From the NCBI GenBank assembly GCA_030549905.1, contig JAUQQK010000001.1, forward strand, positions 1-64,000: DNA of 64,000 nucleotides, in the 5' to 3' direction. The position numbers were made by a program, and so were the translations under genes. Positions 1 through 64,000 of this stretch are shown here, piece after piece (the stretch's first letter is position 1; every line of letters begins with the position of its first letter). Source of the DNA: Aquificota bacterium. GTDB lineage: Bacteria > Aquificota > Aquificia > Aquificales > Aquificaceae. The notes beneath the pieces were generated by a model that saw only the letters and a program-made list of their open reading frames with translations, did no database searches and was not told the DNA's origin.

Positions 1-5
1 TTTAA

Positions 6-74
6 TGTGTTCCTGCGGGCGGACATTATAGATACCCCAAAAGCGGGTGTTCGGAGGATTGCCCTGGGAACACA
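6..74 (+). ncRNA. possible structured RNA or leader hairpin, unassigned
   Basis: A long helix can be drawn from the bases: 6-13 pairs perfectly with 67-74, continues through two wobbles and one bulge to 17-20 with 61-64, then 21-25 with 48-52 (one G-U) and 35-37 with 45-47. A GGAGG lies in an unpaired stretch at 53-57. No T-run follows, so it does not look like an intrinsic terminator. It lies just upstream of the transaldolase gene and may be part of an RNA gene that begins before the window, or a leader. I could not match it to tRNA, SRP RNA, tmRNA or RNase P RNA; part of the 5' arm faintly recalls the 3' arm of 6S RNA, which is not enough for a call. Confidence 0.3.
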
Positions 75-131
75 AAAAATAAAAACTTTGCTAACTAAAT
101 ACTTGACAAAAAATTTTTCGGAGGTTTAAAC

Positions 132-788
132 ATGCAGTTTTTCCTTGATACAGGAATGGTAGATGAGATAAAACAAGCCCTTGAATGGGGCATACTGGAC
201 GGAGTGACCACAAACCCTACGCTGATAGCAAAGACGGGAAGACCCTTCCTTGAAGTGGCAAAGGAAATACTGCAGCTGGTGGACGGTCCCGTGAGCCTTG
301 AGACGGTTTCAAGGGACGCAGACGGTATGATAAAGGAAGGAAAGTTCCTGGCGGAACTTGGGGACAATGTGGTGGTAAAAATACCCATGACGCCCGAGGG
401 CATGAAGGCAGTTCAGGCCTTGGAGTCTGAGGGCATACCCACCAATGTGACCCTTGTTTTTTCACCTGCTCAGGCTCTTATAGCTGCAAAGGCGGGCGCC
501 AGCTATGTTTCACCCTTTGTGGGCAGGCTTGACGACGTCTCAAGCGATGGCCTGAAGCTAATAAGGGAAATAAAGCAGATATTTGACAACTATGATATTG
601 TGGAAACACAGATAATAGTGGCAAGCGTCAGGCATCCCATGCATGTGGTGGAGGCAGCTCTAATTGGTGCCGACATATGCACCATGCCCTTTGATGTTAT
701 GAAAAAGCTCTTCCAGCATCCGCTGACCGACAGGGGCATTGAACTCTTTTTAAAGGACTGGGAGAAGGTGCCAGGAAAGCCCTTTTAG
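132..788 (+). CDS. tal: transaldolase, small TalC/fructose-6-phosphate aldolase type
   Basis: This 218-residue protein has the length and fold signature of the short class I aldolases (Fsa/TalC), which either exchange dihydroxyacetone units in the non-oxidative pentose phosphate pathway or cleave fructose 6-phosphate. It opens with [15 protein letters not shown] and has the Schiff-base lysine in [10 protein letters not shown] near residue 86, followed by [19 protein letters not shown] and the SPFVGRLDD phosphate-binding turn. In an autotroph a transaldolase role in pentose supply is the likelier one. The start follows TCGGAGGT with good spacing. The gene ends convergently with rseP, separated by about 160 bases. 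Cytoplasmic. The family is clear; the choice between aldolase and transaldolase activity is not decided by sequence reading alone. Confidence 0.88.
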
Positions 789-914
789 GGAAGCCTGCAG
801 GAAGTTGCTCCTTTTCAAGGGAGGACTCAAAGCAGGCAAAAGGAACCTGACAAAAACCAAGTCAGGTATTGGGTCGCTCACCTTTGCCTTTAGAAGAGCC
901 AAAGGCGCCCTTGA

Positions 915-931
915 GGCAGGAAGTTCCTGCC
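915..931. repeat. 17-base perfect inverted repeat between convergent genes
   Basis: GGCAGGAA, one central G, then TTCCTGCC: 8-base perfect arms around a single base, in the 158-base gap between tal and rseP. The same GCAGGAAGTT core occurs again near 795. The one-base centre is too short for an RNA hairpin loop without opening pairs, so it is either a weak bidirectional terminator or a protein-binding dyad. The rest of the gap (789-946) shows only a short CTGAC/GTCAG hairpin and no gene. Confidence 0.35.
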
Positions 932-946
932 CTGAGAAGGAAAAGC

Positions 947-2242
947 TTACAGCCTTCCCCCGCTTAGAAGCCTCAGTATATCGTTAATGAAGACAAAGCC
1001 TGCAAGCATTATAATTATGGCATAGCCCGTTTTTACCCAAAGCTCTTTAAACTTGGGAGATAAGGGCTTTCTTCTTATGGCTTCCATCAGAAAGAGGAGG
1101 ATGAGCCCCCCATCAAGGACTGGAAGTGGTATAAGGTTGAATATGGCAAGCTGGACGGATATAAAAGCCATCATGCCTATGAAGGGCACTATACCCTGCT
1201 GAGCGGATTCGCCAGCCAGCTGTGCTATTGCCACAGGACCGCCAAGGGTTTTTATAGACAGACCCCCCGTAACTAAGCTCCATAGGGCTTTTAAAGACAG
1301 AAGCGTTAGCCCGTATGTCCTTTCTATTCCCTTTAGGAAAGCATCACTTAGGGGCTCCTTTACATATAGGCTTTCCACCTTTGGCGATATGCCCACTATG
1401 GACCTGCCCGTGCCTGGGTCCCTTGCCGGAATAACCGTCTTTTCAAAAACCTCCTGCCCCCTCTGTATGGTAAAGCTTAAAGGCTGGTCTCCAGCCTTTC
1501 TAATATAGCCCACAAGCTCATACCATCCCTTTATTTCCTTACCATTTACCTTTAAGATTCTATCTCCTTCCCTTATACCTACCTGATGGGCTGGGCTTGA
1601 AGGCACCACCTTGCCCACCACTGCAGGCAGCTCAGGCTCAGCACCAAAACCTGCAGGGGAAGTTAGAGAAACCCTGCCCGATAGCATAACCTCCCTTCCG
1701 TCCCTCAACACTTTAACCCTCCAGTCTTTATCAAGAAGGCTTTTTGAGATAACCTCCTCCACCTCCTTCCAGCTCCTTACAGGCTTTGAGTTTATCTCTA
1801 AAAGAAGGTCTCCTTCCCTTATGCCAAGCTTTTGAGCCAAGCTTCCCTCCACCACATAACCCACAAGGGGCTTTTCATACACATACTTGGGCACTTCCCT
1901 GCCTACTGAAAAAATAAGGGTAAAAAGGAAAACCGCAAGGATAAAGTTAAACAGGGGACCTCCAAAGGCTATTAATATCCTCTGCCAGTGGGGTTTGGAA
2001 GAGAAGGCTCTTGGGTCTTTGACTTCTTCCTCCTCACCGTAAAGCTTCACAAAACCGCCAAGGGGCAGTAAGGATATTCTGTATTCTGTCTCTCCAAGCT
2101 GTTTGCTAACAAGCACAGGACCAAAGCCTATGGAAAAGACCTCCACTTTTACGCCAAAGAGCTTAGCCATCAAAAAGTGTCCAAGCTCATGAAACCATAT
2201 GAGAACGCCCACAAGCACCAGAAAAGCCACCACATACTCCAT
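947..2242 (-). CDS. rseP: RIP metalloprotease RseP (site-2 protease)
   Basis: A 431-residue inner-membrane zinc protease that cuts membrane-anchored substrates such as anti-sigma factors within the lipid layer. The zinc motif HELGHF is in the first transmembrane segment (near residue 19), two PDZ domains follow (about 110-185 and 195-285), and a C-terminal membrane bundle carries the second active-site region NLIPLPVLDGG, whose Asp completes zinc binding. Length is typical. The start codon lies directly before the stop of yjbQ upstream, so the two are cotranscribed and probably translationally coupled. No dxr or bamA neighbour is present, unlike the E. coli order. Substrate here is unknown. 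Confidence 0.95.
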   Translation of the reverse strand: MEYVVAFLVLVGVLIWFHELGHFLMAKLFGVKVEVFSIGFGPVLVSKQLGETEYRISLLPLGGFVKLYGEEEEVKDPRAFSSKPHWQRILIAFGGPLFNFILAVFLFTLIFSVGREVPKYVYEKPLVGYVVEGSLAQKLGIREGDLLLEINSKPVRSWKEVEEVISKSLLDKDWRVKVLRDGREVMLSGRVSLTSPAGFGAEPELPAVVGKVVPSSPAHQVGIREGDRILKVNGKEIKGWYELVGYIRKAGDQPLSFTIQRGQEVFEKTVIPARDPGTGRSIVGISPKVESLYVKEPLSDAFLKGIERTYGLTLLSLKALWSLVTGGLSIKTLGGPVAIAQLAGESAQQGIVPFIGMMAFISVQLAIFNLIPLPVLDGGLILLFLMEAIRRKPLSPKFKELWVKTGYAIIIMLAGFVFINDILRLLSGGRL

Positions 2243-2641
2243 TTAATCCTCCTTTATAACCTTGACTATGACCTTCCTTTCTCTTGGTCCATCAAACTCT
2301 GCCAAGAATATAGCCTCCCAGGTGCCAAGAAGTAGGTCTCCCTCCTCTACGGGTATGACCCTTGAGTTGCCAATTATGGCGCTCCTTATGTGTGCAGCAG
2401 AGTTTCCTTCCGCATGCTCATAATTTTCTCTCCAGGGTATTAGCTTTTCCACCATATAGCCTATATCCCTTATCACATCAGGGTCTGCACCCTCGTTGAT
2501 AAAGACGCAGGCTGTAGTGTGGGGCACATATACAAGGCATAGCCCGGACTTCACACCCGAAGCCCTTACCACTTCCCTTACCTGACTTGTTATATTCACA
2601 AAGCTGGTGTGTTTTGTGGTCCTCACTCTAATGACAGCCAT
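2243..2641 (-). CDS. YjbQ/UPF0047 family protein
   Basis: A 132-residue protein of the YjbQ (UPF0047) family, whose members have been linked to weak thiamine-phosphate synthase activity; the physiological role is unsettled. Seen are the family motifs VPHTTACVFINEGADPDV with the paired His-Thr-Thr, EGNSAAHIRSAIIG, and a C-terminal GDLLLGTWEAIFLAEFDGP with the conserved acidic and aromatic residues. The length matches the family. It is the fourth gene of the five-gene minus-strand run, one base after the V4R gene and abutting rseP downstream. Cytoplasmic; no signal peptide. Confidence 0.87.
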   Translation of the reverse strand: MAVIRVRTTKHTSFVNITSQVREVVRASGVKSGLCLVYVPHTTACVFINEGADPDVIRDIGYMVEKLIPWRENYEHAEGNSAAHIRSAIIGNSRVIPVEEGDLLLGTWEAIFLAEFDGPRERKVIVKVIKED

Positions 2642-2642
2642 G

Positions 2643-3128
2643 CTACTTTACACTTATCTTAAACACGCACCTTTCAGCTCCCTGAGCCTTGCAGGCAATT
2701 TCTTTTACACTTATCTTCTTATCCAGAAGGTCGCTCAAAAAACCTTCAAAAAATCCCGCCATAGGCTCACAAACGGGTTTTTTACTTTCACCGATTGCCT
2801 CCACTAAGATAGAACCGTCCACCCTAATCTCCATTTTATCAAGGTCATACTCAAAAACATCAAGGAGCCTTGAAGACTCGGCTATAACCGTTAAAATGTC
2901 AAGAGCTTCATCAAGCCTGTCCGTGTATATACCGTAGCGTTCTTTAAGTATCTTCGCTCCCTTCCTTCCGCCGTATTCGGTAGCCTTTTTTATAACCTTA
3001 TCCACCCCTAACTTGCTGAGTTTGTATATGTCCTTATAGCCATCCACCAAGGCAGCACGATGCACCAGCACAGATTCCCTTTCTATGGCCTCCGCCAGAG
3101 CTCTGAATTTGTCCTTTAAATATTCCAT
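2643..3128 (-). CDS. V4R (4-vinyl reductase) domain protein
   Basis: This 161-residue protein looks like a V4R domain: a helical N-terminal half followed by a ligand-pocket half that closes with the typical pattern of a small beta hairpin and cysteines (ACKAQGAERCVFKI at the C-terminus, plus CEPMAGFFEGFLSDLL in the middle). V4R domains bind small aromatic or hydrocarbon ligands or metals and occur in regulators and in bacteriochlorophyll synthesis. There is no DNA-binding or enzymatic domain attached, so it may be a sensor or assembly factor. It overlaps the upstream MIP18-family gene by 13 bases. Next to an Fe-S assembly factor, a metal-related role is possible but is only inference. Confidence 0.72.
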   Translation of the reverse strand: MEYLKDKFRALAEAIERESVLVHRAALVDGYKDIYKLSKLGVDKVIKKATEYGGRKGAKILKERYGIYTDRLDEALDILTVIAESSRLLDVFEYDLDKMEIRVDGSILVEAIGESKKPVCEPMAGFFEGFLSDLLDKKISVKEIACKAQGAERCVFKISVK

Positions 3129-3424
3129 CCCATACTCCTCAACTTCTGGAGTCCTTCCTCAGATATTTTATCCCTGCTCCAGGCAGGCTCAAATACAAAG
3201 TTTATCACAACATCTTCAAGCTGTGGGAAGTTTTTAAGGATATGCTCCCTTATATGCTGGGCAAAGAAGCTCCTTGCGGGGCAGGAAGGCACCGTAAGGG
3301 TCATATCTATGTGAGCCACCCTGTCCTTTACCTGCACACCGTAGATAAGCCCTAAATTCACTATATCTATGGGTATCTCCGGGTCCCTTATCTCCTTTAA
3401 CTTTTCAAGTATTTTAAGCTCCAC
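3116..3424 (-). CDS. MIP18/DUF59 family Fe-S assembly factor (SufT/PaaD-like)
   Basis: About 102 residues with the DUF59 core: IRDPEIPIDIVNLGLIYGV, then MTLTVPSCPAR with the conserved metal-site cysteine, and a C-terminal FEPAWSRDKISEEGLQKL. Proteins of this family help mature iron-sulfur proteins or, as PaaD, assemble an oxygenase. I place the start at a GTG (3424), because the family usually begins a few residues before the first helix; the frame is open upstream to a TTG at 3457, and neither start has a clear Shine-Dalgarno sequence. The upstream space is occupied by a galE remnant, so the native start signal may have been rearranged. It overlaps the V4R gene by 13 bases. Confidence 0.82.
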   Translation of the reverse strand: MELKILEKLKEIRDPEIPIDIVNLGLIYGVQVKDRVAHIDMTLTVPSCPARSFFAQHIREHILKNFPQLEDVVINFVFEPAWSRDKISEEGLQKLRSMGWNI

Positions 3425-3551
3425 AGTGTTTATTAATATATGCCTTTTCCCATTCAAGGGCTGTTTTTATAATAAAGTCAAGGCTGTTATAGTTTGGCTC
3501 CCAGCCTAAAAGCTTCCTTGCCTTTGTGTTGTCCGCCACTAAGGTGGGTGT
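3414..3551 (-). pseudogene. galE: C-terminal remnant of UDP-glucose 4-epimerase-like gene
   Basis: In the gap between the GlcF-like gene and the MIP18-family gene, the minus strand encodes about 45 residues reading TPTLVADNTKARKLLGWEP and, further on, IIKTALEWEKAY before a stop. This is the classic C-terminal end of GalE-type sugar-nucleotide epimerases (LVAD.SKAR..LGW.P followed by a TA.EWE helix). The rest of the epimerase, including the Rossmann motif and catalytic Tyr-Lys, is absent: the upstream gene's stop lies 13 bases away. The tail end overlaps the presumed start of the MIP18-family gene. I read it as the scar of a deletion or rearrangement. Confidence 0.78.
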
Positions 3552-3564
3552 CTTATTACCGAGG

Positions 3565-4758
3565 CTACTCTTCAAGCCTATGGGCAAGGTAGTCCGCAAG
3601 GTGCATAACTTCCTGACCTGTTCTGTGCTTTTTAACACCGTCCCTGAGGTTCAGCACACAGCCAGGGCAGGTGGTAAGCACAAGCTCCGCCTCTGTTTGC
3701 TCCAAATCTTTTATTTTTTCTTCCTGCACCTTGTCCGCTATCTGCGGGTTTGTAATAGAAAAAAGACCCGCAAAACCACAGCAGGATTTGTCCTTTTGAG
3801 CCTTCCTTACCTCATCACCTTCAACCCTCTCCATAAGACCGTAAAAGACCTTATCGCTTACCTTCATGGCACTGTAAGAGTGGCAGGGTACATGGAAGGT
3901 GATTTTCTCACCCCTGCCTTTAAACTTCAGCGGGCTTTTAAAGATAAGCTCCGCAAAGTCATAAACGGGTTTCTGGAGCTTGTAGTCTTCCTGCAAAGCT
4001 CCACCGCAGGTGGGACAAACCACCACCACCGCATCAAAGTCATACTTAGAAAGCTCTTTAAGGTTGTGCCCTTTTAGCTTCTCAAAGGCTTGCGTGTTTC
4101 CAGAATAATAATGAGGCGCTCCGCAACATTTTATGTCTTTAGGCACCACCACCGTGTAGCCCGCTCTGTTTAAAAGCTTTATGGCGTTTTCTCCCGTCTT
4201 TCCATAAAAGGCGTCCACCATACAGCCCGTAAAGAAAAGAAGCCTTCCCTTCTCTTCCTGAGCTTTAAAGACCTTTCCTCTCAGACCAAAAGCCTCCGCC
4301 GTGGGCTTTGGCATGAACTTTACCGCACCCGTAGGAAAAGGAGTTTTTATCTCATTAACAGGCAAAGCATCAAGCACCATGCCAGCAAGCTTTATCATCT
4401 TTCTTCCTGCCTTTGACTGAAGTAGCTCAAGGGCCTTAAGACCTGCGGACTTGACAAAGCCCGCGCCAAGCTCCTGAGCCTGTTGTTGTTTAGCATGAAC
4501 CATTATCTCCTTATATTCCACACCGTTGGGGCATATCCATTCACAACGCCTGCACATGGCACACTGGTCCCAGTGCTGGGCTACTTCCCTCGTAAGGGGT
4601 AGCTCTCCCTTTGCGGTAAGCTCCGCGAGGGCAAGCCTGCCACGGGCATAACCTGCCTCTTCCTCAATATAGGGGTATGTGGGGCATACGGACTTACAGA
4701 GACCGCATTTAACACATTTATTTAAAGCCTCCTCAGAAAGCTCAAGTAAAAGTTTCAT
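3565..4758 (-). CDS. GlcF-like (Fe-S)-binding protein, two 4Fe-4S and two CCG domains
   Basis: About 397 residues. The N-terminus carries two ferredoxin-type motifs, CVKCGLCKSVCP and CAMCRRCEWICP, for two 4Fe-4S clusters. Two CCG domains follow, with CCGAPHYYSG, CPTCGG, HVPCHS, KSCCGFAGLF and TCPGCVLNL. This is the architecture of the glycolate oxidase iron-sulfur subunit and of heterodisulfide reductase or thiol:fumarate reductase relatives. It would pass electrons between a flavoprotein partner and another carrier, but no GlcD/E-like flavoprotein lies in the window. The frame is open 40 codons upstream from a TTG, but the ATG at 4758 is where family similarity begins. First gene of the minus-strand run; the galE scar separates it from the next gene. 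Confidence 0.8.
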   Translation of the reverse strand: MKLLLELSEEALNKCVKCGLCKSVCPTYPYIEEEAGYARGRLALAELTAKGELPLTREVAQHWDQCAMCRRCEWICPNGVEYKEIMVHAKQQQAQELGAGFVKSAGLKALELLQSKAGRKMIKLAGMVLDALPVNEIKTPFPTGAVKFMPKPTAEAFGLRGKVFKAQEEKGRLLFFTGCMVDAFYGKTGENAIKLLNRAGYTVVVPKDIKCCGAPHYYSGNTQAFEKLKGHNLKELSKYDFDAVVVVCPTCGGALQEDYKLQKPVYDFAELIFKSPLKFKGRGEKITFHVPCHSYSAMKVSDKVFYGLMERVEGDEVRKAQKDKSCCGFAGLFSITNPQIADKVQEEKIKDLEQTEAELVLTTCPGCVLNLRDGVKKHRTGQEVMHLADYLAHRLEE

Positions 4759-4944
4759 AGTTTTATTCAAATATAGGCTCGCTATCATATAGATAAAGTT
4801 GATAAAAGGCATAAGAAGATAGATGCTTAACATGGATAAAGTTTTGTTCTTCCCAGCAGAAGGAATTGGGTTCTCCAAAGTTATGTGAATGGCTGTATAG
4901 GCAGTATCTTTAACTTCTATGAGCAGGGCTACTGTTTTATGAAG

Positions 4945-4953
4945 TGATATAAT
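4945..4953 (+). promoter_or_regulatory. extended -10 promoter for tRNA-Leu / tig-clpP-clpX
   Basis: TGATATAAT is a perfect -10 hexamer with an extended TG element, 10 bases before the mature tRNA 5' end, which puts the predicted start of transcription around 4960. No good -35 is seen at 16-18 bases, as expected for extended -10 promoters. The same TGN-TATAAT form recurs before rplN, rpmJ and petA. Confidence 0.55.
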
Positions 4954-4963
4954 TTTTCCCTTA

Positions 4964-5050
4964 GCGGGTGTGGCGGAACTGGCAGACGCGCGGGACTTAG
5001 GATCCCGTGGGCTTATGCCCGTGAGGGTTCAACTCCCTCCACCCGCACCA
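4964..5050 (+). tRNA. tRNA-Leu (anticodon UAG), CCA encoded
   Basis: An 87-base class II tRNA. The acceptor stem GCGGGTG pairs with CACCCGC, and ACCA follows at the end, so CCA is encoded. The anticodon stem CGGGA/TCCCG encloses loop CTTAGGA, anticodon TAG, reading CUA/CUN leucine codons. The long variable arm GTGGGC-TTAT-GCCCGT and the T arm GAGGG/CTCCC with GGTTCAACTCC are all intact. It stands directly before tig with only 16 bases between, so the tRNA and the protein genes probably share a transcript that is processed. Confidence 0.97.
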
Positions 5051-5066
5051 AAAGAAGGAGGAACCT

Positions 5067-6362
5067 ATGAAGGTAAGCGTTCAGGAAAGGGAAGGACTTT
5101 TTAGAGCCCTTCAGGTGGAAGTGGAGGGCGACATAGTAAAACAGGCTATTGACGAAGTTTATAACTACCTTAAACAGCACGCTGAGGTGGAAGGCTTTAG
5201 AAGGGGCAAAGCTCCCTTATGGCTCATAAGAGCCAAGTATAAGGATTACATACAGGAAGAAGTGGGTAAAAGAGTGGCAAACGCCACGCTTCATAGTGCC
5301 ATACAGGAAAGTGGCTTGACGCCCGTTGCGGACATATACCTGGAAAAAACAGAGCTTGAAGAGCTAACTCCTAAACTCAGCTATAGTGTATCCTTTGAAG
5401 TGCCGCCAGAGTTTGAGCTAAAAGAGGTGGAAGGCATAGAGGTGGAGATAAAAAAGGTGGAGTTCAGCGATGAGCTGGTAAAAAGAAGGGTAGAAGAAAT
5501 AAGAGAAGAGCATGCGGTATGGGAACCTGTGGAGAGGGAAGCAAAAGAAGGCGACCTTGTGGTGGTGGACTATAAGGTGGAGGACTTAGAGAGCCATGAG
5601 ACCACCGAAGGCGAGACTTCCGGAATTATTGGAATGCGCACCTTCCGTGAAGAGATTGAAAGGGAACTGGTAGGTAAAAGGGAAGGCGACAGCTTCGTGC
5701 TTGAGGAACTTGACCTATATGACATGGAAGGTAAGCCTGCAGGAAAGGCAAGGGTAGAAATAAGGGTTAAAAGCGTAAAGGAGAAGGTCCTGCCTGAGCT
5801 TAACGATGACTTTGCAAAGGAGATTGGATTGGGTGAAAGCTGGGCGGAGGCTGAAGAGAAGATAAGAGAAGAAGTAAAGAGCGGGATAGATAAGCTGAGG
5901 GAAAGCCTTATTGCGGAAGCGGTGGCGCGCAGGCTGGTTGAAATACATGAGTTTGATGTACCGCAAACCTTATTAAGAAGGGAGGTGGCACACCTTGTAG
6001 AAAGACGCCTTCAACAGCTCACCCAGTATGGAATAGACCCAAGGTATGTGGACTACAGGTCTCTGGCTCAGGAGCTCACACCACAGGCAATAAACAACAT
6101 AAAGCTAAGATACATATTAGACAAGTATGCACAGCAAAAGGGCATAGAAGTATCTACAGAGGAAGTCCAGAAAAAACTCCAGGAGCTTGCAGAAGCCTAT
6201 CAGAAGCCTTTAGATGAACTCAAAGCAACCATAGAGCAGGAAAATCTTATGCCTGTGTTGATAGAAGACATAAGAAGGGAAAAGGCTTTTGATGATATAA
6301 TCTCAAAGGCTGTAGTTAAGGAAGTGGAAGAAAAGGAGGAGCAAAAAGATGAGAATACTTGA
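5067..6362 (+). CDS. tig: trigger factor, ribosome-bound chaperone and PPIase
   Basis: 431 residues. The N-terminal ribosome-binding domain holds the signature GFRRGKAP (near residue 44) that docks on L23 at the tunnel exit. The PPIase domain (about 155-240) begins around [10 protein letters not shown], and the rest is the long helical C-terminal arm domain, ending in a charged EEKEEQKDE tail. It shields nascent chains and speeds proline isomerisation. The ATG follows AGAAGGAGG with normal spacing. Its end overlaps clpP by 14 bases, giving the common tig-clpP-clpX folding and proteolysis operon. Confidence 0.96.
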
Positions 6363-6945
6363 CCAGCTTGTCCCTATAGTTATAGAGCAAACTCCAAGGG
6401 GTGAAAGGGCTTACGACATATACTCAAGGCTCCTGCAGGACAGAATAGTGCTTTTAGGCTTTCCCATCGACGACCATGTGGCAAACCTTATAGTGGCTCA
6501 GCTTCTTTTCCTTGAAGCCCAGGACCCAGACAAGGATATATACATGTATATAAACTCCCCGGGAGGCTCTGTGACCGCCGGCATGGCCATATACGACACC
6601 ATGCAGTATATTAAGCCCGATGTGGTCACCATATGTATCGGACAGGCGGCTTCCATGGGTGCGGTCCTGCTATCCGCAGGTGCGAAGGGTAAAAGGTATT
6701 CCTTACCTCATTCCAGAATAATGATACATCAGCCCCTTGGGGGCATAACAGGTCAGGCAACGGATATTATCATACATGCGGAGGAGATAAAGAGGATAAA
6801 GAACATGCTGAACGAAATATTAGCGAAACATACAGGACAGCCCTTAGAAAAGATTGAAAGGGATGTGGAGAGGGACTATTTTATGTCCGCATATGAAGCC
6901 ATGGAGTATGGCATAGTGGATAAGGTTATAGAAAAGAGGAGCTAA
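6349..6945 (+). CDS. clpP: ATP-dependent Clp protease proteolytic subunit
   Basis: 198 residues, standard length. The serine protease motifs are intact: nucleophile Ser in [14 protein letters not shown] (near residue 98), the catalytic His in [13 protein letters not shown] (near 123) and Asp in the [11 protein letters not shown] region. The N-terminal [15 protein letters not shown] is the axial loop segment. Fourteen subunits form the double-ring chamber fed by ClpX. It overlaps tig and ends one base before clpX, so the peptidase and its unfoldase are made together. Confidence 0.97.
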
Positions 6946-6946
6946 C

Positions 6947-8185
6947 ATGAGCAGAAAAAGGCAGGAGAATTATTGTTCCTTTTGCGGAAGGGCTCAAAGC
7001 GAGGTGTTGGTTCTGATAGCAGGTCCCAACGACAACTTTATATGCGACAGATGTATAGAAACCTGCAATGTGATAATAAAGGAGCAAAAAAAGCACCTGA
7101 CACAGTACTTTTCAACGGAAATTCCCACTCCCGAGGAGATAAAAAGACAGCTTGACCAGTATGTAATAGGTCAGGAAAGGGCTAAAAAGGTTCTCTCTGT
7201 GGCGGTTTATAACCATTATAAGAGAATTAGGGCTAAAGAGCTGGGTATGAGCTTTGATGACGTGGAGGTGGAAAAGAGCAACATACTTTTGATAGGTCCC
7301 ACAGGCTCTGGCAAGACCCTCCTCGCAAAAACGCTGGCAAAGATACTTGACGTGCCCTTTGCCATATCGGACGCCACCACGCTGACGGAGGCGGGCTACG
7401 TGGGTGAAGATGTAGAAAATGTTCTGGTAAGGCTCTTACAAAACTGCGGTTATGACGTTAAAGCCGCTCAGAGGGGTATAGTGTATATAGACGAGATTGA
7501 TAAAATAGCCAAGAAGTCTGGAATAAACCCTTCCATCACCAGAGATGTCTCGGGCGAAGGTGTCCAGCAGGCTTTGCTTAAGATAATAGAAGGCACCATA
7601 TCCAACGTGCCACCGCAGGGAGGAAGAAAGCATCCCCATCAGGAGTTTATACAGGTAGATACCACCGATATACTCTTCATATGCGGTGGTGCCTTTGTGG
7701 GCCTTGATGAGATAGTAAAGAGAAGGCTCGGAAAGTCCGTTGTGGGCTTTGAGGCGGAGATTCGTAAGTTTGAAAAGAAGGAAAACCCCCTGCACTTTGT
7801 AGAGGTGGATGACCTGGTGCATTATGGACTTATACCGGAGTTCGTAGGAAGACTTCCGGTAATAGCGGTCTTAGATGAGCTTACAGAAGAGGAGCTTATA
7901 AGGGTGCTGGTAGAGCCAAAGAACGCACTGGTAAAGCAGTATAAAAAGCTTTTTGAAATGGAAGGTGTGGAGCTTGAATTTACTGAAGACGCCCTTGTGG
8001 AAATAGCAAGGGAGTCCATCAGACGTAAAACAGGTGCAAGAGGGCTAAGAGCCATTATGGAAGAGGTGATGCTTGATGTAATGTTTGAACTACCCTCAAG
8101 GAAGGATGTAAAGAAGGTGCTTGTAGATGGTGAGGCTGTTAAAAAAAGGATAAAACCAACATACGTTTTGATGGAAGCGGTATAA
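6947..8185 (+). CDS. clpX: ClpX, AAA+ unfoldase of the ClpXP protease
   Basis: 412 residues. The N-terminal zinc-binding domain has CSFCGRAQ and CDRCIETC (four Cys). The AAA+ module has Walker [13 protein letters not shown] (around residue 120), Walker [10 protein letters not shown] and sensor 2 in [10 protein letters not shown]. The pore motif GYVG is present, and RKHPHQEF is the RKH loop. The peptidase-docking loop is in the usual place between sensor regions. It unfolds tagged proteins and threads them into ClpP. It begins one base after clpP stops. Confidence 0.97.
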
Positions 8186-8219
8186 GTTGTGTTATTATTA
8201 AAGGCGGAGGTGTAATGTT

Positions 8220-8705
8220 ATGAAAAAAACCTTTTTACTACTCGCTATATTTATAGCACCAGCCATAGCTGAGCAGAAGTTCATGTGCGTAGACCCCGGC
8301 AGGATACTTCAGGAATCAAAGCTTGTGAAAACAAAGGAAACACAGCTGAGGAGTAAGGTGGAAGACTATCAGAAACAGCTTGACCAGATAAACAGGAGGC
8401 TTGAAGACCTTAAAAAACAGATAGAGAGTAAAGCAATAGCTCAAAAGGTAAGGGAAGAAAAGATTAAGGAATACCAGAGGTTAGAATCTGAAGGTTTAGA
8501 GCTACAGCAAAAAGCAAACAAGGAGCTGTCCGAGCTTAAAGGGAAGATGGAAGAGGAAATTGGTACAAAAGTAAAAGCCATTGCGGAGGAGATAGGGAAA
8601 AAGCAAGGGTTAACGGGTATCATTGACTGTTCCGCCCTTCTATATAGGTCTCCGGAGATAGATATAACGCAGGAGGTTATCCAAAGGCTTGACCAGCAGA
8701 AATGA
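8220..8705 (+). CDS. skp: OmpH/Skp family periplasmic chaperone
   Basis: 161 residues with a cleavable signal peptide (MKKTFLLLAIFIAPAIA, cut before EQ). The rest follows the Skp pattern: a short strand FMCVDPGRILQESKLV, a long coiled coil from about 35 to 125, and a closing segment ending IDCSALLYRSPEIDIT and a helix. Skp trimers hold unfolded outer-membrane proteins in the periplasm. Its 3' end overlaps lpxD by 4 bases, the order known from bamA-skp-lpxD clusters, but bamA is not here. Upstream, TGTTATTAT at 8190-8198 could be an extended -10 for this gene, which would let skp-lpxD-mqnD be expressed apart from clpX. Confidence 0.85.
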   Translation: MKKTFLLLAIFIAPAIAEQKFMCVDPGRILQESKLVKTKETQLRSKVEDYQKQLDQINRRLEDLKKQIESKAIAQKVREEKIKEYQRLESEGLELQQKANKELSELKGKMEEEIGTKVKAIAEEIGKKQGLTGIIDCSALLYRSPEIDITQEVIQRLDQQK

Positions 8706-9694
8706 AGCTAAAGCAGATAGCACAGCTCCTTGAGGCTGAGCTGGTAGGAAACCCAGAGCTTGAGGTTTATGGCATATCTTCCGTAGAAAAACCTAAGGAA
8801 GGCACTCTTGTCTTCTGTGAAGAGGGAAAGAACTTAGAGCTTTTCAAAGAGAAGGGTGTGGTTCTGGTGGTCTCAGAAAAAATAGACTTTCCTGACTACC
8901 TTATTGTTAAAAATATCCGGCTTTCCATGGCACGCGTGCTGTCTCTTTTATATCCTGAAAAACATCCAGCGGGCATATCAGAAAAGGCGCATATAGAAGA
9001 AGGCGTAAAGATAGGCAAAGATGTTTATGTGGGTCCCTTTGCATACATCGGGAAGGGGGCTGTTCTGGAGGATGGTGTGAAGGTCTATCCCTTTAGCTAC
9101 GTGGGTGAAGGGGTAAGGATAGGCAGGAACAGCGTGCTTTTCTCTGGAGTGCATGTATATCCCAACTGTGTGATAGGAGAGGGTGTAAGGATACACAGCG
9201 GTTCTGTGATAGGGGCGGACGGCTTTGGCTACTATGTGGGTCCGGAGGGCATTTTCAAGTTAAACCATATAGGCAGGGTGGTCATAGAGGACTTTGTGGA
9301 GGTAGGTGCCAACACATGCATTGACAGGGCTTTGCTTGACGAAACAAGGATAGGTAAAAATACAAAGGTGGATAACTTAGTGCAGGTGGGTCATAACTGC
9401 CTTGTAGGAGAGGGGAATATACTGGTCTCTCAGGTGGGGCTTTCGGGTAGCGTGAAAACGGGAAAGCATGTTATTCTGGCGGGTCAGGTGGGTGTGGCAG
9501 ACCATGTAGTAATAGGGGACGGTGCGGTTGTTTCCGCTAAGGCAGGGGTCTCAAAGAGCTTAGAGGGTGGCAGGGTGTATGGTGGGGCAATACCTGCCAT
9601 GGAATGGAACAAATGGAAAAGACTTTACGCCTACCTTTTAAGACTTCCAGAGCTCTTTAAGGAGAAAAGGCATGAGAGTAAGGATAGCACATAG
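8702..9694 (+). CDS. lpxD: UDP-3-O-acylglucosamine N-acyltransferase
   Basis: 330 residues. The N-terminal uridine-binding domain (about 1-95) is followed by a left-handed beta helix of hexapeptide repeats (IEEGVKIGKDVYVGPFAYIG and onward to about 290) and a C-terminal helix. The catalytic His is in VDNLVQVGHNCLVGEGN, the standard LpxD motif. It adds the N-linked acyl chain in the third step of lipid A synthesis, so the organism makes lipopolysaccharide and has a Gram-negative outer membrane. It overlaps skp by 4 bases and mqnD by 23 bases. Confidence 0.95.
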   Translation: MKLKQIAQLLEAELVGNPELEVYGISSVEKPKEGTLVFCEEGKNLELFKEKGVVLVVSEKIDFPDYLIVKNIRLSMARVLSLLYPEKHPAGISEKAHIEEGVKIGKDVYVGPFAYIGKGAVLEDGVKVYPFSYVGEGVRIGRNSVLFSGVHVYPNCVIGEGVRIHSGSVIGADGFGYYVGPEGIFKLNHIGRVVIEDFVEVGANTCIDRALLDETRIGKNTKVDNLVQVGHNCLVGEGNILVSQVGLSGSVKTGKHVILAGQVGVADHVVIGDGAVVSAKAGVSKSLEGGRVYGGAIPAMEWNKWKRLYAYLLRLPELFKEKRHESKDST

Positions 9695-10514
9695 CCCTGA
9701 TGCGGACGACGCTTTTATGTTCTATGCCCTGACAGCCGGGAAAATAGACACGGAAGGACTAAAGATAGAGCATATACTGGCGGACATCCAGACCCTTAAT
9801 GAAGAGGCGATGAAGGGCACCTACGAGGTCTCTGCCATATCCATACACGCATACCCTTATGTGGCGGACAAATACCTGCTTCTTCCTAGCGGGGGCAGTG
9901 TGGGTGAAGGCTACGGTCCCCTTGTGGTATCTAAGGAACCCCTTGAGAGCCTCAAAGGAAAGAGGGTGGCAGTGCCGGGCAGGCTCACCACCGCTTACCT
10001 GGTGCTAAAGCTTTACGAACCAGAATTTGAAGAGGTAGTCATGCCCTTTGACCGGGTGCTTGACGCCGTAGAGAATAAAGAGGTGGAGGCAGGCCTTGTG
10101 ATACACGAGGGACAGCTCAGCTACACAGACAGAGGCCTGCACAAGGTTGTCGATTTGGGTCAGTGGTGGCAGAAAGAGTATGCCCTTCCCCTACCCCTTG
10201 GTGGGAATGTGATTAGAAAAGACCTTGGTCCTGAGACCATAAGGAAGATAGAGAGGCTCATGAGAGAAAGCATAAAATATGCCTTGGAGCATAAGGAAGA
10301 AGCCCTTGAGTTTGCAAAAAGTTATGCAAGGGAGATAAGCCAAGATATGCAGAAGACAGAGAGGTTTGTAAGCATGTATGTAAATAGCCGCACCCTTGAT
10401 TACGGTGAAGATGGAAGGCATGCTATAAGGCTTCTTTTGAAGCTGGGCAGGGAAAGGGGTATAATAAAAACTGATATACCTCATATAATTTTCAGCGATG
10501 AGGTGATAAGCTAA
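9672..10514 (+). CDS. mqnD: 1,4-dihydroxy-6-naphthoate synthase of the futalosine menaquinone pathway
   Basis: 280 residues with the MqnD opening RIAHSPDADDAFMFYAL, then TYEVSAISIHAYPYV and GEGYGPLVVS, and LVIHEGQLSYTDRGL in the second lobe. The fold is that of periplasmic-binding proteins adapted into an enzyme that cleaves cyclic dehypoxanthine futalosine to dihydroxynaphthoate. This supports menaquinone (or Aquificales thio-menaquinone) made by the futalosine route, the quinone that Sqr, bc1 and Nuo in this window would use. The start overlaps lpxD by 23 bases, and the stop is shared with the start of nuoE (TAATG). MqnA is the nearest alternative family. Confidence 0.88.
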   Translation: MRVRIAHSPDADDAFMFYALTAGKIDTEGLKIEHILADIQTLNEEAMKGTYEVSAISIHAYPYVADKYLLLPSGGSVGEGYGPLVVSKEPLESLKGKRVAVPGRLTTAYLVLKLYEPEFEEVVMPFDRVLDAVENKEVEAGLVIHEGQLSYTDRGLHKVVDLGQWWQKEYALPLPLGGNVIRKDLGPETIRKIERLMRESIKYALEHKEEALEFAKSYAREISQDMQKTERFVSMYVNSRTLDYGEDGRHAIRLLLKLGRERGIIKTDIPHIIFSDEVIS

Positions 10515-10984
10515 TGGCTATGCTTCCAGAGGAGCTACTCAAAAGGCTCAAAGAGCATGCCGAGTATTTTCCAAGAAAGGAGCAGGCAATCCTCCTGTGC
10601 CTTCACGAGGTGCAGGACTACTACGGACACATTCCAGACTTTGCCTTAAAGGAGGTAGCTGACCTCCTTGAGCTTTCTCTTAACCATGTGGAGGGTGTGG
10701 TGGCTTTTTATGACATGTTTGACAGGGGAGAGCCTGCAAGACACAGGATAAGGGTGTGCGTCAGCGTAGTCTGCAACCTGATGAACTCAAGAAAGGTTTT
10801 AGAGGCGGTAAGGGAGCTTTTAGGTATAGCTCCTGGAGAGACTACAAAGGATGGCAGGTTTAAGCTAATAGGCGTGCAGTGCATAGGAGCTTGCTCTGAA
10901 GCTCCATGCTTTATGGTGGATGAAGACACCTATAAATTCGAATCAAAGGAGAAGCTCCATGAGGTCCTATCCCGCTACACCTAA
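10514..10984 (+). CDS. nuoE: NADH dehydrogenase subunit NuoE (2Fe-2S, thioredoxin-like)
   Basis: 156 residues. The N-terminal helical bundle (YFPRKEQAILLCLHEVQDYYG) leads into a thioredoxin-like 2Fe-2S domain whose ligands are in CVSVVCNLM and QCIGACSEAP, spaced as in the 24-kDa subunit of complex I. It forms the electron-entry module with NuoF. The ATG shares its A with the mqnD stop, and the 3' end overlaps nuoF by 26 bases. No other nuo gene is here, consistent with the scattered nuo genes of Aquificales. The pair could in principle serve an NADH-linked hydrogenase or another dehydrogenase instead. Confidence 0.9.
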   Translation: MAMLPEELLKRLKEHAEYFPRKEQAILLCLHEVQDYYGHIPDFALKEVADLLELSLNHVEGVVAFYDMFDRGEPARHRIRVCVSVVCNLMNSRKVLEAVRELLGIAPGETTKDGRFKLIGVQCIGACSEAPCFMVDEDTYKFESKEKLHEVLSRYT

Positions 10985-12236
10985 CATATACGCGGAGACA
11001 GCCTTAAACCTGCTTTTAAAGAGGGCAAAAAAGCCCAAGGTCCATACAATAGAAGAATATCTAAAAGACGGGGGCTATCAGGCTTTAGAAAAGGCTCTGA
11101 ACATGTCCCCTGAGGAGATAATAGACTGGGTGGACAAAAGCCAGCTAAGAGGCAGGGGTGGTGCGGGCTTCCCCACAGGAAAAAAGTGGAAGTTTGCGGT
11201 GCAGAATCCAGCTCCAAGGTATCTTATATGCAATGCGGACGAATCAGAGCCCGGCACCTTCAAGGACAGAGTGCTTATAGAAAGAGACCCGCATCTCCTC
11301 ATAGAGGGTATAGCCATATCCGCCTACGCCATAGGAGCCAATCAAGCTTTCATATACATAAGGGGAGAGTATCCAGCGGGATATTATATACTTAGAGACG
11401 CCATAGAGGAAGCAAAGAAAAGAGGCTTTCTTGGAAAGAACATAATGGGCTCTAACTTTGACCTTGAGATATACGTGGCAAGGGGTGCTGGTGCCTACAT
11501 ATGCGGAGAGGAAAGTGCTCTGATTGAATCCCTTGAGGGCAAGAGGGGCTTTCCGAGGATAAAGCCACCCTATCCGGTCCAGTATGGGCTTTTTGGAAGA
11601 CCCACTGTGGTAAACAATGTGGAAACCTTATGCAACGTTCCTCTTATCGTGGGTATGGGCTGGGAAGAATACAGGTATATAGGTCCAAGCGACTATCCCG
11701 GTCCCAAGCTCCTTCCAGTAAGCGGAAAGGTAAAAAAGCCCGGCGTTTATGAGCTTCCCATGAATACTACGTTAAGAGAAGTAATATACAAGTATGCGGG
11801 CGGAACCCTTGGAAATAAGAAGGTAAAGGCGGTTTTTTCCGGAGCTCTTGATTGCTTTTCCGCGGAGGAGCTTGACATACCCATGGACTACTCACCCTTC
11901 GGTTTTGGAGGAACCGGGACGGTAATAGTGCTGACTGAGGAAGACGACATAGTGCAGGCTTGCCTCTGGGTAGCCGAGTTCTATGCTCATGAGAGCTGTG
12001 GTCAATGCACGCCCTGCAGAGTTGGAACCCACGAGCAGGCACATATGCTTGAGCAAATACTTCACGGAGAGGCTGACGAGAAGGTCTTTGAGGGCTTTGA
12101 TTTTGTCAACAAACACATTCAACCCACCTCCATATGCGGGCTCGGAGCGGTGGCTGGCAGGCTTATACGTCAAACCATGGAAAAGTTTCCAGAGGAGTGG
12201 GAACGCTATTTAAAAAACCTGAAAGCACATGCGTAG
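10959..12236 (+). CDS. nuoF: NADH dehydrogenase subunit NuoF (FMN, NADH, 4Fe-4S)
   Basis: 425 residues from the ATG at 10959, which has GGAGAAG upstream; the frame is open 13 codons earlier inside nuoE but that start lacks family similarity. FMN and NADH motifs are clear: GRGGAGFPTGKKW, CNADESEPGTFKDR and GAGAYICGEESALIES. The N3 4Fe-4S cluster motif is SCGQCTPCRVG plus the later Cys in PTSICGLGAV. It oxidises NADH (or reduces NAD in reverse flow) at the tip of complex I. It overlaps nuoE by 26 bases and the next small gene by 8 bases. Confidence 0.95.
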   Translation: MRSYPATPNIYAETALNLLLKRAKKPKVHTIEEYLKDGGYQALEKALNMSPEEIIDWVDKSQLRGRGGAGFPTGKKWKFAVQNPAPRYLICNADESEPGTFKDRVLIERDPHLLIEGIAISAYAIGANQAFIYIRGEYPAGYYILRDAIEEAKKRGFLGKNIMGSNFDLEIYVARGAGAYICGEESALIESLEGKRGFPRIKPPYPVQYGLFGRPTVVNNVETLCNVPLIVGMGWEEYRYIGPSDYPGPKLLPVSGKVKKPGVYELPMNTTLREVIYKYAGGTLGNKKVKAVFSGALDCFSAEELDIPMDYSPFGFGGTGTVIVLTEEDDIVQACLWVAEFYAHESCGQCTPCRVGTHEQAHMLEQILHGEADEKVFEGFDFVNKHIQPTSICGLGAVAGRLIRQTMEKFPEEWERYLKNLKAHA

Positions 12237-12468
12237 TCTAACACTAATACTGCTATTGTTTGGGCTCCTTTTTGCACAAAACGCCCAAAAGTGCGAAGCC
12301 AACCCTTTGAAAGATAAAGAGTACTGCAGGCACTTCTGGAGCCTTTGCAAAGGCTTGGGTGTAAGAAGGTTAGAAGGTATTAAAAACTGTCTTGAAAAAA
12401 GTGAAAGCTACGAGGAAGGCGTAAAATGCTTTGAAAGGACATGGATACAAGATTTATTTCAACGCTGA
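12229..12468 (+). CDS. small secreted Cys-rich protein, unknown function
   Basis: 79 residues, not recognised. An N-terminal signal peptide (MRSLTLILLLFGLLFAQ) is followed by a mature part of about 60 residues with five cysteines (in KCEANP, EYCRHF, SLCKGL, NCLEKS and KCFER) and many charged residues. The cysteine pattern suggests disulfide bonding in the periplasm or binding of a cofactor; no CXXCH is present. The ATG overlaps the nuoF stop by 8 bases and the 3' end overlaps the DNA glycosylase gene by 28 bases, so it is sandwiched in an operon. Being conserved in frame between two overlaps supports a real gene. Confidence 0.55.
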   Translation: MRSLTLILLLFGLLFAQNAQKCEANPLKDKEYCRHFWSLCKGLGVRRLEGIKNCLEKSESYEEGVKCFERTWIQDLFQR

Positions 12469-13133
12469 AGGCTCTAATGGAAATCGGTTTTTCTGAGTTG
12501 TATGTGATAGGTTCCTCTACTACTGAGGAAGTAAGTCAGGAAATTACATTGGAAAAACCTACTTTAGATAAAAGAAAAATGCTTGAAGAACTCTACAGAA
12601 AGCTGGAGGAAGAAAGAAAATGCGTTCTTTATGAAGGTGCGAGCGGTTATGTCTTTGGAGAGGGAAACCCTTACTCACCGGTGGTCTTTGTGGGAGAGGC
12701 TCCCGGTGAAGAAGAAGACCAGCAAAAAAGACCTTTCGTTGGAAGGGCTGGAAGGTATTTAAACCAGAAGTTAGAGGAGGTAGGACTAAAGCGTGAAGAG
12801 GTCTATATCACCAACGTGGTAAAGTCAAGACCACCGGGCAACAGAAAGCCATCGGCAAAGGAAATGCAGAGCTGTCTTCCATACCTTAGGAAGGAGATTG
12901 ATATCATAAAGCCAAAGCTGATAGTATGCCTTGGCTCCACAGCCCTTGAAGGGATATTAGGAAAGAACCTTCCGGTAACCAAATACAGGGGACAGCTTTT
13001 TGACTATCCATACGACAGGAGCATAAAGGTTTTTCTCACATACCACCCTGCCTACGTGCTTAGAAATCCCTACTCAGACAAGGAATTTACAGAAGATATG
13101 AGAAGGATAGTTAATCTCCTCTCAAGCCTTTGA
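12441..13133 (+). CDS. uracil-DNA glycosylase, family 4 (one Fe-S cysteine missing)
   Basis: 230 residues. The catalytic motif GEAPGEEEDQQKRPFVGRAG is the family 4 signature, and TYHPAYVLRN is motif B. Family 4 enzymes remove uracil from DNA and hold a 4Fe-4S cluster with four cysteines. Here the later pair (SCLPYL and VCLGST) and C61 are present, but the residue three before C61, normally Cys, is Glu (EERKCVLYEG). The first about 45 residues are an extra N-terminal segment. The enzyme suits a hot-spring organism with fast cytosine deamination. Its tail overlaps the convergent ArsA-like gene by 12 bases. Confidence 0.87.
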   Translation: MDTRFISTLKALMEIGFSELYVIGSSTTEEVSQEITLEKPTLDKRKMLEELYRKLEEERKCVLYEGASGYVFGEGNPYSPVVFVGEAPGEEEDQQKRPFVGRAGRYLNQKLEEVGLKREEVYITNVVKSRPPGNRKPSAKEMQSCLPYLRKEIDIIKPKLIVCLGSTALEGILGKNLPVTKYRGQLFDYPYDRSIKVFLTYHPAYVLRNPYSDKEFTEDMRRIVNLLSSL

Positions 13134-14309
13134 TAGGAAAACCTTCAGATAATTTCCTTCTATTCTGGCTCCAGCCGGCTCGTAGTTTCTCAGCTTGCGG
13201 GGAAGCATTATATGGCTCTTGAAGTTTCTCCACCTTACCACAATCTCGCCCTCGCTTTTTAACACAGTAAGACCCTCTTTCGTCAGGAAAGGAGCCTTAA
13301 GCTTTATCACAAACCTGCCGTCCTCTTCTATAAATTCGTAGGGCTTTTCCTTGTGAAATACCCTTATGGGGTCCGCATCTCCGTATATGAGGTCCGACAG
13401 TATTTTAAGCCTCTCTTCGCCCACCACCTCATCCTCAAGCAGTGGCACTTTAAAGAGGGGCACAGGGTAAAAGAGGCTCTGCATATCTTCAAGGTATTTC
13501 TGCTGTGTCAAGAACCACTTAGAAAAATGCCCACACTCGCCCACCAGAGGTGGAAGCACCTTATTGACTATGACCGCATCCACATTGACGCCAAAGAGGT
13601 TAAAGTACATAAAAGCCCTCTGGCTTTCTTTAAGCACCATTTTTTCTGGATTTGCCACAAGTCTTACGGAGGTTATCTCCGGGTCTATCAGTATTTCATC
13701 CACCCCTTTAAGCCTCTCATAGAAATTCTCTAAGGCTTTGAAATATTCATCGTCAGGAAGCGGCACGTCTGTGAGCCTCCTTGCCACGGGTCTTGCCACC
13801 CTCAGAATGGTCCTCTCCACGTGGAATATCTTTTTCATATACCACTTGAGGACGGTGGGCATGGAGACAAACCTTAAAGACTCACCCGTGGGAGGAAGGT
13901 CAAGCACCAGCACATCAAACTGTTTCTCCCTGTAATACTTGTTTACATACAGGAGGCTTGTTACCTCTTCCATGCCCGGCAGGATGGCAAGCTCCTCAGA
14001 GACCACCTCATCAAGCCCTGTGGTGTTAAACAGAAGCTCCAAAAACCTGTAGACATCGCCCCAGTATCTGTCCACCTCCTCTTGTATGTCTATCTCCTGT
14101 ATATAAAGCCCGTCTTTGACCCTAATGGGCAGTCCCTTAGCCCTTACCCTCTCTTCTTCTGGTATGTCAAAGGCATCCGCTAAGCTGTGAGCTGGGTCGA
14201 GGGAAACTACTATGGTCTTATAGCCCAGGCTTGAGAGCCTGTAGGCGGTTGAGGCGGAAACGGTCGTTTTCCCCACGCCACCCTTGCCGGAAAAAAGTAT
14301 AACCCTCAT
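13122..14309 (-). CDS. ArsA/GET3-like anion-transporting ATPase
   Basis: 395 residues from the ATG at 14309. The deviant Walker A motif is GKGGVGKTTVSAS at residue 8, switch I DPAHSLADAF follows, and VLDLPPTGESLRF is the Walker B/switch II region. One ATPase domain is followed by an HSP20-like C-terminal segment (KLKAPFLTKEGLTVLKSEGE onward), the layout of bacterial GET3/ArsA homologues of photosynthetic and thermophilic bacteria. No ArsB pump or arsenate reductase lies nearby, so an arsenic role is not supported; a membrane-protein chaperone or maturation role is as likely. It is divergent from the rplN operon; TATAAT at 14325-14320 on the minus strand would leave almost no leader. Confidence 0.83.
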   Translation of the reverse strand: MRVILFSGKGGVGKTTVSASTAYRLSSLGYKTIVVSLDPAHSLADAFDIPEEERVRAKGLPIRVKDGLYIQEIDIQEEVDRYWGDVYRFLELLFNTTGLDEVVSEELAILPGMEEVTSLLYVNKYYREKQFDVLVLDLPPTGESLRFVSMPTVLKWYMKKIFHVERTILRVARPVARRLTDVPLPDDEYFKALENFYERLKGVDEILIDPEITSVRLVANPEKMVLKESQRAFMYFNLFGVNVDAVIVNKVLPPLVGECGHFSKWFLTQQKYLEDMQSLFYPVPLFKVPLLEDEVVGEERLKILSDLIYGDADPIRVFHKEKPYEFIEEDGRFVIKLKAPFLTKEGLTVLKSEGEIVVRWRNFKSHIMLPRKLRNYEPAGARIEGNYLKVFLSKA

Positions 14310-14333
14310 AGGGCTATATATTATAGGCTCCCC

Positions 14334-14363
14334 TTGACATGCTGCCCGCTTTTCCTGTAAAAT
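14334..14363 (+). promoter_or_regulatory. -35/-10 promoter upstream of the rplN operon
   Basis: TTGACA (14334-14339), an 18-base spacer, then TAAAAT (14358-14363). This is a near-consensus vegetative promoter about 85 bases before rplN. Together with the extended -10 at 14411 it gives the spc operon two candidate starts. Confidence 0.6.
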
Positions 14364-14410
14364 TATTAGCCTGTTTTTAAGCTTTAAACAGCTTGGAACT
14401 TTTAGGTTTG

Positions 14411-14419
14411 TGGTATAAT
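14411..14419 (+). promoter_or_regulatory. extended -10 promoter, rplN proximal
   Basis: TGGTATAAT, a perfect -10 with TG extension, about 29 bases before the rplN ATG. A TTGGAA 15 bases upstream could be a weak -35. Transcription would begin near 14426 and leave a short leader with the GAGGTGG ribosome site. Confidence 0.55.
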
Positions 14420-14447
14420 AAACTGCTTGTGTTAGAGGTGGAAGGCT

Positions 14448-14813
14448 ATGATACAGAGGCAAAGTTATGCAAACGTGGCGGATAATTCGGGTGCCAAAAA
14501 GGTGCAGATAATAGGTATTCCATACGCACCAAGGAAGTATGCCACCCTGGGAGATGTGGTGACGGTGACCGTTAAGGTGGCAGCACCCAACAGCCCAGCC
14601 AAGAAGGGAAAGATATACAGGGCTGTGGTGGTAAGAACCAAGAAGGAAGTGCGCAGGGCGGATGGAAGCTACATAAAGTTTGACGACAATGCGGTGGTGC
14701 TTCTAAACCAGTATGGAGAACCCTTGGGCACACGCATACTTGGTCCCATCGCAAGAGAGGTAAGAAACAGAGGTTTTACAAAGCTTGCATCCCTTGCTCC
14801 GGAGGTGATATGA
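14448..14813 (+). CDS. rplN: ribosomal protein L14
   Basis: 121 residues, the usual size, opening [18 protein letters not shown] and ending [12 protein letters not shown] as L14 does. It binds 23S rRNA at the subunit interface. It is the first gene of the cluster: rpsQ, which commonly precedes rplN, is absent, and the divergent ArsA-like gene lies upstream, so the spc operon is cut off from the S10 operon here. Preceded by two candidate promoters. Confidence 0.97.
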
Positions 14814-14814
14814 T

Positions 14815-15171
14815 ATGGCGCAGAGGATAAGGAAGGGTGATACAGTAGTGGTCCTAAGAGGAAGAGAGAAGGGTAAGACGGGCGAGGTTATAAGGGTGAT
14901 AAAGGAGGAAAACAGGGTTATCGTAAAGGATGTAAACCTTGTCAAAAAGCATGTAAAGGAAATTCCAAACGTGAGGGAAGGCGGTATATACGAAATAGAA
15001 GCACCACTACATATAAGCAATGTGATGCTAATATGCCCCAAGTGCGGAAAGCCCACAAGGGTTGGCATAAGGACTCTTATGGAAGGCGACACCTTAAGAA
15101 AATACAGATACTGCAAGAAGTGTAATGAAAACATAGACCTCATAAGAGAAAAAGCGAGGGTTAAAAGATGA
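14815..15171 (+). CDS. rplX: ribosomal protein L24
   Basis: 118 residues. KOW motif near the start ([20 protein letters not shown]) and the L24 C-terminal region with [19 protein letters not shown] second cysteine pair, YCKKC, follows near the end, so the protein can form a full CxxC/CxxC zinc ribbon, often lost in mesophiles. It initiates 50S assembly. It starts one base after rplN stops and overlaps rplE by 4 bases. Confidence 0.96.
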
Positions 15172-15731
15172 GTGTAGAAACCAAATATGTGCCAAGGCTT
15201 TACAGCAAGTATAAGGATGAGGTAGTGCCACAGCTGATAAACCGCTTTGGCTACAAGAACCCCATGCAGGTACCTAAGATAGTAAAAATTGTGGTAAACA
15301 TGGGGGTGGGCGAAGCGGTTGGAGATATAAAACAGCTTGAAAGGGCTATGGAAGACCTCAGAGCCATAACGGGGCAGCAGCCAGCTGTAAGGCGTGCAAA
15401 AAAGTCAGAAGCTGGCTTTAAGCTAAGAAAGGGCATGCCTGTGGGTCTTAAGGTAACTCTTAGAAAGGAAAGGATGTGGGACTTTCTTGACAAGCTTATC
15501 TCCGTCGCACTGCCAAGGGTGAAAGACTTCAAGGGTCTTAACCCACGCTCCTTTGATGGAAGGGGCAACTATGCCTTTGGTATATCTGAGCAGATTGTTT
15601 TCCCTGAGATAGACTATGAAAAGGTGGATGCCATAAGGGGTATGGACATAATAATCCATACCACAGCAAAGACAGACGAAGAAGCCCTGTGGCTCTTGTC
15701 ATTGCTGGGGCTTCCAATAAGAAGCGTTTAA
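15168..15731 (+). CDS. rplE: ribosomal protein L5
   Basis: 187 residues with the L5 signature [16 protein letters not shown], the tRNA-contact region [19 protein letters not shown] and the [15 protein letters not shown] block. It binds 5S rRNA in the central protuberance. ATGA overlap with rplX. Confidence 0.97.
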
Positions 15732-15741
15732 GGAGGTTAAG

Positions 15742-15930
15742 ATGCCGAGAAAGGCTAAAGTAGCTAAGGATGTTATACACTTTCCCAAGTATGCAGTAAG
15801 GCAGAAAAATAGATGCCCTCTGTGCGGAAGACCAAGGGGCTTTCTAAGAAGGTTTGGCATGTGCAGGCTTTGCTTTAGAGAGCTTGCCTTAAAGGGTGAG
15901 CTTCCAGGTGTTAAAAAGGCAAGTTGGTAA
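15742..15930 (+). CDS. rpsN: ribosomal protein S14, zinc-binding type Z
   Basis: 62 residues. The short form with [20 protein letters not shown], an intact four-cysteine zinc site, and the S14 ending LPGVKKASW. It sits in the 30S head. Preceded by AAGGAGGT. There is no sign of the long zinc-free paralogue in the window. Confidence 0.97.
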
Positions 15931-15942
15931 GGAGGTTAAAAG

Positions 15943-16353
15943 ATGGACCCAGTGGCGGACATGTTCTCGGCTATTAAGAATGCAATAGCAAGGAAAAGGG
16001 ATTATGTGGACGTGCCTTCCTCAAAGCTAAAGGAAGCTATACTTGAACTGCTCAAAAAAGAAGGCTACATAAAGGACTGGGAAGCCTTAAAGGACGAAGA
16101 CAACACAAAGGGCACACAGTATAAGCTTAGAATATACTTAAAATACCTAGACCCCAAGAAGGAAAGAAACGCCATATCAGAGCTGGAAAAGGTATCAAAA
16201 CCAGGAAGAAGGATATACGTACCAAGACACAGAATACCATATGTAAAAAGGGGTTTTGGTATAGCCATACTCTCCACCGATGCCGGGCTTGTCACGGACC
16301 ATGAAGCAAGGAAGCTTGGCAAGGGTGGAGAGCTCATAGCCTATGTGTGGTGA
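15943..16353 (+). CDS. rpsH: ribosomal protein S8
   Basis: 136 residues, opening MDPVADMFSAIKNA and ending in the conserved GIAILSTDAGLVTDHEARK and GGELIAYVW. It is an early 16S central-domain binder and, in E. coli, the translational repressor of the spc operon; whether that control exists here cannot be seen. Good Shine-Dalgarno GGAGGT. Confidence 0.97.
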   Translation: MDPVADMFSAIKNAIARKRDYVDVPSSKLKEAILELLKKEGYIKDWEALKDEDNTKGTQYKLRIYLKYLDPKKERNAISELEKVSKPGRRIYVPRHRIPYVKRGFGIAILSTDAGLVTDHEARKLGKGGELIAYVW

Positions 16354-16362
16354 GGTGAAGCC

Positions 16363-16917
16363 ATGTCAAGAATAGGGAAAAAACCAATAGAAATACCTCA
16401 GGGAGTAAAGGTCAGCCTTGAATCGGGCGAGGTCAGGGTAGAAGGTCCAAAGGGCAGACTATCCATGAAGGTTCACCCAGACATAAGGGTGAGCCTTGAC
16501 GGAAACATGATAAAGGTAGAACGTCCCACAGACCAGCCCTTCCATAGAGCCCTGCACGGCACCACTGCTGCCCTTATCAGAAACATGATAAAAGGCGTCT
16601 CCGAAGGCTTCACAAAGGTGTTGGAGGTGGTAGGTCTTGGCTACAGGGCTTCTGTAAAGGGTAATAACTTAGAGCTTAGCCTTGGTCTTTCGCACCCCGT
16701 GGTGTATCCCATACCGCCGGATGTAAAGATAGAGGTCAGGGAAAACAAGATATATGTGAGCGGTGCGGACAAGCAAAGGGTGGGGCAGGTATGTGCGGAG
16801 ATAAGAGCCTTCAGAAAGCCTGATGCATACAAGGGCAAGGGAATAAGATATGAGGGTGAGGTTTTAAAGCTAAAGGCTGGTAAGTCCGCAGGCAAAGGTA
16901 AAGGTGGCAAGAAGTAG
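16363..16917 (+). CDS. rplF: ribosomal protein L6
   Basis: 184 residues, opening [15 protein letters not shown], with two related alpha/beta domains and the L6 signature [14 protein letters not shown] near the C-terminus, then a basic Lys-Gly tail. It binds 23S rRNA near the sarcin-ricin loop. Confidence 0.97.
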
Positions 16918-16928
16918 GAGGTAAAAAA

Positions 16929-17300
16929 ATGGCTAAGCTGAGCAGGCATGAAAAAAGGGAAAGAAGGCACAAAAGGATAAGGAAAAAGATATTCGGCACG
17001 CCGGAAAGACCGAGGCTGTGCGTCTATAGAAGCCTAAATGCCTTCTATGCACAGATTGTGGATGATACAAAGGGTCATACCCTTGTTTCCGCCTCCTCCA
17101 TAGACCCTGAGTTTGTAGAGCTTGCTGGGAAGAGGGGTGGCAAATCCATAGAAGATGTGCAGAAGGTGGCACAGGTACTAGTAAAGAAGGCTTTAGAAAA
17201 GGGTATTAAAAAGGTGGTCTTTGACAGGGGTGGTTTTCTGTATCACGGCAAGATAAAAGCCTTCGCAGACAAATGCAGAGAGCTTGGGCTTGAATTTTAA
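16929..17300 (+). CDS. rplR: ribosomal protein L18
   Basis: 123 residues. Basic N-terminal arm, then [20 protein letters not shown], and the closing [19 protein letters not shown] typical of L18. It binds 5S rRNA next to L5. Shine-Dalgarno GGAGGT upstream. Confidence 0.97.
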
Positions 17301-17311
17301 AGGAGGTAATC

Positions 17312-17899
17312 ATGGGTGGCATTTCCATTGAAAGACTTATTGACAGCAAGAGAAGGGAACAAAGGATAGCAGAAATAGAAGACCAGCTCCAGATAGAAGA
17401 GAGGCTCATATATGCCAAGAGAACCACAAGGGTTACAAAGGGAGGTAAAAGGTTTTCCTTCAGTGCCCTTGTCATAGTGGGAGACAAAAGGGGCTTCGTG
17501 GGCTTTGGTCTTGGCAAGGCGAGGGAAGTGCCCATAGCCATAGCAAAGGCGATAGAAGACGGTAAAAAGCACCTCATAAGGGTGCCCATAGAAAACGGCA
17601 CGGTGCCCCATGATGTGATAGGACATTATGGTTCCACCATGATAAAGGTGATACCCGCAAGGCGTGGAACGGGTATAGTGGCAGGCGGTGCTGCAAAGCC
17701 CATCTTTGAGCTCGCCGGCTATACGGACGTTCTAACAAAGCTTCAAGGAAGCACAAACCCAAATAATGTGGTAAGGGCAGTTTTTGATGCCCTGCTAAAA
17801 CTCAAATCCCTTGATGAAGTGGCAAGGGAAAGGGGCATAGACCCAGAAGAGCTAAGAAGACGCTATAACATCTACGCAAGGGACCTTCGCATTCCATAA
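17312..17899 (+). CDS. rpsE: ribosomal protein S5
   Basis: 195 residues. Double-stranded RNA-binding N-terminal domain with RVTKGGKRFSFSALVIVGD and GFVGFGLGKAREVPIAIAKA, then the C-terminal domain with KVIPARRGTGIVAGG and GSTNPNNVVRAVFDAL. It acts in decoding fidelity in the 30S. Slightly long N-terminus compared with E. coli. Confidence 0.97.
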   Translation: MGGISIERLIDSKRREQRIAEIEDQLQIEERLIYAKRTTRVTKGGKRFSFSALVIVGDKRGFVGFGLGKAREVPIAIAKAIEDGKKHLIRVPIENGTVPHDVIGHYGSTMIKVIPARRGTGIVAGGAAKPIFELAGYTDVLTKLQGSTNPNNVVRAVFDALLKLKSLDEVARERGIDPEELRRRYNIYARDLRIP

Positions 17900-17910
17900 G
17901 GAGGTTGGCA

Positions 17911-18105
17911 ATGGGCAGGTTAAGGGTAAAACTTATAAGGGGCTTGGCAGGCAAGCCAGAGCCTCAGATAAAGGCGGTAAAAAGCCTTGGCTTGAAGAAA
18001 AGGGGTCAGGAGGTGCTTTTGGAGGACAACCCCATGGTAAGGGGCAACATAAGGAAGGCTATACACCTTCTTGAAGTAGAGGAGGTAAGAGATGAAACTG
18101 CATGA
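17911..18105 (+). CDS. rpmD: ribosomal protein L30
   Basis: 64 residues from the ATG at 17911, which follows AGGAGGT; an in-frame TTG two codons earlier is ignored. The sequence [20 protein letters not shown] and the ending [13 protein letters not shown] fit L30. Overlaps rplO by 14 bases. Confidence 0.94.
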
Positions 18106-18534
18106 GCTTGCACCAGAAGAGGGTGCTGTAAAGGAAAGAAAGAGGGTGGGAAGAGGTATAGGTTCGGGGCTTGGTAAGACCTGTGGAAAGGGTCATAAGG
18201 GTCAGAAGACACGCTCTGGCGACAGAAAACTTCCCTCATGGTTTGAAGGCGGACAGACGCCCCTTCACAAGAGGGTTCCCAAGAGGGGCTTCAGGCCTAT
18301 TAACAGGGTAGAATACTCGGTGGTCAACCTTAAAACCTTGGACAGGTATTTCAATGCCAATGAGGAGATAACTCCTGAAGTCCTTCTGGAAAGGGGGCTT
18401 GTAAGAAAGCGCATGCCTGTGAAGATACTGGGTGATGGTGAGCTAACAAAACCTCTCAAGGTAAAAGCCCACGCCTTTTCTGCCTCCGCAAGGCAGAAGA
18501 TTGAGGCGGTGGGTGGCACCTGCGAGGAGATAAG

Positions 18535-18538
<4 letters not shown>
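18092..18538 (+). CDS. rplO: ribosomal protein L15
   Basis: 148 residues. N-terminal glycine-rich RNA-binding stretch [20 protein letters not shown], then [15 protein letters not shown], and the C-terminal [19 protein letters not shown] late 50S assembly protein. Overlaps secY by 3 bases. Confidence 0.97.
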
Positions 18539-21241
<2,703 letters not shown>

Positions 21242-21249
<8 letters not shown>

Positions 21250-21481
21250 GAAAAAGGGAGAAGAGAAGCAGAAGGAAAAGGGTATAGTGCTTGAGGGAGA
21301 AGTGGTAGAGGCTCTTCCCAACGCCATGTTCCGCGTCAGGCTTGACACGGGGCATGAAGTGCTTGCCCATGTATCTGGAAAGATGCGCATACACTTTATA
21401 AGGATACTGCCGGGCGACAGGGTCAAGGTAGAGCTTTCCCCCTACGACCTTACAAGGGGAAGGATAATATACAGAGGATAA
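21242..21481 (+). CDS. infA: translation initiation factor IF-1
   Basis: 79 residues. An OB-fold with [38 protein letters not shown] and ending [10 protein letters not shown], preceded by a lysine/glutamate-rich extension of about 13 residues longer than the E. coli protein. Overlaps map by 8 bases. Confidence 0.96.
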
Positions 21482-21483
21482 TG

Positions 21484-21492
21484 TGTTATAAT
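21484..21492 (+). promoter_or_regulatory. extended -10 promoter for rpmJ-rpsM-rpsK-rpsD-rpoA-rplQ
   Basis: TGTTATAAT directly after the infA stop, with no clear -35. It would start transcription about 25 bases before rpmJ and allow the alpha operon to run independently of the spc operon. Confidence 0.5.
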
Positions 21493-21524
21493 TTTTTGCT
21501 TACAAAGGTGCTAAGGAGGTTATG

Positions 21525-21641
21525 ATGAAGGTAAAGCCTTCTGTGAAGCCCATGTGTGCCAAGTGCAAGATTATCAGAAGAAAAGGCAGGGTTATGGTCA
21601 TATGCGAAAACCCAAAACACAAGCAGAGGCAAGGCAGTTAA
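21525..21641 (+). CDS. rpmJ: ribosomal protein L36, zinc type
   Basis: 38 residues: begins [20 protein letters not shown] and ends with an [12 protein letters not shown] block. The C-x2-C, later Cys and His form the usual zinc site of the short L36. The sequence ATGATGAAG offers two starts (21522 or 21525); I take the second, which matches the family. Preceded by AAGGAGGT. It was too short for an ordinary ORF length cut-off. Confidence 0.95.
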
Positions 21642-21652
21642 GGAGGTAAAAG

Positions 21653-22033
21653 ATGGCAAGGATAGCTGGAGTTGACCTACCAGACAACAAAAAATTGGAA
21701 GTGGCCCTCACCTACCTTTATGGTATTGGCTGGTCCAGAGCAAGGGAAATATGTGAAAAAACCGGCATACCTTGCACGAAGAAGCTGGGCGCTTTAACAC
21801 CTGAGGAGCTAAACACCATAAGAAAGTTTATAGAACAGAACTACACGGTAGAGGGCGACCTGCGCAGGGAAGTTCAGCTCAACATAAAAAGGCTCATGGA
21901 CATGGGCTGTTATAGAGGCATGAGGCATGCCAGAGGCTTACCCGTTAGAGGTCAGCAGACGAGGACAAATGCCAGAACGCGTAAGGGTAAAAGGAAGACT
22001 GTAGGTGGAACCAAGAAGAAAATAGTTAAGTAA
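21653..22033 (+). CDS. rpsM: ribosomal protein S13
   Basis: 126 residues, opening [20 protein letters not shown] and ending in the basic [19 protein letters not shown] region that contacts tRNA and 16S rRNA in the head. Follows AAGGAGGT. Confidence 0.97.
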
Positions 22034-22043
22034 GGAGGTTAAC

Positions 22044-22433
22044 ATGGCAAAAAGAAAACAGCAGGCAAAGAAACAAAAAAGAACAGTTTCTGAAGGCATA
22101 GTGCATATACTAAGCACCTTTAACAATACAATAGTCAACATAACCGATAAGCAGGGAAATACGCTTGTATGGGAAAGTGGTGGCACGGTTGGGTTTAAAG
22201 GCACAAGGAAAAGCACGCCCTACGCTGCACAGCTTGCAGCCCAAAAGGCTGCAAAGAGGGCCATTCAAGAATACGGACTTCAGGAGGTGGAGGTTAGGAT
22301 AAAGGGTGCTGGAGCCGGGAGAGAGTCAGCCCTAAGAGCCATATATGCGGCTGGTTTAAAGATAAAAGCCATAAGGGACGTTACACCCATACCTCACAAT
22401 GGATGCAGACCACCCGCAAAAAGGAGGGTTTGA
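22044..22433 (+). CDS. rpsK: ribosomal protein S11
   Basis: 129 residues. Conserved [35 protein letters not shown] and the C-terminal [15 protein letters not shown]. Platform protein of the 30S. Confidence 0.97.
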
Positions 22434-22436
22434 AGC

Positions 22437-23066
22437 ATGGGTAGATATATTGGACCTGTAGTAAGGATTGATAGGAGGCTTGGCGTTGTTGTATCTGGTA
22501 AGAGGAGTGCCCCCAAGATACTTTCCAGAAGAAACTTTCCGCCAGGACAGCATGGAAGGTTAAAGGGGAGGAGAAGGAAGCTAACCGAATACGGCATACG
22601 CCTTATGGAAAAGCAAAAGCTTAAATTTCTGTATGGAGGTATAAGAGAAAAGCAGTTTAAGAGATATTTTGATGAGGCCTCCAAGGCAAAGGGCAACACG
22701 GGTCAGGTTCTTCTCCAGCTGTTAGAAAGAAGGTTAGACAATGTGGTTTACAGGCTTGGGTTTGCAAGCACGCGCAGGCAGGCAAGACAATGGGTTGCCC
22801 ATGGGCACTTTCTTGTTAACGGCAAAAAGGTGGACATACCCTCCTACAGGGTAGAGGTGGGTGACATAATTGAAGTAAAACCCACCTCAAGGGATATTCC
22901 TCAGCTACTGGAAAACCTTCAGAACATTGACCCAAGGAGCATACCACCCTGGCTTGAGCTGGACAAGGACCATTTTAGGGGAAAGGTGATAGACCTGCCA
23001 AGAGAGGTTGAGCTTGAAGTGCCTGTAAACCTTCAGTACATCATAGAGTTCTACTCAAGAGTATAA
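22437..23066 (+). CDS. rpsD: ribosomal protein S4
   Basis: 209 residues. N-terminal region with RRNFPPGQHG and KQKLKFLYGG; S4 domain starting LLERRLDNVVYRLGFASTRR. The N-terminal zinc cysteines of some S4 proteins are absent. It nucleates 30S assembly and in E. coli represses the alpha operon. Confidence 0.97.
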   Translation: MGRYIGPVVRIDRRLGVVVSGKRSAPKILSRRNFPPGQHGRLKGRRRKLTEYGIRLMEKQKLKFLYGGIREKQFKRYFDEASKAKGNTGQVLLQLLERRLDNVVYRLGFASTRRQARQWVAHGHFLVNGKKVDIPSYRVEVGDIIEVKPTSRDIPQLLENLQNIDPRSIPPWLELDKDHFRGKVIDLPREVELEVPVNLQYIIEFYSRV

Positions 23067-23077
23067 GGAGGAATGAC

Positions 23078-24028
23078 ATGCTAAGAGAATTTCTCTTCCC
23101 ATCAAAGGTTTATTGGGAAGAAAGAACAAAAACCTACGGTCGCTTTGTGGTAGAACCCTTAGAAAGGGGCTTTGGCATAACCTTAGGAAACTCTCTAAGA
23201 AGAACACTCTTATCCTCCATAGAGGGTGTGGCCATCACCGGTGTGAAGGTCTATGGAGCCTACCATGAGTTTTCCGCCCTTGAAGGTGTACAGGAGGACG
23301 TGTTAGAAATAATAGCAAACCTGAAAAAGGTCAGGTTTAAGATGCATAACTCGGATGTAGAGCTCCTATATATTAAAAAGAAGGGAGAGGGTGTGGTTTA
23401 TGCAAAAGACATAAGCCTGCCACCCAACGTGGAAATTGTAAACCCAGAGCAGAAGATACTAACCATAACAGACCCGGAAAGGGAGATAAACATAGAAATC
23501 AGGATAGAAAGGGGTTTTGGCTATCTTCCCACTGAAGAGATGGAGGTAATAGGCGAGGTGGGATGGATACTGGTTGATGCGGACTTCTCTCCTGTGAGGC
23601 AAGTAGCCTTTAAGGTGGAAAAGACAAGGGTAGAAAAGAGAAGCGACTATGACAAGCTTATTATGGAGGTATATACGGACGGTACAAAAACACCCGATGA
23701 AGTTATAAAGGAAGCGGTAAGCTTAATAGTCAGGAACTTCTCCGCTCTTGAAAACATCTCCTATGAGGTACCTGTCATAGAAGAACCCATCGTGGTAGAT
23801 GAGCTTATAGAAAAGTTGAGCCTGCCTATAGAGGAGCTTGATGTTTCCCAGAGAGCCCTTAATTCAATAAAGCGTATGGGGATAACCACCATAGGAGACC
23901 TTGTCAGGCTCACGGAAGAAGACCTAAAGGGCACAAAAAATGTGGGAAGAAAGGCTATAAACGAGATAAAGGAAGCCCTCAAGCAATTGGGGCTTCATCT
24001 GGGTATGGACATTGAAAGCAGGAGGTAG
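23078..24028 (+). CDS. rpoA: RNA polymerase subunit alpha
   Basis: 316 residues. N-terminal dimerisation domain with GFGITLGNSLRRTLLSSIEG, insertion domain, flexible linker near 235-250 and a C-terminal domain (about 250-310) with LNSIKRMGITTIGDLVRLTE and the helix-hairpin-helix KNVGRKAINEIKEAL that binds UP elements and activators. Full length. Confidence 0.97.
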   Translation: MLREFLFPSKVYWEERTKTYGRFVVEPLERGFGITLGNSLRRTLLSSIEGVAITGVKVYGAYHEFSALEGVQEDVLEIIANLKKVRFKMHNSDVELLYIKKKGEGVVYAKDISLPPNVEIVNPEQKILTITDPEREINIEIRIERGFGYLPTEEMEVIGEVGWILVDADFSPVRQVAFKVEKTRVEKRSDYDKLIMEVYTDGTKTPDEVIKEAVSLIVRNFSALENISYEVPVIEEPIVVDELIEKLSLPIEELDVSQRALNSIKRMGITTIGDLVRLTEEDLKGTKNVGRKAINEIKEALKQLGLHLGMDIESRR

Positions 24029-24031
24029 GAA

Positions 24032-24388
24032 ATGAGGCACAGGGTCAAGAAAAAACATTTTGACAGGACTAAGGAGCAAAGGCTTGCCCTATACAGGTCC
24101 CTCGCAAGAGCCCTCATAATGGAGGAGCGGATAGAAACCTCCCTACAAAGGGCAAAGGCTGTAAAGCCACTTGTTGAAAGGCTCATAACCCTTGGCAAAA
24201 AGGGCGACCTAACCTCCAGAAGGCTTGCTTTAAAAATACTGCCAGACAAAAAGGCTGTAAGGAAGCTTTTTGAAGATATAGCACCGAGGTTTGAAGGTAG
24301 GCAGGGAGGATATACGAGAATTGTAAAACTACCTGAGAGAAGAAGAGGCGACGGCTGTGAGCTTGCCATACTGGAACTTGTGGAATGA
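24032..24388 (+). CDS. rplQ: ribosomal protein L17
   Basis: 118 residues. Opens [20 protein letters not shown], then [15 protein letters not shown] and a closing [20 protein letters not shown]. Last gene of the ribosomal cluster. Overlaps the YggT gene by 4 bases, so transcription probably continues. Confidence 0.97.
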
Positions 24389-24624
24389 TAAGGGGGCTTT
24401 TATCTCTTATTATTAATTTACTTATAATACTGATACTGGTTCATGCCATAGGCTCCTGGATACCAAAGGTAAGAGAAAGCAGGTTTTATGAGACCTTAGA
24501 CAGGCTTGTATCTCCCCTGCTTGACCCTGTAAGGAAGGTCATACCACCGCAGGCTGGAATTGACTTCTCCCCCATGATTGTTCTTCTCTTGCTTTACCTC
24601 ATAAAGCACATGCTCAGGCTTTGA
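24385..24624 (+). CDS. YggT family small membrane protein
   Basis: 79 residues, a single YggT unit (E. coli has two). Two hydrophobic helices: [20 protein letters not shown] and [16 protein letters not shown], with the conserved SWIP and [19 protein letters not shown] between them. The family is linked to osmotic tolerance and, in chloroplasts, cytochrome b6 maturation; function here unknown. Inner membrane. Four-base overlaps on both sides. Confidence 0.85.
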
Positions 24625-25397
24625 GGCTTGACCAGTACTTAGTAGAAAGGGGGCTTGTTCCGACAAGGGAGAAGGCTCAGGCTTTGATAATGTCTGGCTT
24701 TGTGCTGGTAGATGGTGCGGTTGTTGACAAACCAGGTTATCGCCTACGGGAAGGACAGAGGGTAGAGGTAAAGGAGCTACCTAAATACGTTTCAAGGGGT
24801 GGATACAAGTTAGAGGGTGCCATAAGAAGGTTCGGGCTAAATTTAGAGGGACTTACTGCCTTAGATGTAGGCTCTTCCACAGGTGGTTTTACTCAATGCC
24901 TGCTTATGCACGGTGTAAAAAGGGTATATGCGGTGGATGTGGGAAGGGGACAGATGGATATAAAACTGAGACAGGACCCAAGGGTAGTTCTGTATGAAGA
25001 GACAGACATAAGGGAACTGACAGAAGAACATGTGCCTGAAAAGGTGGATATCATAACGGTGGATGTGTCCTTCATTTCCCTGACAAAGGTGCTGCCACAT
25101 GCGGTGAAGTTTCTGAAGGAGGAGGGTTTTTTGCTTGTCTTAGTAAAGCCCCAGTTTGAAGTGGGTCCTGAAAGAGTAAGAAAGGGGATAGTTAAGAAGG
25201 AAGAAGACAGAAGGTTCGCCCTCATAAAGGTCATAAATTTTCTAAAGTCCTTAGGCTTTAAAATAGGAGGCGTTATGAAGGCAAAGCCCAAAGGCGCTAA
25301 GGGGAATGAAGAGTTTTTTATACTGGCTGGTAGAAGCTTAGAGGAAATTAAAAACCTTGAGGAGGCTGTGGAAAATGCTCTCAAAGAGCCTGTTTGA
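24621..25397 (+). CDS. tlyA: TlyA/RrmJ-like rRNA 2'-O-methyltransferase (S4-FtsJ)
   Basis: 258 residues from a TTG start that overlaps the yggT-like stop. An S4 RNA-binding domain (LDQYLVERGLVPTREKAQAL, residues 2-60) precedes an FtsJ-type methyltransferase domain with SAM motif LDVGSSTGGFTQCLL and VKPQFEVGPERVRKG. TlyA proteins methylate 16S/23S rRNA ribose and were once called haemolysin A. Standard length. Confidence 0.92.
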   Translation: MRLDQYLVERGLVPTREKAQALIMSGFVLVDGAVVDKPGYRLREGQRVEVKELPKYVSRGGYKLEGAIRRFGLNLEGLTALDVGSSTGGFTQCLLMHGVKRVYAVDVGRGQMDIKLRQDPRVVLYEETDIRELTEEHVPEKVDIITVDVSFISLTKVLPHAVKFLKEEGFLLVLVKPQFEVGPERVRKGIVKKEEDRRFALIKVINFLKSLGFKIGGVMKAKPKGAKGNEEFFILAGRSLEEIKNLEEAVENALKEPV

Positions 25398-25407
25398 AGG
25401 GAATAAA

Positions 25408-25776
25408 ATGAAGGGCAAGCTGGGACAGTATCCTTTTACTGCGGAGAATTTAGTGAGGGTGGGTCTGGCTCTATGTACCTATCTCAAAATCAGTAAGGAA
25501 ATAGAAAAACCCCTTGTAGTTGCAAAGGAAGCAAACTTTATAACCTTGGCAGTCCTTGTGGGTTTCATGAGCGGTGGTGGAGATGCAATAATAGGAGCTG
25601 GTGAGGGACATCTGGAGCTAAAGAGCCTTTCCGCCGATGAGGAAGAACTATACATATATGGGCTGGAAGAGCATGAGTTAAAAATGGTTGAATCCATACT
25701 TTTCAGCAGGTATAATATGCCAAGAGCTAAAGGAGAGGAGGTAGGTAGTGTATGGATACAAGAAAAGAAGCCTTAG
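25408..25776 (+). CDS. freestanding degenerate phosphohexomutase domain I-like protein
   Basis: 122 residues from the ATG at 25408 (GAAGGGAA upstream; an earlier in-frame start overlaps tlyA). No confident family name. Read by eye it follows the first domain of alpha-D-phosphohexomutases: G-Y-FTAENLVRVGLALCTYL, then KPLVVAKEANFITLAVLVGF and GGGDAIIGAG where the family has the VVVGRDTR and G.DVI.LG segments, and a last helix ESILFSRYNMPRAKGEEVGS like the EEIYF...W.EVG end of that domain. The catalytic serine loop TASHNP is missing, and domains II-IV are absent. It would be a binding or scaffold protein. It overlaps the next gene by 25 bases. Confidence 0.5.
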   Translation: MKGKLGQYPFTAENLVRVGLALCTYLKISKEIEKPLVVAKEANFITLAVLVGFMSGGGDAIIGAGEGHLELKSLSADEEELYIYGLEEHELKMVESILFSRYNMPRAKGEEVGSVWIQEKKP

Positions 25777-26000
25777 AGCTATCAGAGGAGCTTAAAAAGT
25801 TCCTTTTAGAATGCGGAACAAACATTGACGAATACTACAGAAGGTTTAGAGAGCTCAGACTGCTGGAGGATGACCTCTCCTTTCAAGCAGCCCTTCTACA
25901 TGTAGAGCATGCCTTTTTTATGCTTGTGCATTCCCTCAATCTATTAAAAGAGCAACTTCAGCTTCTGGAAGTTGCAAGCAAGAAAAAGGAGGTTTTCTGA
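25752..26000 (+). CDS. small helical protein, unknown function
   Basis: 82 residues, not recognised. It is almost all helix-forming, acidic and leucine-rich (ALELSEELKKFLLECG, then LLKEQLQLLEVASKKKE), with likely coiled-coil ends and a central EYYRRFRELRLLEDD. No signal peptide. It is overlapped by the genes on both sides (25 bases upstream, one base downstream), so it must be translated in concert with the phosphohexomutase-like and pseudo-ODP proteins. An adaptor between them is a guess. Confidence 0.6.
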   Translation: MDTRKEALELSEELKKFLLECGTNIDEYYRRFRELRLLEDDLSFQAALLHVEHAFFMLVHSLNLLKEQLQLLEVASKKKEVF

Positions 26001-27718
26001 TGGGGGTTCTGTGCCTGATTTTAGATAGGAAAAAACAGTATCACTTATTGCTTGCTGACATATTTACCGTAACTGGACATAAGCTACTTTCAGCTTTTGA
26101 TGAAAATAGAGCCCTTGAACTTCTAAGGGTAAGCTCACCCCAGGTACTACTTTTGGAGATGGAAGATTTGCCCTTCTGGTTAAAAATTACTGAGAGCGGT
26201 ATATACACCATACCCCTCCTCTTCATAAGAAGCTACGAGGAAGCGGAGGTTTTAAAAAATTATGGGCTTACAGAACTAAACAGCATGGTTTTACCTTTTA
26301 ACCCCATTGAACTCCTCGAAAGGGTTGTCCTTTTAAGCAAGCCACCGGCAGAAGTGCTGAGCCTTTCGCAGGAGGGTCCCACAAATGTGCTGATAAAGGT
26401 GCTTAAGGCAGGCGCATCTTCTATCATGAAAATTGAGCATTCAGAAGGTGTTTGCAGGCTTTACATTTCAAAGGGAATAGTAAAAGGTAGCAGCTGTGCT
26501 CCAGAAGAGCTTTACAAGGCTTTTAGAGAATATAATTCCTTGGAGCTTGAGCCTTATGATGAAGCCCATGCAGACATAAGATACTTTTTCAAGAATAATG
26601 TGGATTTCTTCCAGAATGTAATAGCTCCTGCATTGGAGAAGGAAGAGGAAAAGGTCATGGAAGAGGAGGTCTTGCCTACGCCAGTAATAGAACGGGCATT
26701 AATTGATCTGAGCCAGCCCATAGAGATAGCAGAAGGCTTCTACTGGGTGGGGGTTTCGTCGGAGTATGGAATAATTCAGAAAAACGCATACCTTCGCATA
26801 TATGAAGGTAATGGCATTAAGCTTCCAGTGCTGATAAACACCTTTGGCACGCAGGAATATCCCCTAATAAGAGCAAAACTTGAACAGATAACAGGAACTA
26901 TTGATGCTCTGAGAGCGGTTATTGTATTTGGCTCCAACCTTGGGGAGGCATCTGGTCTTGTGAACCTTCTTCAGGCAAACCCTCGCGCCTTTGTAATAAC
27001 CTCTGTGGGTATAGCGGTGGCGCTGGCAAGCATAGGCATACCCATCAACAGGATAAGAACCATTGAAACCTTCCCCAACCATACCCTAAAGCTGGCAACG
27101 GGACACAGCTTAAAGTTCATTCCAGTACCATACATGCCTGAAAAGAGTAGCTTTATGCTTTTCGAAGGCAATACCAGAAGGCTTTTTACTGGTAAATTCT
27201 TAAGTTCTCTTTGCACCCAGTATGAACTGAACCCACTTGAAGGCGGAGCTGTGGAAGATGTTTTAATATACACAAGTCAAATGGCACCAGACAGAGCTTC
27301 TCTAAAAAGGGCGCTGGAGGCTCTTAGCAAGGAACTTCCATCTTCCATATATCCTGCCTTCGGCAACCCCCTCCTGTCAGTAGAGAAAATAGAAGGTTTA
27401 ATAAACAGATTACAAGTCATGCCACTATATGCTGAACAGAAAGATACCTTAGAACCCGCCATCCTCATGGATATGCTTAGTCGCATTATAGAAAGGCTGA
27501 AGAAGGAGCTTAAACCCGCTGAATATAACAGTTTTATGGAAGACCTTCAGCAGTATGCTTACATGGAGGACGGTCGCATCATAGAAAGCTTCGTAGAGGT
27601 TAAAGAGCTTCCTTCTCTTATAGTGGCCCTCATGCTTACGAAAGGTGTAAACCCCGCAGTTTTAAAAGAGGTCTACAAGGAGCTTTCCCTTGCTGGCATA
27701 AGCCTTCCTACCATATAA
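26000..27718 (+). CDS. pseudo-receiver / PATAN-like / metal-less ODP domain protein
   Basis: 572 residues. Residues 1-110 have a response-regulator fold pattern, but the phosphoacceptor region reads VLLLEMED and the conserved Lys region reads MVLPFNP, so Asp and Lys are gone. Residues 127-186 resemble a DUF4388/PATAN domain (VLIKVLKAGASSIMKI). Residues about 238-460 follow the flavodiiron-type beta-lactamase (ODP) fold: EGFYWVGVSSEYG, AVIVFGSNLGEASG, PYMPEKSSF, RLFTGKFLSS and IYPAFGNPLL. Each metal ligand expected there (HxExDH, H, D, final H) is replaced. A helical tail of 110 residues follows. A binding or regulatory protein is likely; no DNA-binding domain is seen. It shares its first base with the upstream stop and meets lepB tail to tail. 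Confidence 0.6.
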   Translation: MGVLCLILDRKKQYHLLLADIFTVTGHKLLSAFDENRALELLRVSSPQVLLLEMEDLPFWLKITESGIYTIPLLFIRSYEEAEVLKNYGLTELNSMVLPFNPIELLERVVLLSKPPAEVLSLSQEGPTNVLIKVLKAGASSIMKIEHSEGVCRLYISKGIVKGSSCAPEELYKAFREYNSLELEPYDEAHADIRYFFKNNVDFFQNVIAPALEKEEEKVMEEEVLPTPVIERALIDLSQPIEIAEGFYWVGVSSEYGIIQKNAYLRIYEGNGIKLPVLINTFGTQEYPLIRAKLEQITGTIDALRAVIVFGSNLGEASGLVNLLQANPRAFVITSVGIAVALASIGIPINRIRTIETFPNHTLKLATGHSLKFIPVPYMPEKSSFMLFEGNTRRLFTGKFLSSLCTQYELNPLEGGAVEDVLIYTSQMAPDRASLKRALEALSKELPSSIYPAFGNPLLSVEKIEGLINRLQVMPLYAEQKDTLEPAILMDMLSRIIERLKKELKPAEYNSFMEDLQQYAYMEDGRIIESFVEVKELPSLIVALMLTKGVNPAVLKEVYKELSLAGISLPTI

Positions 27719-28391
27719 GGGGCTTTCCTATCCTGTCAAACCTCGGGTTTATCAGGGCAAGGAAGAGTTGTTTAAAACCTGTAAATATACTTACATCGGT
27801 GCTGTCAAGGGGCGGAATGTCTCCCGAAAAGTATATGACGAAAGCTTTACCCACTATGTTTTTTCTTGGCAAAAGCCCCCAGTACCTGCTATCCTCGCTG
27901 TTGTCTCTGTTGTCTCCCATAACAAAATAATAACCCTCGGGTATCCGGCTTATATACACGTCCTTCCTGGGCAAAAGGGGATTTTCATAGAGGGCTATTC
28001 TATGCTTAACGCCATTAGGCAAGGTTTCTTCGTATATGAGCTTTCTACTTCCATCTTCCTCCATACTGCCCACAAACCTTAAAGGCACCTCCCTGCCGTT
28101 TATATAAACCTTCTCACCTTCCACCTTCAGCTCATCTCCAGGCACGCCAACCACCCTCTTTATAAAGTCTATCTCCGGATTGATGGGCCATTTAAAAACT
28201 ACTATATCACCTCGCTGTGGTTCTGAAAGCTTGTAAACAAGCTTGTTTACAAGTATGAAATCCCCCACCAGAAGGGTGGGCTTCATGGAGCCTGAGGGTA
28301 TGTTATAAGCCTGCACTATAAAGGCTCTAATAAGCAACACTATGACCACTACTATAACAAGCTCTTCTAACCATCTGGAAGTTTTACGCAT
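27708..28391 (-). CDS. lepB: signal peptidase I
   Basis: 227 residues with one N-terminal membrane anchor (LVIVVVIVLLIRAFIVQAY). The catalytic Ser is in IPSGSMKPTLLVGD (near residue 35) and the catalytic Lys in DFIKRVVGVPGDEL; the box MGDNRDNSEDSRYWG is intact. It cleaves Sec and Tat signal peptides on the periplasmic face. It overlaps the convergent upstream-strand gene by 11 bases and lies 6 bases after rlmN on the same strand. Confidence 0.96.
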   Translation of the reverse strand: MRKTSRWLEELVIVVVIVLLIRAFIVQAYNIPSGSMKPTLLVGDFILVNKLVYKLSEPQRGDIVVFKWPINPEIDFIKRVVGVPGDELKVEGEKVYINGREVPLRFVGSMEEDGSRKLIYEETLPNGVKHRIALYENPLLPRKDVYISRIPEGYYFVMGDNRDNSEDSRYWGLLPRKNIVGKAFVIYFSGDIPPLDSTDVSIFTGFKQLFLALINPRFDRIGKPLIW

Positions 28392-28397
28392 AGGCTT

Positions 28398-29438
28398 TTA
28401 TTTTAACACAGCAAGCCTCTTGCTTCTGAGCTGCCCGCAGGCACCAAAAACCTCTATGCCTTTGCTTATCCTTACAAAGACAGAAATATTGTGGGACCTT
28501 AACACCTTTTGAAATTCATACACCCTTTCAAGCTCCGGTCTTTCAAAGGGAAGTGATGGGTCTGGATTGTAGGGAATCAGGTTAACCTTAAACTTCCTTC
28601 TATATGGCAGTATAAGCTTAGCCAGCTCATGAGCTTGTCTGTCAGAATCGTTCACACCCTTTATAACCACATACTCAAGCATTATTCTCCTGTCCTCCGG
28701 ATATGGATACTTGGCAAGCACGCTTATAAGCTCTTCTAAGCTATTTGTCTTGCTTATTGGCATCAAGTATTGTCTTAGATACTGTGATGGAGCGTTTATA
28801 GAAACTGCAAGGTTTACCTCCTTCATAAGCGGGTCCTTAGCCATCCGTTCTATCTGCGCTATAAGACCGCTGGTAGATATGCTCACCCTCCTTTTGGAAA
28901 GGTCTATACCCCATGGGCTTGCCAGTATATAGACAGCCCTTCGCACCGCCTCGTAGTTAGCCAAAGGCTCTCCCATACCCATAAAAACCACATTCCTTAT
29001 CCTTTGAGAAAGGTCTCTTTGCACCTGCAGATACTGGTCTATTATTTCAGAGGTGCTCAGGTTTCTGATAAGCCCGTCTTTTGCGGTGGCACAAAACAAA
29101 CATCCTACCGCACAGCCCACCTGTGAAGACAAGCACAGGGTAAGATGGTCCCTTTCAAAGATAAGCACCGATTCAACCAGATGCCCATCATGGGTCTTAA
29201 AAAGGTATTTGACAGAATCGCTTGCCTGCACCTTCTGCACGAGCTCAAGGCTATGAACCTTGAAGGTATTTTTAAGAAGGGCCCTATGAACCTTTGATAG
29301 GTCCGTCATCTTTTCAAAGTCCGTCTCAAACCTTTTGTATAGCCAGCTGAGTACCTGATTAGCTCTGTAAGGCTCAAAACCCAGCTCCACAAACCTTTTC
29401 CTTAAACCTTCCAGGTCATACTCCGTTATGAACTCCAT
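28398..29438 (-). CDS. rlmN: 23S rRNA (A2503-C2) / tRNA (A37-C2) methyltransferase RlmN
   Basis: 346 residues. Radical SAM motif in CAVGCLFCATAKDGLIRNLS (Cx3Cx2C), methyl-carrying cysteine near the C-terminus in VFGACGQL, and a helix-hairpin N-terminal domain (FEPYRANQVLSWLYKR). It methylates the ribosomal exit-tunnel adenosine. Followed on the same strand by lepB; divergent from the lytic transglycosylase gene. Confidence 0.95.
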   Translation of the reverse strand: MEFITEYDLEGLRKRFVELGFEPYRANQVLSWLYKRFETDFEKMTDLSKVHRALLKNTFKVHSLELVQKVQASDSVKYLFKTHDGHLVESVLIFERDHLTLCLSSQVGCAVGCLFCATAKDGLIRNLSTSEIIDQYLQVQRDLSQRIRNVVFMGMGEPLANYEAVRRAVYILASPWGIDLSKRRVSISTSGLIAQIERMAKDPLMKEVNLAVSINAPSQYLRQYLMPISKTNSLEELISVLAKYPYPEDRRIMLEYVVIKGVNDSDRQAHELAKLILPYRRKFKVNLIPYNPDPSLPFERPELERVYEFQKVLRSHNISVFVRISKGIEVFGACGQLRSKRLAVLK

Positions 29439-29465
29439 GGATTATAATATACACTGAGGGTGGAT

Positions 29466-30392
29466 ATGAGAAAAGCCGTAGGAGGGTTTCTGCTCTTATC
29501 CTTCATCGTATCTTGCACGCCTGCGGTAAGGCAGGCGGTTGTAAGGATTGACAATAATATCTACACGGTAAAGAAGGGAAATTTCTACCTTTCAGAAGAG
29601 GAGGAAAGGTTTATACAGGAAGAAGCCAAAAGCCTGGGCATTCCTATTCCAGACAGGGCAGAGATAAAAAGGTTTGTGGATTATTACCTCAGCAACAGAA
29701 GGTTTTTGGAACTTGCCCTGCAGAGGGCAAACTATTACATGCCTCTGATAAAGCCCGTAATAAAGAAATATGGGCTTCCTGAGGAGCTTGCTCTATTGCC
29801 GGTTATAGAGAGCGGTTTTAACAACTTTGCCGTATCCCGCTCAGGCGCAGCAGGGCTGTGGCAGTTTATTCCCTCCACCGCAAGAAGATACGGTCTAAGG
29901 GTAGATGAGTATGTGGATGAAAGGTTTGACGTGCTCAAAGCCACCGACGCAGCCATGAGATACCTGAAGGACCTCTACAGCATGTTTGGAAGCTGGGAGC
30001 TTGCCCTTGCCAGCTACAACTGCGGGGAAAACTGCGTGGCAAGAAGGACAGGGGGTGCAGATTTCTGGACCGCACAGGCTCTTTTGCCCGGGGAAACAAG
30101 AAGCTACGTACCTGCCTTTTTTGCGGTACTGCTCCTTGCAAGAAACCCTGAAAAGTATGGACTTTCTGTAAAGGTGGAGGGCATATCGGTGGAAAAAAGG
30201 GTTGTTGAAAGGGACAGTAAGGTGGAGGATGTGATGGGCTCTCTTAAAGAGAGCCTCTTTAAGGACCTCAACCTGCATATAAAGTCTGAGCTTGTCCCTG
30301 CTGGAACATATGTGTATATACCTAAGGAGGAAAAAAGAAATGAAAGGGTGGAAAGGCTACCTAACGGTGCAAAGCTTATAATAAGGGAATGA
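29466..30392 (+). CDS. lipoprotein lytic transglycosylase (SLT domain, MltD-like)
   Basis: About 308 residues from the ATG at 29466 (GAGGGTGG upstream; an in-frame GTG lies two codons earlier). The signal peptide ends in a lipobox, SFIVSC, so the protein is lipid-anchored. The SLT domain has the catalytic Glu in LPVIESGFNNFAVSRSGAAG followed by LWQFIPSTARRYGL and ALASYNCGE. It cleaves peptidoglycan glycan strands. No LysM repeats follow, only a C-terminal extension of about 100 residues. Overlaps mobA by 4 bases. Confidence 0.88.
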   Translation: MRKAVGGFLLLSFIVSCTPAVRQAVVRIDNNIYTVKKGNFYLSEEEERFIQEEAKSLGIPIPDRAEIKRFVDYYLSNRRFLELALQRANYYMPLIKPVIKKYGLPEELALLPVIESGFNNFAVSRSGAAGLWQFIPSTARRYGLRVDEYVDERFDVLKATDAAMRYLKDLYSMFGSWELALASYNCGENCVARRTGGADFWTAQALLPGETRSYVPAFFAVLLLARNPEKYGLSVKVEGISVEKRVVERDSKVEDVMGSLKESLFKDLNLHIKSELVPAGTYVYIPKEEKRNERVERLPNGAKLIIRE

Positions 30393-30979
30393 GAGAGTGC
30401 TTCCTTCTGGCGGGTGGTCAAAGCAAACGCTTTGGAGAAGACAAGCTCCTTTTTGAAGTTGGGGGGAAAAGGGTCATAGAGCATGTGGTTGAAAGGCTAA
30501 GAAAAGTCTGCGACAGGCTTTGCGTGGTAGCAAAGGAAAAGGACAAGTTTGCCTTCCTGAAGGGCGTAGAACTGCTTCAGGACTTGCTGGACAAGCATTA
30601 TGCCCTTGCAGGTCTCTATACCGCCTTAAAAAATATGGTAGGCGAGAAGGCGCTGGTAATAAGCGGGGATATGCCACTGATAAAGCCTGAAGTGGTCCAG
30701 TTTCTCTTTGAAAGGGCTGAAGCTCCCCTGACCCTTTACAGCATAAGGGGTAAGCTCTATCCTCTTTTTGCCATATACTACAGGGCTGTACTTGAAGAGC
30801 TTGAAGAGTATATAAGTTCAGGAGGTGAGAGGCTTATGGGTTTTATAAATTCCCTGCCTTATAAGGCTATAAAAGAAGAGGAAGTGCTAAGCTTAGACCC
30901 AAAGCTCGCCTCTTTTATAAACATGAACACAAAGGCGGAAGCCGAGCTTATAATAAAACTTTATGGAGAAGGTGCTTAA
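30389..30979 (+). CDS. mobA: molybdenum cofactor guanylyltransferase
   Basis: 196 residues. Nucleotidyltransferase opening CFLLAGGQSKRFGEDKLLF with the GG..RF and Lys, VISGDMPLIKP for Mg binding, and a C-terminal FINMNTKAEAE (NINTPED-like). It attaches GMP to molybdopterin for bis-MGD enzymes. No molybdoenzyme is in this window. ATGA overlap upstream and 17-base overlap with the next gene. Confidence 0.88.
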   Translation: MRECFLLAGGQSKRFGEDKLLFEVGGKRVIEHVVERLRKVCDRLCVVAKEKDKFAFLKGVELLQDLLDKHYALAGLYTALKNMVGEKALVISGDMPLIKPEVVQFLFERAEAPLTLYSIRGKLYPLFAIYYRAVLEELEEYISSGGERLMGFINSLPYKAIKEEEVLSLDPKLASFINMNTKAEAELIIKLYGEGA

Positions 30980-31172
30980 GGTAGAAGGCATGACCTGCCA
31001 GCACTGCCTTCAGACAGTAAAGAAGGCTCTTTACTCGGTGGAAGGTGTTTCTCATGTGGAGGTAAGCCTTGAGGAAGGTCTGGCAAGGGTGCAGTTAGAA
31101 AAGGAAGTGCCCTTTGAAGTCCTAAAGTCCGCTGTGGAAGAGTGGGGCTATAAGGTGGTGGGTGAGGTTTGA
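30963..31172 (+). CDS. heavy-metal-associated (CopZ-like) domain protein
   Basis: 69 residues, a single ferredoxin-like HMA domain with GMTCQHCLQTVKKAL (CxxC metal site) and a typical ending EEWGYKVVGEV. It would carry Cu(I) or another soft metal in the cytoplasm. No P-type ATPase is adjacent. Overlaps mobA by 17 bases and the kinase gene by 11. Confidence 0.9.
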   Translation: MEKVLKVEGMTCQHCLQTVKKALYSVEGVSHVEVSLEEGLARVQLEKEVPFEVLKSAVEEWGYKVVGEV

Positions 31173-31746
31173 GGACTTTATAAAAGAGGTGGAGGGTCTG
31201 GAGCTTTTCAGCAAGGGCTGGAGGGGCCTGATATACAGAGGATACTGGAAGGGAAAGAAGATATCCATAAAGAGGGCAAAGGAAGGGAAAGAGCAGGCAA
31301 TAAGAAAAGAATGCGAAATACTCAGGCTACTTAAAGGTCTTAGAGGCTTTCCGCAGGTAGTTGCCTGCGGGGAGGACTTTTTAGCCTATGAATACATAGA
31401 GGGGGTTCCCTTAGAAAAGTTAAACCTCAGCAGGGAAGAGAGAATAAGGGTTTATCTGAAAGTGCTGGAATACGTAAAACTGCTGGACAGCCTCGGGATA
31501 AACAAGGATGAGCTTCATAGGCTTGACAAGAATACTCTGATAACCTTCAATGGTGAAGTTTATCTTATTGACTTTGAAAGGGGCTCTTTAGGTGCAAACA
31601 AAAGGCACAATCTAAGCCAGTTCCTTCAGCTCTTAGTCAGAGAAGGGCTTTTAGAGAAGGAAAGGGCTGTAGAACTTGGGAGAAGTTATGCGAGGGGTTT
31701 GGAGGCATACGATGAGGTTAAAAAGATTATTCTCTCTGCTCTATGA
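31162..31746 (+). CDS. archaeal-type RIO-like Ser/Thr protein kinase, predicted
   Basis: 194 residues from a GTG inside the preceding gene. It looks like a compact RIO/Bud32-like kinase of the type common in archaea (COG2112-like): a glycine-poor loop, Lys in KKISIKRAK, Glu in IRKECEILRLL, hinge FLAYEYIEGVPL, catalytic loop DELHRLDKNTL in place of HRD, and metal-binding LIDFERG in place of DFG. Asp and Asn positions for catalysis look present. Substrate unknown. The next gene begins 35 bases before its end. Confidence 0.65.
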   Translation: MRFEDFIKEVEGLELFSKGWRGLIYRGYWKGKKISIKRAKEGKEQAIRKECEILRLLKGLRGFPQVVACGEDFLAYEYIEGVPLEKLNLSREERIRVYLKVLEYVKLLDSLGINKDELHRLDKNTLITFNGEVYLIDFERGSLGANKRHNLSQFLQLLVREGLLEKERAVELGRSYARGLEAYDEVKKIILSAL

Positions 31747-32362
31747 CCTTTATGGACCGCAAAACTGGTGGCCAGTGGATAGACAATACCATCAGCTTAA
31801 AGGCACAGACCCGAGGGATGAGATTATCATAGGTGCGGTGCTAACTCAGAACACAAGCTGGAAAAATGTGGAAAGGGCTTTAGAAAATTTAAAAAGGGAG
31901 GGTGAGCTGTCTTTGAACTTTGTAAGGTCTGTGGAGCTTGAAGTTTTAAAAGAGCTTATAAAACCCTCGGGCTTTTATAACCAGAAGGCTACAAGGCTAA
32001 AGGCCATTTCTGAATTTTTCAACCCCACCCAGAGGGTGCAGGAGGCAAGCAGGGAAGAGCTTTTAAAAGTGAAGGGTATTGGCAAAGAGACGGCAGATGC
32101 TATACTCCTTTACGCCGGAGACAGGCTTACCTTCGTAATAGATAAATACACGCAGAGGTTCATGAAAAGGTTTTTGAAGGTGGAAGGCAGTTATGAAGAG
32201 TTAAAGGAATTCTTTGAAAGCAATTTAGAACCAGACCTTTTTATATACAAGGAGTTTCATGCCCTTCTTGACGAGCACGCAAAAAGATATTGCAGGAGCA
32301 TCCCCCTGTGCGAGGAATGCTCCTTAAGAAACCTGTGCCTTAGTGCAGGCCCATCCTCTTGA
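31712..32362 (+). CDS. endonuclease III-related HhH-GPD DNA glycosylase (MagIII-like)
   Basis: 216 residues from the ATG at 31712. The helix-hairpin-helix LLKVKGIGKETADAILLYAG and the catalytic Asp in FVIDKYTQRF are clear; LTQNTSWKNVERALENLKRE is typical of the subgroup that includes the Helicobacter 3-methyladenine glycosylase MagIII. A C-terminal CRSIPLCEECSLRNLC cluster motif (C-x5-C-x2-C-x5-C) suggests a 4Fe-4S cluster. It repairs alkylated or oxidised bases. Its end overlaps convergent petC by 23 bases. Confidence 0.85.
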   Translation: MRLKRLFSLLYDLYGPQNWWPVDRQYHQLKGTDPRDEIIIGAVLTQNTSWKNVERALENLKREGELSLNFVRSVELEVLKELIKPSGFYNQKATRLKAISEFFNPTQRVQEASREELLKVKGIGKETADAILLYAGDRLTFVIDKYTQRFMKRFLKVEGSYEELKEFFESNLEPDLFIYKEFHALLDEHAKRYCRSIPLCEECSLRNLCLSAGPSS

Positions 32363-32969
32363 GCACTCTTGCCCTCCAAACCCAGAGCAGTATGCCCATT
32401 ACTATAAGATAGGCTATGGTGCCCACACCCATCAGCACCCTCTTGTTTTTCTCCTCAGGAGAGGGCTCCGCCACAGATTTCAGATATGCAACAATCTTGG
32501 CGGTTTCCTCAGGCCTTCCAGCCATAACCGCCGGCATGGAAGTGCCCGGCAGGACCTTTTGAGGTTCAAGTATGAAGTTATACAGGTATTCTTTGCCCTT
32601 CACCAGATACATGGTGGATAGGTCTGGAGGAACCTTTCCAAAGGACTCTTTCAGTCCCATCAGGTCTTCATAAAAAACTGCCTCATAAACATTTTTTGGA
32701 AGCACCTTTCCATACTGCTCCTGCAGGGTTTTTAGCTTGGGGTTTGCCTGCACGGAAGATATATAAACCGCATCGTACCTGACCGAGTGGCAGGACTGAC
32801 AGTTTTGCTCAAAGAGCTGTTTACCCTCCTTTGCATAACTGACATCTTCCGCTATCTTTGCATACTGTGCAGGCATTTCGTAATGCTCATGTGGAGCAAA
32901 TATGTTGTTTATCCATATGATGTAAAAGAAGGCTACTGTCAGAACTGTGAAAAAGACTGCCTTAATCAT
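32340..32969 (-). CDS. petC: cytochrome c1 of the bc1 complex
   Basis: 209 residues. An N-terminal uncleaved membrane segment, the heme c site CQSCH (near residue 57), the axial Met in PGTSMPAV (near 148) and a C-terminal anchor (GTIAYLIVMGILLWVW). It is shorter than proteobacterial c1. It passes electrons from the Rieske centre to a soluble cytochrome c on the periplasmic face. Last gene of petABC, overlapping petB by 4 bases. Confidence 0.93.
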   Translation of the reverse strand: MIKAVFFTVLTVAFFYIIWINNIFAPHEHYEMPAQYAKIAEDVSYAKEGKQLFEQNCQSCHSVRYDAVYISSVQANPKLKTLQEQYGKVLPKNVYEAVFYEDLMGLKESFGKVPPDLSTMYLVKGKEYLYNFILEPQKVLPGTSMPAVMAGRPEETAKIVAYLKSVAEPSPEEKNKRVLMGVGTIAYLIVMGILLWVWRARVLKRMGLH

Positions 32970-34177
32970 TGCTTATCACCTCCTTTTGCCTTATACCAGC
33001 CCCACTCTATTATAGATATTATTGGAAGGGACAGGAAGAAGGCAAACAAGCCTGCTGTAAAGGTAAGACCAAGCATGGCGTTGGTGGGTGTGGGTGGCAT
33101 GGTGCCAAGTATGGTAAGGGCCATGGCGGATATAACAAGCACTATAAACATGATGAAGAAGAGGGGTCTGTTTCTTGCACTTCTCATGGGTGAAAAGTCA
33201 AGGAAAGGCAATATAAGGAGGAAGACAAGAGTTAGATTGAAGGCTACAAAGCCTAAAAACTTGTCCGGTATGGACCTGAATATGGTATAGTAGGCAAGCA
33301 GATACCACTCAGGGGCTATGTGGGCTGGCGTCTTGAAGGGGTTGGCAGGGTCATAGTTGTCCGGCGGTAAAAAGTGGTGCATGTAGAAGAAGACAAAGAA
33401 GAAAAAGACCGCCAGATAGCCCATGAGGTATGCACCTTCTTTTAGGGTCATGTAGGGATGGAAGGGCACGCCTTCCTTCTTTTTGTCTATCTCCTTACCT
33501 TCTGGGTTTGATATGCCGGCGGCACGCACAAGATAGAGGTGTATGCCAACAAGGGCTAAAAGTATTAAAGGTAAAAGCCATATATGAAGACCGAAGAACC
33601 TGTTTAAGGTTATCTGTCCTATCTCATAACCGCCCTTCATAAGCACAGATACAAGCTCCCCAAGCTTTAACTTTCCTATTATGGGTGCGGAGTCAATAGA
33701 TGTGGGTATTTCTGAAGTAACCACCATACCCCAGTAGGAGAGCTGTCCCCATGGCAGAAGATATCCTGTGAGGGCTGTGGTTAAAAGAACAAAGTATATG
33801 AGCCACCCCACAATCCAGGTAAGCTCCCTGGGCTTTTTGTAAGCGTTGTAGTATATACCTGTGAAAATGTGAAGATAGACTACCGCAAGGAAGAAGTTGG
33901 CACCGGCCGCATGCACATGTCTTATGAGCCACATGAAGGGTGCTTCCTTCATTATGGTGTAGTTGGCACTGTCAAAGGCAAGATGCACGTTGGGCTGGTA
34001 ATACATGGTAAGGAATATGCCTGAGATTATCTGAATGGCAAAGGCAACAAGTGCCATCACGCCAAAGGCGTAGGGAAAGGTGAGGTTCTTTGGCACCTTA
34101 TAATCAATCATCTGAGACTGCCAAAGCTCACTCAGGTGAGCTCTCTCATCAAGCCATCTTCCTATCCTGCCTAACAT
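32966..34177 (-). CDS. petB: cytochrome b of the bc1 complex
   Basis: 403 residues, a full-length b with about eight membrane helices. Heme-ligand His residues lie in LIRHVHAAGANFFLAVVYLH (helix B) and FFGLHIWLLPLILLALVGIH (helix D); the quinol-site motif is PEWYLLAY (PEWY), and the glycine-rich GYLLPWGQLSYWG is present. It oxidises menaquinol and re-reduces quinone in the Q cycle. Confidence 0.96.
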   Translation of the reverse strand: MLGRIGRWLDERAHLSELWQSQMIDYKVPKNLTFPYAFGVMALVAFAIQIISGIFLTMYYQPNVHLAFDSANYTIMKEAPFMWLIRHVHAAGANFFLAVVYLHIFTGIYYNAYKKPRELTWIVGWLIYFVLLTTALTGYLLPWGQLSYWGMVVTSEIPTSIDSAPIIGKLKLGELVSVLMKGGYEIGQITLNRFFGLHIWLLPLILLALVGIHLYLVRAAGISNPEGKEIDKKKEGVPFHPYMTLKEGAYLMGYLAVFFFFVFFYMHHFLPPDNYDPANPFKTPAHIAPEWYLLAYYTIFRSIPDKFLGFVAFNLTLVFLLILPFLDFSPMRSARNRPLFFIMFIVLVISAMALTILGTMPPTPTNAMLGLTFTAGLFAFFLSLPIISIIEWGWYKAKGGDKQ

Positions 34178-34189
34178 CTTCTCACCTCC

Positions 34190-34708
34190 TTATGTTAATT
34201 CCTTTACAAAGCCAGCCTCGCCTATGATTAGCTTGCCACCCTCTCTCTTCTGTGGAGGCACATATAAAGGTCTTGGAGGAGGTCCAGCAATGTTGTCGCC
34301 CCAGGGAGAATAAAAGCCACCATGACAGGGGCAGTGAAAGACTGGGAACTTATAATCCGCCTCTCCTTGGGGCTTCCATAGGGGCACACAACCCAGATGT
34401 GTGCATACAGCCACTATAGCATAAGCATCCTGCCCCTGAAGGAGCTTAACGTTCCTCTCCTCCTTCACCTTACCGTTCCATTGAAAGCCCTGAGGGAGAT
34501 GAACCACAAAGACGGGCTTGCCCTTCCAGGAGACAACCCTAACCTGTCCCTCAGGGATAGAAGCCACATCCACCTCAACGGTGGCACCTGCAAGGGAAGC
34601 TGCGCTTGGGGCAAAGGTCTTTAGCAATGGATAAAGAACGCCTATGACTCCTACCGCTCCGAGACCTCCTACCGCGAGACCCATAAGGTCCCTTCTTGAC
34701 GCTTCCAT
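34190..34708 (-). CDS. petA: Rieske iron-sulfur protein of the bc1 complex
   Basis: 172 residues. Twin-Arg-like start MEASRRDLMGLAVGG with one membrane anchor (Tat export likely), then the 2Fe-2S motifs CTHLGCVP and CPCHGGFYSPWG. First gene of petABC, with an AGGAGGTT ribosome site and a promoter just upstream. Confidence 0.95.
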   Translation of the reverse strand: MEASRRDLMGLAVGGLGAVGVIGVLYPLLKTFAPSAASLAGATVEVDVASIPEGQVRVVSWKGKPVFVVHLPQGFQWNGKVKEERNVKLLQGQDAYAIVAVCTHLGCVPLWKPQGEADYKFPVFHCPCHGGFYSPWGDNIAGPPPRPLYVPPQKREGGKLIIGEAGFVKELT

Positions 34709-34743
34709 GGTTATAACCTCCTGACATAGTTCATAACATTTTA

Positions 34744-34772
34744 ATTATATCAGGAAGATTTATAAGAGACAA
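34744..34772 (-). promoter_or_regulatory. petABC promoter
   Basis: On the minus strand TTGTCT (34772-34767), a 17-base spacer ending in TGA, and a perfect TATAAT (34749-34744). The extended -10 makes up for the weaker -35. It lies about 36 bases before petA and is back to back with the sqr promoter. Confidence 0.65.
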
Positions 34773-34804
34773 AAGGAGTTTTTTATAAATTTTCTCCTCA
34801 CCGC

Positions 34805-34831
34805 TTGACAATTTTCTTATATAATTATAAG
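34805..34831 (+). promoter_or_regulatory. sqr promoter
   Basis: TTGACA (34805-34810), a short 15-base spacer, TATAAG (34826-34831), about 30 bases before the sqr ATG. The AT-rich region holds other possible -10 boxes (TATAAT at 34819-34824), so the exact start is uncertain. The short, shared region could let one regulator control petABC and sqr together. Confidence 0.5.
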
Positions 34832-34860
34832 CTGTTTTTATAACACAAAGGAGGTTTGAT

Positions 34861-36153
34861 ATGAGCAAGCACGTGGTAGTAATAGGTGGCGGTGTGGGTG
34901 GTATAGCCACCGCCTACAACCTCAGGAAGTTTGACAAGAACCTCAAAATCACGGTAGTCTCCGGAAGACCCTACTTTGGCTTCACACCCTCCTATCCTCA
35001 CCTCGCCCTTGGCTGGAGGAAGTTTGAGGACATCAGCATACCCCTCGCTGGACTTCTGCCCAAGCACGGAATAGACTTTATCAACGAGGATGCGGAAAGC
35101 ATAGACCCAGAAGCAAACATAGTGAAGACAAAGGGCGGGAAGACCCTCGAATATGACTACCTTGTGATAGCCACAGGACCCAAGCTGGTTTTTGGCGCTG
35201 AGGGTCAGGAACAAAACTCCACTTCTGTCTGCACCGCCGAGCATGCCATGGAATTAAACAGGAGGCTTGAAGAGTTTTACAGAAGCCCAGGTCCCGTAGT
35301 GGTAGGTGCCATACCGGGCGTTAGCTGTTTCGGTCCCGCTTATGAATTTGCCTTCATGCTTCACCATGAGCTAAAAAGGAGAAACTTGAGACACAAGGTG
35401 CCAATAACCTATATCACTTCCGAGCCCTATGTGGGTCATATGGGTCTTGGAGGTGTGGGACCTTCAAGAAGGCTCATGGAAGACCTTATGGCTGAACGTA
35501 GCATAAAGTGGGTGGCTAACGTAAAGATTACAAAGGTGGAGCCTGATAAGGTCATATACGAAGACCTTGAAGGAAAGACCTATGAAGCACCCGCGAAGCT
35601 TTCCATGATAATGCCAAGGTTTATGGGTCCTGAGGTGGTAGCCTCCGCCGGAGAAAAGGTGGCAAACCCAGCCAATAAAATGGTGATAGTAAACAGGTGC
35701 TTCCAGAACCCCACCTACAAGAACATATACGGCGTTGGTGTAGTAACCGCCATACCTCCCGTTGAGCAGACACCTATACCCACAGGTGCTCCCAAGACAG
35801 GCATGATGATAGAGCAGATGGCTCTGGCGGTAGCACATAATATAGTGAACGATATAAGGAATAATCCGGACAGATATGCACCTGAGCTTTCTGCCATATG
35901 TATAGCGGATATGGGTGGCGATGCCATGGGATTTTTCGCAAGCCCGGTGCTTCCCCCACGTTCCACAGTTCTATACAAGAAGGCTGTATGGCTCCACTGG
36001 CTGAAGAGTGCCTTTGAAAAATACTTCCTCTGGAAGGTAAAGCATGGAGACGTAGCTCCTTGGTTTGAGGAAAAGGGACTGGAATTACTTCTTAAGGTAC
36101 ATGCCATTCATCTATGTGCGGACTGTTCTGGTTCTCCAGGCTCCCCCTGTTAG
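34861..36153 (+). CDS. sqr: sulfide:quinone oxidoreductase, Aquifex type
   Basis: 430 residues. FAD-binding VVVIGGGVGGIATAYNLR at the N-terminus and the catalytic cysteines in STSVCTAEHA (C124), IPGVSCFGPA (C156) and LSAICIADMG (C347), positions identical to the structurally studied Aquifex aeolicus enzyme. The C-terminal amphipathic region FEKYFLWKVKHG anchors it to the membrane, and the tail CADCSGSPGSPC carries two more cysteine pairs like Aquifex. It oxidises sulfide to polysulfur and reduces (mena)quinone, feeding the divergent bc1 complex. Preceded by AAAGGAGG. Its stop overlaps convergent mutS2. Confidence 0.96.
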   Translation: MSKHVVVIGGGVGGIATAYNLRKFDKNLKITVVSGRPYFGFTPSYPHLALGWRKFEDISIPLAGLLPKHGIDFINEDAESIDPEANIVKTKGGKTLEYDYLVIATGPKLVFGAEGQEQNSTSVCTAEHAMELNRRLEEFYRSPGPVVVGAIPGVSCFGPAYEFAFMLHHELKRRNLRHKVPITYITSEPYVGHMGLGGVGPSRRLMEDLMAERSIKWVANVKITKVEPDKVIYEDLEGKTYEAPAKLSMIMPRFMGPEVVASAGEKVANPANKMVIVNRCFQNPTYKNIYGVGVVTAIPPVEQTPIPTGAPKTGMMIEQMALAVAHNIVNDIRNNPDRYAPELSAICIADMGGDAMGFFASPVLPPRSTVLYKKAVWLHWLKSAFEKYFLWKVKHGDVAPWFEEKGLELLLKVHAIHLCADCSGSPGSPC

Positions 36154-38411
36154 TCTCTCCTTAGATACACGAGGGAGGTGCCCGAGCCTCCCTCCTTTGG
36201 ATAGCCTTCCCGGTGGAATACCACCAGGCTTGAAGAGGACAGAAAGTCCTGAACTGCCCTTTTCAGAACGCCATGACCGTGTATAACTTTAACGCTTTTT
36301 AGGCCCATACTGTGGGCTTCCTGAAGGAAGAGCTCTAACTTGGTAAGGGCTTCCTCTACCGTGAGGCCTGTCAGGTTTATCTCCGAGACAGAGCCCTTCC
36401 TTAGGTCAAAAAGCTTTTCCACACCTCTTTCCTCAAGGACAATGGGCTGTTGCGTTTTCTTTAACTCCTCTTTCCTTACCCATGCGGACACGCTACCGAA
36501 CTGCACTTTTACCCTGTCCTCTTTTACCTCAAGCACCTTACCCTTAGAGCCAAGCAGTTCCACCCAGTCGCCCTCTCTTATATCCTCCACCACCTCTTCT
36601 AACACATCCCTAAAACGCTCTCTGAAAAGCTCCCTGAGCCTCTGCCTATCCTTTACACTTCTTAGACTTTTTTCCGCCTCAGCCATAAACTCCTCAAACC
36701 TATCCCTTATCTCCTCAACCGCCCTTCTTATCTCTTCCCTCTTTTCCCTTTCCAGATGTGCCTTTAGCCTTTCCTGCTCTAAAACTAAATTCTCAAGCCT
36801 TTCCTTCTCTTCCTTAAGCTCTCTGAGCTTTTCCTCATACTCTCTTATGTAGCTCTCAAGGCTCTCTCTGGCTGAGAAATACTCCTTAAAGCCTGCAGGA
36901 AGGTATTGCTTAGCCCTTTCTATAACCTCCTGGGGAAGTCCATACCGCTGGGCTACAACAAGAGCCATGCTTTCCCCTACTGAGTTATACAGTATCCTGT
37001 ATAGTGGGCTAAGACTTTCCCTATCAAATAGCACGCTGGCGGGCGCATAATACTCAGAGCTTAAGGTGTATAGCTTTATGGGTGTGTGGTGGGTGGTGGC
37101 AAAAACAAAAGCCTTTCTGTTTTTCAGCTCCTCCAAGAGGGCTATACCAAGGGCTGAGCCTTCCACTGGGTCTGTGCCCGCACCAAGCTCATCAAGCAAA
37201 ACAAGGCTTTTATCATCCACATGGGGTAAAAAGTCCGCCATGTTGGATATGTGCGAAGAAAAGGTGGACAGGCTCTGTTCTATACTCTGCTCGTCCCCTA
37301 TATCAACAAAAATGTTTTTAAATACCGGAAGCACGCCTTCTTCTATAGGTATGGGTATGCCCGACTGAAACATAAGGGCGCAGAGCCCAAGGGTTTTTAG
37401 AGCTACCGTTTTACCGCCCGTGTTTGGACCCGTTAGAACAAGTCCCTTTTTATCCTTCAGTATAATATCTACAGGCACCACATCTTCCTTTAAAAAGAGG
37501 AGCAGGGGATGTTTCACGCCCTTTAGCTCTATGTGACTGCCTATGGCGGGGAATTTTCCATCATACTGTTTAGAAAAGTAGCATACCGCATAGAGGTAGT
37601 CAATCTTTACAAGCGTTCTAAAGGCTTCTAAGAGCCTTCCTGCCTGCTCGCCTATTAAGCTTGCAAGCCTGCGCAAAATTCTCTTTACTTCCTCTTCCTC
37701 TTCATCTCTTAGCCTTGTGAGCTTATTGTTAAGTTCTATAACGCTCTGCGGTTCCACATAGGTGGTAAAGCCAGAAGAAGATGTGCCATGAACCACGCCT
37801 ATGATTTTTTTAACTTCGCTCGTTTTAACAGGCAGCACATACCTTCCGTTTTTGTATGCTACAAACTTATCAGAAAATACCCTATCCGCATCTGGTCTCG
37901 CAAAAACAGCCTCCAGCCTTTTAAGGATTTCCTTCTCCGTATCCCTTATACTCTGCCTTATATCCTTTAAATCCTCACTTGCAGAATCTTTTACAAAACC
38001 ACGAGGGTCTATTATGGATTCTATATAGTTCTCTAAGGAATTGAAAAGATACAGGCTTCTGGTAAGCCTTACAAGGCTTGCATAGTTATGGACTCTCTCT
38101 CCAAGGTATCTTCTTAACTCCTTTATAAGCTTCAAAACCTTAAGAAGGGCAAGAGCCTCTTCCACCGTTATCACATAGTCTTTTATTGATGTTTTCTTTA
38201 TAAGCTCCTCCACATCATCAAAGGGGTATATTTCAATACCATCAAAGAGGGACATAAAATCCTCTACAAGAAGCACCTCTTCTTTTAACTCCTCTTCGCC
38301 CATGGGTCTTACGCTGTCCACATACCTCTCCGTAGCTTTTGAATGCACATGAGTCTTTATTCTGTCAAGAATTTGAAAAAACTCGAGCCTTATAAGGTCC
38401 TTCTCCCGCAT
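36150..38411 (-). CDS. mutS2: MutS2, Smr-domain ATPase
   Basis: 753 residues. Lacks the MutS mismatch-binding domain; has a clamp/lever region, Walker A GPNTGGKTVALKTLG, signature SLSTFSSHISNM, Walker B LVLLDELGAGTDPVEGSAL, a coiled coil (about 515-590) and a C-terminal Smr nuclease domain with LTGLTVEEALTKLELFL and HGHGVL. Recent work places MutS2 on collided ribosomes as well as in recombination control. Complete. Lies 12 bases after the cyclase gene on the same strand. Confidence 0.95.
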   Translation of the reverse strand: MREKDLIRLEFFQILDRIKTHVHSKATERYVDSVRPMGEEELKEEVLLVEDFMSLFDGIEIYPFDDVEELIKKTSIKDYVITVEEALALLKVLKLIKELRRYLGERVHNYASLVRLTRSLYLFNSLENYIESIIDPRGFVKDSASEDLKDIRQSIRDTEKEILKRLEAVFARPDADRVFSDKFVAYKNGRYVLPVKTSEVKKIIGVVHGTSSSGFTTYVEPQSVIELNNKLTRLRDEEEEEVKRILRRLASLIGEQAGRLLEAFRTLVKIDYLYAVCYFSKQYDGKFPAIGSHIELKGVKHPLLLFLKEDVVPVDIILKDKKGLVLTGPNTGGKTVALKTLGLCALMFQSGIPIPIEEGVLPVFKNIFVDIGDEQSIEQSLSTFSSHISNMADFLPHVDDKSLVLLDELGAGTDPVEGSALGIALLEELKNRKAFVFATTHHTPIKLYTLSSEYYAPASVLFDRESLSPLYRILYNSVGESMALVVAQRYGLPQEVIERAKQYLPAGFKEYFSARESLESYIREYEEKLRELKEEKERLENLVLEQERLKAHLEREKREEIRRAVEEIRDRFEEFMAEAEKSLRSVKDRQRLRELFRERFRDVLEEVVEDIREGDWVELLGSKGKVLEVKEDRVKVQFGSVSAWVRKEELKKTQQPIVLEERGVEKLFDLRKGSVSEINLTGLTVEEALTKLELFLQEAHSMGLKSVKVIHGHGVLKRAVQDFLSSSSLVVFHREGYPKEGGSGTSLVYLRRD

Positions 38412-38423
38412 AATTCTAAAATT

Positions 38424-40271
38424 TTAATATTCTTCCCTCTCCCAGAACTCAGGTCTGAACCTGACCACCCTGTTTCTTCCAAGTTCCTTAGCCTTATAGA
38501 GGGCAACATCTGCAAACTTTATACACTGCCATATCCTATCACTGTCTGTAGGAAATTCAGAAACACCTATACTGACCGTCTTTTTAAGGGTTATGCCAAA
38601 GGCTTCTATTAAATGCTCTTCCACCGCCCTCCTTATTTTCTCTGCCACTTCCTCGGATTTTCCGGGCTGAACGTCTACCAGCAGGACCATAAACTCCTCA
38701 CCACCGTATCTTATCACCAAATCAGATTCCCTTACGCTCTTGCTTATAACCCTTGCGGTTTCCTTTAGCACCAGGTCTCCCACATCATGTCCGTACTGGT
38801 CGTTCACCTGCTTGAAGTAATCCACATCTATCATAAGTATGCCAAGGGTTGTGCCTCTTCTCTTTATCTGAGCGGCGATTTTATCTATAGTTTCCTCCAA
38901 AAACCTCCTGTTATACAGACCTGTAAGCTGGTCTCTCAAAGACTGTTCTCTTAAAATGTCCATGTATGTTCTTGCCTCTAATACAGGAGAAGCCTCGTTT
39001 AAATAGCCCTTTATGTAAGGTATGACCAGCCTTATGAAGGGCTCCATTTCTGATTCATAAACCAGCTGAAGCACATTGCCCACTGAACCACCCACATAGA
39101 CGGGGATGCAGTAATAATTTAGCTTACCTGTGGTGCAGGCTTCTTCATCAAGGAAGTTGGGACATATGCAGGAGAAATCCTTAGAATCCACATCCATGCC
39201 CGTCCTCTTTGCTCTGCACTCGTTGGCATTTTCAAATATCACCTCCTTGCACCATCTATCCATGCCCTTTACATGTATAGGCTTGATTCCGTTTTTATGC
39301 TGGTCTATTTCGTAAAGGGAAAAGGCGTCAAGGCTCATATAGTTATCCAGTATGTCCACAAGCCTTTTGTATACATCCACCTTTCTGGCATCTTTTTCTA
39401 TTACCCTTTTGAACCTGTATATCTTCAAAAGTTCATCCACTATTTTGGCGGTATCGCTTAGCACATTGCCCGTCTTTAAAACCCCGTATCCTATCATAGC
39501 CCTTATGTTTTCCTCTATATTCTTTAAGGTTGTTGACAGCATGCTGAAGGTATCCTCAAAGGCTTTTTTAAGAAGACTACCTTCGTAGCCTGGGTCCGTT
39601 TGTATATGTATTGAAAAATTCCCATCTTTAGCGGATTTCATAGCTTCTACCAGCTCCCCTAAAAAGGAGGAAATGGGGCTCAAATATCGTGATACGACCA
39701 GATAGGTAAGCAATAAAATAATAAGAAATATGGCAAGCATATACGCAAATACCTTTAAAAAGTAGCTCCTTATGGCTGTAAGGTCAAAACTAAGGGATAT
39801 GGCACCAAGAATTTCCCCTGGCTTTGCCTGATGACACTTAAGGCAGTTTATGCCCTTTACAGGCTCCGCCTTGTAAGGGATTACCACACGGTAAATCGCC
39901 TCCTCCGGGGACTCTTTTATAAACTCACGGAGCCTGCCTTCTTCAAGCACCTTCTTCTCTAACTCATCCCGAGGCAGTTCAAATTCCGTCTTGTAGCCTA
40001 ACTGCTTTACAACGGAAGGACCCCGCACGACCCTTATCTCTTTTACGCCCTTCATTTCCCTGACCCTGCTTAAAAACTCATCTCTTTTGTCTATTACCCC
40101 CATAATCATATAGGAGGTGAGCGTATCCCTGACAAGCTCTGCTATTGTCAAAGCTTCTTCTTTAGCACTGCTTATAGCACTGCTTCTAAAGACATACAGG
40201 AGTGCTGCACCTGTAAGGACAAAGGACAGCAGGAGTAAAAGTCCAATTCTTATGAGTATTGCCCTTTTCAT
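38424..40271 (-). CDS. membrane diguanylate cyclase with heme-c sensor and Cys-rich GAF-like domain
   Basis: 615 residues from the ATG at 40271, which has GAGGGGAC before it; an in-frame ATG five codons earlier is less well placed. Order: membrane helix (about 5-25); periplasmic domain (about 30-170) of the Tll0287/DUF3365 type with a CLKCH heme-c site near its end; second membrane helix; HAMP-like linker; a GAF-like domain with many cysteines (RWCKEV, ECRAK, FSCICP, EACTTG, YYCIPV); GGDEF domain with active RYGGEEF and, nine residues earlier, the RESD product-inhibition site. It should make cyclic di-GMP in response to a redox or gas signal. Downstream neighbours are unrelated. Confidence 0.82.
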   Translation of the reverse strand: MKRAILIRIGLLLLLSFVLTGAALLYVFRSSAISSAKEEALTIAELVRDTLTSYMIMGVIDKRDEFLSRVREMKGVKEIRVVRGPSVVKQLGYKTEFELPRDELEKKVLEEGRLREFIKESPEEAIYRVVIPYKAEPVKGINCLKCHQAKPGEILGAISLSFDLTAIRSYFLKVFAYMLAIFLIILLLTYLVVSRYLSPISSFLGELVEAMKSAKDGNFSIHIQTDPGYEGSLLKKAFEDTFSMLSTTLKNIEENIRAMIGYGVLKTGNVLSDTAKIVDELLKIYRFKRVIEKDARKVDVYKRLVDILDNYMSLDAFSLYEIDQHKNGIKPIHVKGMDRWCKEVIFENANECRAKRTGMDVDSKDFSCICPNFLDEEACTTGKLNYYCIPVYVGGSVGNVLQLVYESEMEPFIRLVIPYIKGYLNEASPVLEARTYMDILREQSLRDQLTGLYNRRFLEETIDKIAAQIKRRGTTLGILMIDVDYFKQVNDQYGHDVGDLVLKETARVISKSVRESDLVIRYGGEEFMVLLVDVQPGKSEEVAEKIRRAVEEHLIEAFGITLKKTVSIGVSEFPTDSDRIWQCIKFADVALYKAKELGRNRVVRFRPEFWEREEY

Positions 40272-40347
40272 AGTCCCCTCACCCATTGTGTATAAAAATT
40301 ATACTGACATAAGGTACTCATCTATGCATTCTATGAGACGTATCATA

Positions 40348-40375
40348 TTGCAAATAATTAGCATATGCATATAAT
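40348..40375 (+). promoter_or_regulatory. peroxiredoxin gene promoter
   Basis: TTGCAA (40348-40353), a 16-base spacer containing the palindrome GCATATGC, and TATAAT (40370-40375). The start of transcription would be near 40382, 28 bases before the ATG. The spacer and -10 form an imperfect AT-rich dyad (ATTAGCATATGCATATAAT), a plausible operator for a Fur/PerR-like repressor, but I have no direct evidence. Confidence 0.55.
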
Positions 40376-40409
40376 ATTTAATAGTAAAAAATTTGCAGGA
40401 GGTATAAGG

Positions 40410-41009
40410 ATGGAAGCGGTAAAGATAGGGCAGAAAGTGCCAGACTTTGAGATTGAGTATTATGACCCTAAGACCATAGCCTTTGGCAAGGTTTCCCTTG
40501 AGGAACTTTTGAGAGAAAGAAAGTGGGTGGTGCTATTCTTCTACCCGGCTGACTTTACCTTTGTATGCCCCACTGAGCTGGCAGATTTGGCGGAATATTA
40601 TGAGGAGCTTCAAAGGCTGGGTGTAGAAGTGATATCTGTTTCAACAGATACCAAATATACGCACCTTGCATGGCAAAGAAGCGAGAAGCTCCTTGAAAGG
40701 GTAAGATATCCCATGGGTGCTGACCCCACGGGCAGGGTTTCGAGGCTCTTTGGAGTGTATGATGAAAACACAGGGCTGGCTCTTAGAGGAACCTTTATAA
40801 TAAACCCTGACGGCGTGCTGGTAGGCTCCGAGATAAACTTCTACAATGTGGGAAGAAACGCAGAAGAACTTTTACGAAAGATGAAGGCAAACGCCTATCT
40901 TATGAGCCACCCAGATGAGGCATGCCCAGCCAGATGGAAAGAAGGTGAAAAAACCTTAAAGCCCTCTCAGGAGCTGGTGGGCAAAGTCTATGAAGCCCTC
41001 AAAGACTAA
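40410..41009 (+). CDS. peroxiredoxin, 2-Cys AhpC type
   Basis: 199 residues from the ATG at 40410 with AGGAGGT upstream; the frame is open 15 codons earlier. Peroxidatic Cys in FYPADFTFVCPTELADL, resolving Cys in the C-terminal EACPARWKEG. The conserved Arg is in the GTFIINPDG region. It reduces hydrogen peroxide and organic peroxides with electrons from a thioredoxin-type system, and the thioredoxin-reductase-like gene follows directly. A hairpin separates the two. Confidence 0.93.
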   Translation: MEAVKIGQKVPDFEIEYYDPKTIAFGKVSLEELLRERKWVVLFFYPADFTFVCPTELADLAEYYEELQRLGVEVISVSTDTKYTHLAWQRSEKLLERVRYPMGADPTGRVSRLFGVYDENTGLALRGTFIINPDGVLVGSEINFYNVGRNAEELLRKMKANAYLMSHPDEACPARWKEGEKTLKPSQELVGKVYEALKD

Positions 41010-41015
41010 CCGCAT

Positions 41016-41029
41016 GCCCCTCGCGGGGC
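41016..41029 (+). terminator. hairpin between peroxiredoxin and reductase genes
   Basis: GCCCC, loop TCGC, GGGGC, then TTATATTTATAT. The stem is short but all G-C; the following tract is AU-rich rather than a clean U-run, so it may attenuate rather than stop transcription. Confidence 0.4.
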
Positions 41030-41058
41030 TTATATTTATATAGCTGGAGGTTTAAAAG

Positions 41059-42030
41059 ATGGAGCTCACCCTGGATTTTAAAACGGATAAGGTCTACGAT
41101 GTGGTGATAATAGGTGCAGGTCCAGCTGGTTCTTCCGCCGCCATTTACACGGCAAGGGCAGGACTTTCTACCCTTGTGCTATACAGGGCAGAGGCGGACG
41201 GTGCTTTGGGCGTGACGCAGCAGATAGAAAACTACCCGGGTATAAGGGGTCCCATATCGGGCTACGAGCTTTTAAAGCTCATAAGGGAGCATGCCAAAGC
41301 CTTCGGTGCGGAGTTTGTAAGGGGTAAGGTGATAGCCACAGACCTTCTGGGGGAAATTAAGAAGGTCTATACAATAGACGGTAGGGAGTTTAAAGGCAGA
41401 GCTGTCATAATAGCCTCTGGAGCTATGGAAAGGACCAACAAGTATAAGGGTGAGGAGGAATTTCTGGGTAAGGGTGTTTCCTACTGCGGTGTATGCGATG
41501 CGGCCTTCTTCAAGAACAGACCAGTGGCGGTCATAGGCGAGGACGACTATGCCCTTGAAGAGACGGAGTTTATCGTACGCTTTGCCAGTAAGATATACCT
41601 TGTGGTGCCTTCCAGCAAGATAAAGGCTCCCCACGAGGTGGTTTCTGAAATACAGTTCAACCCAAAAGTGGAAATCTTGCTCCATCACAGGGTTCTGGAA
41701 ATAGTGGGCAGTTCTTTGGTGGAGGGTCTATGGGTGCAGAACATAGACACTAAGGAAAAGAAACTTCTTCAGGTGGACGGTGTTTTTATATTCCTCGGTG
41801 GCAACAAGCCCTCTGTGGATTTCCTCATGGGGCAGGTAGAAATGGATGGAGAACATTGTATAGTGGTGAACGAGGAAATGATGACCTCCGTGCCCGGCGT
41901 ATTTGCCTGCGGTGATGTGCTTTGCAACAACATAAAGCAGGCAGTGATAGCGGCTGCTGATGGTGTAAAGGCTGCACTTGCGGTGGATAAATACCTTAAC
42001 AAGAAGACAAAGATAACCGCCCAGTGGTAA
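41059..42030 (+). CDS. thioredoxin reductase-like FAD/NAD(P) disulfide oxidoreductase
   Basis: 323 residues. FAD motif VVIIGAGPAGSSAAIYTARA, redox-active pair in GVSYCGVCDAAFF (CGVC where TrxB has CATC), NAD(P) region PVAVIGEDDYALEE and the C-terminal GVFACGDVL with KQAVIAAADG. The NAD(P) motif reads GEDDYA rather than the GGGNSA of classical TrxB, so cofactor or electron donor may differ. It likely recycles thioredoxin for the peroxiredoxin upstream. Ribosome site TGGAGGT. Confidence 0.85.
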   Translation: MELTLDFKTDKVYDVVIIGAGPAGSSAAIYTARAGLSTLVLYRAEADGALGVTQQIENYPGIRGPISGYELLKLIREHAKAFGAEFVRGKVIATDLLGEIKKVYTIDGREFKGRAVIIASGAMERTNKYKGEEEFLGKGVSYCGVCDAAFFKNRPVAVIGEDDYALEETEFIVRFASKIYLVVPSSKIKAPHEVVSEIQFNPKVEILLHHRVLEIVGSSLVEGLWVQNIDTKEKKLLQVDGVFIFLGGNKPSVDFLMGQVEMDGEHCIVVNEEMMTSVPGVFACGDVLCNNIKQAVIAAADGVKAALAVDKYLNKKTKITAQW

Positions 42031-42053
42031 AGCTGTAATATACTATTTTTCAA

Positions 42054-42953
42054 ATGGTAAGCTTAGACCGTCTGAGAGAGCAGATACTATTCTATCTTGA
42101 CCCAGAGGTGGAAGAGGTTGAAGAAATAGGTAAATACATAGCGTCCGCAGGTGGTAAAAACATCAGACCTAGGCTTACCCTTGCCGTCTGTGAAGCTCTC
42201 GGTGGAGACCCTGAAAGGGCATTGCCCCTTGCCATAGGCATTGAGTATGTGCATATTGCCTCTTTGCTTCATGACGATGTGGTGGATGGTGCTGAAAGCA
42301 GGAGGGGCAAAAAATCCGCAAACCTTATTTACGGAAATCAGGCCTGCGTGCTTGCGGGTGATTACATGTATGCAAAAGCCCTCTGGCTGTATGCAAAATA
42401 CGGAAACCTTGAAAGCATACAGGTGCTCAGCGATGCGGTTATGAAGATGTCTCAGGGACAGCTTTTGGAACTTAAAAGCCTGGGTAAGTTTATAGATGAA
42501 GAGGACTATTTCAGAATAATAGATTATAAGACGGGTGCTTTGTTTGGTGCCTGCATGGCAGTGGGTGCCTTAATGGCGGAAAGAAAGGATTACTGGAATT
42601 TCTACAGAGTAGGCATAAAAGCCGGTAGAGCCTTCCAGCTTGTGGACGATGCTTTAGACTATGCCGGCACGGAGGAAAAACTGGGAAAGCCCGTAGGCTC
42701 TGACCTTGCGGAGGGTAAATGCACATATCCCCTAATAAGTGTAAAAGACCTGCTCGGTCATGAAGAAAAGGAGCTTTTTTACACAGAAAAAAGAAAGCTC
42801 TTAATGGAAAGGGTCCTGGAGCTGGGCGGTGTGGAAAAGACATTAAACAGAGCTAAGGAGGAGCTTAGTGAGGTTTTAGAGTTTATCAAAAGCTATGATA
42901 CCTCTGGTTTTCTGGAAGACTTTTTCAAAAGGCTTGTTTATAGAGAGCATTAA
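42054..42953 (+). CDS. trans-polyprenyl diphosphate synthase
   Basis: 299 residues. Both aspartate-rich motifs are intact: LLHDDVVDGAESRRG (DDxxD) and QLVDDALDYAG. GGKNIRPRLTL is the IPP-binding block. It builds the isoprenoid side chain, most likely of menaquinone (an IspB/HepPP-synthase role). Chain length cannot be read reliably; the residue before DDxxD is small, allowing long chains. Overlaps the convergent flagellar gene by 4 bases. Confidence 0.9.
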   Translation: MVSLDRLREQILFYLDPEVEEVEEIGKYIASAGGKNIRPRLTLAVCEALGGDPERALPLAIGIEYVHIASLLHDDVVDGAESRRGKKSANLIYGNQACVLAGDYMYAKALWLYAKYGNLESIQVLSDAVMKMSQGQLLELKSLGKFIDEEDYFRIIDYKTGALFGACMAVGALMAERKDYWNFYRVGIKAGRAFQLVDDALDYAGTEEKLGKPVGSDLAEGKCTYPLISVKDLLGHEEKELFYTEKRKLLMERVLELGGVEKTLNRAKEELSEVLEFIKSYDTSGFLEDFFKRLVYREH

Positions 42954-43192
42954 AACCTGTACCCCTCTTTAAAACGCTTCAGGTTTATAAGGCTTTCCGC
43001 CATACTGTTCCTGAGGGCTTCACCGCGGGATATCATATGTTCCAGTATCCTCATGCATTCTTGAGCCTCTTGAAGGTCAAGAGCCTTAAAATCTTCATCT
43101 TTTATGGAGCCTAAAAGCTCAAGCAGTCGGTCCAGGTCCCCCTGCTCAAGGCACAGCTCACACTGCAGGAGCAGTCGCTTGAGGTTTTCCAT
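42950..43192 (-). CDS. small flagellar operon protein, FliT-like by position
   Basis: 80 residues, all helical, with two heptad-like stretches (LLELLGSIKDEDFKALDLQE and CMRILEHMISRGEALRNSMA). No clear sequence match; its size, helical nature and place after fliD-fliS point to a FliT-like export chaperone for the cap protein. It overlaps fliS by 35 bases. Confidence 0.5.
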   Translation of the reverse strand: MENLKRLLLQCELCLEQGDLDRLLELLGSIKDEDFKALDLQEAQECMRILEHMISRGEALRNSMAESLINLKRFKEGYRF

Positions 43193-43568
43193 AGACCTTC
43201 TTCTCCACCTCTTCCCAGCTTTCCTTTAGCTCTGAAAGTATATTCACCATCTTACGCAGGGTTTGAGGCTCATCGCCTTCCACCGTTATCCTTATAAGAT
43301 CAGATATGAGGGCCTGGTATATCTCATGAAGGTTCTTTGCCACTTCACCGCCCTGCTCCATGTTGAGGGTAGCATCAAGGACAGTAAGTATTTCTGTAGC
43401 TCTGCCCATGCCCTCGTATTTCCTCTTTAAATCCTCAGGTTCCTGCTGTGGTTTTTCCATTATTTCCGCAGATTCTTCAAGGCATGCTATGGCTTTTTCA
43501 TAAAGCATTATCACCTGCCTTACGGGGTTTGCGGTCATCACCATATTTTCAAGATAGGCGTTCATCAT
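43158..43568 (-). CDS. fliS: flagellin export chaperone FliS
   Basis: 136 residues. Conserved start AYLENMVMTANPVRQVIMLY, then ATLNMEQGGEVAKNLHEIYQ, as in FliS. It binds the flagellin C-terminus in the cytoplasm to keep it unfolded before export. The start overlaps the fliD stop by 4 bases. Confidence 0.92.
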   Translation of the reverse strand: MMNAYLENMVMTANPVRQVIMLYEKAIACLEESAEIMEKPQQEPEDLKRKYEGMGRATEILTVLDATLNMEQGGEVAKNLHEIYQALISDLIRITVEGDEPQTLRKMVNILSELKESWEEVEKKVYGKPQATAPAV

Positions 43569-44884
43569 TTCTTACCTCCTTGCATATCTGATAAGCTTAC
43601 CACAAAGGCTTGAAGCCTTGCCATTACATCCTGAGCCTGGTTCATGAAGGCTTCTACTTTTGCATACTCAAGCCTTAGCCTTTCTTCTTCATTTACAAGC
43701 TGTTCCGACAGATACTGAGCCCTTGAATTGAGCTGGTCAAGCCTGCTCTGATAGTCGCTGGTAAAGTTTTGAAGGCTTACAGAGGTATTTGAAAGATAGG
43801 CTCCCACCGTATCCTTAAGGCTCTGTATTATCCCTTTTAGCTCTTCTGGGTTTGAGCTTGCCATGGCACTTATGGCTGACGGGTTTGTCTCTAAGGTGCC
43901 ATCTTCCTTTACATTAACAAGGTCATTGGCAAAAAGGTCATCTAACATCCTTGAAAGCTCTGTCTTTATACCCACCACCGTATAATCCCCCTGAAAGAGG
44001 GCGTCCTTTGCGGTAAGCTGGTTCACCTGAGATATTACCGCGTTATACTTTTTGACAAAGTCTTCAAAAAAGTTTGAAACCTTTGAATAGTCGTCGCTAA
44101 CAGAAACCACAGCATTTCCTGTCTTGTTGACCGTTATATTAAGACCTGTTATAAGGTTTTCAAAGGTGTTTGTTGGGCTTGTTAGCACGTTGGAGCCTAT
44201 CTGCACCCTTGCATTTGAGGCATTTTGAAGAGGGTTTGTAGTGTCAAGGCTCCAGGGAGAACCGTTTACGGTAAGACCGTTAATTGACATAACTGTAGAA
44301 CCAGAGGCAGTCTCCACCGTGGAAGCCCCTTCGTCCTTTTCCGAGAGCATAAGCTTATAACTCGTCCCATCATAGAAGATGCTCGCGGTAATTCTACTAC
44401 CCGCAGAATTATTAATTGCGTTTACAAGGTCTTGTAGTGTTCCGCCGCCTGCGGACACATTAAACTGTTCAATGCCTGCACCAGTGTTGTAGGCTATTTG
44501 GAAGTCTCCCCAGTTTAGAAGCTGGTTTAGGTCAGACACCCCCTGTACTGTTATTAAAACTTCCTTCTGTGCAAGGCTGTTAATGGTTATGTTCAAGGCT
44601 ATGTCGGGTGCTTGCTCATTTGCGGTGGCTGTAAGCACCGAGCTATCGGAAGAAGTAGCTTTTTTGCTTTTAAAAAGGCTTTCCACATCTAAGCTGTTAA
44701 AGAGGCTCGAAAAGTCCTGAACCGCCTGCTGAAGCTTTGAAAGGGCGTCCTGCTTTGCCTGAATCTGCTGAGCTTCTTGAGACAGCCTCTGAATTGGCAT
44801 GGACTTTAGCCTTACTATCTGGTCTATTATGGAGCCCCAGTCAAACTTGCCCGTTATGTTGTTAAAGTATATCTCGCCAGCCAT
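43565..44884 (-). CDS. fliD: flagellar filament cap protein FliD
   Basis: 439 residues. N-terminal domain with DWGSIIDQIVRLKSMPIQRL, middle variable domain with SLAQKEVLITVQG and a FliD_C region (GLNITVNKTGNAVVSVSDDY, YNAVISQVNQLTAKDALFQG) ending in coiled coil. It caps the growing filament and aids flagellin folding. Lies 3 bases after flaG. Confidence 0.92.
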   Translation of the reverse strand: MAGEIYFNNITGKFDWGSIIDQIVRLKSMPIQRLSQEAQQIQAKQDALSKLQQAVQDFSSLFNSLDVESLFKSKKATSSDSSVLTATANEQAPDIALNITINSLAQKEVLITVQGVSDLNQLLNWGDFQIAYNTGAGIEQFNVSAGGGTLQDLVNAINNSAGSRITASIFYDGTSYKLMLSEKDEGASTVETASGSTVMSINGLTVNGSPWSLDTTNPLQNASNARVQIGSNVLTSPTNTFENLITGLNITVNKTGNAVVSVSDDYSKVSNFFEDFVKKYNAVISQVNQLTAKDALFQGDYTVVGIKTELSRMLDDLFANDLVNVKEDGTLETNPSAISAMASSNPEELKGIIQSLKDTVGAYLSNTSVSLQNFTSDYQSRLDQLNSRAQYLSEQLVNEEERLRLEYAKVEAFMNQAQDVMARLQAFVVSLSDMQGGKK

Positions 44885-44887
44885 AAC

Positions 44888-45268
44888 TCAAGCCTCCTTT
44901 TGCAGAAGAATACCCAGAAGCTGGTCTATTTTTTTCATGAGCTCCAGAAGGTAGTCGGGTGGTATCTGACGTATGACCCTGTTTGTATCCCTTTCAATTA
45001 TCTTTGCCACAGGAATGTCAAGGTCTCTGTCTATGTCTATACGCAGGTATTTATTGAGCGTGTCAAACTTCCTCTTAATTTCTTCCATAAGTTTCTGTAG
45101 CTCTTCCGAGCTCAGTTCCCTTTTTTCCTGCATGGATTGTGTCTGCTCCTGAGCCTCCCTTTGAAACTTTTGAAGGGTGCCTTCCTGCACCTGTTTTTGA
45201 AGGACAACTTGCTGGTCTGGGTTCGCCACCGGCACATCTACCTTTATATCGTTTGAACTTATCCTCAT
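44888..45268 (-). CDS. flaG: FlaG family protein
   Basis: 126 residues. A charged, Gln-rich N-terminal part followed by the FlaG domain: LNKYLRIDIDRDLDIPVAKI, DTNRVIRQIPPDYLLELMKK. FlaG affects filament length in several bacteria. It lies directly after the flagellin terminator, preceded by AGGAGCAGGAG. Confidence 0.88.
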   Translation of the reverse strand: MRISSNDIKVDVPVANPDQQVVLQKQVQEGTLQKFQREAQEQTQSMQEKRELSSEELQKLMEEIKRKFDTLNKYLRIDIDRDLDIPVAKIIERDTNRVIRQIPPDYLLELMKKIDQLLGILLQKEA

Positions 45269-45290
45269 GGCTCCCTGCTCCTTTTAAAAA

Positions 45291-45309
45291 GGGGAGGCAA
45301 AGCCTCCCC
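45291..45309 (-). terminator. intrinsic terminator after flagellin
   Basis: GGGGAGGC, loop of three, GCCTCCCC: an 8-base perfect G-C stem, followed on the minus strand by TTTTT. It lies 10 bases past the flagellin stop and separates high-level flagellin transcription from flaG-fliD-fliS, which would depend on read-through. Confidence 0.85.
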
Positions 45310-45319
45310 TATAAATCTA

Positions 45320-46918
45320 TTACCTGAGGAGCTGAAGGACAAGCTGTGGTAGCTGGTTAGCCTGTGCAAGCATAGCCATAGAAGACTGCATCTTTATCTG
45401 AAGCTTGGTGAAGTTGGTCATCTCCTGAGCATAGTCTGTGTTGCGTATAACGTTCTCCGCCTCCTTTGTGTTGTCCCAAGCTACCTTTTGAGAGTCGTAT
45501 ATGGACTGAAGGTTGTTCATCACCGCACCTATCTGGGCACGCACCGTATCCACCCTCTGCAGAGCCTTCTTGGCTATAAGCATAGATTCTTCAGCCTGCT
45601 GGTTAGTGAGGACGCTGACCGAGTAAAGGTTCTTGAATATAGCATTATTATTATTAGCTACGTTGAAGTTGAAGCCTGCACTAAGGCTAGATACACCATT
45701 GTACTGAAGTTTGTAAGTGCTTATACCGGCTATGTCCACAGTGCCCACATCTATGTAGTATATGTTAGTGTTAGCAGCAGCAGTAACTGATACAGTTCCA
45801 GCACCTTGAAGTATCTGACCGAGATTTATATTAACACCATTAGACGCAATAGTAGCATTCACGACCGCTTGAACCGCTATGGTTTCACCATGTGCAGTTT
45901 CAAGCACCAGCTTATTATCCACCACCTTGGCGCTTATGGGTGCTCCCGCCGCTGAAGCCTGTGTATTTATGGCGTCCGCAAGCTGTTGAACGGTGGTTAT
46001 ATTACTGTCAATTCCCACAGAAAAGTTAGGGCTTCCGCTTGCTATAGCATTTCCTATATAGAAGTTAAGGGTTACCGAGCTAACCGTGTCTGTCTGGCCA
46101 GCAGGAGACCAGAAGTTGGCAAAGCCCGTATAAGTCTGGTCCGCCTTATTATCATTCTTTGCCACCGCCTCTATACCAAGAGCTTGCAGTGCCTGATTGC
46201 TGTTTATGTTATTGGCAAGGGTTGCAGCATCTACAAACCTACGATAACCATCGTAGGCTAATACCCTAATACCCGCTATATCCACATACTCACCCGTTTC
46301 CACCATAAAGTCCTGATTTGACGTGGTCGTAAGTTGTGTAGCAAAGTCTCCCACGTTTGTGCCTGCGGTAATTTTGTATGTGGATCCTTGACCACTAACC
46401 AGAAAGGCTCCTATGTCGTTAGGAAGCAGGCTATCTATGCCCACATTGAGAACCTGGTCCTTCCTTGCTCCGTAGTGTATGGCTTTACCAGAAAAAGTTC
46501 CATCCAGTAGCTTTATGCCGTTATACTCGGTGTCTGTGCCTATCTTCTTTATGGCGTCGATAAAGTTGTCAATCTCCCTCTGAAGGCTTGCCCTTGCGTT
46601 AGGGTCGTTGATGTCGTTCGCTGCACGCACCGTTCTCTTGTAGATTTCGTTTAGCCTGTCAAATATTTGTCCAGCTGAGCTTTCCGCTATCCTGAGGGCT
46701 GAAAGACCTGTCTGTATGTTCCTGTTTCCCTCTTCAAGACCAGAGCCCACAATCATGAGCTGGTCTGCTATGAACAGGCCTGCGGAGTCGTCCGCAGCGT
46801 TTAAGATTCTCAGACCCGTTGAGAGCCTGAGCAGGGATTTGTTCATCTCCCTCTCGTTCTGCACTATGGCTGTGTGTGTGGCTGCCGCCTCAAAGTTGAA
46901 GTTCACTCTTAGTGCCAT
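45320..46918 (-). CDS. fliC: flagellin
   Basis: 532 residues from the ATG at 46918 (AAAAGGAGGTG upstream). Conserved N-terminal D0/D1 (MNKSLLRLSTGLRILNAADD, SAGLFIADQL) and C-terminal D1/D0 (VIRNTDYAQEMTNFTKLQIK, ending LPQLVLQLLR), around a large variable middle of about 250 residues rich in Ser, Thr, Asn and Ala that is a suitable target for O-glycosylation. The glycosylation genes start just upstream on the other strand. It is longer than the Aquifex-sized 500 residues typical minimum but ordinary for flagellins. Confidence 0.96.
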   Translation of the reverse strand: MALRVNFNFEAAATHTAIVQNEREMNKSLLRLSTGLRILNAADDSAGLFIADQLMIVGSGLEEGNRNIQTGLSALRIAESSAGQIFDRLNEIYKRTVRAANDINDPNARASLQREIDNFIDAIKKIGTDTEYNGIKLLDGTFSGKAIHYGARKDQVLNVGIDSLLPNDIGAFLVSGQGSTYKITAGTNVGDFATQLTTTSNQDFMVETGEYVDIAGIRVLAYDGYRRFVDAATLANNINSNQALQALGIEAVAKNDNKADQTYTGFANFWSPAGQTDTVSSVTLNFYIGNAIASGSPNFSVGIDSNITTVQQLADAINTQASAAGAPISAKVVDNKLVLETAHGETIAVQAVVNATIASNGVNINLGQILQGAGTVSVTAAANTNIYYIDVGTVDIAGISTYKLQYNGVSSLSAGFNFNVANNNNAIFKNLYSVSVLTNQQAEESMLIAKKALQRVDTVRAQIGAVMNNLQSIYDSQKVAWDNTKEAENVIRNTDYAQEMTNFTKLQIKMQSSMAMLAQANQLPQLVLQLLR

Positions 46919-46953
46919 GGTTAACACCTCCTTTTAAGGTTTGTTATGTGTGT

Positions 46954-46979
46954 ATATCGGAGACTTTTAGAAGTTTTTA
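46954..46979 (-). promoter_or_regulatory. sigma-28 (FliA) type promoter for flagellin
   Basis: On the minus strand TAAA (46979-46976), 14 bases, then TCCGATAT (46961-46954), against the FliA consensus TAAA-N15-GCCGATAA. It ends 36 bases before the flagellin ATG. Spacing is one base short, but the CCGAT core is exact and the setting is right. Confidence 0.7.
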
Positions 46980-46997
46980 AGTGTTATCATATAAGTC

Positions 46998-48929
46998 ATG
47001 GTGATAACAGAGGAGGGTCTAAAGGAAAGGCTGTATAAAAACCACGAGCTTCTTAGCAAAAAAGCTCCAGGGCTGTTGCAGGTAATGTCTGCAGTGAGCC
47101 TTCCCTTCAGTGTGAATGTAAGCGATGGTAAAGTGGATGCGGACATGGGGGGAGGACCCATATACGGTGGAGATGCTTACACCATATGCCTGAGGCAGGT
47201 GGAAGCCTTTGAAGAAAAGCCTGTGAGAATGTTTCCAGACCTTATCAGGACAAAAGAAGGCTTAAGCGAAGATATAATAGCCCACAGGTTTACGAGGGAG
47301 CTTCTGGAAAGGACAGGAGAAAAAATAGAAGCCCTACCACTCAACAGGACAAGACATATACCCCTTCTTCTCATGGTGGGTCTTGGCTTTGGCTTTCACC
47401 TTGAGATGCTCTTGGACAGGTTTGAGGTGCAAAACCTTATCCTTCTTGACGTGCCTGCCTTTTTCAGGTTAAGCCTTTACACCCTTGACTGGGAGCGGGT
47501 AATAAACTATTTTTCAAAGCCAGGAAGGTCTTTAAATCTTATAGTGCATGACAAGCTTATACTGGAGCAGGACTTAGACGGGGCTTTTTCGGACCTTCTT
47601 AAGGTCATTCAGCAGATAAACCCCGGTCTCTTTTACTGGGGCTACTACTTTGAACACCTGCAGTATAACCCGCCCATGCGGATTATGGACTGGTTTAACC
47701 GCTCGCCTGCTTTTCAGGAGATATTTCATGGCTTTTTTGACGATGAGCTGTGGTCTCTCAGATGGACCTTAGAAAAGTTTGAGAAAAAAATCCCTCTATA
47801 CTACCCGAAGAAGAAGGTATCAGAAGATGCGGTTGCCTTCGTGCTTGGAGCTGGTCCATCCTTAGATTATGCCTTAGAGAAGATAAAAGAATACAGGGAC
47901 AGGGCTGTCATATTTTCCTGCGGTTCCACTATAAGCGCTTTGAAGAAAGCCGGCATAGTGCCAGACTTTCATGTGGAGATAGAGAGGACAAAATACACCT
48001 ACGATACTCTTGTGGAGGTAGGTAGGGACTTTCTTAAACAGACAAGGCTTATTGCAAACAACCCCCTCTGGACAGAATGCTTCAAACTCTTTAAAAAGGG
48101 CTATATGTTCTTAAAGCTCAATGACACGGGAGCCTTGCTCCTTGAACCTACCGGCTCCCCCATAATATGGCACACGGGACCCACAGTGACGGCTGCCGGC
48201 GTTGCCCTTGCGGCTGAGTTTGGCTTCAAAGAGATATACCTCTTTGGTGTAGACCTTGGCTCCAAAGACCCTTCAAGGCACCACTCAAGCCTGAGCAACT
48301 ACTACGACCCGGAAAGCATGCTCTCTAAGGCAAGGGTTGAATTTGAAATACCTATGTCCGGAAACTTCGGCGGTGAGGTATACACAAACAGCTGGTTTGC
48401 CATAACCAAGTATGCCATAGAACAGACTATAAAGAAGAAGGGCGTTAAGGTTTATAACACCTCAGACGGTGTGAAGATAGAGGGTGCCGTGCCCCTGCCC
48501 ATTGAATTTTTTAAGTTAGAAGGGTCCTTTGATAAGGAGAAGGCTATAAGGGACATAGAGGAAAACTTTGACACAAGATACCTAAAAATGATAAAACCCG
48601 GTGAGGTTTTAAGAAAGCTGAGCATGGACTTTGAAACCCTTGCGGAGAAGGTAAAAAGCTACCCAAAAAGGTTTTCTCCAAGCCTGTATGACACCATACA
48701 CAGCTTTCTTATACTGCCCTCTGAAGTAGTTTCTTTTAAAAACCCTCTGCTTTATAATCTTTTATACCACAACATGCATCAATGGAGCCAGACTGCACTG
48801 GGCTATGCCCTCAGCCTTGAGGAGGAAGAAAAGAGAAGAGGGTTTATGCAATTTTTCTGGGATATGTTTTACAGGTTTCTAAAGACAGCAAACAGAGAAA
48901 TTCAAAGGCTTTTGGAGGATTTTGGATGA
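46998..48929 (+). CDS. Maf-type flagellin glycosyltransferase (DUF115/6-HMPPK-like)
   Basis: 643 residues. The central DUF115 domain has AFVLGAGPSLDYALEKI, VIFSCGSTISALKKAGIVPD, WHTGPTVTAAGVALAAEFG and YLFGVDLGSKD, the features of motility accessory factors that transfer nonulosonic sugars to flagellin in Campylobacter, Aeromonas and Clostridium. The N-terminal third and helical C-terminus are typical of Maf proteins. It is divergent from flagellin with 79 bases between, and starts without a Shine-Dalgarno sequence right behind a TATAAG, so a leaderless mRNA is possible. Overlaps pseI by 4 bases. Confidence 0.88.
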   Translation: MVITEEGLKERLYKNHELLSKKAPGLLQVMSAVSLPFSVNVSDGKVDADMGGGPIYGGDAYTICLRQVEAFEEKPVRMFPDLIRTKEGLSEDIIAHRFTRELLERTGEKIEALPLNRTRHIPLLLMVGLGFGFHLEMLLDRFEVQNLILLDVPAFFRLSLYTLDWERVINYFSKPGRSLNLIVHDKLILEQDLDGAFSDLLKVIQQINPGLFYWGYYFEHLQYNPPMRIMDWFNRSPAFQEIFHGFFDDELWSLRWTLEKFEKKIPLYYPKKKVSEDAVAFVLGAGPSLDYALEKIKEYRDRAVIFSCGSTISALKKAGIVPDFHVEIERTKYTYDTLVEVGRDFLKQTRLIANNPLWTECFKLFKKGYMFLKLNDTGALLLEPTGSPIIWHTGPTVTAAGVALAAEFGFKEIYLFGVDLGSKDPSRHHSSLSNYYDPESMLSKARVEFEIPMSGNFGGEVYTNSWFAITKYAIEQTIKKKGVKVYNTSDGVKIEGAVPLPIEFFKLEGSFDKEKAIRDIEENFDTRYLKMIKPGEVLRKLSMDFETLAEKVKSYPKRFSPSLYDTIHSFLILPSEVVSFKNPLLYNLLYHNMHQWSQTALGYALSLEEEEKRRGFMQFFWDMFYRFLKTANREIQRLLEDFG

Positions 48930-49969
48930 TAGAAATTGCGGGAAGGAAGATAGGGGAAGGACAGCCCGTATTTATCGTGGCGGAGCTTTCCGCAAACCAT
49001 CTGCAAAACCTTGACCTTGCCCTGAAGACCATAGAAGCTATAAAGGAAGCGGGTGCTGATGCGGTAAAGCTTCAGACCTACACGCCAGACACTATAACCA
49101 TAGATGCGAGGAACGAATACTTCATGATAAAGGAAGGCACCCTGTGGGACGGAAAGTATCTGTATGACCTCTACAAGGAAGCCTACACGCCCTGGGAGTG
49201 GCATCCAAAGCTCTTTGAGTTTGCCAAAGAGCTGGGTCTTGTATGCTTTTCCACGCCCTTTGATAAGTCCGCGGTGGATTTCTTGGAAGAGCTCGGAGTA
49301 CCAGCCTATAAGGTGGCTTCCTTTGAGATAACGGATATACCACTTATTGAATACATAGCCAGCAAGAAAAAGCCTGTGATAATCTCTACTGGCATAGCCA
49401 CTTTGACAGATATAGAGGAGGCAATTCAGGCTTGCAAAAGAGCAGGCAACGAACAGATAGTGCTTTTAAAATGCGTCTCTGAGTACCCCACACCCTTTGA
49501 GGATGCAAACCTCAGAACCATACCCAACATGAGGGAAACCTTTGGCGTGCCTGTAGGGCTTTCTGACCACACTTTGGGCATATCGGTGCCTGTAGCGAGC
49601 GTAGCCTTAGGTGCGGTCATGGTAGAAAAGCACTTTATTTTAGACAGAAGCCTTGGAGGACCAGACAGTGCCTTTTCCCTTGAGCCGCATGAGTTTAAGG
49701 CTATGGTGCAGGCTATAAGGGAAGTGGAAAAAGCTCTTGGAAGGGTGAGCTATGAGCTAACCCAGAAGCAGAAGGACATGAGGAAGTTCTCAAGGAGCCT
49801 CTTTGTGGTAAAGGATATAAAGGCAGGAGAGGTCTTTACAGAGGAAAATGTAAGAAGCATAAGACCGGGCTATGGTCTTCACCCCAAATATCTCAAAGAA
49901 ATTCTTGGAAGAAAAGCGAGGAAAGACATAAAGAAAGGCACACCACTTAGCTGGGAACTGATAGAATGA
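48926..49969 (+). CDS. pseI: pseudaminic acid synthase
   Basis: 347 residues. NeuB-type TIM barrel (PVFIVAELSANHLQNLDLAL, GADAVKLQTYTPDT, VGLSDHTLGI, VEKHFILDRSLGGPD) followed by an antifreeze-like SAF domain (about 285-347). The sequence context with PseB and PseC supports condensation of phosphoenolpyruvate with 2,4-diacetamido-altrose rather than sialic acid synthesis. ATGA overlaps on both sides. Confidence 0.92.
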   Translation: MIEIAGRKIGEGQPVFIVAELSANHLQNLDLALKTIEAIKEAGADAVKLQTYTPDTITIDARNEYFMIKEGTLWDGKYLYDLYKEAYTPWEWHPKLFEFAKELGLVCFSTPFDKSAVDFLEELGVPAYKVASFEITDIPLIEYIASKKKPVIISTGIATLTDIEEAIQACKRAGNEQIVLLKCVSEYPTPFEDANLRTIPNMRETFGVPVGLSDHTLGISVPVASVALGAVMVEKHFILDRSLGGPDSAFSLEPHEFKAMVQAIREVEKALGRVSYELTQKQKDMRKFSRSLFVVKDIKAGEVFTEENVRSIRPGYGLHPKYLKEILGRKARKDIKKGTPLSWELIE

Positions 49970-50991
49970 GCTTTTTAGAGAATAAGGTAATACTCATAAC
50001 GGGCGGGACTGGCTCCTTTGGAAGGGCTTTTGTCAGGTATGTTTTAAAACACTACAAACCCAGAAAGCTGATAATCTTCAGCAGGGACGAATTCAAACAA
50101 TGGCAGATGAGTAAAGAGTTTCCAGAAAGTGAGTATCCACAGCTCAGGTTTTTCCTTGGAGATATAAGGGACAAGGACAGGCTCAGGCTTGCCTTTGATG
50201 GCGTGGATTATGTGGTACATGCTGCAGCACTAAAGCATGTGCCAATTCTTGAATACAACCCCTTTGAGGCGGTAAAGACCAACATAATCGGAGCCCAAAA
50301 CATCATAGAAGTAGCCATAGAAAAGGGTGTGAAGAAGGTGGTTGCCCTATCCACCGACAAGGCGGTAAGCCCCGTAAACCTGTACGGTGCCACCAAGCTA
50401 ACCATGGAGAAGCTCTTCATTGCAGGCAATGCCTATGCGGGAGCAAAGGAGACCTCCTTTAGCATAGTGCGGTATGGCAATGTGGTGGGAAGCAGGGGAA
50501 GCGTCATACCCTTATTTTTAAAGCTCCTTTCAGAGGGCAGTAAGGAGCTACCCATTACCGATGAGCGTATGACAAGGTTCTGGATAAGCCTTGAAGAGGG
50601 TGTAAGGCTTGTTCTCTTTGCCCTTGAGGAGGCGGAAGGAGGAGAGGTTTTTGTGCCAAAGATTCCCAGCGTGCGTATTGTGGAGCTGGCAAAGGCTCTT
50701 TGCCCCGACTGTAGCTTAAAGTTCATAGGCATAAGACCGGGGGAGAAGCTACACGAGAGCCTTATAGCTGAAGATGAGGCGAGGGATGTAAGGCTTGTAG
50801 AGCGTGAGGGAAGGCATTATTTTGTATTGCTTCCGCAGTTTAGCTTTGAGGCAAAGGCTTTAGAAAAGTGGAAGGCTTTTCCGAAAATGCCAGAGGGCTT
50901 TTTCTACAGGAGCGACCAAAACGACTGGTGGCTGGAGGGTGAGGAGTTAAGGGCTTTTCTTAATAAAGCTCTGAAGGACGTTGAAACATGA
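49966..50991 (+). CDS. pseB: UDP-GlcNAc 4,6-dehydratase (inverting)
   Basis: 341 residues. Short-chain dehydrogenase opening VILITGGTGSFGRAFVRYVL, active-site region LSTDKAVSPVNLYGATKL with Tyr-x3-Lys-like arrangement, and GNVVGSRGSVIPLF. First step of pseudaminic acid synthesis: removes water and inverts C5. Overlaps neighbours by 4 bases. Confidence 0.93.
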   Translation: MSFLENKVILITGGTGSFGRAFVRYVLKHYKPRKLIIFSRDEFKQWQMSKEFPESEYPQLRFFLGDIRDKDRLRLAFDGVDYVVHAAALKHVPILEYNPFEAVKTNIIGAQNIIEVAIEKGVKKVVALSTDKAVSPVNLYGATKLTMEKLFIAGNAYAGAKETSFSIVRYGNVVGSRGSVIPLFLKLLSEGSKELPITDERMTRFWISLEEGVRLVLFALEEAEGGEVFVPKIPSVRIVELAKALCPDCSLKFIGIRPGEKLHESLIAEDEARDVRLVEREGRHYFVLLPQFSFEAKALEKWKAFPKMPEGFFYRSDQNDWWLEGEELRAFLNKALKDVET

Positions 50992-52097
50992 TACCCTACG
51001 GCAGACAGCTTATAGATGAAGAAGACGTAAAGGCTGTGGTAGAAGTCCTTATGTCTGACTTTATCACTCAGGGACCAAAGGTAGAGGAATTTGAAAAAGC
51101 TCTAACGGAGTATTGCCAAAGCCCCTATGCGGTTGTCTTTAACTCAGGCACTTCAGCCCTATACTGCATATACAGAGCCTTAGGGCTTTCCGAGGGTGAT
51201 GAGTTTATAACCACACCCATTACCTTTACCGCCACCGTATCCGCGGGAGTTCTCTTAGGTGCAAAACCCGTCTTCTGCGACATAGAGCCGGACACGGGCA
51301 ACATGAAGACAGAACTTCTTGAAAGCCTGATAACAGAGAGAACAAAACTAGTCGTGCCAGTGCATTATGCGGGGCATCCTGTGGATATGGAAAGGGTATG
51401 GCAAATAGCTCAGAAGTATGGTCTTTATGTGGTAGAAGATGCCTGTCATGCCCTTGGCTCCGCCTATAAGGGCTTCAAAACAGGCTCTTGCAAGTTCTCT
51501 CATGCGGTGGTCTTTAGCTTCCACCCTGTAAAGCATATAACTACAGGTGAGGGCGGTGCGGTGTTAGTAAAGGACAGAGAGCTTTATGAAAGGCTTCTAA
51601 AGTGCAGAAATCACGGCATAAGGAGGGGAGAGGACTGGGAATACTATGTGGAGTTTCCTTCCTTCAACTTTAGAATAACTGACTTTCAGTGTGCCTTAGG
51701 CTTATCCCAGCTTAGAAAGTTAGACGAGTTTGTGCATAAAAGAAGGCAAATAGCCAGTAAGTATTACGAAGTCTTAGGCAAAAACACAAGGCTTGAGTTT
51801 CCTGTAGAAAGGTCTTATGCTTACCATTCTTACCATCTATATCCTGTAAGGCTCAAGGAAAAGGAAAAAAGGAGGGAGCTTTTTAGATACCTTCGCAAGG
51901 CGGGTATAGGCGTGCAGGTACATTACATACCCGTCTACTGGCATCCCTTTTTGCAAAAGCTCGGTTATAAAAAAGGTCTTTGCCCCATAGCTGAAGACTT
52001 TTACGAGAGGGTTTTAAGCCTGCCCATATACCCCAGTCTGAAGGAGGAAGAATTTATTTATGTAGTAGAAAAGCTGGAGGAGTTTTTAAGTGTTTGA
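50988..52097 (+). CDS. pseC: UDP-4-amino-4,6-dideoxy-altrose transaminase
   Basis: 369 residues of the DegT/DnrJ/EryC1 aminotransferase family. PLP Lys in VFSFHPVKHITTGEGGAV, Asp in VVEDACHALGS. It aminates C4 of the PseB product. Overlaps pseB by 4 bases and the reductase gene by 8. Confidence 0.93.
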   Translation: MIPYGRQLIDEEDVKAVVEVLMSDFITQGPKVEEFEKALTEYCQSPYAVVFNSGTSALYCIYRALGLSEGDEFITTPITFTATVSAGVLLGAKPVFCDIEPDTGNMKTELLESLITERTKLVVPVHYAGHPVDMERVWQIAQKYGLYVVEDACHALGSAYKGFKTGSCKFSHAVVFSFHPVKHITTGEGGAVLVKDRELYERLLKCRNHGIRRGEDWEYYVEFPSFNFRITDFQCALGLSQLRKLDEFVHKRRQIASKYYEVLGKNTRLEFPVERSYAYHSYHLYPVRLKEKEKRRELFRYLRKAGIGVQVHYIPVYWHPFLQKLGYKKGLCPIAEDFYERVLSLPIYPSLKEEEFIYVVEKLEEFLSV

Positions 52098-52953
52098 AAG
52101 GCTTATCTTAGGTAGTGCCAATTTTGGCATGGATTACGGTATATCCTGCGGCAGGAGGCTTTCTAATGAGGAGGTCTTTCAAATACTTGATAGAGCATGG
52201 CAGGAAGGCATAAGATGGATAGACACCGCTCAAGCTTATGGTGGGTCCGAAGAGGTTATAGGCAACTATATGCGTCAAAAAGGAAGAATATTTAACATAA
52301 TCACAAAACTACCCCATGGAAACTACGGAAACTATAAGGACATAAAAGAGAAAGTTTTAGAAAGTAAAAAGAAGCTACAAGTTGAAAAGATAAAGGTTTT
52401 ACTTTTGCATTCCTTTAAAACTTTTGATGACAAAAGGGAATTAATGAGCGAGAGCCTTGAAAGGTTAAAAGAGGAGGGTCTTATAGAAGAATATGGTGTT
52501 TCTGTCTATCATGTAGAAGAAGTTTTTGATTTTTTCCATGCTATAAAAAAACCTTTTGTGGTGGAGTTTCCAGCGAACGTCTTTGATAGAAGATTTATCA
52601 GAAGGCTGAAGGAGTTAAAAGAGCTAAAGTTAAAGCTTTTAGCAAGGTCTGTTTTTCTTCAAGGTCTCTTCTTCCTGCCAGAGGAAAGACTTACGGGCTT
52701 TTTTGCTCCCATAAGGGACAAAGTGCTTTCTTTGAAGAAAAAGGCAGAGCTTTTGAACCTTCCTCTTTCCTGTCTTTGCCTTATTTTCGTGTGGCAATAT
52801 TCTGACATAGAAGGTATCATATTAGGTGTGGATAACCTTAGGCAACTTGAGGAGAATTTAGAGTGCATTAGAAGCAATATGAGCTTTTCAGAAGTTCTTG
52901 AAGGCTTTGAAGTGGAAGATGAGAATATAATCCTGCCATATAACTGGAGGTAG
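52090..52953 (+). CDS. aldo/keto reductase
   Basis: 287 residues. AKR barrel with RLILGSANFGMDYGISCG, the catalytic Asp and Tyr in RWIDTAQAYGGSEEVIG, Lys in NIITKLPHG and a C-terminal cofactor region GIILGVDNLRQLEENL. Such genes are common in nonulosonic acid and spore-coat sugar loci, where they may reduce a keto-sugar side product or modify the final glycan. The catalytic His of other AKRs appears as HSF (LLLHSFKTFDDKR), which fits. Its codon use is richer in AAA/TTT than neighbours. Confidence 0.83.
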   Translation: MFERLILGSANFGMDYGISCGRRLSNEEVFQILDRAWQEGIRWIDTAQAYGGSEEVIGNYMRQKGRIFNIITKLPHGNYGNYKDIKEKVLESKKKLQVEKIKVLLLHSFKTFDDKRELMSESLERLKEEGLIEEYGVSVYHVEEVFDFFHAIKKPFVVEFPANVFDRRFIRRLKELKELKLKLLARSVFLQGLFFLPEERLTGFFAPIRDKVLSLKKKAELLNLPLSCLCLIFVWQYSDIEGIILGVDNLRQLEENLECIRSNMSFSEVLEGFEVEDENIILPYNWR

Positions 52954-52955
52954 AA

Positions 52956-53615
52956 ATGAAGCAGTTGGAAGTTTTCAAAAAATACGAAGCGGACCGATGG
53001 TATGAGAGGAACAAAGAAAGCCTGAAGCCCAAAGATGATATAGTCATCTGGCTTTTGGAAAATTATGGAGTATTAAAAGCGGAAAGTAGTGTGCTTGAAG
53101 TGGGTGCATCAAATGGTTGGAGACTTGCAAGGATTTATGAAAAGTACAAGTGCAAAGCAGTAGCGGTGGAGCCATCAAAAAAGGCGGTAGAAGAAGGAAA
53201 GAAAGTTTTCCCCTTTATAGAGTTCTACAACATAGCCTTAGAAGAAATGGACTTTGAAAACAGCTTCAATGTGGTTATAGTAAACAGCGTATTGCACTGG
53301 ATAGACAGGAAAAACCTTCTTCATGCTATAGCCCGCATAGACAGGGCTTTAAAAGAAGAGGGTTATCTTGTGATAGGAGATTTTCAGATGCCCATCTTTA
53401 TAAAAAACCCCTACCATCACACACAGGAAGAGCTATACACCTACAAGCAAGCCTATAAGGAGCTTTTCTTGTCCTCAGGCTTGTATGTGGAGCTTGCCAC
53501 CCTTTGCTACAACCATGACACAAAAGAATTTAAAGAGATAGACCTTAAAAATCTTTTCTGCGTAAGCCTTCTGAAAAAGCAAGAAATATACCTAAGGCAG
53601 GATAAAGTGCTATGA
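52956..53615 (+). CDS. class I SAM-dependent methyltransferase
   Basis: 219 residues. Motif I VLEVGASNGWRLARI, acidic residue AVAVEPSKKA, and VVIVNSVLHWIDRKNLLHAI, as in small-molecule methyltransferases. Its position among sugar genes suggests methylation of the nonulosonic sugar or glycan. Preceded by TGGAGGT; overlaps the next gene by 4 bases. Confidence 0.83.
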   Translation: MKQLEVFKKYEADRWYERNKESLKPKDDIVIWLLENYGVLKAESSVLEVGASNGWRLARIYEKYKCKAVAVEPSKKAVEEGKKVFPFIEFYNIALEEMDFENSFNVVIVNSVLHWIDRKNLLHAIARIDRALKEEGYLVIGDFQMPIFIKNPYHHTQEELYTYKQAYKELFLSSGLYVELATLCYNHDTKEFKEIDLKNLFCVSLLKKQEIYLRQDKVL

Positions 53616-55651
53616 GAGCAGGGCTTATAGTTCAGGCAAGAAACGGCTCTACAAGGTTTCCTAAAAAGATGCTCACTCAGATAGCAGGCAAAAGAGCCAT
53701 AGAATGGGTATTATCAAGGGCTGGCAAGGTAAAGGCAGATCTTAAGGTGCTTGCCACCACATACCTTGAAGAAGATAACTCCTTCTGCCAGATAGCTCGC
53801 GACTTTGGCTGGGAAGTGTTAAAAGGAGACCCATCAGATGTATTAAGCAGGTACGCACAAGCGGTAAGGTTTTATGAACTTTCCACAGTTATCAGGATTA
53901 CAGGAGACTGCCCACTTATAGACCCAAGGCTTATAGAGATGGCATTTGATAAGTTTATGGAAGAGAAGGCAGACTACCTTAGTCTTGTGGGCATCATAGA
54001 CGGCTTTGACGTGGAGGTAATTAGCGGTGATGCTATACTGCTGGCAGACAAGAGGGCAAAACTGCCTTCAGAGAGGGAACATGTTAGCCCCTACATAAGG
54101 AAGTCAAAAAGGACAAAAAAAGTTTTTTTTAAACCCTTTGAAGAAGACCTCTCTTACATACACTTGAGCCTTGACTATCCAGAGGATGCCAGAGTCATTG
54201 AAAGGATTATTGAGGCATTAAACTACAAAGAGGACTTTAGCTATCAGGAAGTTGTAGCCCTAATAAAGGAAAGACCAGAACTTTTAGAGAGGAAAGAGCA
54301 TATAGTGGTTAATGAAGGTTATTTAAAATCTTTGGAAGAAGACAAAGAGTTTATAAGGAAGCTGAAAGGAAAACCTCTAAAACTTGAAAATTCCTTAAAA
54401 CACTTTGAAAAAACAAAAAAGCTTATACCAAATTGCTCACAAACCTTTAGTAAGTCCTATCTTCAGTTTTCTGTGGGTGCAAGCCCTCTTTTTGTAAAGG
54501 AAGGAAAAGGTTGTGAGCTTACAGACCTTGATGACAATCGCTACATAGACTACACGATGGGTTTGGGTGCATGTCTTCTGGGCTATGCCTTTGAGCCAGT
54601 GCTTGAAAAAGTTAAAAAAGAACTGGACAGAGGCACAGTCTTCACACTACCAAGCTATTTAGAAACTCAGCTGGCGGAACTTCTTGTGGAGCTTGTGCCA
54701 TGTGCTGAAAAGGTAAGGTTTGGGAAAAATGGTTCAGATGTGACTTCTGCAGCGGTTAGACTTGCAAGGGCATATACGGGTAGAGACTTAATAGCCTGCT
54801 GTGGTTATCATGGCTGGCAGGACTGGTATATAGGCACTACCACGAGAAACAAAGGAGTGCCAAAGGCGGTGCAAAAGCTTACTCTTGCCTTTGAATATAA
54901 CAACATAGAAAGCCTTGAAAGGCTCTTTGAAGAATATCCTGACCAGATTGCATGCGTGATAATGGAACCAGTAGGTGTAGAAGAGCCAAAAGAAGGCTTT
55001 TTACAAAAGGTAAAGGAACTCACGCACAAACACGGTGCTTTACTTATCTTTGATGAAGTAGTTACAGGTTTTCGTTTTTCCCTTGGTGGTGCTCAGGAGT
55101 TCTTTGGTGTAGAACCTGACCTTGCATGCTTTGGAAAAGCCATGGCAAACGGTATGCCTGTATCTGCTGTGGTGGGCGGGGCGGAGCTTATGGACCTTTT
55201 TGAAGAGGTCTTCTTTTCCTTTACCTTTGGCGGAGAGACAGCCAGCATAGTCAGTGCCATAGCTACCATAGAATACATAAGGGAACACAATGTAATATCT
55301 TACATCTGGGAGCAGGGAAGAAAGCTAAAGGAAGGTATACAAAAACTCATTGAAGAAAAGGAGCTTGAAGACCTTGTTTTTGTAAAGGGCTATCCTGTCC
55401 GGTTCATAATGGACTTTGCAGGAGAAGAGGCTCTAAAGCTAAAGACCCTCTTCCAGCAGGAGTGTGCAAAAAGAGGCATTCTCTTTACAGGCTCTCACAA
55501 CATGGCTCTACCGCATACGGACGAAGTCATAGAGAAGACCTTAGAAGTTTATAGCCATGTTCTTGACTTTGTAAAGTATGCCCACGAATACAATATGTTA
55601 GATGAGCTTCTTGAGGGAAGCCTGCTACAGCCTGTTTTTAGAAAGCCTTAA
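53612..55651 (+). CDS. SpsF-like cytidylyltransferase fused to class III aminotransferase
   Basis: 679 residues in two parts. Residues 1 to about 230 form a nucleotidyltransferase of the SpsF/CMP-KDO synthetase type: VQARNGSTRFPKKML, then RITGDCPLIDPRLIE and SLDYPEDARVIERI. Residues about 265-679 form a glutamate-1-semialdehyde aminomutase-like PLP enzyme: GKGCELTDLDDNRYIDYTMG, FGKNGSDVTSAAVRLARAYT, LLIFDEVVTGFRFS and the PLP Lys in CFGKAMANGMP. Together it could aminate a sugar and load it on CMP. As no PseF is seen, the first domain is the candidate CMP-pseudaminate synthetase. Ends 11 bases before the MNT-HEPN gene. Confidence 0.85.
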   Translation: MRAGLIVQARNGSTRFPKKMLTQIAGKRAIEWVLSRAGKVKADLKVLATTYLEEDNSFCQIARDFGWEVLKGDPSDVLSRYAQAVRFYELSTVIRITGDCPLIDPRLIEMAFDKFMEEKADYLSLVGIIDGFDVEVISGDAILLADKRAKLPSEREHVSPYIRKSKRTKKVFFKPFEEDLSYIHLSLDYPEDARVIERIIEALNYKEDFSYQEVVALIKERPELLERKEHIVVNEGYLKSLEEDKEFIRKLKGKPLKLENSLKHFEKTKKLIPNCSQTFSKSYLQFSVGASPLFVKEGKGCELTDLDDNRYIDYTMGLGACLLGYAFEPVLEKVKKELDRGTVFTLPSYLETQLAELLVELVPCAEKVRFGKNGSDVTSAAVRLARAYTGRDLIACCGYHGWQDWYIGTTTRNKGVPKAVQKLTLAFEYNNIESLERLFEEYPDQIACVIMEPVGVEEPKEGFLQKVKELTHKHGALLIFDEVVTGFRFSLGGAQEFFGVEPDLACFGKAMANGMPVSAVVGGAELMDLFEEVFFSFTFGGETASIVSAIATIEYIREHNVISYIWEQGRKLKEGIQKLIEEKELEDLVFVKGYPVRFIMDFAGEEALKLKTLFQQECAKRGILFTGSHNMALPHTDEVIEKTLEVYSHVLDFVKYAHEYNMLDELLEGSLLQPVFRKP

Positions 55652-55662
55652 ATTTATCTACT

Positions 55663-56346
55663 ATGCTTACGCAGAAAGTTATAGAGGACTTTGAGAGGGA
55701 CTTAAGGAGCATAACAGGAAAGCCTGTAAAGGCACACCTTTTTGGCTCATATGCGAGGGGTGATTTTAACATGCATTCGGACCTTGACCTTCTTCTGCTG
55801 ATAGATGACCAATGGAGCAAAGAAGATGAAGAAAGGTTAAGGCTTTTAGCATGGGAATATACAAAAAAATACGGAGTGCCTTTTTCCGTCAAGGTTTTCA
55901 AGAAGGAGGAAGCCAGAAAAAGCCCTTTAGCAAGGAAGGTGTTGGAGGGTAGGGTCATGGAAGGTAAGTATTCAGAGGAAGAGAGGATAAGCTTTTCAAA
56001 GGATTTTTTGAAGCTGGCTGAGAGGTTTTTAGAGCAGTCCTCAAAAGCACTTGCGGTGGAAGCTTACAACCTCGTAGTTCATGGCGCTTACTATGCGGTC
56101 TTTCACGCCAGCAAGTCTTACCTTATAATGCATGGGAAAGACCCGCAGACTCACAAGGGTGTGCGTGCTATGGTACATCATATGCTTACTGAGGAGCTTT
56201 CACGCACCTTTGACCTGCTTATGGACTTAAGGGAAGGAGCGGACTATGACACTTTTAAACAGCCATCAAAGGAAGAAGCTCAGGAAGCCTTAAGACTTGC
56301 AAACCTTTATGTGGATAAGATTAAAAGGCTTCTGGAGGAGCCATGA
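55663..56346 (+). CDS. MNT-HEPN fusion protein
   Basis: 227 residues. The N-terminal half is a minimal nucleotidyltransferase with AHLFGSYARGDFNMHSDLDL (GSx10DxD); the C-terminal half (about 110-227) is a HEPN domain with EAYNLVVHGAYYAVFHASKS and a later THKGVRAMVHHML. In two-gene systems the MNT is an antitoxin that AMPylates the HEPN RNase; here they are one chain. The residue where HEPN proteins have the Arg of R-x6-H (before AYYA) is Gly, so RNase activity may be lost. It lies within the glycosylation operon and overlaps the next gene by 4 bases. No separate partner adjoins. Confidence 0.78.
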   Translation: MLTQKVIEDFERDLRSITGKPVKAHLFGSYARGDFNMHSDLDLLLLIDDQWSKEDEERLRLLAWEYTKKYGVPFSVKVFKKEEARKSPLARKVLEGRVMEGKYSEEERISFSKDFLKLAERFLEQSSKALAVEAYNLVVHGAYYAVFHASKSYLIMHGKDPQTHKGVRAMVHHMLTEELSRTFDLLMDLREGADYDTFKQPSKEEAQEALRLANLYVDKIKRLLEEP

Positions 56347-57428
56347 ATATAAAATTCACCTCAAAGAAACACCCAGAGCCCCTGCTATGCCCCGAATATC
56401 CTTGGGAAGAAAGGCACACATATCTGTACGGCTCTGTCATAGAGCTAAAAGGCAGGCTTAGGATGTATTATCAGAGCTATGTGGACGGCATTGGCTTTTT
56501 TGTATGCCTTGCAGAGTCTAAAGATGGCATAAACTGGGAAAAGCCCTTAATAAAACCCCTCAAGGAATCCACTCCACACCTTTATCCAACGGTGGAGGTA
56601 GAGGGCAGAGTGCTTGACTTTTACCACAAGACCCAGAGGCTTGAATGCATGAGCAACGTGGTGGCAAACTACCACATTCCTTCCGTCATCTACAGACCAG
56701 AGGAGGAATACCCTTATAAGCTCTTTGGCTATACAGAAAAGGGTTATTGCGTAGCCTTTTCAAAAGATGGTATAAACTTTGTGGAGTATGAAAAGAACCC
56801 TGTTATACCACTTTTGAAGTTTCCAAACAGAAAGACAAAGAAGGTATGGTTCAGCGATGTGGCACCTGTTTTTTACGACAGGAAAAAGAAGGTATATAGA
56901 GCCATGGTAAAAACCTACAAAATAGACAAGGAGGGAAGAACAAGAAGGTGTGTAGGTATGTCTATCAGCAAGGACTTTATAAACTGGAGCAAGCCAAGAA
57001 CCATATGGGTGCCATCAGACAGGGAAGACCGCATAGCTCGGTCAAAGGGTTTTAAATGGGCGGACTTTTACGGACTTTGTCCTTTTAACTACAAGGACTA
57101 CTACCTTGGCTTTTTATGGCTCTTTATGATAGACTATGAGTTTGCAAGAGGCACTCACGAGGGAAAGATAGAAGTATATTTAGCCTACAGCAAGGACTGT
57201 AAAAGATGGGAGCTCGTCTCAGAAGAGTCTGTGATACCTTTGGGAAAGGAAAGCGAGTGGGACTGTGGCATGATAACCACTGCAAACCAGCCACTAATTG
57301 ACAGAGAAGGAAACATAAAGATATACTATTCTGGTGCAAACTTTAGCCATGGCTATGGAGAGTATGAAAAACCATATGAGGAAGGGCATCAGTTTTGTGT
57401 AGGAATAGCTGATGTGAAATTGGAATAG
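56343..57428 (+). CDS. GH43/GH32-like five-bladed beta-propeller protein
   Basis: 361 residues with repeated propeller-blade signatures: LRMYYQSYVDGIGFFVCLAE, AESKDGINWEKP, AFSKDGINFVEYEKNP, VFYDRKKKVYRAMVKTY, SISKDFINWSKPR, AYSKDCKRWELVSEE and IKIYYSGANFSHG. These are the SxDG.xW blades of the GH32/43/68 superfamily. No signal peptide, so it acts inside the cell, possibly trimming or binding a sugar of the glycan pathway. Catalytic carboxylates cannot be assigned by eye. Confidence 0.72.
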   Translation: MNIKFTSKKHPEPLLCPEYPWEERHTYLYGSVIELKGRLRMYYQSYVDGIGFFVCLAESKDGINWEKPLIKPLKESTPHLYPTVEVEGRVLDFYHKTQRLECMSNVVANYHIPSVIYRPEEEYPYKLFGYTEKGYCVAFSKDGINFVEYEKNPVIPLLKFPNRKTKKVWFSDVAPVFYDRKKKVYRAMVKTYKIDKEGRTRRCVGMSISKDFINWSKPRTIWVPSDREDRIARSKGFKWADFYGLCPFNYKDYYLGFLWLFMIDYEFARGTHEGKIEVYLAYSKDCKRWELVSEESVIPLGKESEWDCGMITTANQPLIDREGNIKIYYSGANFSHGYGEYEKPYEEGHQFCVGIADVKLE

Positions 57429-57458
57429 GGATAGGCAATCACTTAATGTCTGTATCCT

Positions 57459-57487
57459 TTGACATTCTTTTTTTGAAAAACTAAAAT
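57459..57487 (+). promoter_or_regulatory. promoter before the XRE gene
   Basis: TTGACA (57459-57464), a 17-base spacer, TAAAAT (57482-57487). It would start transcription near 57494, only a few bases before the ATG at 57498, hence possibly a leaderless message. It would also drive pseH. Confidence 0.6.
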
Positions 57488-57497
57488 GTAAATCTAT

Positions 57498-57763
57498 ATG
57501 GACATTTTAGCCTTCTTGAAAGAGAAGCTTGCAGGCAGGCTCTTAAAGAGACGTAGATGGACCCTCAAGAACTTGGCATCACACAGGAAGAGCTGGCAAG
57601 GAAGGTGGGCATGAGCAGGCAGGTGCTGATAAACTTAGAAAAAGGAAAGATAGGAAGCATAAGGTTTATCAAACTCTGGGGACTTTTGAGAGAATTGGGT
57701 TATGATTTTTGTGTGATAAAGTGGAACCCTTTTAAAAGGCAGGAGTTGGAGTGTGAGGAATGA
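57498..57763 (+). pseudogene. XRE-type HTH regulator, frameshifted
   Basis: Two frames together spell one HTH protein. From 57498 the first frame reads MDILAFLKEKLAGRLLKRRR and continues WTLKN, the usual N-terminal arm of HipB/XRE regulators, and then dies. From about 57573 the second frame reads LGITQEELARKVGMSRQVLI, the HTH itself, then NLEKGKIGSIRFIKLWGLL and a 20-residue tail. A single missing base near 57565-57575 would restore one 88-residue protein. The shorter frame from the ATG at 57557 (68 residues) could still be made. The 3' end overlaps pseH by 4 bases. A sequencing error or programmed shift is possible. Confidence 0.62.
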
Positions 57764-58317
57764 TGGAGGAAACCATAAAGAAGCTAAGGGGAAATATACA
57801 GTTTGACCAAATTCTCCTGAAAAACTTTATAAACCTGACCGCTGAGGAGAAGGAATGTGTAAGAAGGTGGAGAAACCATCTAGAGGTTAGAAAATGGATG
57901 TATAACGACCACGAAATTCGCCCAGAAGAGCATGAAGCCTTTATAAAAAGTTTGAAGGATAGCAGAAAAGACTTTTACTATTTGGTTTTTCATGAGGAAA
58001 AACCTATAGGTGTTTTGACATTTACTCGTCTTGACCTCAGAAACAGAAATGCTTACTTCGGGCTTTATGCAAACCCTGAAGAGAAGGTACCCGGTGCTGG
58101 TTTAATCCTTGAAAAAACTGCCATAAGGCTCGCTTTTGAAATATTGAAACTTCACACCCTTAAGCTGGAAGTGATTGAGGATAATCTAAGGGCTATAAAC
58201 TTATATAGGAGTGCGGGTTTTAAGGAAGAAGGAAGGCTAAAAGAATTCGTCTTCAAAGATGGAACATGGAAAGACGTTATAGTGATGGGTATGATAAACC
58301 CTTACGAAAAGCCATAA
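57760..58317 (+). CDS. pseH: PseH-like GNAT N-acetyltransferase
   Basis: 185 residues. GNAT fold with RRWRNHLEVRKWMYNDHEI, YYLVFHEEKPIGVLTFT, GAGLILEKTAIRLAFEILKL and the acetyl-CoA region LEVIEDNLRAINLYRSAGFK. This pattern matches acetyltransferases that add the 4-N-acetyl group in pseudaminic acid synthesis. Two adjacent ATGs (57760, 57763) could start it. The tail overlaps convergent pseG by 41 bases. Confidence 0.88.
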   Translation: MMEETIKKLRGNIQFDQILLKNFINLTAEEKECVRRWRNHLEVRKWMYNDHEIRPEEHEAFIKSLKDSRKDFYYLVFHEEKPIGVLTFTRLDLRNRNAYFGLYANPEEKVPGAGLILEKTAIRLAFEILKLHTLKLEVIEDNLRAINLYRSAGFKEEGRLKEFVFKDGTWKDVIVMGMINPYEKP

Positions 58318-59293
58318 GGACAAACTTAACTACCCTCAAAGCACCCTTACCATCTACTAAGCTTTTTCCTATCTTGCTTGCCCTCAGCCTTTCCTGATAG
58401 TTTATAAATTCCTGAAAATACCTTCCGAGCCTTTCAAAAAGCTCCTTGTCCTTCCACCAGCCCGCATACTTGGCAAAGCCTACCCTTTGCCATCCTTCAC
58501 AGTTTAAAAGCTGGTTTTCCGCCACCGCCACAAGTATAGCAGGCGTGCCAGTCCTTGCAAGCTCGTAAGTAGTCTGACCTCCCGCACTTATGGCAAGGTC
58601 CGCCTCAAGCATAAGAGCCTTCATTTGCTCAGCACTTAGCCTTTCATGAAGCCTCACTTTGCTGTCTGACAGCCTGTATATATCCTCTCTGTTTTTAAAG
58701 CCTCCTCCTATCACCACATGAAGCTCAATCTCCGGAAAGTGCCTTCTTAGAAACCTTATAACCTCTGGTGTCATGTTTTTTGAGTCATCTCCTCCAAAGG
58801 TTATCAGAACCTTCTTTAAGCTCTTCCTTACCCTCCTGCCCTCTAACCTCCAGAAAGCCTGCCTTAAGGGTATGTACTTTGTGCCAAGAAGGTAAAAAAT
58901 TCCTTCCCTTTGCGGGTATGAAAGCTCTTCCGCATATATGCTTCCGTTCAGCACGATGCCCTTTGGATAATCAAGCCTTTTGTAGTCGTCTATGTATAAG
59001 GCTGTGGTGGGGCATTCGGATATATCTTCATAAATGCTTTTAGAAGCAAGGTAAGAATCCACCACCACCGCATTAAACTCGCCAAGCCTTTCCTTAAAGC
59101 CCTTCCAGCCCTCCTGCCAGTCAAAAAGCTCATAGCTAAAACCATTCAGCACGCTTCTGGTACTTTCGTCCCCCTTTACTACCATGTGTGCCTCTGCACC
59201 AAGCATCTTAAAAGCCTGGTAGATGGAAAGGCATCTTGTGATGTGTCCAAACCCTATGGAGGAAGAGCCTTCTGTAAGGAAAAGCACCTTCAC
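58277..59293 (-). CDS. pseG: UDP-2,4-diacetamido-2,4,6-trideoxy-altropyranose hydrolase
   Basis: 338 residues from a GTG start. GT-B-like fold with FLTEGSSSIGFGHITRCLSI (His near residue 17 is the catalytic one in PseG), VVVDSYLASKS, LITFGGDDSKN and DLAISAGGQTTYELARTGTP. It removes UDP before PseI acts. It alone of the Pse genes is on the minus strand. Its start lies 10 bases from the first copy of the direct repeat. Confidence 0.88.
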   Translation of the reverse strand: MKVLFLTEGSSSIGFGHITRCLSIYQAFKMLGAEAHMVVKGDESTRSVLNGFSYELFDWQEGWKGFKERLGEFNAVVVDSYLASKSIYEDISECPTTALYIDDYKRLDYPKGIVLNGSIYAEELSYPQREGIFYLLGTKYIPLRQAFWRLEGRRVRKSLKKVLITFGGDDSKNMTPEVIRFLRRHFPEIELHVVIGGGFKNREDIYRLSDSKVRLHERLSAEQMKALMLEADLAISAGGQTTYELARTGTPAILVAVAENQLLNCEGWQRVGFAKYAGWWKDKELFERLGRYFQEFINYQERLRASKIGKSLVDGKGALRVVKFVLMAFRKGLSYPSL

Positions 59294-59302
59294 TGATTAT
59301 AT

Positions 59303-59331
59303 TTTAACTGATGCATCGCTGGCTTTTGAGG
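59303..59331 (+). repeat. 29-base direct repeat, left copy
   Basis: Identical over 29 bases to 61799-61827; starts TTTAACTGATGCATCGCTGG and ends GCTTTTGAGG. After a two-base difference the similarity runs on (CTTTAAGG here, TTAAGG there). Here it fills the gap between pseG and the stop of the last DUF29 gene and encodes the first seven codons of the HEPN gene found at the right copy. Confidence 0.9.
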
Positions 59332-59333
59332 CT

Positions 59334-59930
59334 TTAAGGTTCTCCTGGCTTTTGCCCCTTTTTGTATTTCCGTATGTATTGAGCAAATGCATGGTTTTCG
59401 TCCTCAGTTAGCTCTGTAATTCTATCTGCGATTTCTTCCATGGTGTATGGCAGTTCTTCCGGAATGCTTCTTAAAAGCTCTCTCTTAGTCTTGCTGTCAA
59501 TAATGCCATCCATTTCTAAGAATTTGATAAAGTCCATTATTTCTCCTCTTACTATTTCCCATGCGTCCCTTGTTATATCTTCAAGATGTTGCAACAGGCT
59601 TGGATTGTCCCGCACTATCACATTAACCTTTCTGCTGGCATTTATAATGCTTTTTTCCCATCCACGACCCCCCTGCCTTATGTCTGTATCATATTTAGAA
59701 TACCTTCGCAGACTGTCCAGTTTATACATATGCTCCAGTATAACTTCTATATAACTCCTAAGGCTCTTCCTCTCACTTATACCCATATCCTCTATCTCCT
59801 CAAGAAGATGTTCCCAATCCACCTGGTCGTATTTTCCTTCCCTCAAAAGCCTTAGATTTTCATAAACCCACAGGTAAAAATCCTTTTCATATAACTCCTT
59901 CAAGTCCTCAGAAGTAGTAAGGCTCTTCAT
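59334..59930 (-). CDS. DUF29 family protein, copy A (distal)
   Basis: 198 residues. DUF29 signature YEKDFYLWVYENLRLLREGK, then VDWEHLLEEIEDMGISERKS and LEHMYKLDSLRRYSKYDTD. Function of the family is unknown; members are helical, cytoplasmic and often multicopy in cyanobacteria and thermophiles. Last gene of the four; its stop codon lies 3 bases from the left direct repeat. Its middle matches copy D best (LRRYSKYDTD, QGGRGW), while its C-terminal third matches copy B (TRDAW, GIIDSKTKRELLR). Confidence 0.85.
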   Translation of the reverse strand: MKSLTTSEDLKELYEKDFYLWVYENLRLLREGKYDQVDWEHLLEEIEDMGISERKSLRSYIEVILEHMYKLDSLRRYSKYDTDIRQGGRGWEKSIINASRKVNVIVRDNPSLLQHLEDITRDAWEIVRGEIMDFIKFLEMDGIIDSKTKRELLRSIPEELPYTMEEIADRITELTEDENHAFAQYIRKYKKGQKPGEP

Positions 59931-60526
59931 GGTTTCCCCGGTTTTTGCCCTTTTTTATGCTTTCTTATGTATTGAGCAAAGGCATTGTTTTCGTCCTCAG
60001 TCAGCTCTGTAATTCTGCCTGCGATTTCTTCCATAGTGTATGGCAGTTCTTCCGGAATATTTCTTAAAAGCTCTCTCTTAGTCTTGCTGTCAATAATGCC
60101 ATCCTCTTCTAAAGATTTGATAAAGTTCGCTATCTCTTTTCTTGCTATTTTCCATGCGTCCCTTGTTATATCTTCAAGCTGTTGCAGCAGACTTGGATTG
60201 TCCTGTACTATCACATCAACCTCTATGCTTGCACTCCGGATACTTTTTCTCCATCCACGACCACCTTCCTTAAACATATCTGTATCATAACGGGAATAGG
60301 GCAACAAATTATCAAGCTTATACATATGCTCCAGTATGACCTCTATATAACTTCTGAGGCTCTTTCTTTCACTGATACCCATATCCTCTATCTCCTCAAG
60401 CAGGTTATCCCAATCTACAAGGTCGTATTTGCCCTCCTTTAGAAGTCTTAGATTTTCATAAACCCACATGTAGAAGTCCTTCTCATACAGCTCCTTTAAA
60501 TCCTTAGAAGTAGTAAGGCTCTTCAT
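59927..60526 (-). CDS. DUF29 family protein, copy B
   Basis: 199 residues with the same plan: YEKDFYMWVYENLRLLKEGK, LLEEIEDMGISERKSLRSYI, and GRITELTEDENNAFAQYIRK near the end. Its middle shares LDNLLPYS-YDTDMF-EGG with copy C, but its C-terminal half (DGIIDSKTKRELLR) follows copies A and D, so it looks like a mosaic. ATGA overlaps with the copies on either side mean that one message makes all four. Confidence 0.85.
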   Translation of the reverse strand: MKSLTTSKDLKELYEKDFYMWVYENLRLLKEGKYDLVDWDNLLEEIEDMGISERKSLRSYIEVILEHMYKLDNLLPYSRYDTDMFKEGGRGWRKSIRSASIEVDVIVQDNPSLLQQLEDITRDAWKIARKEIANFIKSLEEDGIIDSKTKRELLRNIPEELPYTMEEIAGRITELTEDENNAFAQYIRKHKKGQKPGKP

Positions 60527-61119
60527 GGTTCCCCCGGTTTTTGCCCTTTTTTGTATCTTTGTATGTATTGAGCGAAAGCGTTATCTTCCTTGGCAACCTC
60601 CGCAACTTTATCTGCAATTTCCTCTAAGGTGTATGGCAGTTTTTCTGGAATGTTTCTCAATAGCTCATCTCTCTTGCTGGCATTAATCACCTTACCATAT
60701 TCTAAGGACTTAATAAATGCCACTATATCATTCCTTGCGTATTTCCAGGCTTGCTGAGAAAAATCTTCAAGGTATCGTAATAAACTCGGACTATCATCCA
60801 ATATCTTTTCAATCTCAGTGCTGGCATTAGCTATGCTCCTTCTCCAGCTATGCCCTCCTTCTTCAAACATATCTGTATCATAATGGGAATAGGGCAACAA
60901 ATTATCAAGCTTATACATATGCTCAAGTATAACGGCTATATAGCTTATTAGACTTCTTTTGAGTATCCTGCCCATATCCTCTATCTCCTCAAGCAGGTTA
61001 TCCCAATCTACAAGTTCGTATTTTCCTTCTTTCAGGAGCCTTAGATTTTCATAAACCCACCGGTAGAAGTCCTTTTCGTATAGCTCCTTTAAATCCTCAA
61101 AAGTAGTGAGACTCTTCAT
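60523..61119 (-). CDS. DUF29 family protein, copy C (most divergent)
   Basis: 198 residues. YEKDFYRWVYENLRLLKEGK and LLEEIEDMGRILKRSLISYI are kept, but the second half differs most from the others: ILDDSPSLLRYLEDFSQQAW, YGKVINASKRDELLRNIPEK and EVAKEDNAFAQYIQRYKKGQ. Function unknown. Four-base overlaps on both sides. Confidence 0.85.
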   Translation of the reverse strand: MKSLTTFEDLKELYEKDFYRWVYENLRLLKEGKYELVDWDNLLEEIEDMGRILKRSLISYIAVILEHMYKLDNLLPYSHYDTDMFEEGGHSWRRSIANASTEIEKILDDSPSLLRYLEDFSQQAWKYARNDIVAFIKSLEYGKVINASKRDELLRNIPEKLPYTLEEIADKVAEVAKEDNAFAQYIQRYKKGQKPGEP

Positions 61120-61712
61120 GGCTTTCCCGGCTTCTGCCCTTCTTTGTATTTTCGTATGTATTGAGCAAAGGCATTGTTATCGTCCTCAGTCAGTTCCGTA
61201 ATTCTACCTGCGATTTCCTCCACGGTGTATGGTAGCTCTTCTGGAATGCTTCTTAAAAGCTCTCTCTTAGTCCTGCTGTCAATAATGCCATCTATCTCTA
61301 AGAATTTGATAAAGTTTGCTATTTCCCCTCTTGTGGTTTTCCATGCCTCATTTGTTATATCTTCAAGCTGTCTGAGCAGGCTTGGATTTTTCTGCACTAT
61401 CCTGTTGAGTTTTCCGCTGGCGTTCAAAATGCTTTTTATCCATCCACGACCCCCCTGACCTGTATCTGTGTCATACTTAGAATACCTTCGCAGATAGTCC
61501 AGCTTATACATATGCTCCAGTATAACCGCTGTATAACTTTCAAGGCCGTCCCTGTGCCTGATACCCATATCCTCTATCTCCTCCAGCAGGTTCTCCCAAT
61601 CTACAAGGTCATATTTTCCTTCTTTCAGGAGCTTGAGGTTTTCATAGACCCACAGGTAGAAGTCCTTTTCATATAGCTCCTTCAAATCCTCAACGGCGAT
61701 AAAGCTTCTCAT
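61116..61712 (-). CDS. DUF29 family protein, copy D (promoter-proximal)
   Basis: 198 residues. YEKDFYLWVYENLKLLKEGK, LLEEIEDMGIRHRDGLESYT, LDYLRRYSKYDTDTGQGGRG and SRTKRELLRSIPEELPYTVE. First gene of the array. No Shine-Dalgarno sequence precedes its ATG; an AT-rich stretch (TATATTTAATAC) lies directly upstream, so its promoter should lie in 61713-61798. The other three start by coupling at ATGA overlaps. Confidence 0.83.
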   Translation of the reverse strand: MRSFIAVEDLKELYEKDFYLWVYENLKLLKEGKYDLVDWENLLEEIEDMGIRHRDGLESYTAVILEHMYKLDYLRRYSKYDTDTGQGGRGWIKSILNASGKLNRIVQKNPSLLRQLEDITNEAWKTTRGEIANFIKFLEIDGIIDSRTKRELLRSIPEELPYTVEEIAGRITELTEDDNNAFAQYIRKYKEGQKPGKP

Positions 61713-61798
61713 GAGTATTAAATATATGCAGGCTGACTGTAAATTCCTAACAAAAAATTTTCCACCCCACCCGCCAGTTCAAGCCCTTCTTGTTATAC

Positions 61799-61827
61799 TT
61801 TAACTGATGCATCGCTGGCTTTTGAGG
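61799..61827 (+). repeat. 29-base direct repeat, right copy
   Basis: Second copy of the repeat at 59303-59331; 2467 bases lie between the two. Here it covers the 5' end of the HEPN gene (ATG at 61807) and part of its extended -10 (TGTTATACT at 61791-61799). Confidence 0.9.
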
Positions 61828-62229
61828 TTAAGGAGCTATGAGAAGGCTTTAAAGAGTTTAAGAGAAGCTGTGGAAATATACAGAAGCAGAGAAATGAACC
61901 CTGTAGAGGAGCAGGGTTTGATAAAAGCCTTTGAATACACCTACGAGCTTGCCTGGAACCTGCTTAAAGACTACCTTGAGTAACAGGGCATCAAAGATAT
62001 GAGAGGTTCAAGGGATGCTATAAAGAATGCCTACAAATACGGTCTTTTAGAGGATGTGGAGCTATGGTTTAAGATGTTAGAGGCAAGAAACTTGACAGCA
62101 CACACTTACGATGAGTCTCTGGCAAAGGAAATGCTTGTCAGGATAGCAAGAGAGTTTCATCCTGAGCTTGAAAGACTTTTTCAGGTCTTTAAGAAGATTG
62201 AAAGCCATGAGCTGGGAGAAGGCACTTGA
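61807..62229 (+). pseudogene. HEPN domain protein (HI0074 type), interrupted by in-frame stop
   Basis: The frame from the ATG at 61807 reads MHRWLLRLRSYEKALKSLRE, then GLIKAFEYTYELAWNLLKDY LE, meets TAA at 61981-61983, and goes on in the same frame as QGIKDMRGSRDAIKNAYKYG, VELWFKMLEARNLTAHTYDE to 62229. Without the stop it is a complete 140-residue nucleotidyltransferase-substrate-binding HEPN protein. The RNase motif R-x4-H (RNLTAH) is in the second part, which could restart at the ATG at 61999. One base change would mend it. It overlaps the MNT remnant by 23 bases, as in intact pairs. Confidence 0.8.
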
Positions 62230-62446
62230 GAAGGTGTTAGGACTTCTGAAAGAAGAGCCTAAGGTGGAAAGAGTTCTGCTCTTTGGCTCAAGGGCAAGGG
62301 GGGACTTCAAAAAGGGTTCTGACATAGACCTTCTTAAGTTTGAAAGCCTCTCAGACCCCTTTTTCAAAGAAACTATCTTGAGAGAAGGTAAAGAACTATA
62401 TTTTAAAAACCGTGAAGGTAGCAGAAGGTTTCAGGCTAAAGACTAA
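62207..62446 (+). pseudogene. MNT nucleotidyltransferase, probably internally deleted
   Basis: 79 residues from the ATG at 62207: WEKALEKVLGLLKEEPKVER, then LLFGSRARGDFKKGSDIDLL (GSx10DxD) and at once [20 protein letters not shown]. Intact relatives of this antitoxin-type nucleotidyltransferase have about 35 more residues between the DxD and the last segment, ending in a VDL that holds the third catalytic Asp. Here DIDLL seems joined to what should follow VDL, so a deletion between short repeats is likely. It overlaps the start of uvrB by 35 bases. Confidence 0.65.
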
Positions 62447-64000
62447 CCTTAAGCCCGCAGGAGACCAGCCAAAGGCTATTGCGGAGCTTTTAGAAAACCT
62501 TGAGGCTGGCGTTAAAGAGCAGGTACTTCTGGGTGCCACTGGCACGGGCAAGACTTTCACCATAGCCAACGTGATAGAAAAATACAACCGCCCAACCCTG
62601 ATAATAGCCCACAACAAGATACTCGCCGCACAGCTATACAGAGAATTAAAGGAGCTCTTTCCTGAGAACGCGGTAGAGTATTTTATCTCCTACTATGACT
62701 ATTACCAGCCCGAGGCATACATACCAGAAAAGGACCTGTATATTGAAAAGGACGCCTCCATAAACGAGATACTGGAACGCTACAGGCATTCAGCCACCGT
62801 GTCCGTGTTAGAGAGAAAGGACGTGATAGTGGTTGCCTCTGTCTCCTGCATATATGGACTTGGCTCACCCGAAGCCTATTACAACATGAGGATATCCTTA
62901 GAGGTGGGGGACAGAATGAGCATAAGCAAGCTCGCAAGAAAGCTGGTGGAGATTGGCTATGAGAGGAACGACTATGCTATAAAGAGGGCTTCTTTTACCA
63001 TCCGAGGAAATGCCCTTGAGGTGGTGCCTTCTGATATGGAAGACCAGCTTATAAGGATTGAGTTCTGGGATGATGAGGTAGACAGTATAACCCTGATGGA
63101 TGCTTTAAACAGGCATAAGATAAAGGAGCTTAAAAAGGTAGTCCTCTTCCCGGCAAGCCACTACGTGGCACCAAGAGAAACCATAGAGGAAGCCCTTGAG
63201 CAGATAGAAAGGGACCTAAGGGAACGAGTAGAGTGGTTCAAAGCTCAGGGCAGGCTGGTAGAAGCCCAGAGGCTATACCAGAGAACCATGCACGATATTG
63301 AGATGATAAGAGAACTTGGACACTGTAAGGGTATAGAAAACTACTCAAGATACTTTGATGGCAGGAAGCCCGGGGAGCCACCCTTTACCCTTTTAGACTA
63401 CTTTCCCGACGAGTTTCTTCTAATCGTAGATGAGTCTCACGTTACTATTCCCCAGATAAGAGCCATGTATAACGGAGACCGCTCAAGGAAAGAAAAGCTT
63501 GTAGAATACGGATGGAGGCTTCCCTCCGCCCTTGACAACAGGCCCCTCAAGTTTGAGGAGTTTTTAGAAAGGATTGACAGGGTCATATACATGTCCGCAA
63601 CGCCGGGAGACTGGGAGGTGCAAAGAAGCAAAGGTGTTATAGTGGAGCAGATAGTAAGACCTACTGGTCTTCTGGACCCTGTGGTGGAAGTGCGTCCCAC
63701 AAGAAACCAGCTGGAGGACCTGATAAGGGAAATTCAGGAGAGGAAAAAGAGAAGAGAAAGGGCTCTGGTGCTAACTACCACAAAAAGGCTTGCTGAAGAG
63801 GTGGCTGAATATCTGAAGGAGAGGGGCATAAAGGCAAAGTATATGCACTCAGACCTTGATGCCATAGAAAGAGCTAAGGTGGTGAAGGAGCTTAGAGAGG
63901 GTGAAACGGATGTAATAGTGGGTGTAAATCTTTTAAGAGAAGGTCTTGACCTTCCAGAGGTTTCCTTGGTTGCCATATTAGAGGCGGATAAGGAGGGCTT
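62412..64000 (+). CDS. uvrB: excinuclease ABC subunit B, 3' end beyond window
   Basis: About 529 of an expected roughly 660 residues; the frame is still open at the window end. Starts at a [23 protein letters not shown]. Walker [20 protein letters not shown], the beta-hairpin region [30 protein letters not shown], helicase motif [15 protein letters not shown] and ATPGDWEV are intact, as is [20 protein letters not shown]. With UvrA it verifies DNA damage and then seats UvrC. Its first 35 bases overlap the MNT remnant. The C-terminal UVR domain lies outside the window. Confidence 0.96.

Follow-up and report, generated by a model that had tools for sequence, protein, structure and literature searches.

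The window, as we call the whole stretch of 64,000 nucleotides that was analyzed, carries four DUF29 genes in tandem on the minus strand, transcribed in the order D, C, B, and A. The open reading frames and the PF01724 profile agree on four genes of 198-199 residues joined by 4-base overlaps, as stated in the preliminary description of this DNA. At each of the three overlaps, the stop codon of one gene and the start codon of the next share the bases ATGA, in junctions reading ...ACCATGAAG or ...GCCATGAAG. All four products were matched by PF01724 with scores of 101-109 bits, the cut-off being 22.5, and the matches span profile positions 1 to 132-135 of 138. Pairwise protein identity between the copies is only 62-83%, and a duplication made by the assembler is therefore unlikely. 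Promoter-like matches in the 80-bp leader upstream of the array were no commoner than in shuffled sequence. The coordinates of these features and of those flanking them are collected in Table 1.

The genome, that of a heat-loving bacterium, is 1.65 Mb in 28 contigs and, judged from the named relatives of the same sequences, presumably belongs to the Aquificaceae. It held 17 DUF29 matches, the most among the 136 Aquificota genomes searched. In the tree, the four window copies formed one clade (100/100) with a long stem and without an orthologue in the genus. Their nearest relative, from another Aquificaceae genome, was 51% identical and carries the motif YDTNMF, which is of the type seen in copies B and C.

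Table 1. Positions of the DUF29 array and adjoining features in the window
Feature	Position	Strand	Remarks
pseG	58277..59293	-	co-directional with and downstream of the array; TIGR03590, 157.4 bits (cut-off 153.55)
35-bp direct repeat, left copy	59297..59331	+	1 mismatch; abuts the array; also in the pseG upstream region
DUF29 gene A (last of array)	59334..59930	-	198 aa; stops with TAA, not ATGA, where gene and flanking repeat meet
Middle segment of A	about 59457-59663	-	equivalent of the B segment; alignment and silent-identity profile
DUF29 gene B	59927..60526	-	199 aa; PF01724, 104.3 bits; AF2 model, pLDDT 90.5
Middle segment of B, residues ~91-159	60050..60256	-	variable between DUF29 paralogues; alignment and silent-identity profile
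DUF29 gene C	60523..61119	-	198 aa; PF01724, 108.8 bits; middle segment most divergent (pS/pN by segment)
Middle segment of C	about 60643-60849	-	equivalent of the B segment; alignment and silent-identity profile
DUF29 gene D (first of array)	61116..61712	-	198 aa; open reading frame; PF01724, 101.3 bits
Middle segment of D	about 61239-61445	-	equivalent of the B segment; alignment and silent-identity profile
80-bp leader, upstream of array	61713..61792	-	from the sequence
35-bp direct repeat, right copy	61793..61827	+	includes the start of the HEPN remnant
HEPN pseudogene (NTase substrate-binding, PF08780/HI0074 type)	61807..62229	+	in-frame TAA at 61981-61983
MNT-type nucleotidyltransferase remnant	62208..62445	+	internal deletion after SDIDLL; runs into the uvrB start

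The insertion site and neighboring genes

In the relatives G007 and G013, pseG directly adjoins a gene that we take from its sequence to be uvrB. In the window, the DUF29 array and a HEPN-MNT gene pair occupy the space between these two genes. The 35-bp repeat is found in only two copies in the whole genome, and these exactly bracket the array and its 80-bp leader; the inserted block therefore carried DUF29 genes only, and comprises the leader and four open reading frames without a transposase. With a 2-bp gap, the repeat continues for a few bases into the start of the HEPN coding sequence, and the stop codon of the last DUF29 gene arises at the junction with the left repeat copy. The block might have been acquired, for example, by capture during break repair or by single-crossover integration of a circle.

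Mobility with target-site duplication was considered as a general trait of DUF29 genes and rejected, since the 35-bp repeat flanks the window array only. Of the remaining DUF29 loci that were tested, L097 alone had a flanking repeat of comparable length, and this one resembles a duplicated hsdS coding sequence. At this locus (L097 3147-3833; G010:C8), the DUF29 gene is flanked on either side by a 43-nt stretch resembling hsdS C-terminal coding sequence, the two stretches being about 80% alike. One DUF29 neighbor in the scanned set, probably that at L097, matched type I specificity models.

The preliminary description had regarded a defense or stress role as conceivable from the adjoining HEPN-MNT pair. 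An intact HEPN homologue reads DYLLYQG at the position of the in-frame TAA in the window gene, and an intact HEPN-MNT pair is present in G011. Owing to the nonsense codon and the deletion in the MNT gene, the pair beside the array is no evidence for a functioning toxin-antitoxin system. Elsewhere in the window, at 55663-56346, an MNT-type nucleotidyltransferase and a HEPN domain are fused in one intact protein.

We compared 60 DUF29 stretches fetched from 19 genomes. Their neighbors were unrelated housekeeping genes in 29 different contexts, including rimM, ispG, nadA, sbcC, aroA, hisG, purB, and trpB, several of these being names that we presume from the sequences. Pfam and PADLOC scans of the DUF29 neighbors gave no shared family and no defense enrichment, with isolated hits among 82 neighbors. 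With the adjoining pair decayed and the wider surroundings housekeeping in character, the suggested defense role by association found no support. The preliminary description had also named, as a finding that would speak against it, arrays beside housekeeping genes and without variation; the neighbors are of that kind, yet whether DUF29 is present, and in how many copies, differs greatly.

Recombination within and between DUF29 arrays

Gene conversion among the four copies had been proposed from shared motifs, and we confirmed each of these in the sequences. Copies A and D share LRRYSKYDTD and QGGRGW, B and C share LDNLLPYS and YDTDMF, and A, B, and D share GIIDS-TKRELLR, in place of which copy C reads KVINASKRDELLR. 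Sliding identity along the four genes was uneven and differed by pair, with the middle segment being of one type in A, B, and D and of another in C. The longest shared tracts were improbable for A/B (P = 0.0008) and B/C (below 1/5000) in permutation tests that took all 241 polymorphic sites and assumed one rate along the gene.

The same pair-specific variation by segment was seen in synonymous divergence. For A/B, pS was 0.57-0.77 over codons 1-92, 0.20-0.31 over codons 93-175, and 0.73 over codons 176-199. For B/C it was 0.28 over codons 71-92 versus 0.45-0.70 elsewhere, and for A/D it was 0.23 over codons 71-92 versus 0.72 over codons 1-50. Since the mosaic also appears at synonymous sites, it is not explained by uneven constraint on the protein. 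When silent codons alone were subjected to a best single-segment test, A/B was significant (P = 0.007), B/D was borderline (P = 0.043), and the remaining window pairs were not significant. The silent-site support for a mosaic within the window array alone is thus moderate.

The larger set of arrays extended this result. In 17 of 18 tandem Aquificota arrays, silent codons were more similar in the head of the gene than in the body (sign test P = 1.4e-4, with pairs and arrays being partly dependent data); the window array was the sole exception, with no extra head identity. Within arrays, pS was 0.35-0.49 over the first ~45 codons versus mostly 0.55-0.75 further on. Pairs of genes from different genomes lacked this dip in the 5' bins, which argues against codon constraint. 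Pairs from the same genome but at different loci had a smaller head excess (mean +0.09), indicating that homogenization is not confined to arrays and that some exchange occurs genome-wide. For fifteen arrayed genes, the best-matching head lay within the same array and the best-matching body at a different locus or in a different genome; for two, it was the other way round. The tail (the last ~18 codons) was often homogenized too, leaving the middle, corresponding to copy B residues ~91-159, as the divergent part. A cyanobacterial array likewise had near-identical heads and divergent bodies, and near-identical tails were found in a pair of Arthrospira genes and in a pair from a viral contig. 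Gene conversion is therefore supported beyond the window, as a general feature of DUF29 arrays.

Between species, the bodies behaved differently. In most species pairs having a common body (middle >80% identical in amino acids), conservation of the body equaled or exceeded that of the head, and in close species pairs the body had a dN of 0.01-0.02 and a dS of 0.06-0.13. The individual middles are thus under purifying selection, with the flanks being exchanged among paralogues. Positive or diversifying selection on the middle was not shown, pooled dN/dS being 0.33 and not above 1.

Arrays also change in length. Another array of the same genome contains a perfect 565-bp repeat with a 509-bp offset (L073 6785-7349; G000:C3, about 56784-57348), although repeats as long as this are assembly-sensitive. 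The offset equals one gene length minus the overlap, and the order is head1-X, head2-X, head2-Y. This repeat is the product of one recent unequal crossover in a 56-bp stretch common to head 1 and head 2. At a syntenic site marked by sbcC and an M16 peptidase gene, the number of DUF29 copies was 0 (G006), 1 (G000, G007), 2 (G010, G011), or 4 (G013), and copy number varied likewise at other shared sites. One of the G013 copies at the sbcC site grouped in the tree with copies from the moaC/porin site (100/100), which indicates movement between loci. Broken DUF29 copies were found at L077 9120-9954 (G000:C14), L084 5061-5563 (G006), and L119 5636-6702 (G030); with such copies in several genomes, loss is also common. 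An exact 4-nt overlap was present at 21 of the 32 tandem DUF29 junctions counted, some of the remainder being broken genes or having doubtful start calls, and the two DUF29 genes of an array on an E. coli plasmid likewise overlap by 4 nt. Taken as a whole, a recombination account of DUF29 arrays is very probably correct.

The DUF29 protein and its predicted fold

The window copies score far above the Pfam cut-off for DUF29 and share with the family, including 3FCN (Rru_A3208 of Rhodospirillum rubrum), the residue set D..W..D..EE..H..K..W..PSL. Residues D17, W21, D38, E44, E45, M49, H67, K70, W92, P111, S112, and L113 are all present in all four copies, and the polar residues among these (D17, D38, E44, E45, H67, and K70) are conserved from cyanobacteria to proteobacteria. 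The window copies differ from most members in having 198 aa rather than 140-175, with additional sequence near residues 74-90 and an extended tail. They also differ at position 100 (copy B numbering and equivalents), where all four have Ser in place of an Arg found in 92% of 65 aligned sequences; conservation of this Arg was derived in the present alignment and is no published defining feature, and profile-based membership in DUF29 stands. Given Ser100, the window copies may be functionally altered.

A window protein (copy B) was predicted to be all-helical, as was a canonical DUF29 member (pLDDT 95.0). The single confident PDB match of the canonical model was 3FCN (probability 1.00, TM 0.59), which sequence profiles likewise retrieved. 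The fold search with the longer window model had no meaningful PDB or viral match, and 3FCN was absent among the 50 hits listed. A relationship of DUF29 to HEPN was rejected, as neither profile nor fold gave a HEPN hit, and the fold searches matched no other functional fold. In the predicted model, the variable middle consists of helices 90-109 and 111-141 and the stretch that follows. No paper using the name DUF29 was found in the open library searched.

Possible roles of DUF29 arrays

The above considerations led us to a reading, to which we assign a probability of about 0.5, in which the recombining array would be a co-expressed stock of variants, differing in specificity, of one solitary accessory protein. 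Arrays gain and lose copies through homologous unequal crossover and conversion at the conserved gene ends, and a crossover at the equivalent position of two heads keeps the exact 4-base ATGA overlap. The conserved helical scaffold, made up of the N-terminal half and the tail and bearing the family-wide polar residues, would carry an exchangeable middle composed mainly of two helices. That the middle sets specificity while the scaffold does one common job is a more tentative proposal; if so, the middle would decide the partner bound, and an array would hold several specificities expressed together. The diversifying set of binders named in the preliminary description fits the pattern of constant ends and variable middles, with binding specificity itself remaining our inference.

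The selecting pressure could conceivably come from mobile elements or phages, a possibility suggested by the very small plasmids and the viral contigs that carry DUF29. DUF29 was found in 84 plasmid records, 35 of them from Piscirickettsia. It is carried by seven plasmids of 4.9-8.8 kb from Rahnella, Acidiphilium, and Candidatus Nitrosoglobus, on which 5-11 genes are annotated (L193-L197, L241, L242). On some of these DUF29 lies beside the replication gene rep, and no partner is constant among them. About 40 IMG/VR viral contigs carry DUF29 (L244-L287), with podovirus-type head-tail genes adjoining on some; a tblastn search of named phage genomes yielded no DUF29. Among the neighbors on viral contigs, one matched the Acb2/Tad1 hairpin domain and three matched head-tail connectors. 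A bolder version, in which DUF29 arrays would be a diversity-generating locus for a partner-free recognition protein used in plasmid and phage conflict and carried by those elements, we think rather unlikely.

Tandem homologous genes might, alternatively, simply recombine in a neutral or selfish turnover, with redundant copies whose middles differ without any consequence for specificity. The patchy distribution of DUF29, which occurs in 35 of the 136 Aquificota genomes and in 7 of the 30 genera, is in keeping with this, as are the broken copies and the housekeeping neighbors without a theme. However, the low dN relative to dS in orthologous middles makes purely neutral turnover less likely, and each window copy retains the conserved polar residues, Arg100 excepted, when redundant copies should decay evenly. 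We therefore judge this explanation improbable.

DUF29 might instead be a solitary defense, addiction, or abortive-infection protein, such as an enzyme using the D/E/H/K residues, that is kept against phages or plasmids, with the copies differing in dose or timing and not in recognition. Its place among the few genes of tiny plasmids, beside rep on some, and on viral contigs would suit such a protein, as would the toxin-antitoxin genes that accompany it on pACRY06 and a Citrobacter plasmid. Against this, PADLOC models gave nothing above noise for DUF29 itself (E = 0.004-0.007, for one copy only), the chromosomal copies are without defense enrichment nearby, no HEPN-like fold was matched, and the adjoining HEPN-MNT pair is dead, so that this explanation too seems unlikely. 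Coupled translation of overlapping, co-directional genes, with four diverged copies all staying open, might be thought to build one complex of four different subunits, the hetero-oligomer suggested in the preliminary description, but a fixed four-part complex is very doubtful because copy number is so labile, ranging from 0 to 4 at one syntenic site in related species, and moreover many DUF29 genes stand alone and so require no fixed subunit set, while D, B, and A have one middle type with C alone differing.

A recombining stock of specificity variants thus remains the reading we prefer. DUF29 is widespread, occurring in cyanobacteria, Aquificota, proteobacteria, small plasmids, and some viral contigs, and the pattern of constant ends and variable middles narrows the question to the job of the scaffold and to what the middle recognizes. 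The arrays also show clearly how crossover, and not selection for coupling, can give rise to exact 4-base overlaps.

Beyond the DUF29 family itself, two known systems invite comparison. A MNT/HEPN toxin-antitoxin pair (PF08780/TIGR01987 with MntA-like NF047752) directly adjoins the window array, but here it is a pseudogene pair, and DUF29 resembles HEPN neither in sequence nor in fold. Recombining families with constant ends and a variable core include the HsdS target-recognition domains and the pilin and vls cassettes. DUF29 is not homologous to these and differs in lacking a single expressed locus with silent cassettes, all copies being open and overlapping. By analogy with such families, however, the constant flanks of DUF29 genes would provide the homology for crossover, the variable core would be exchanged, and several versions would be maintained side by side.
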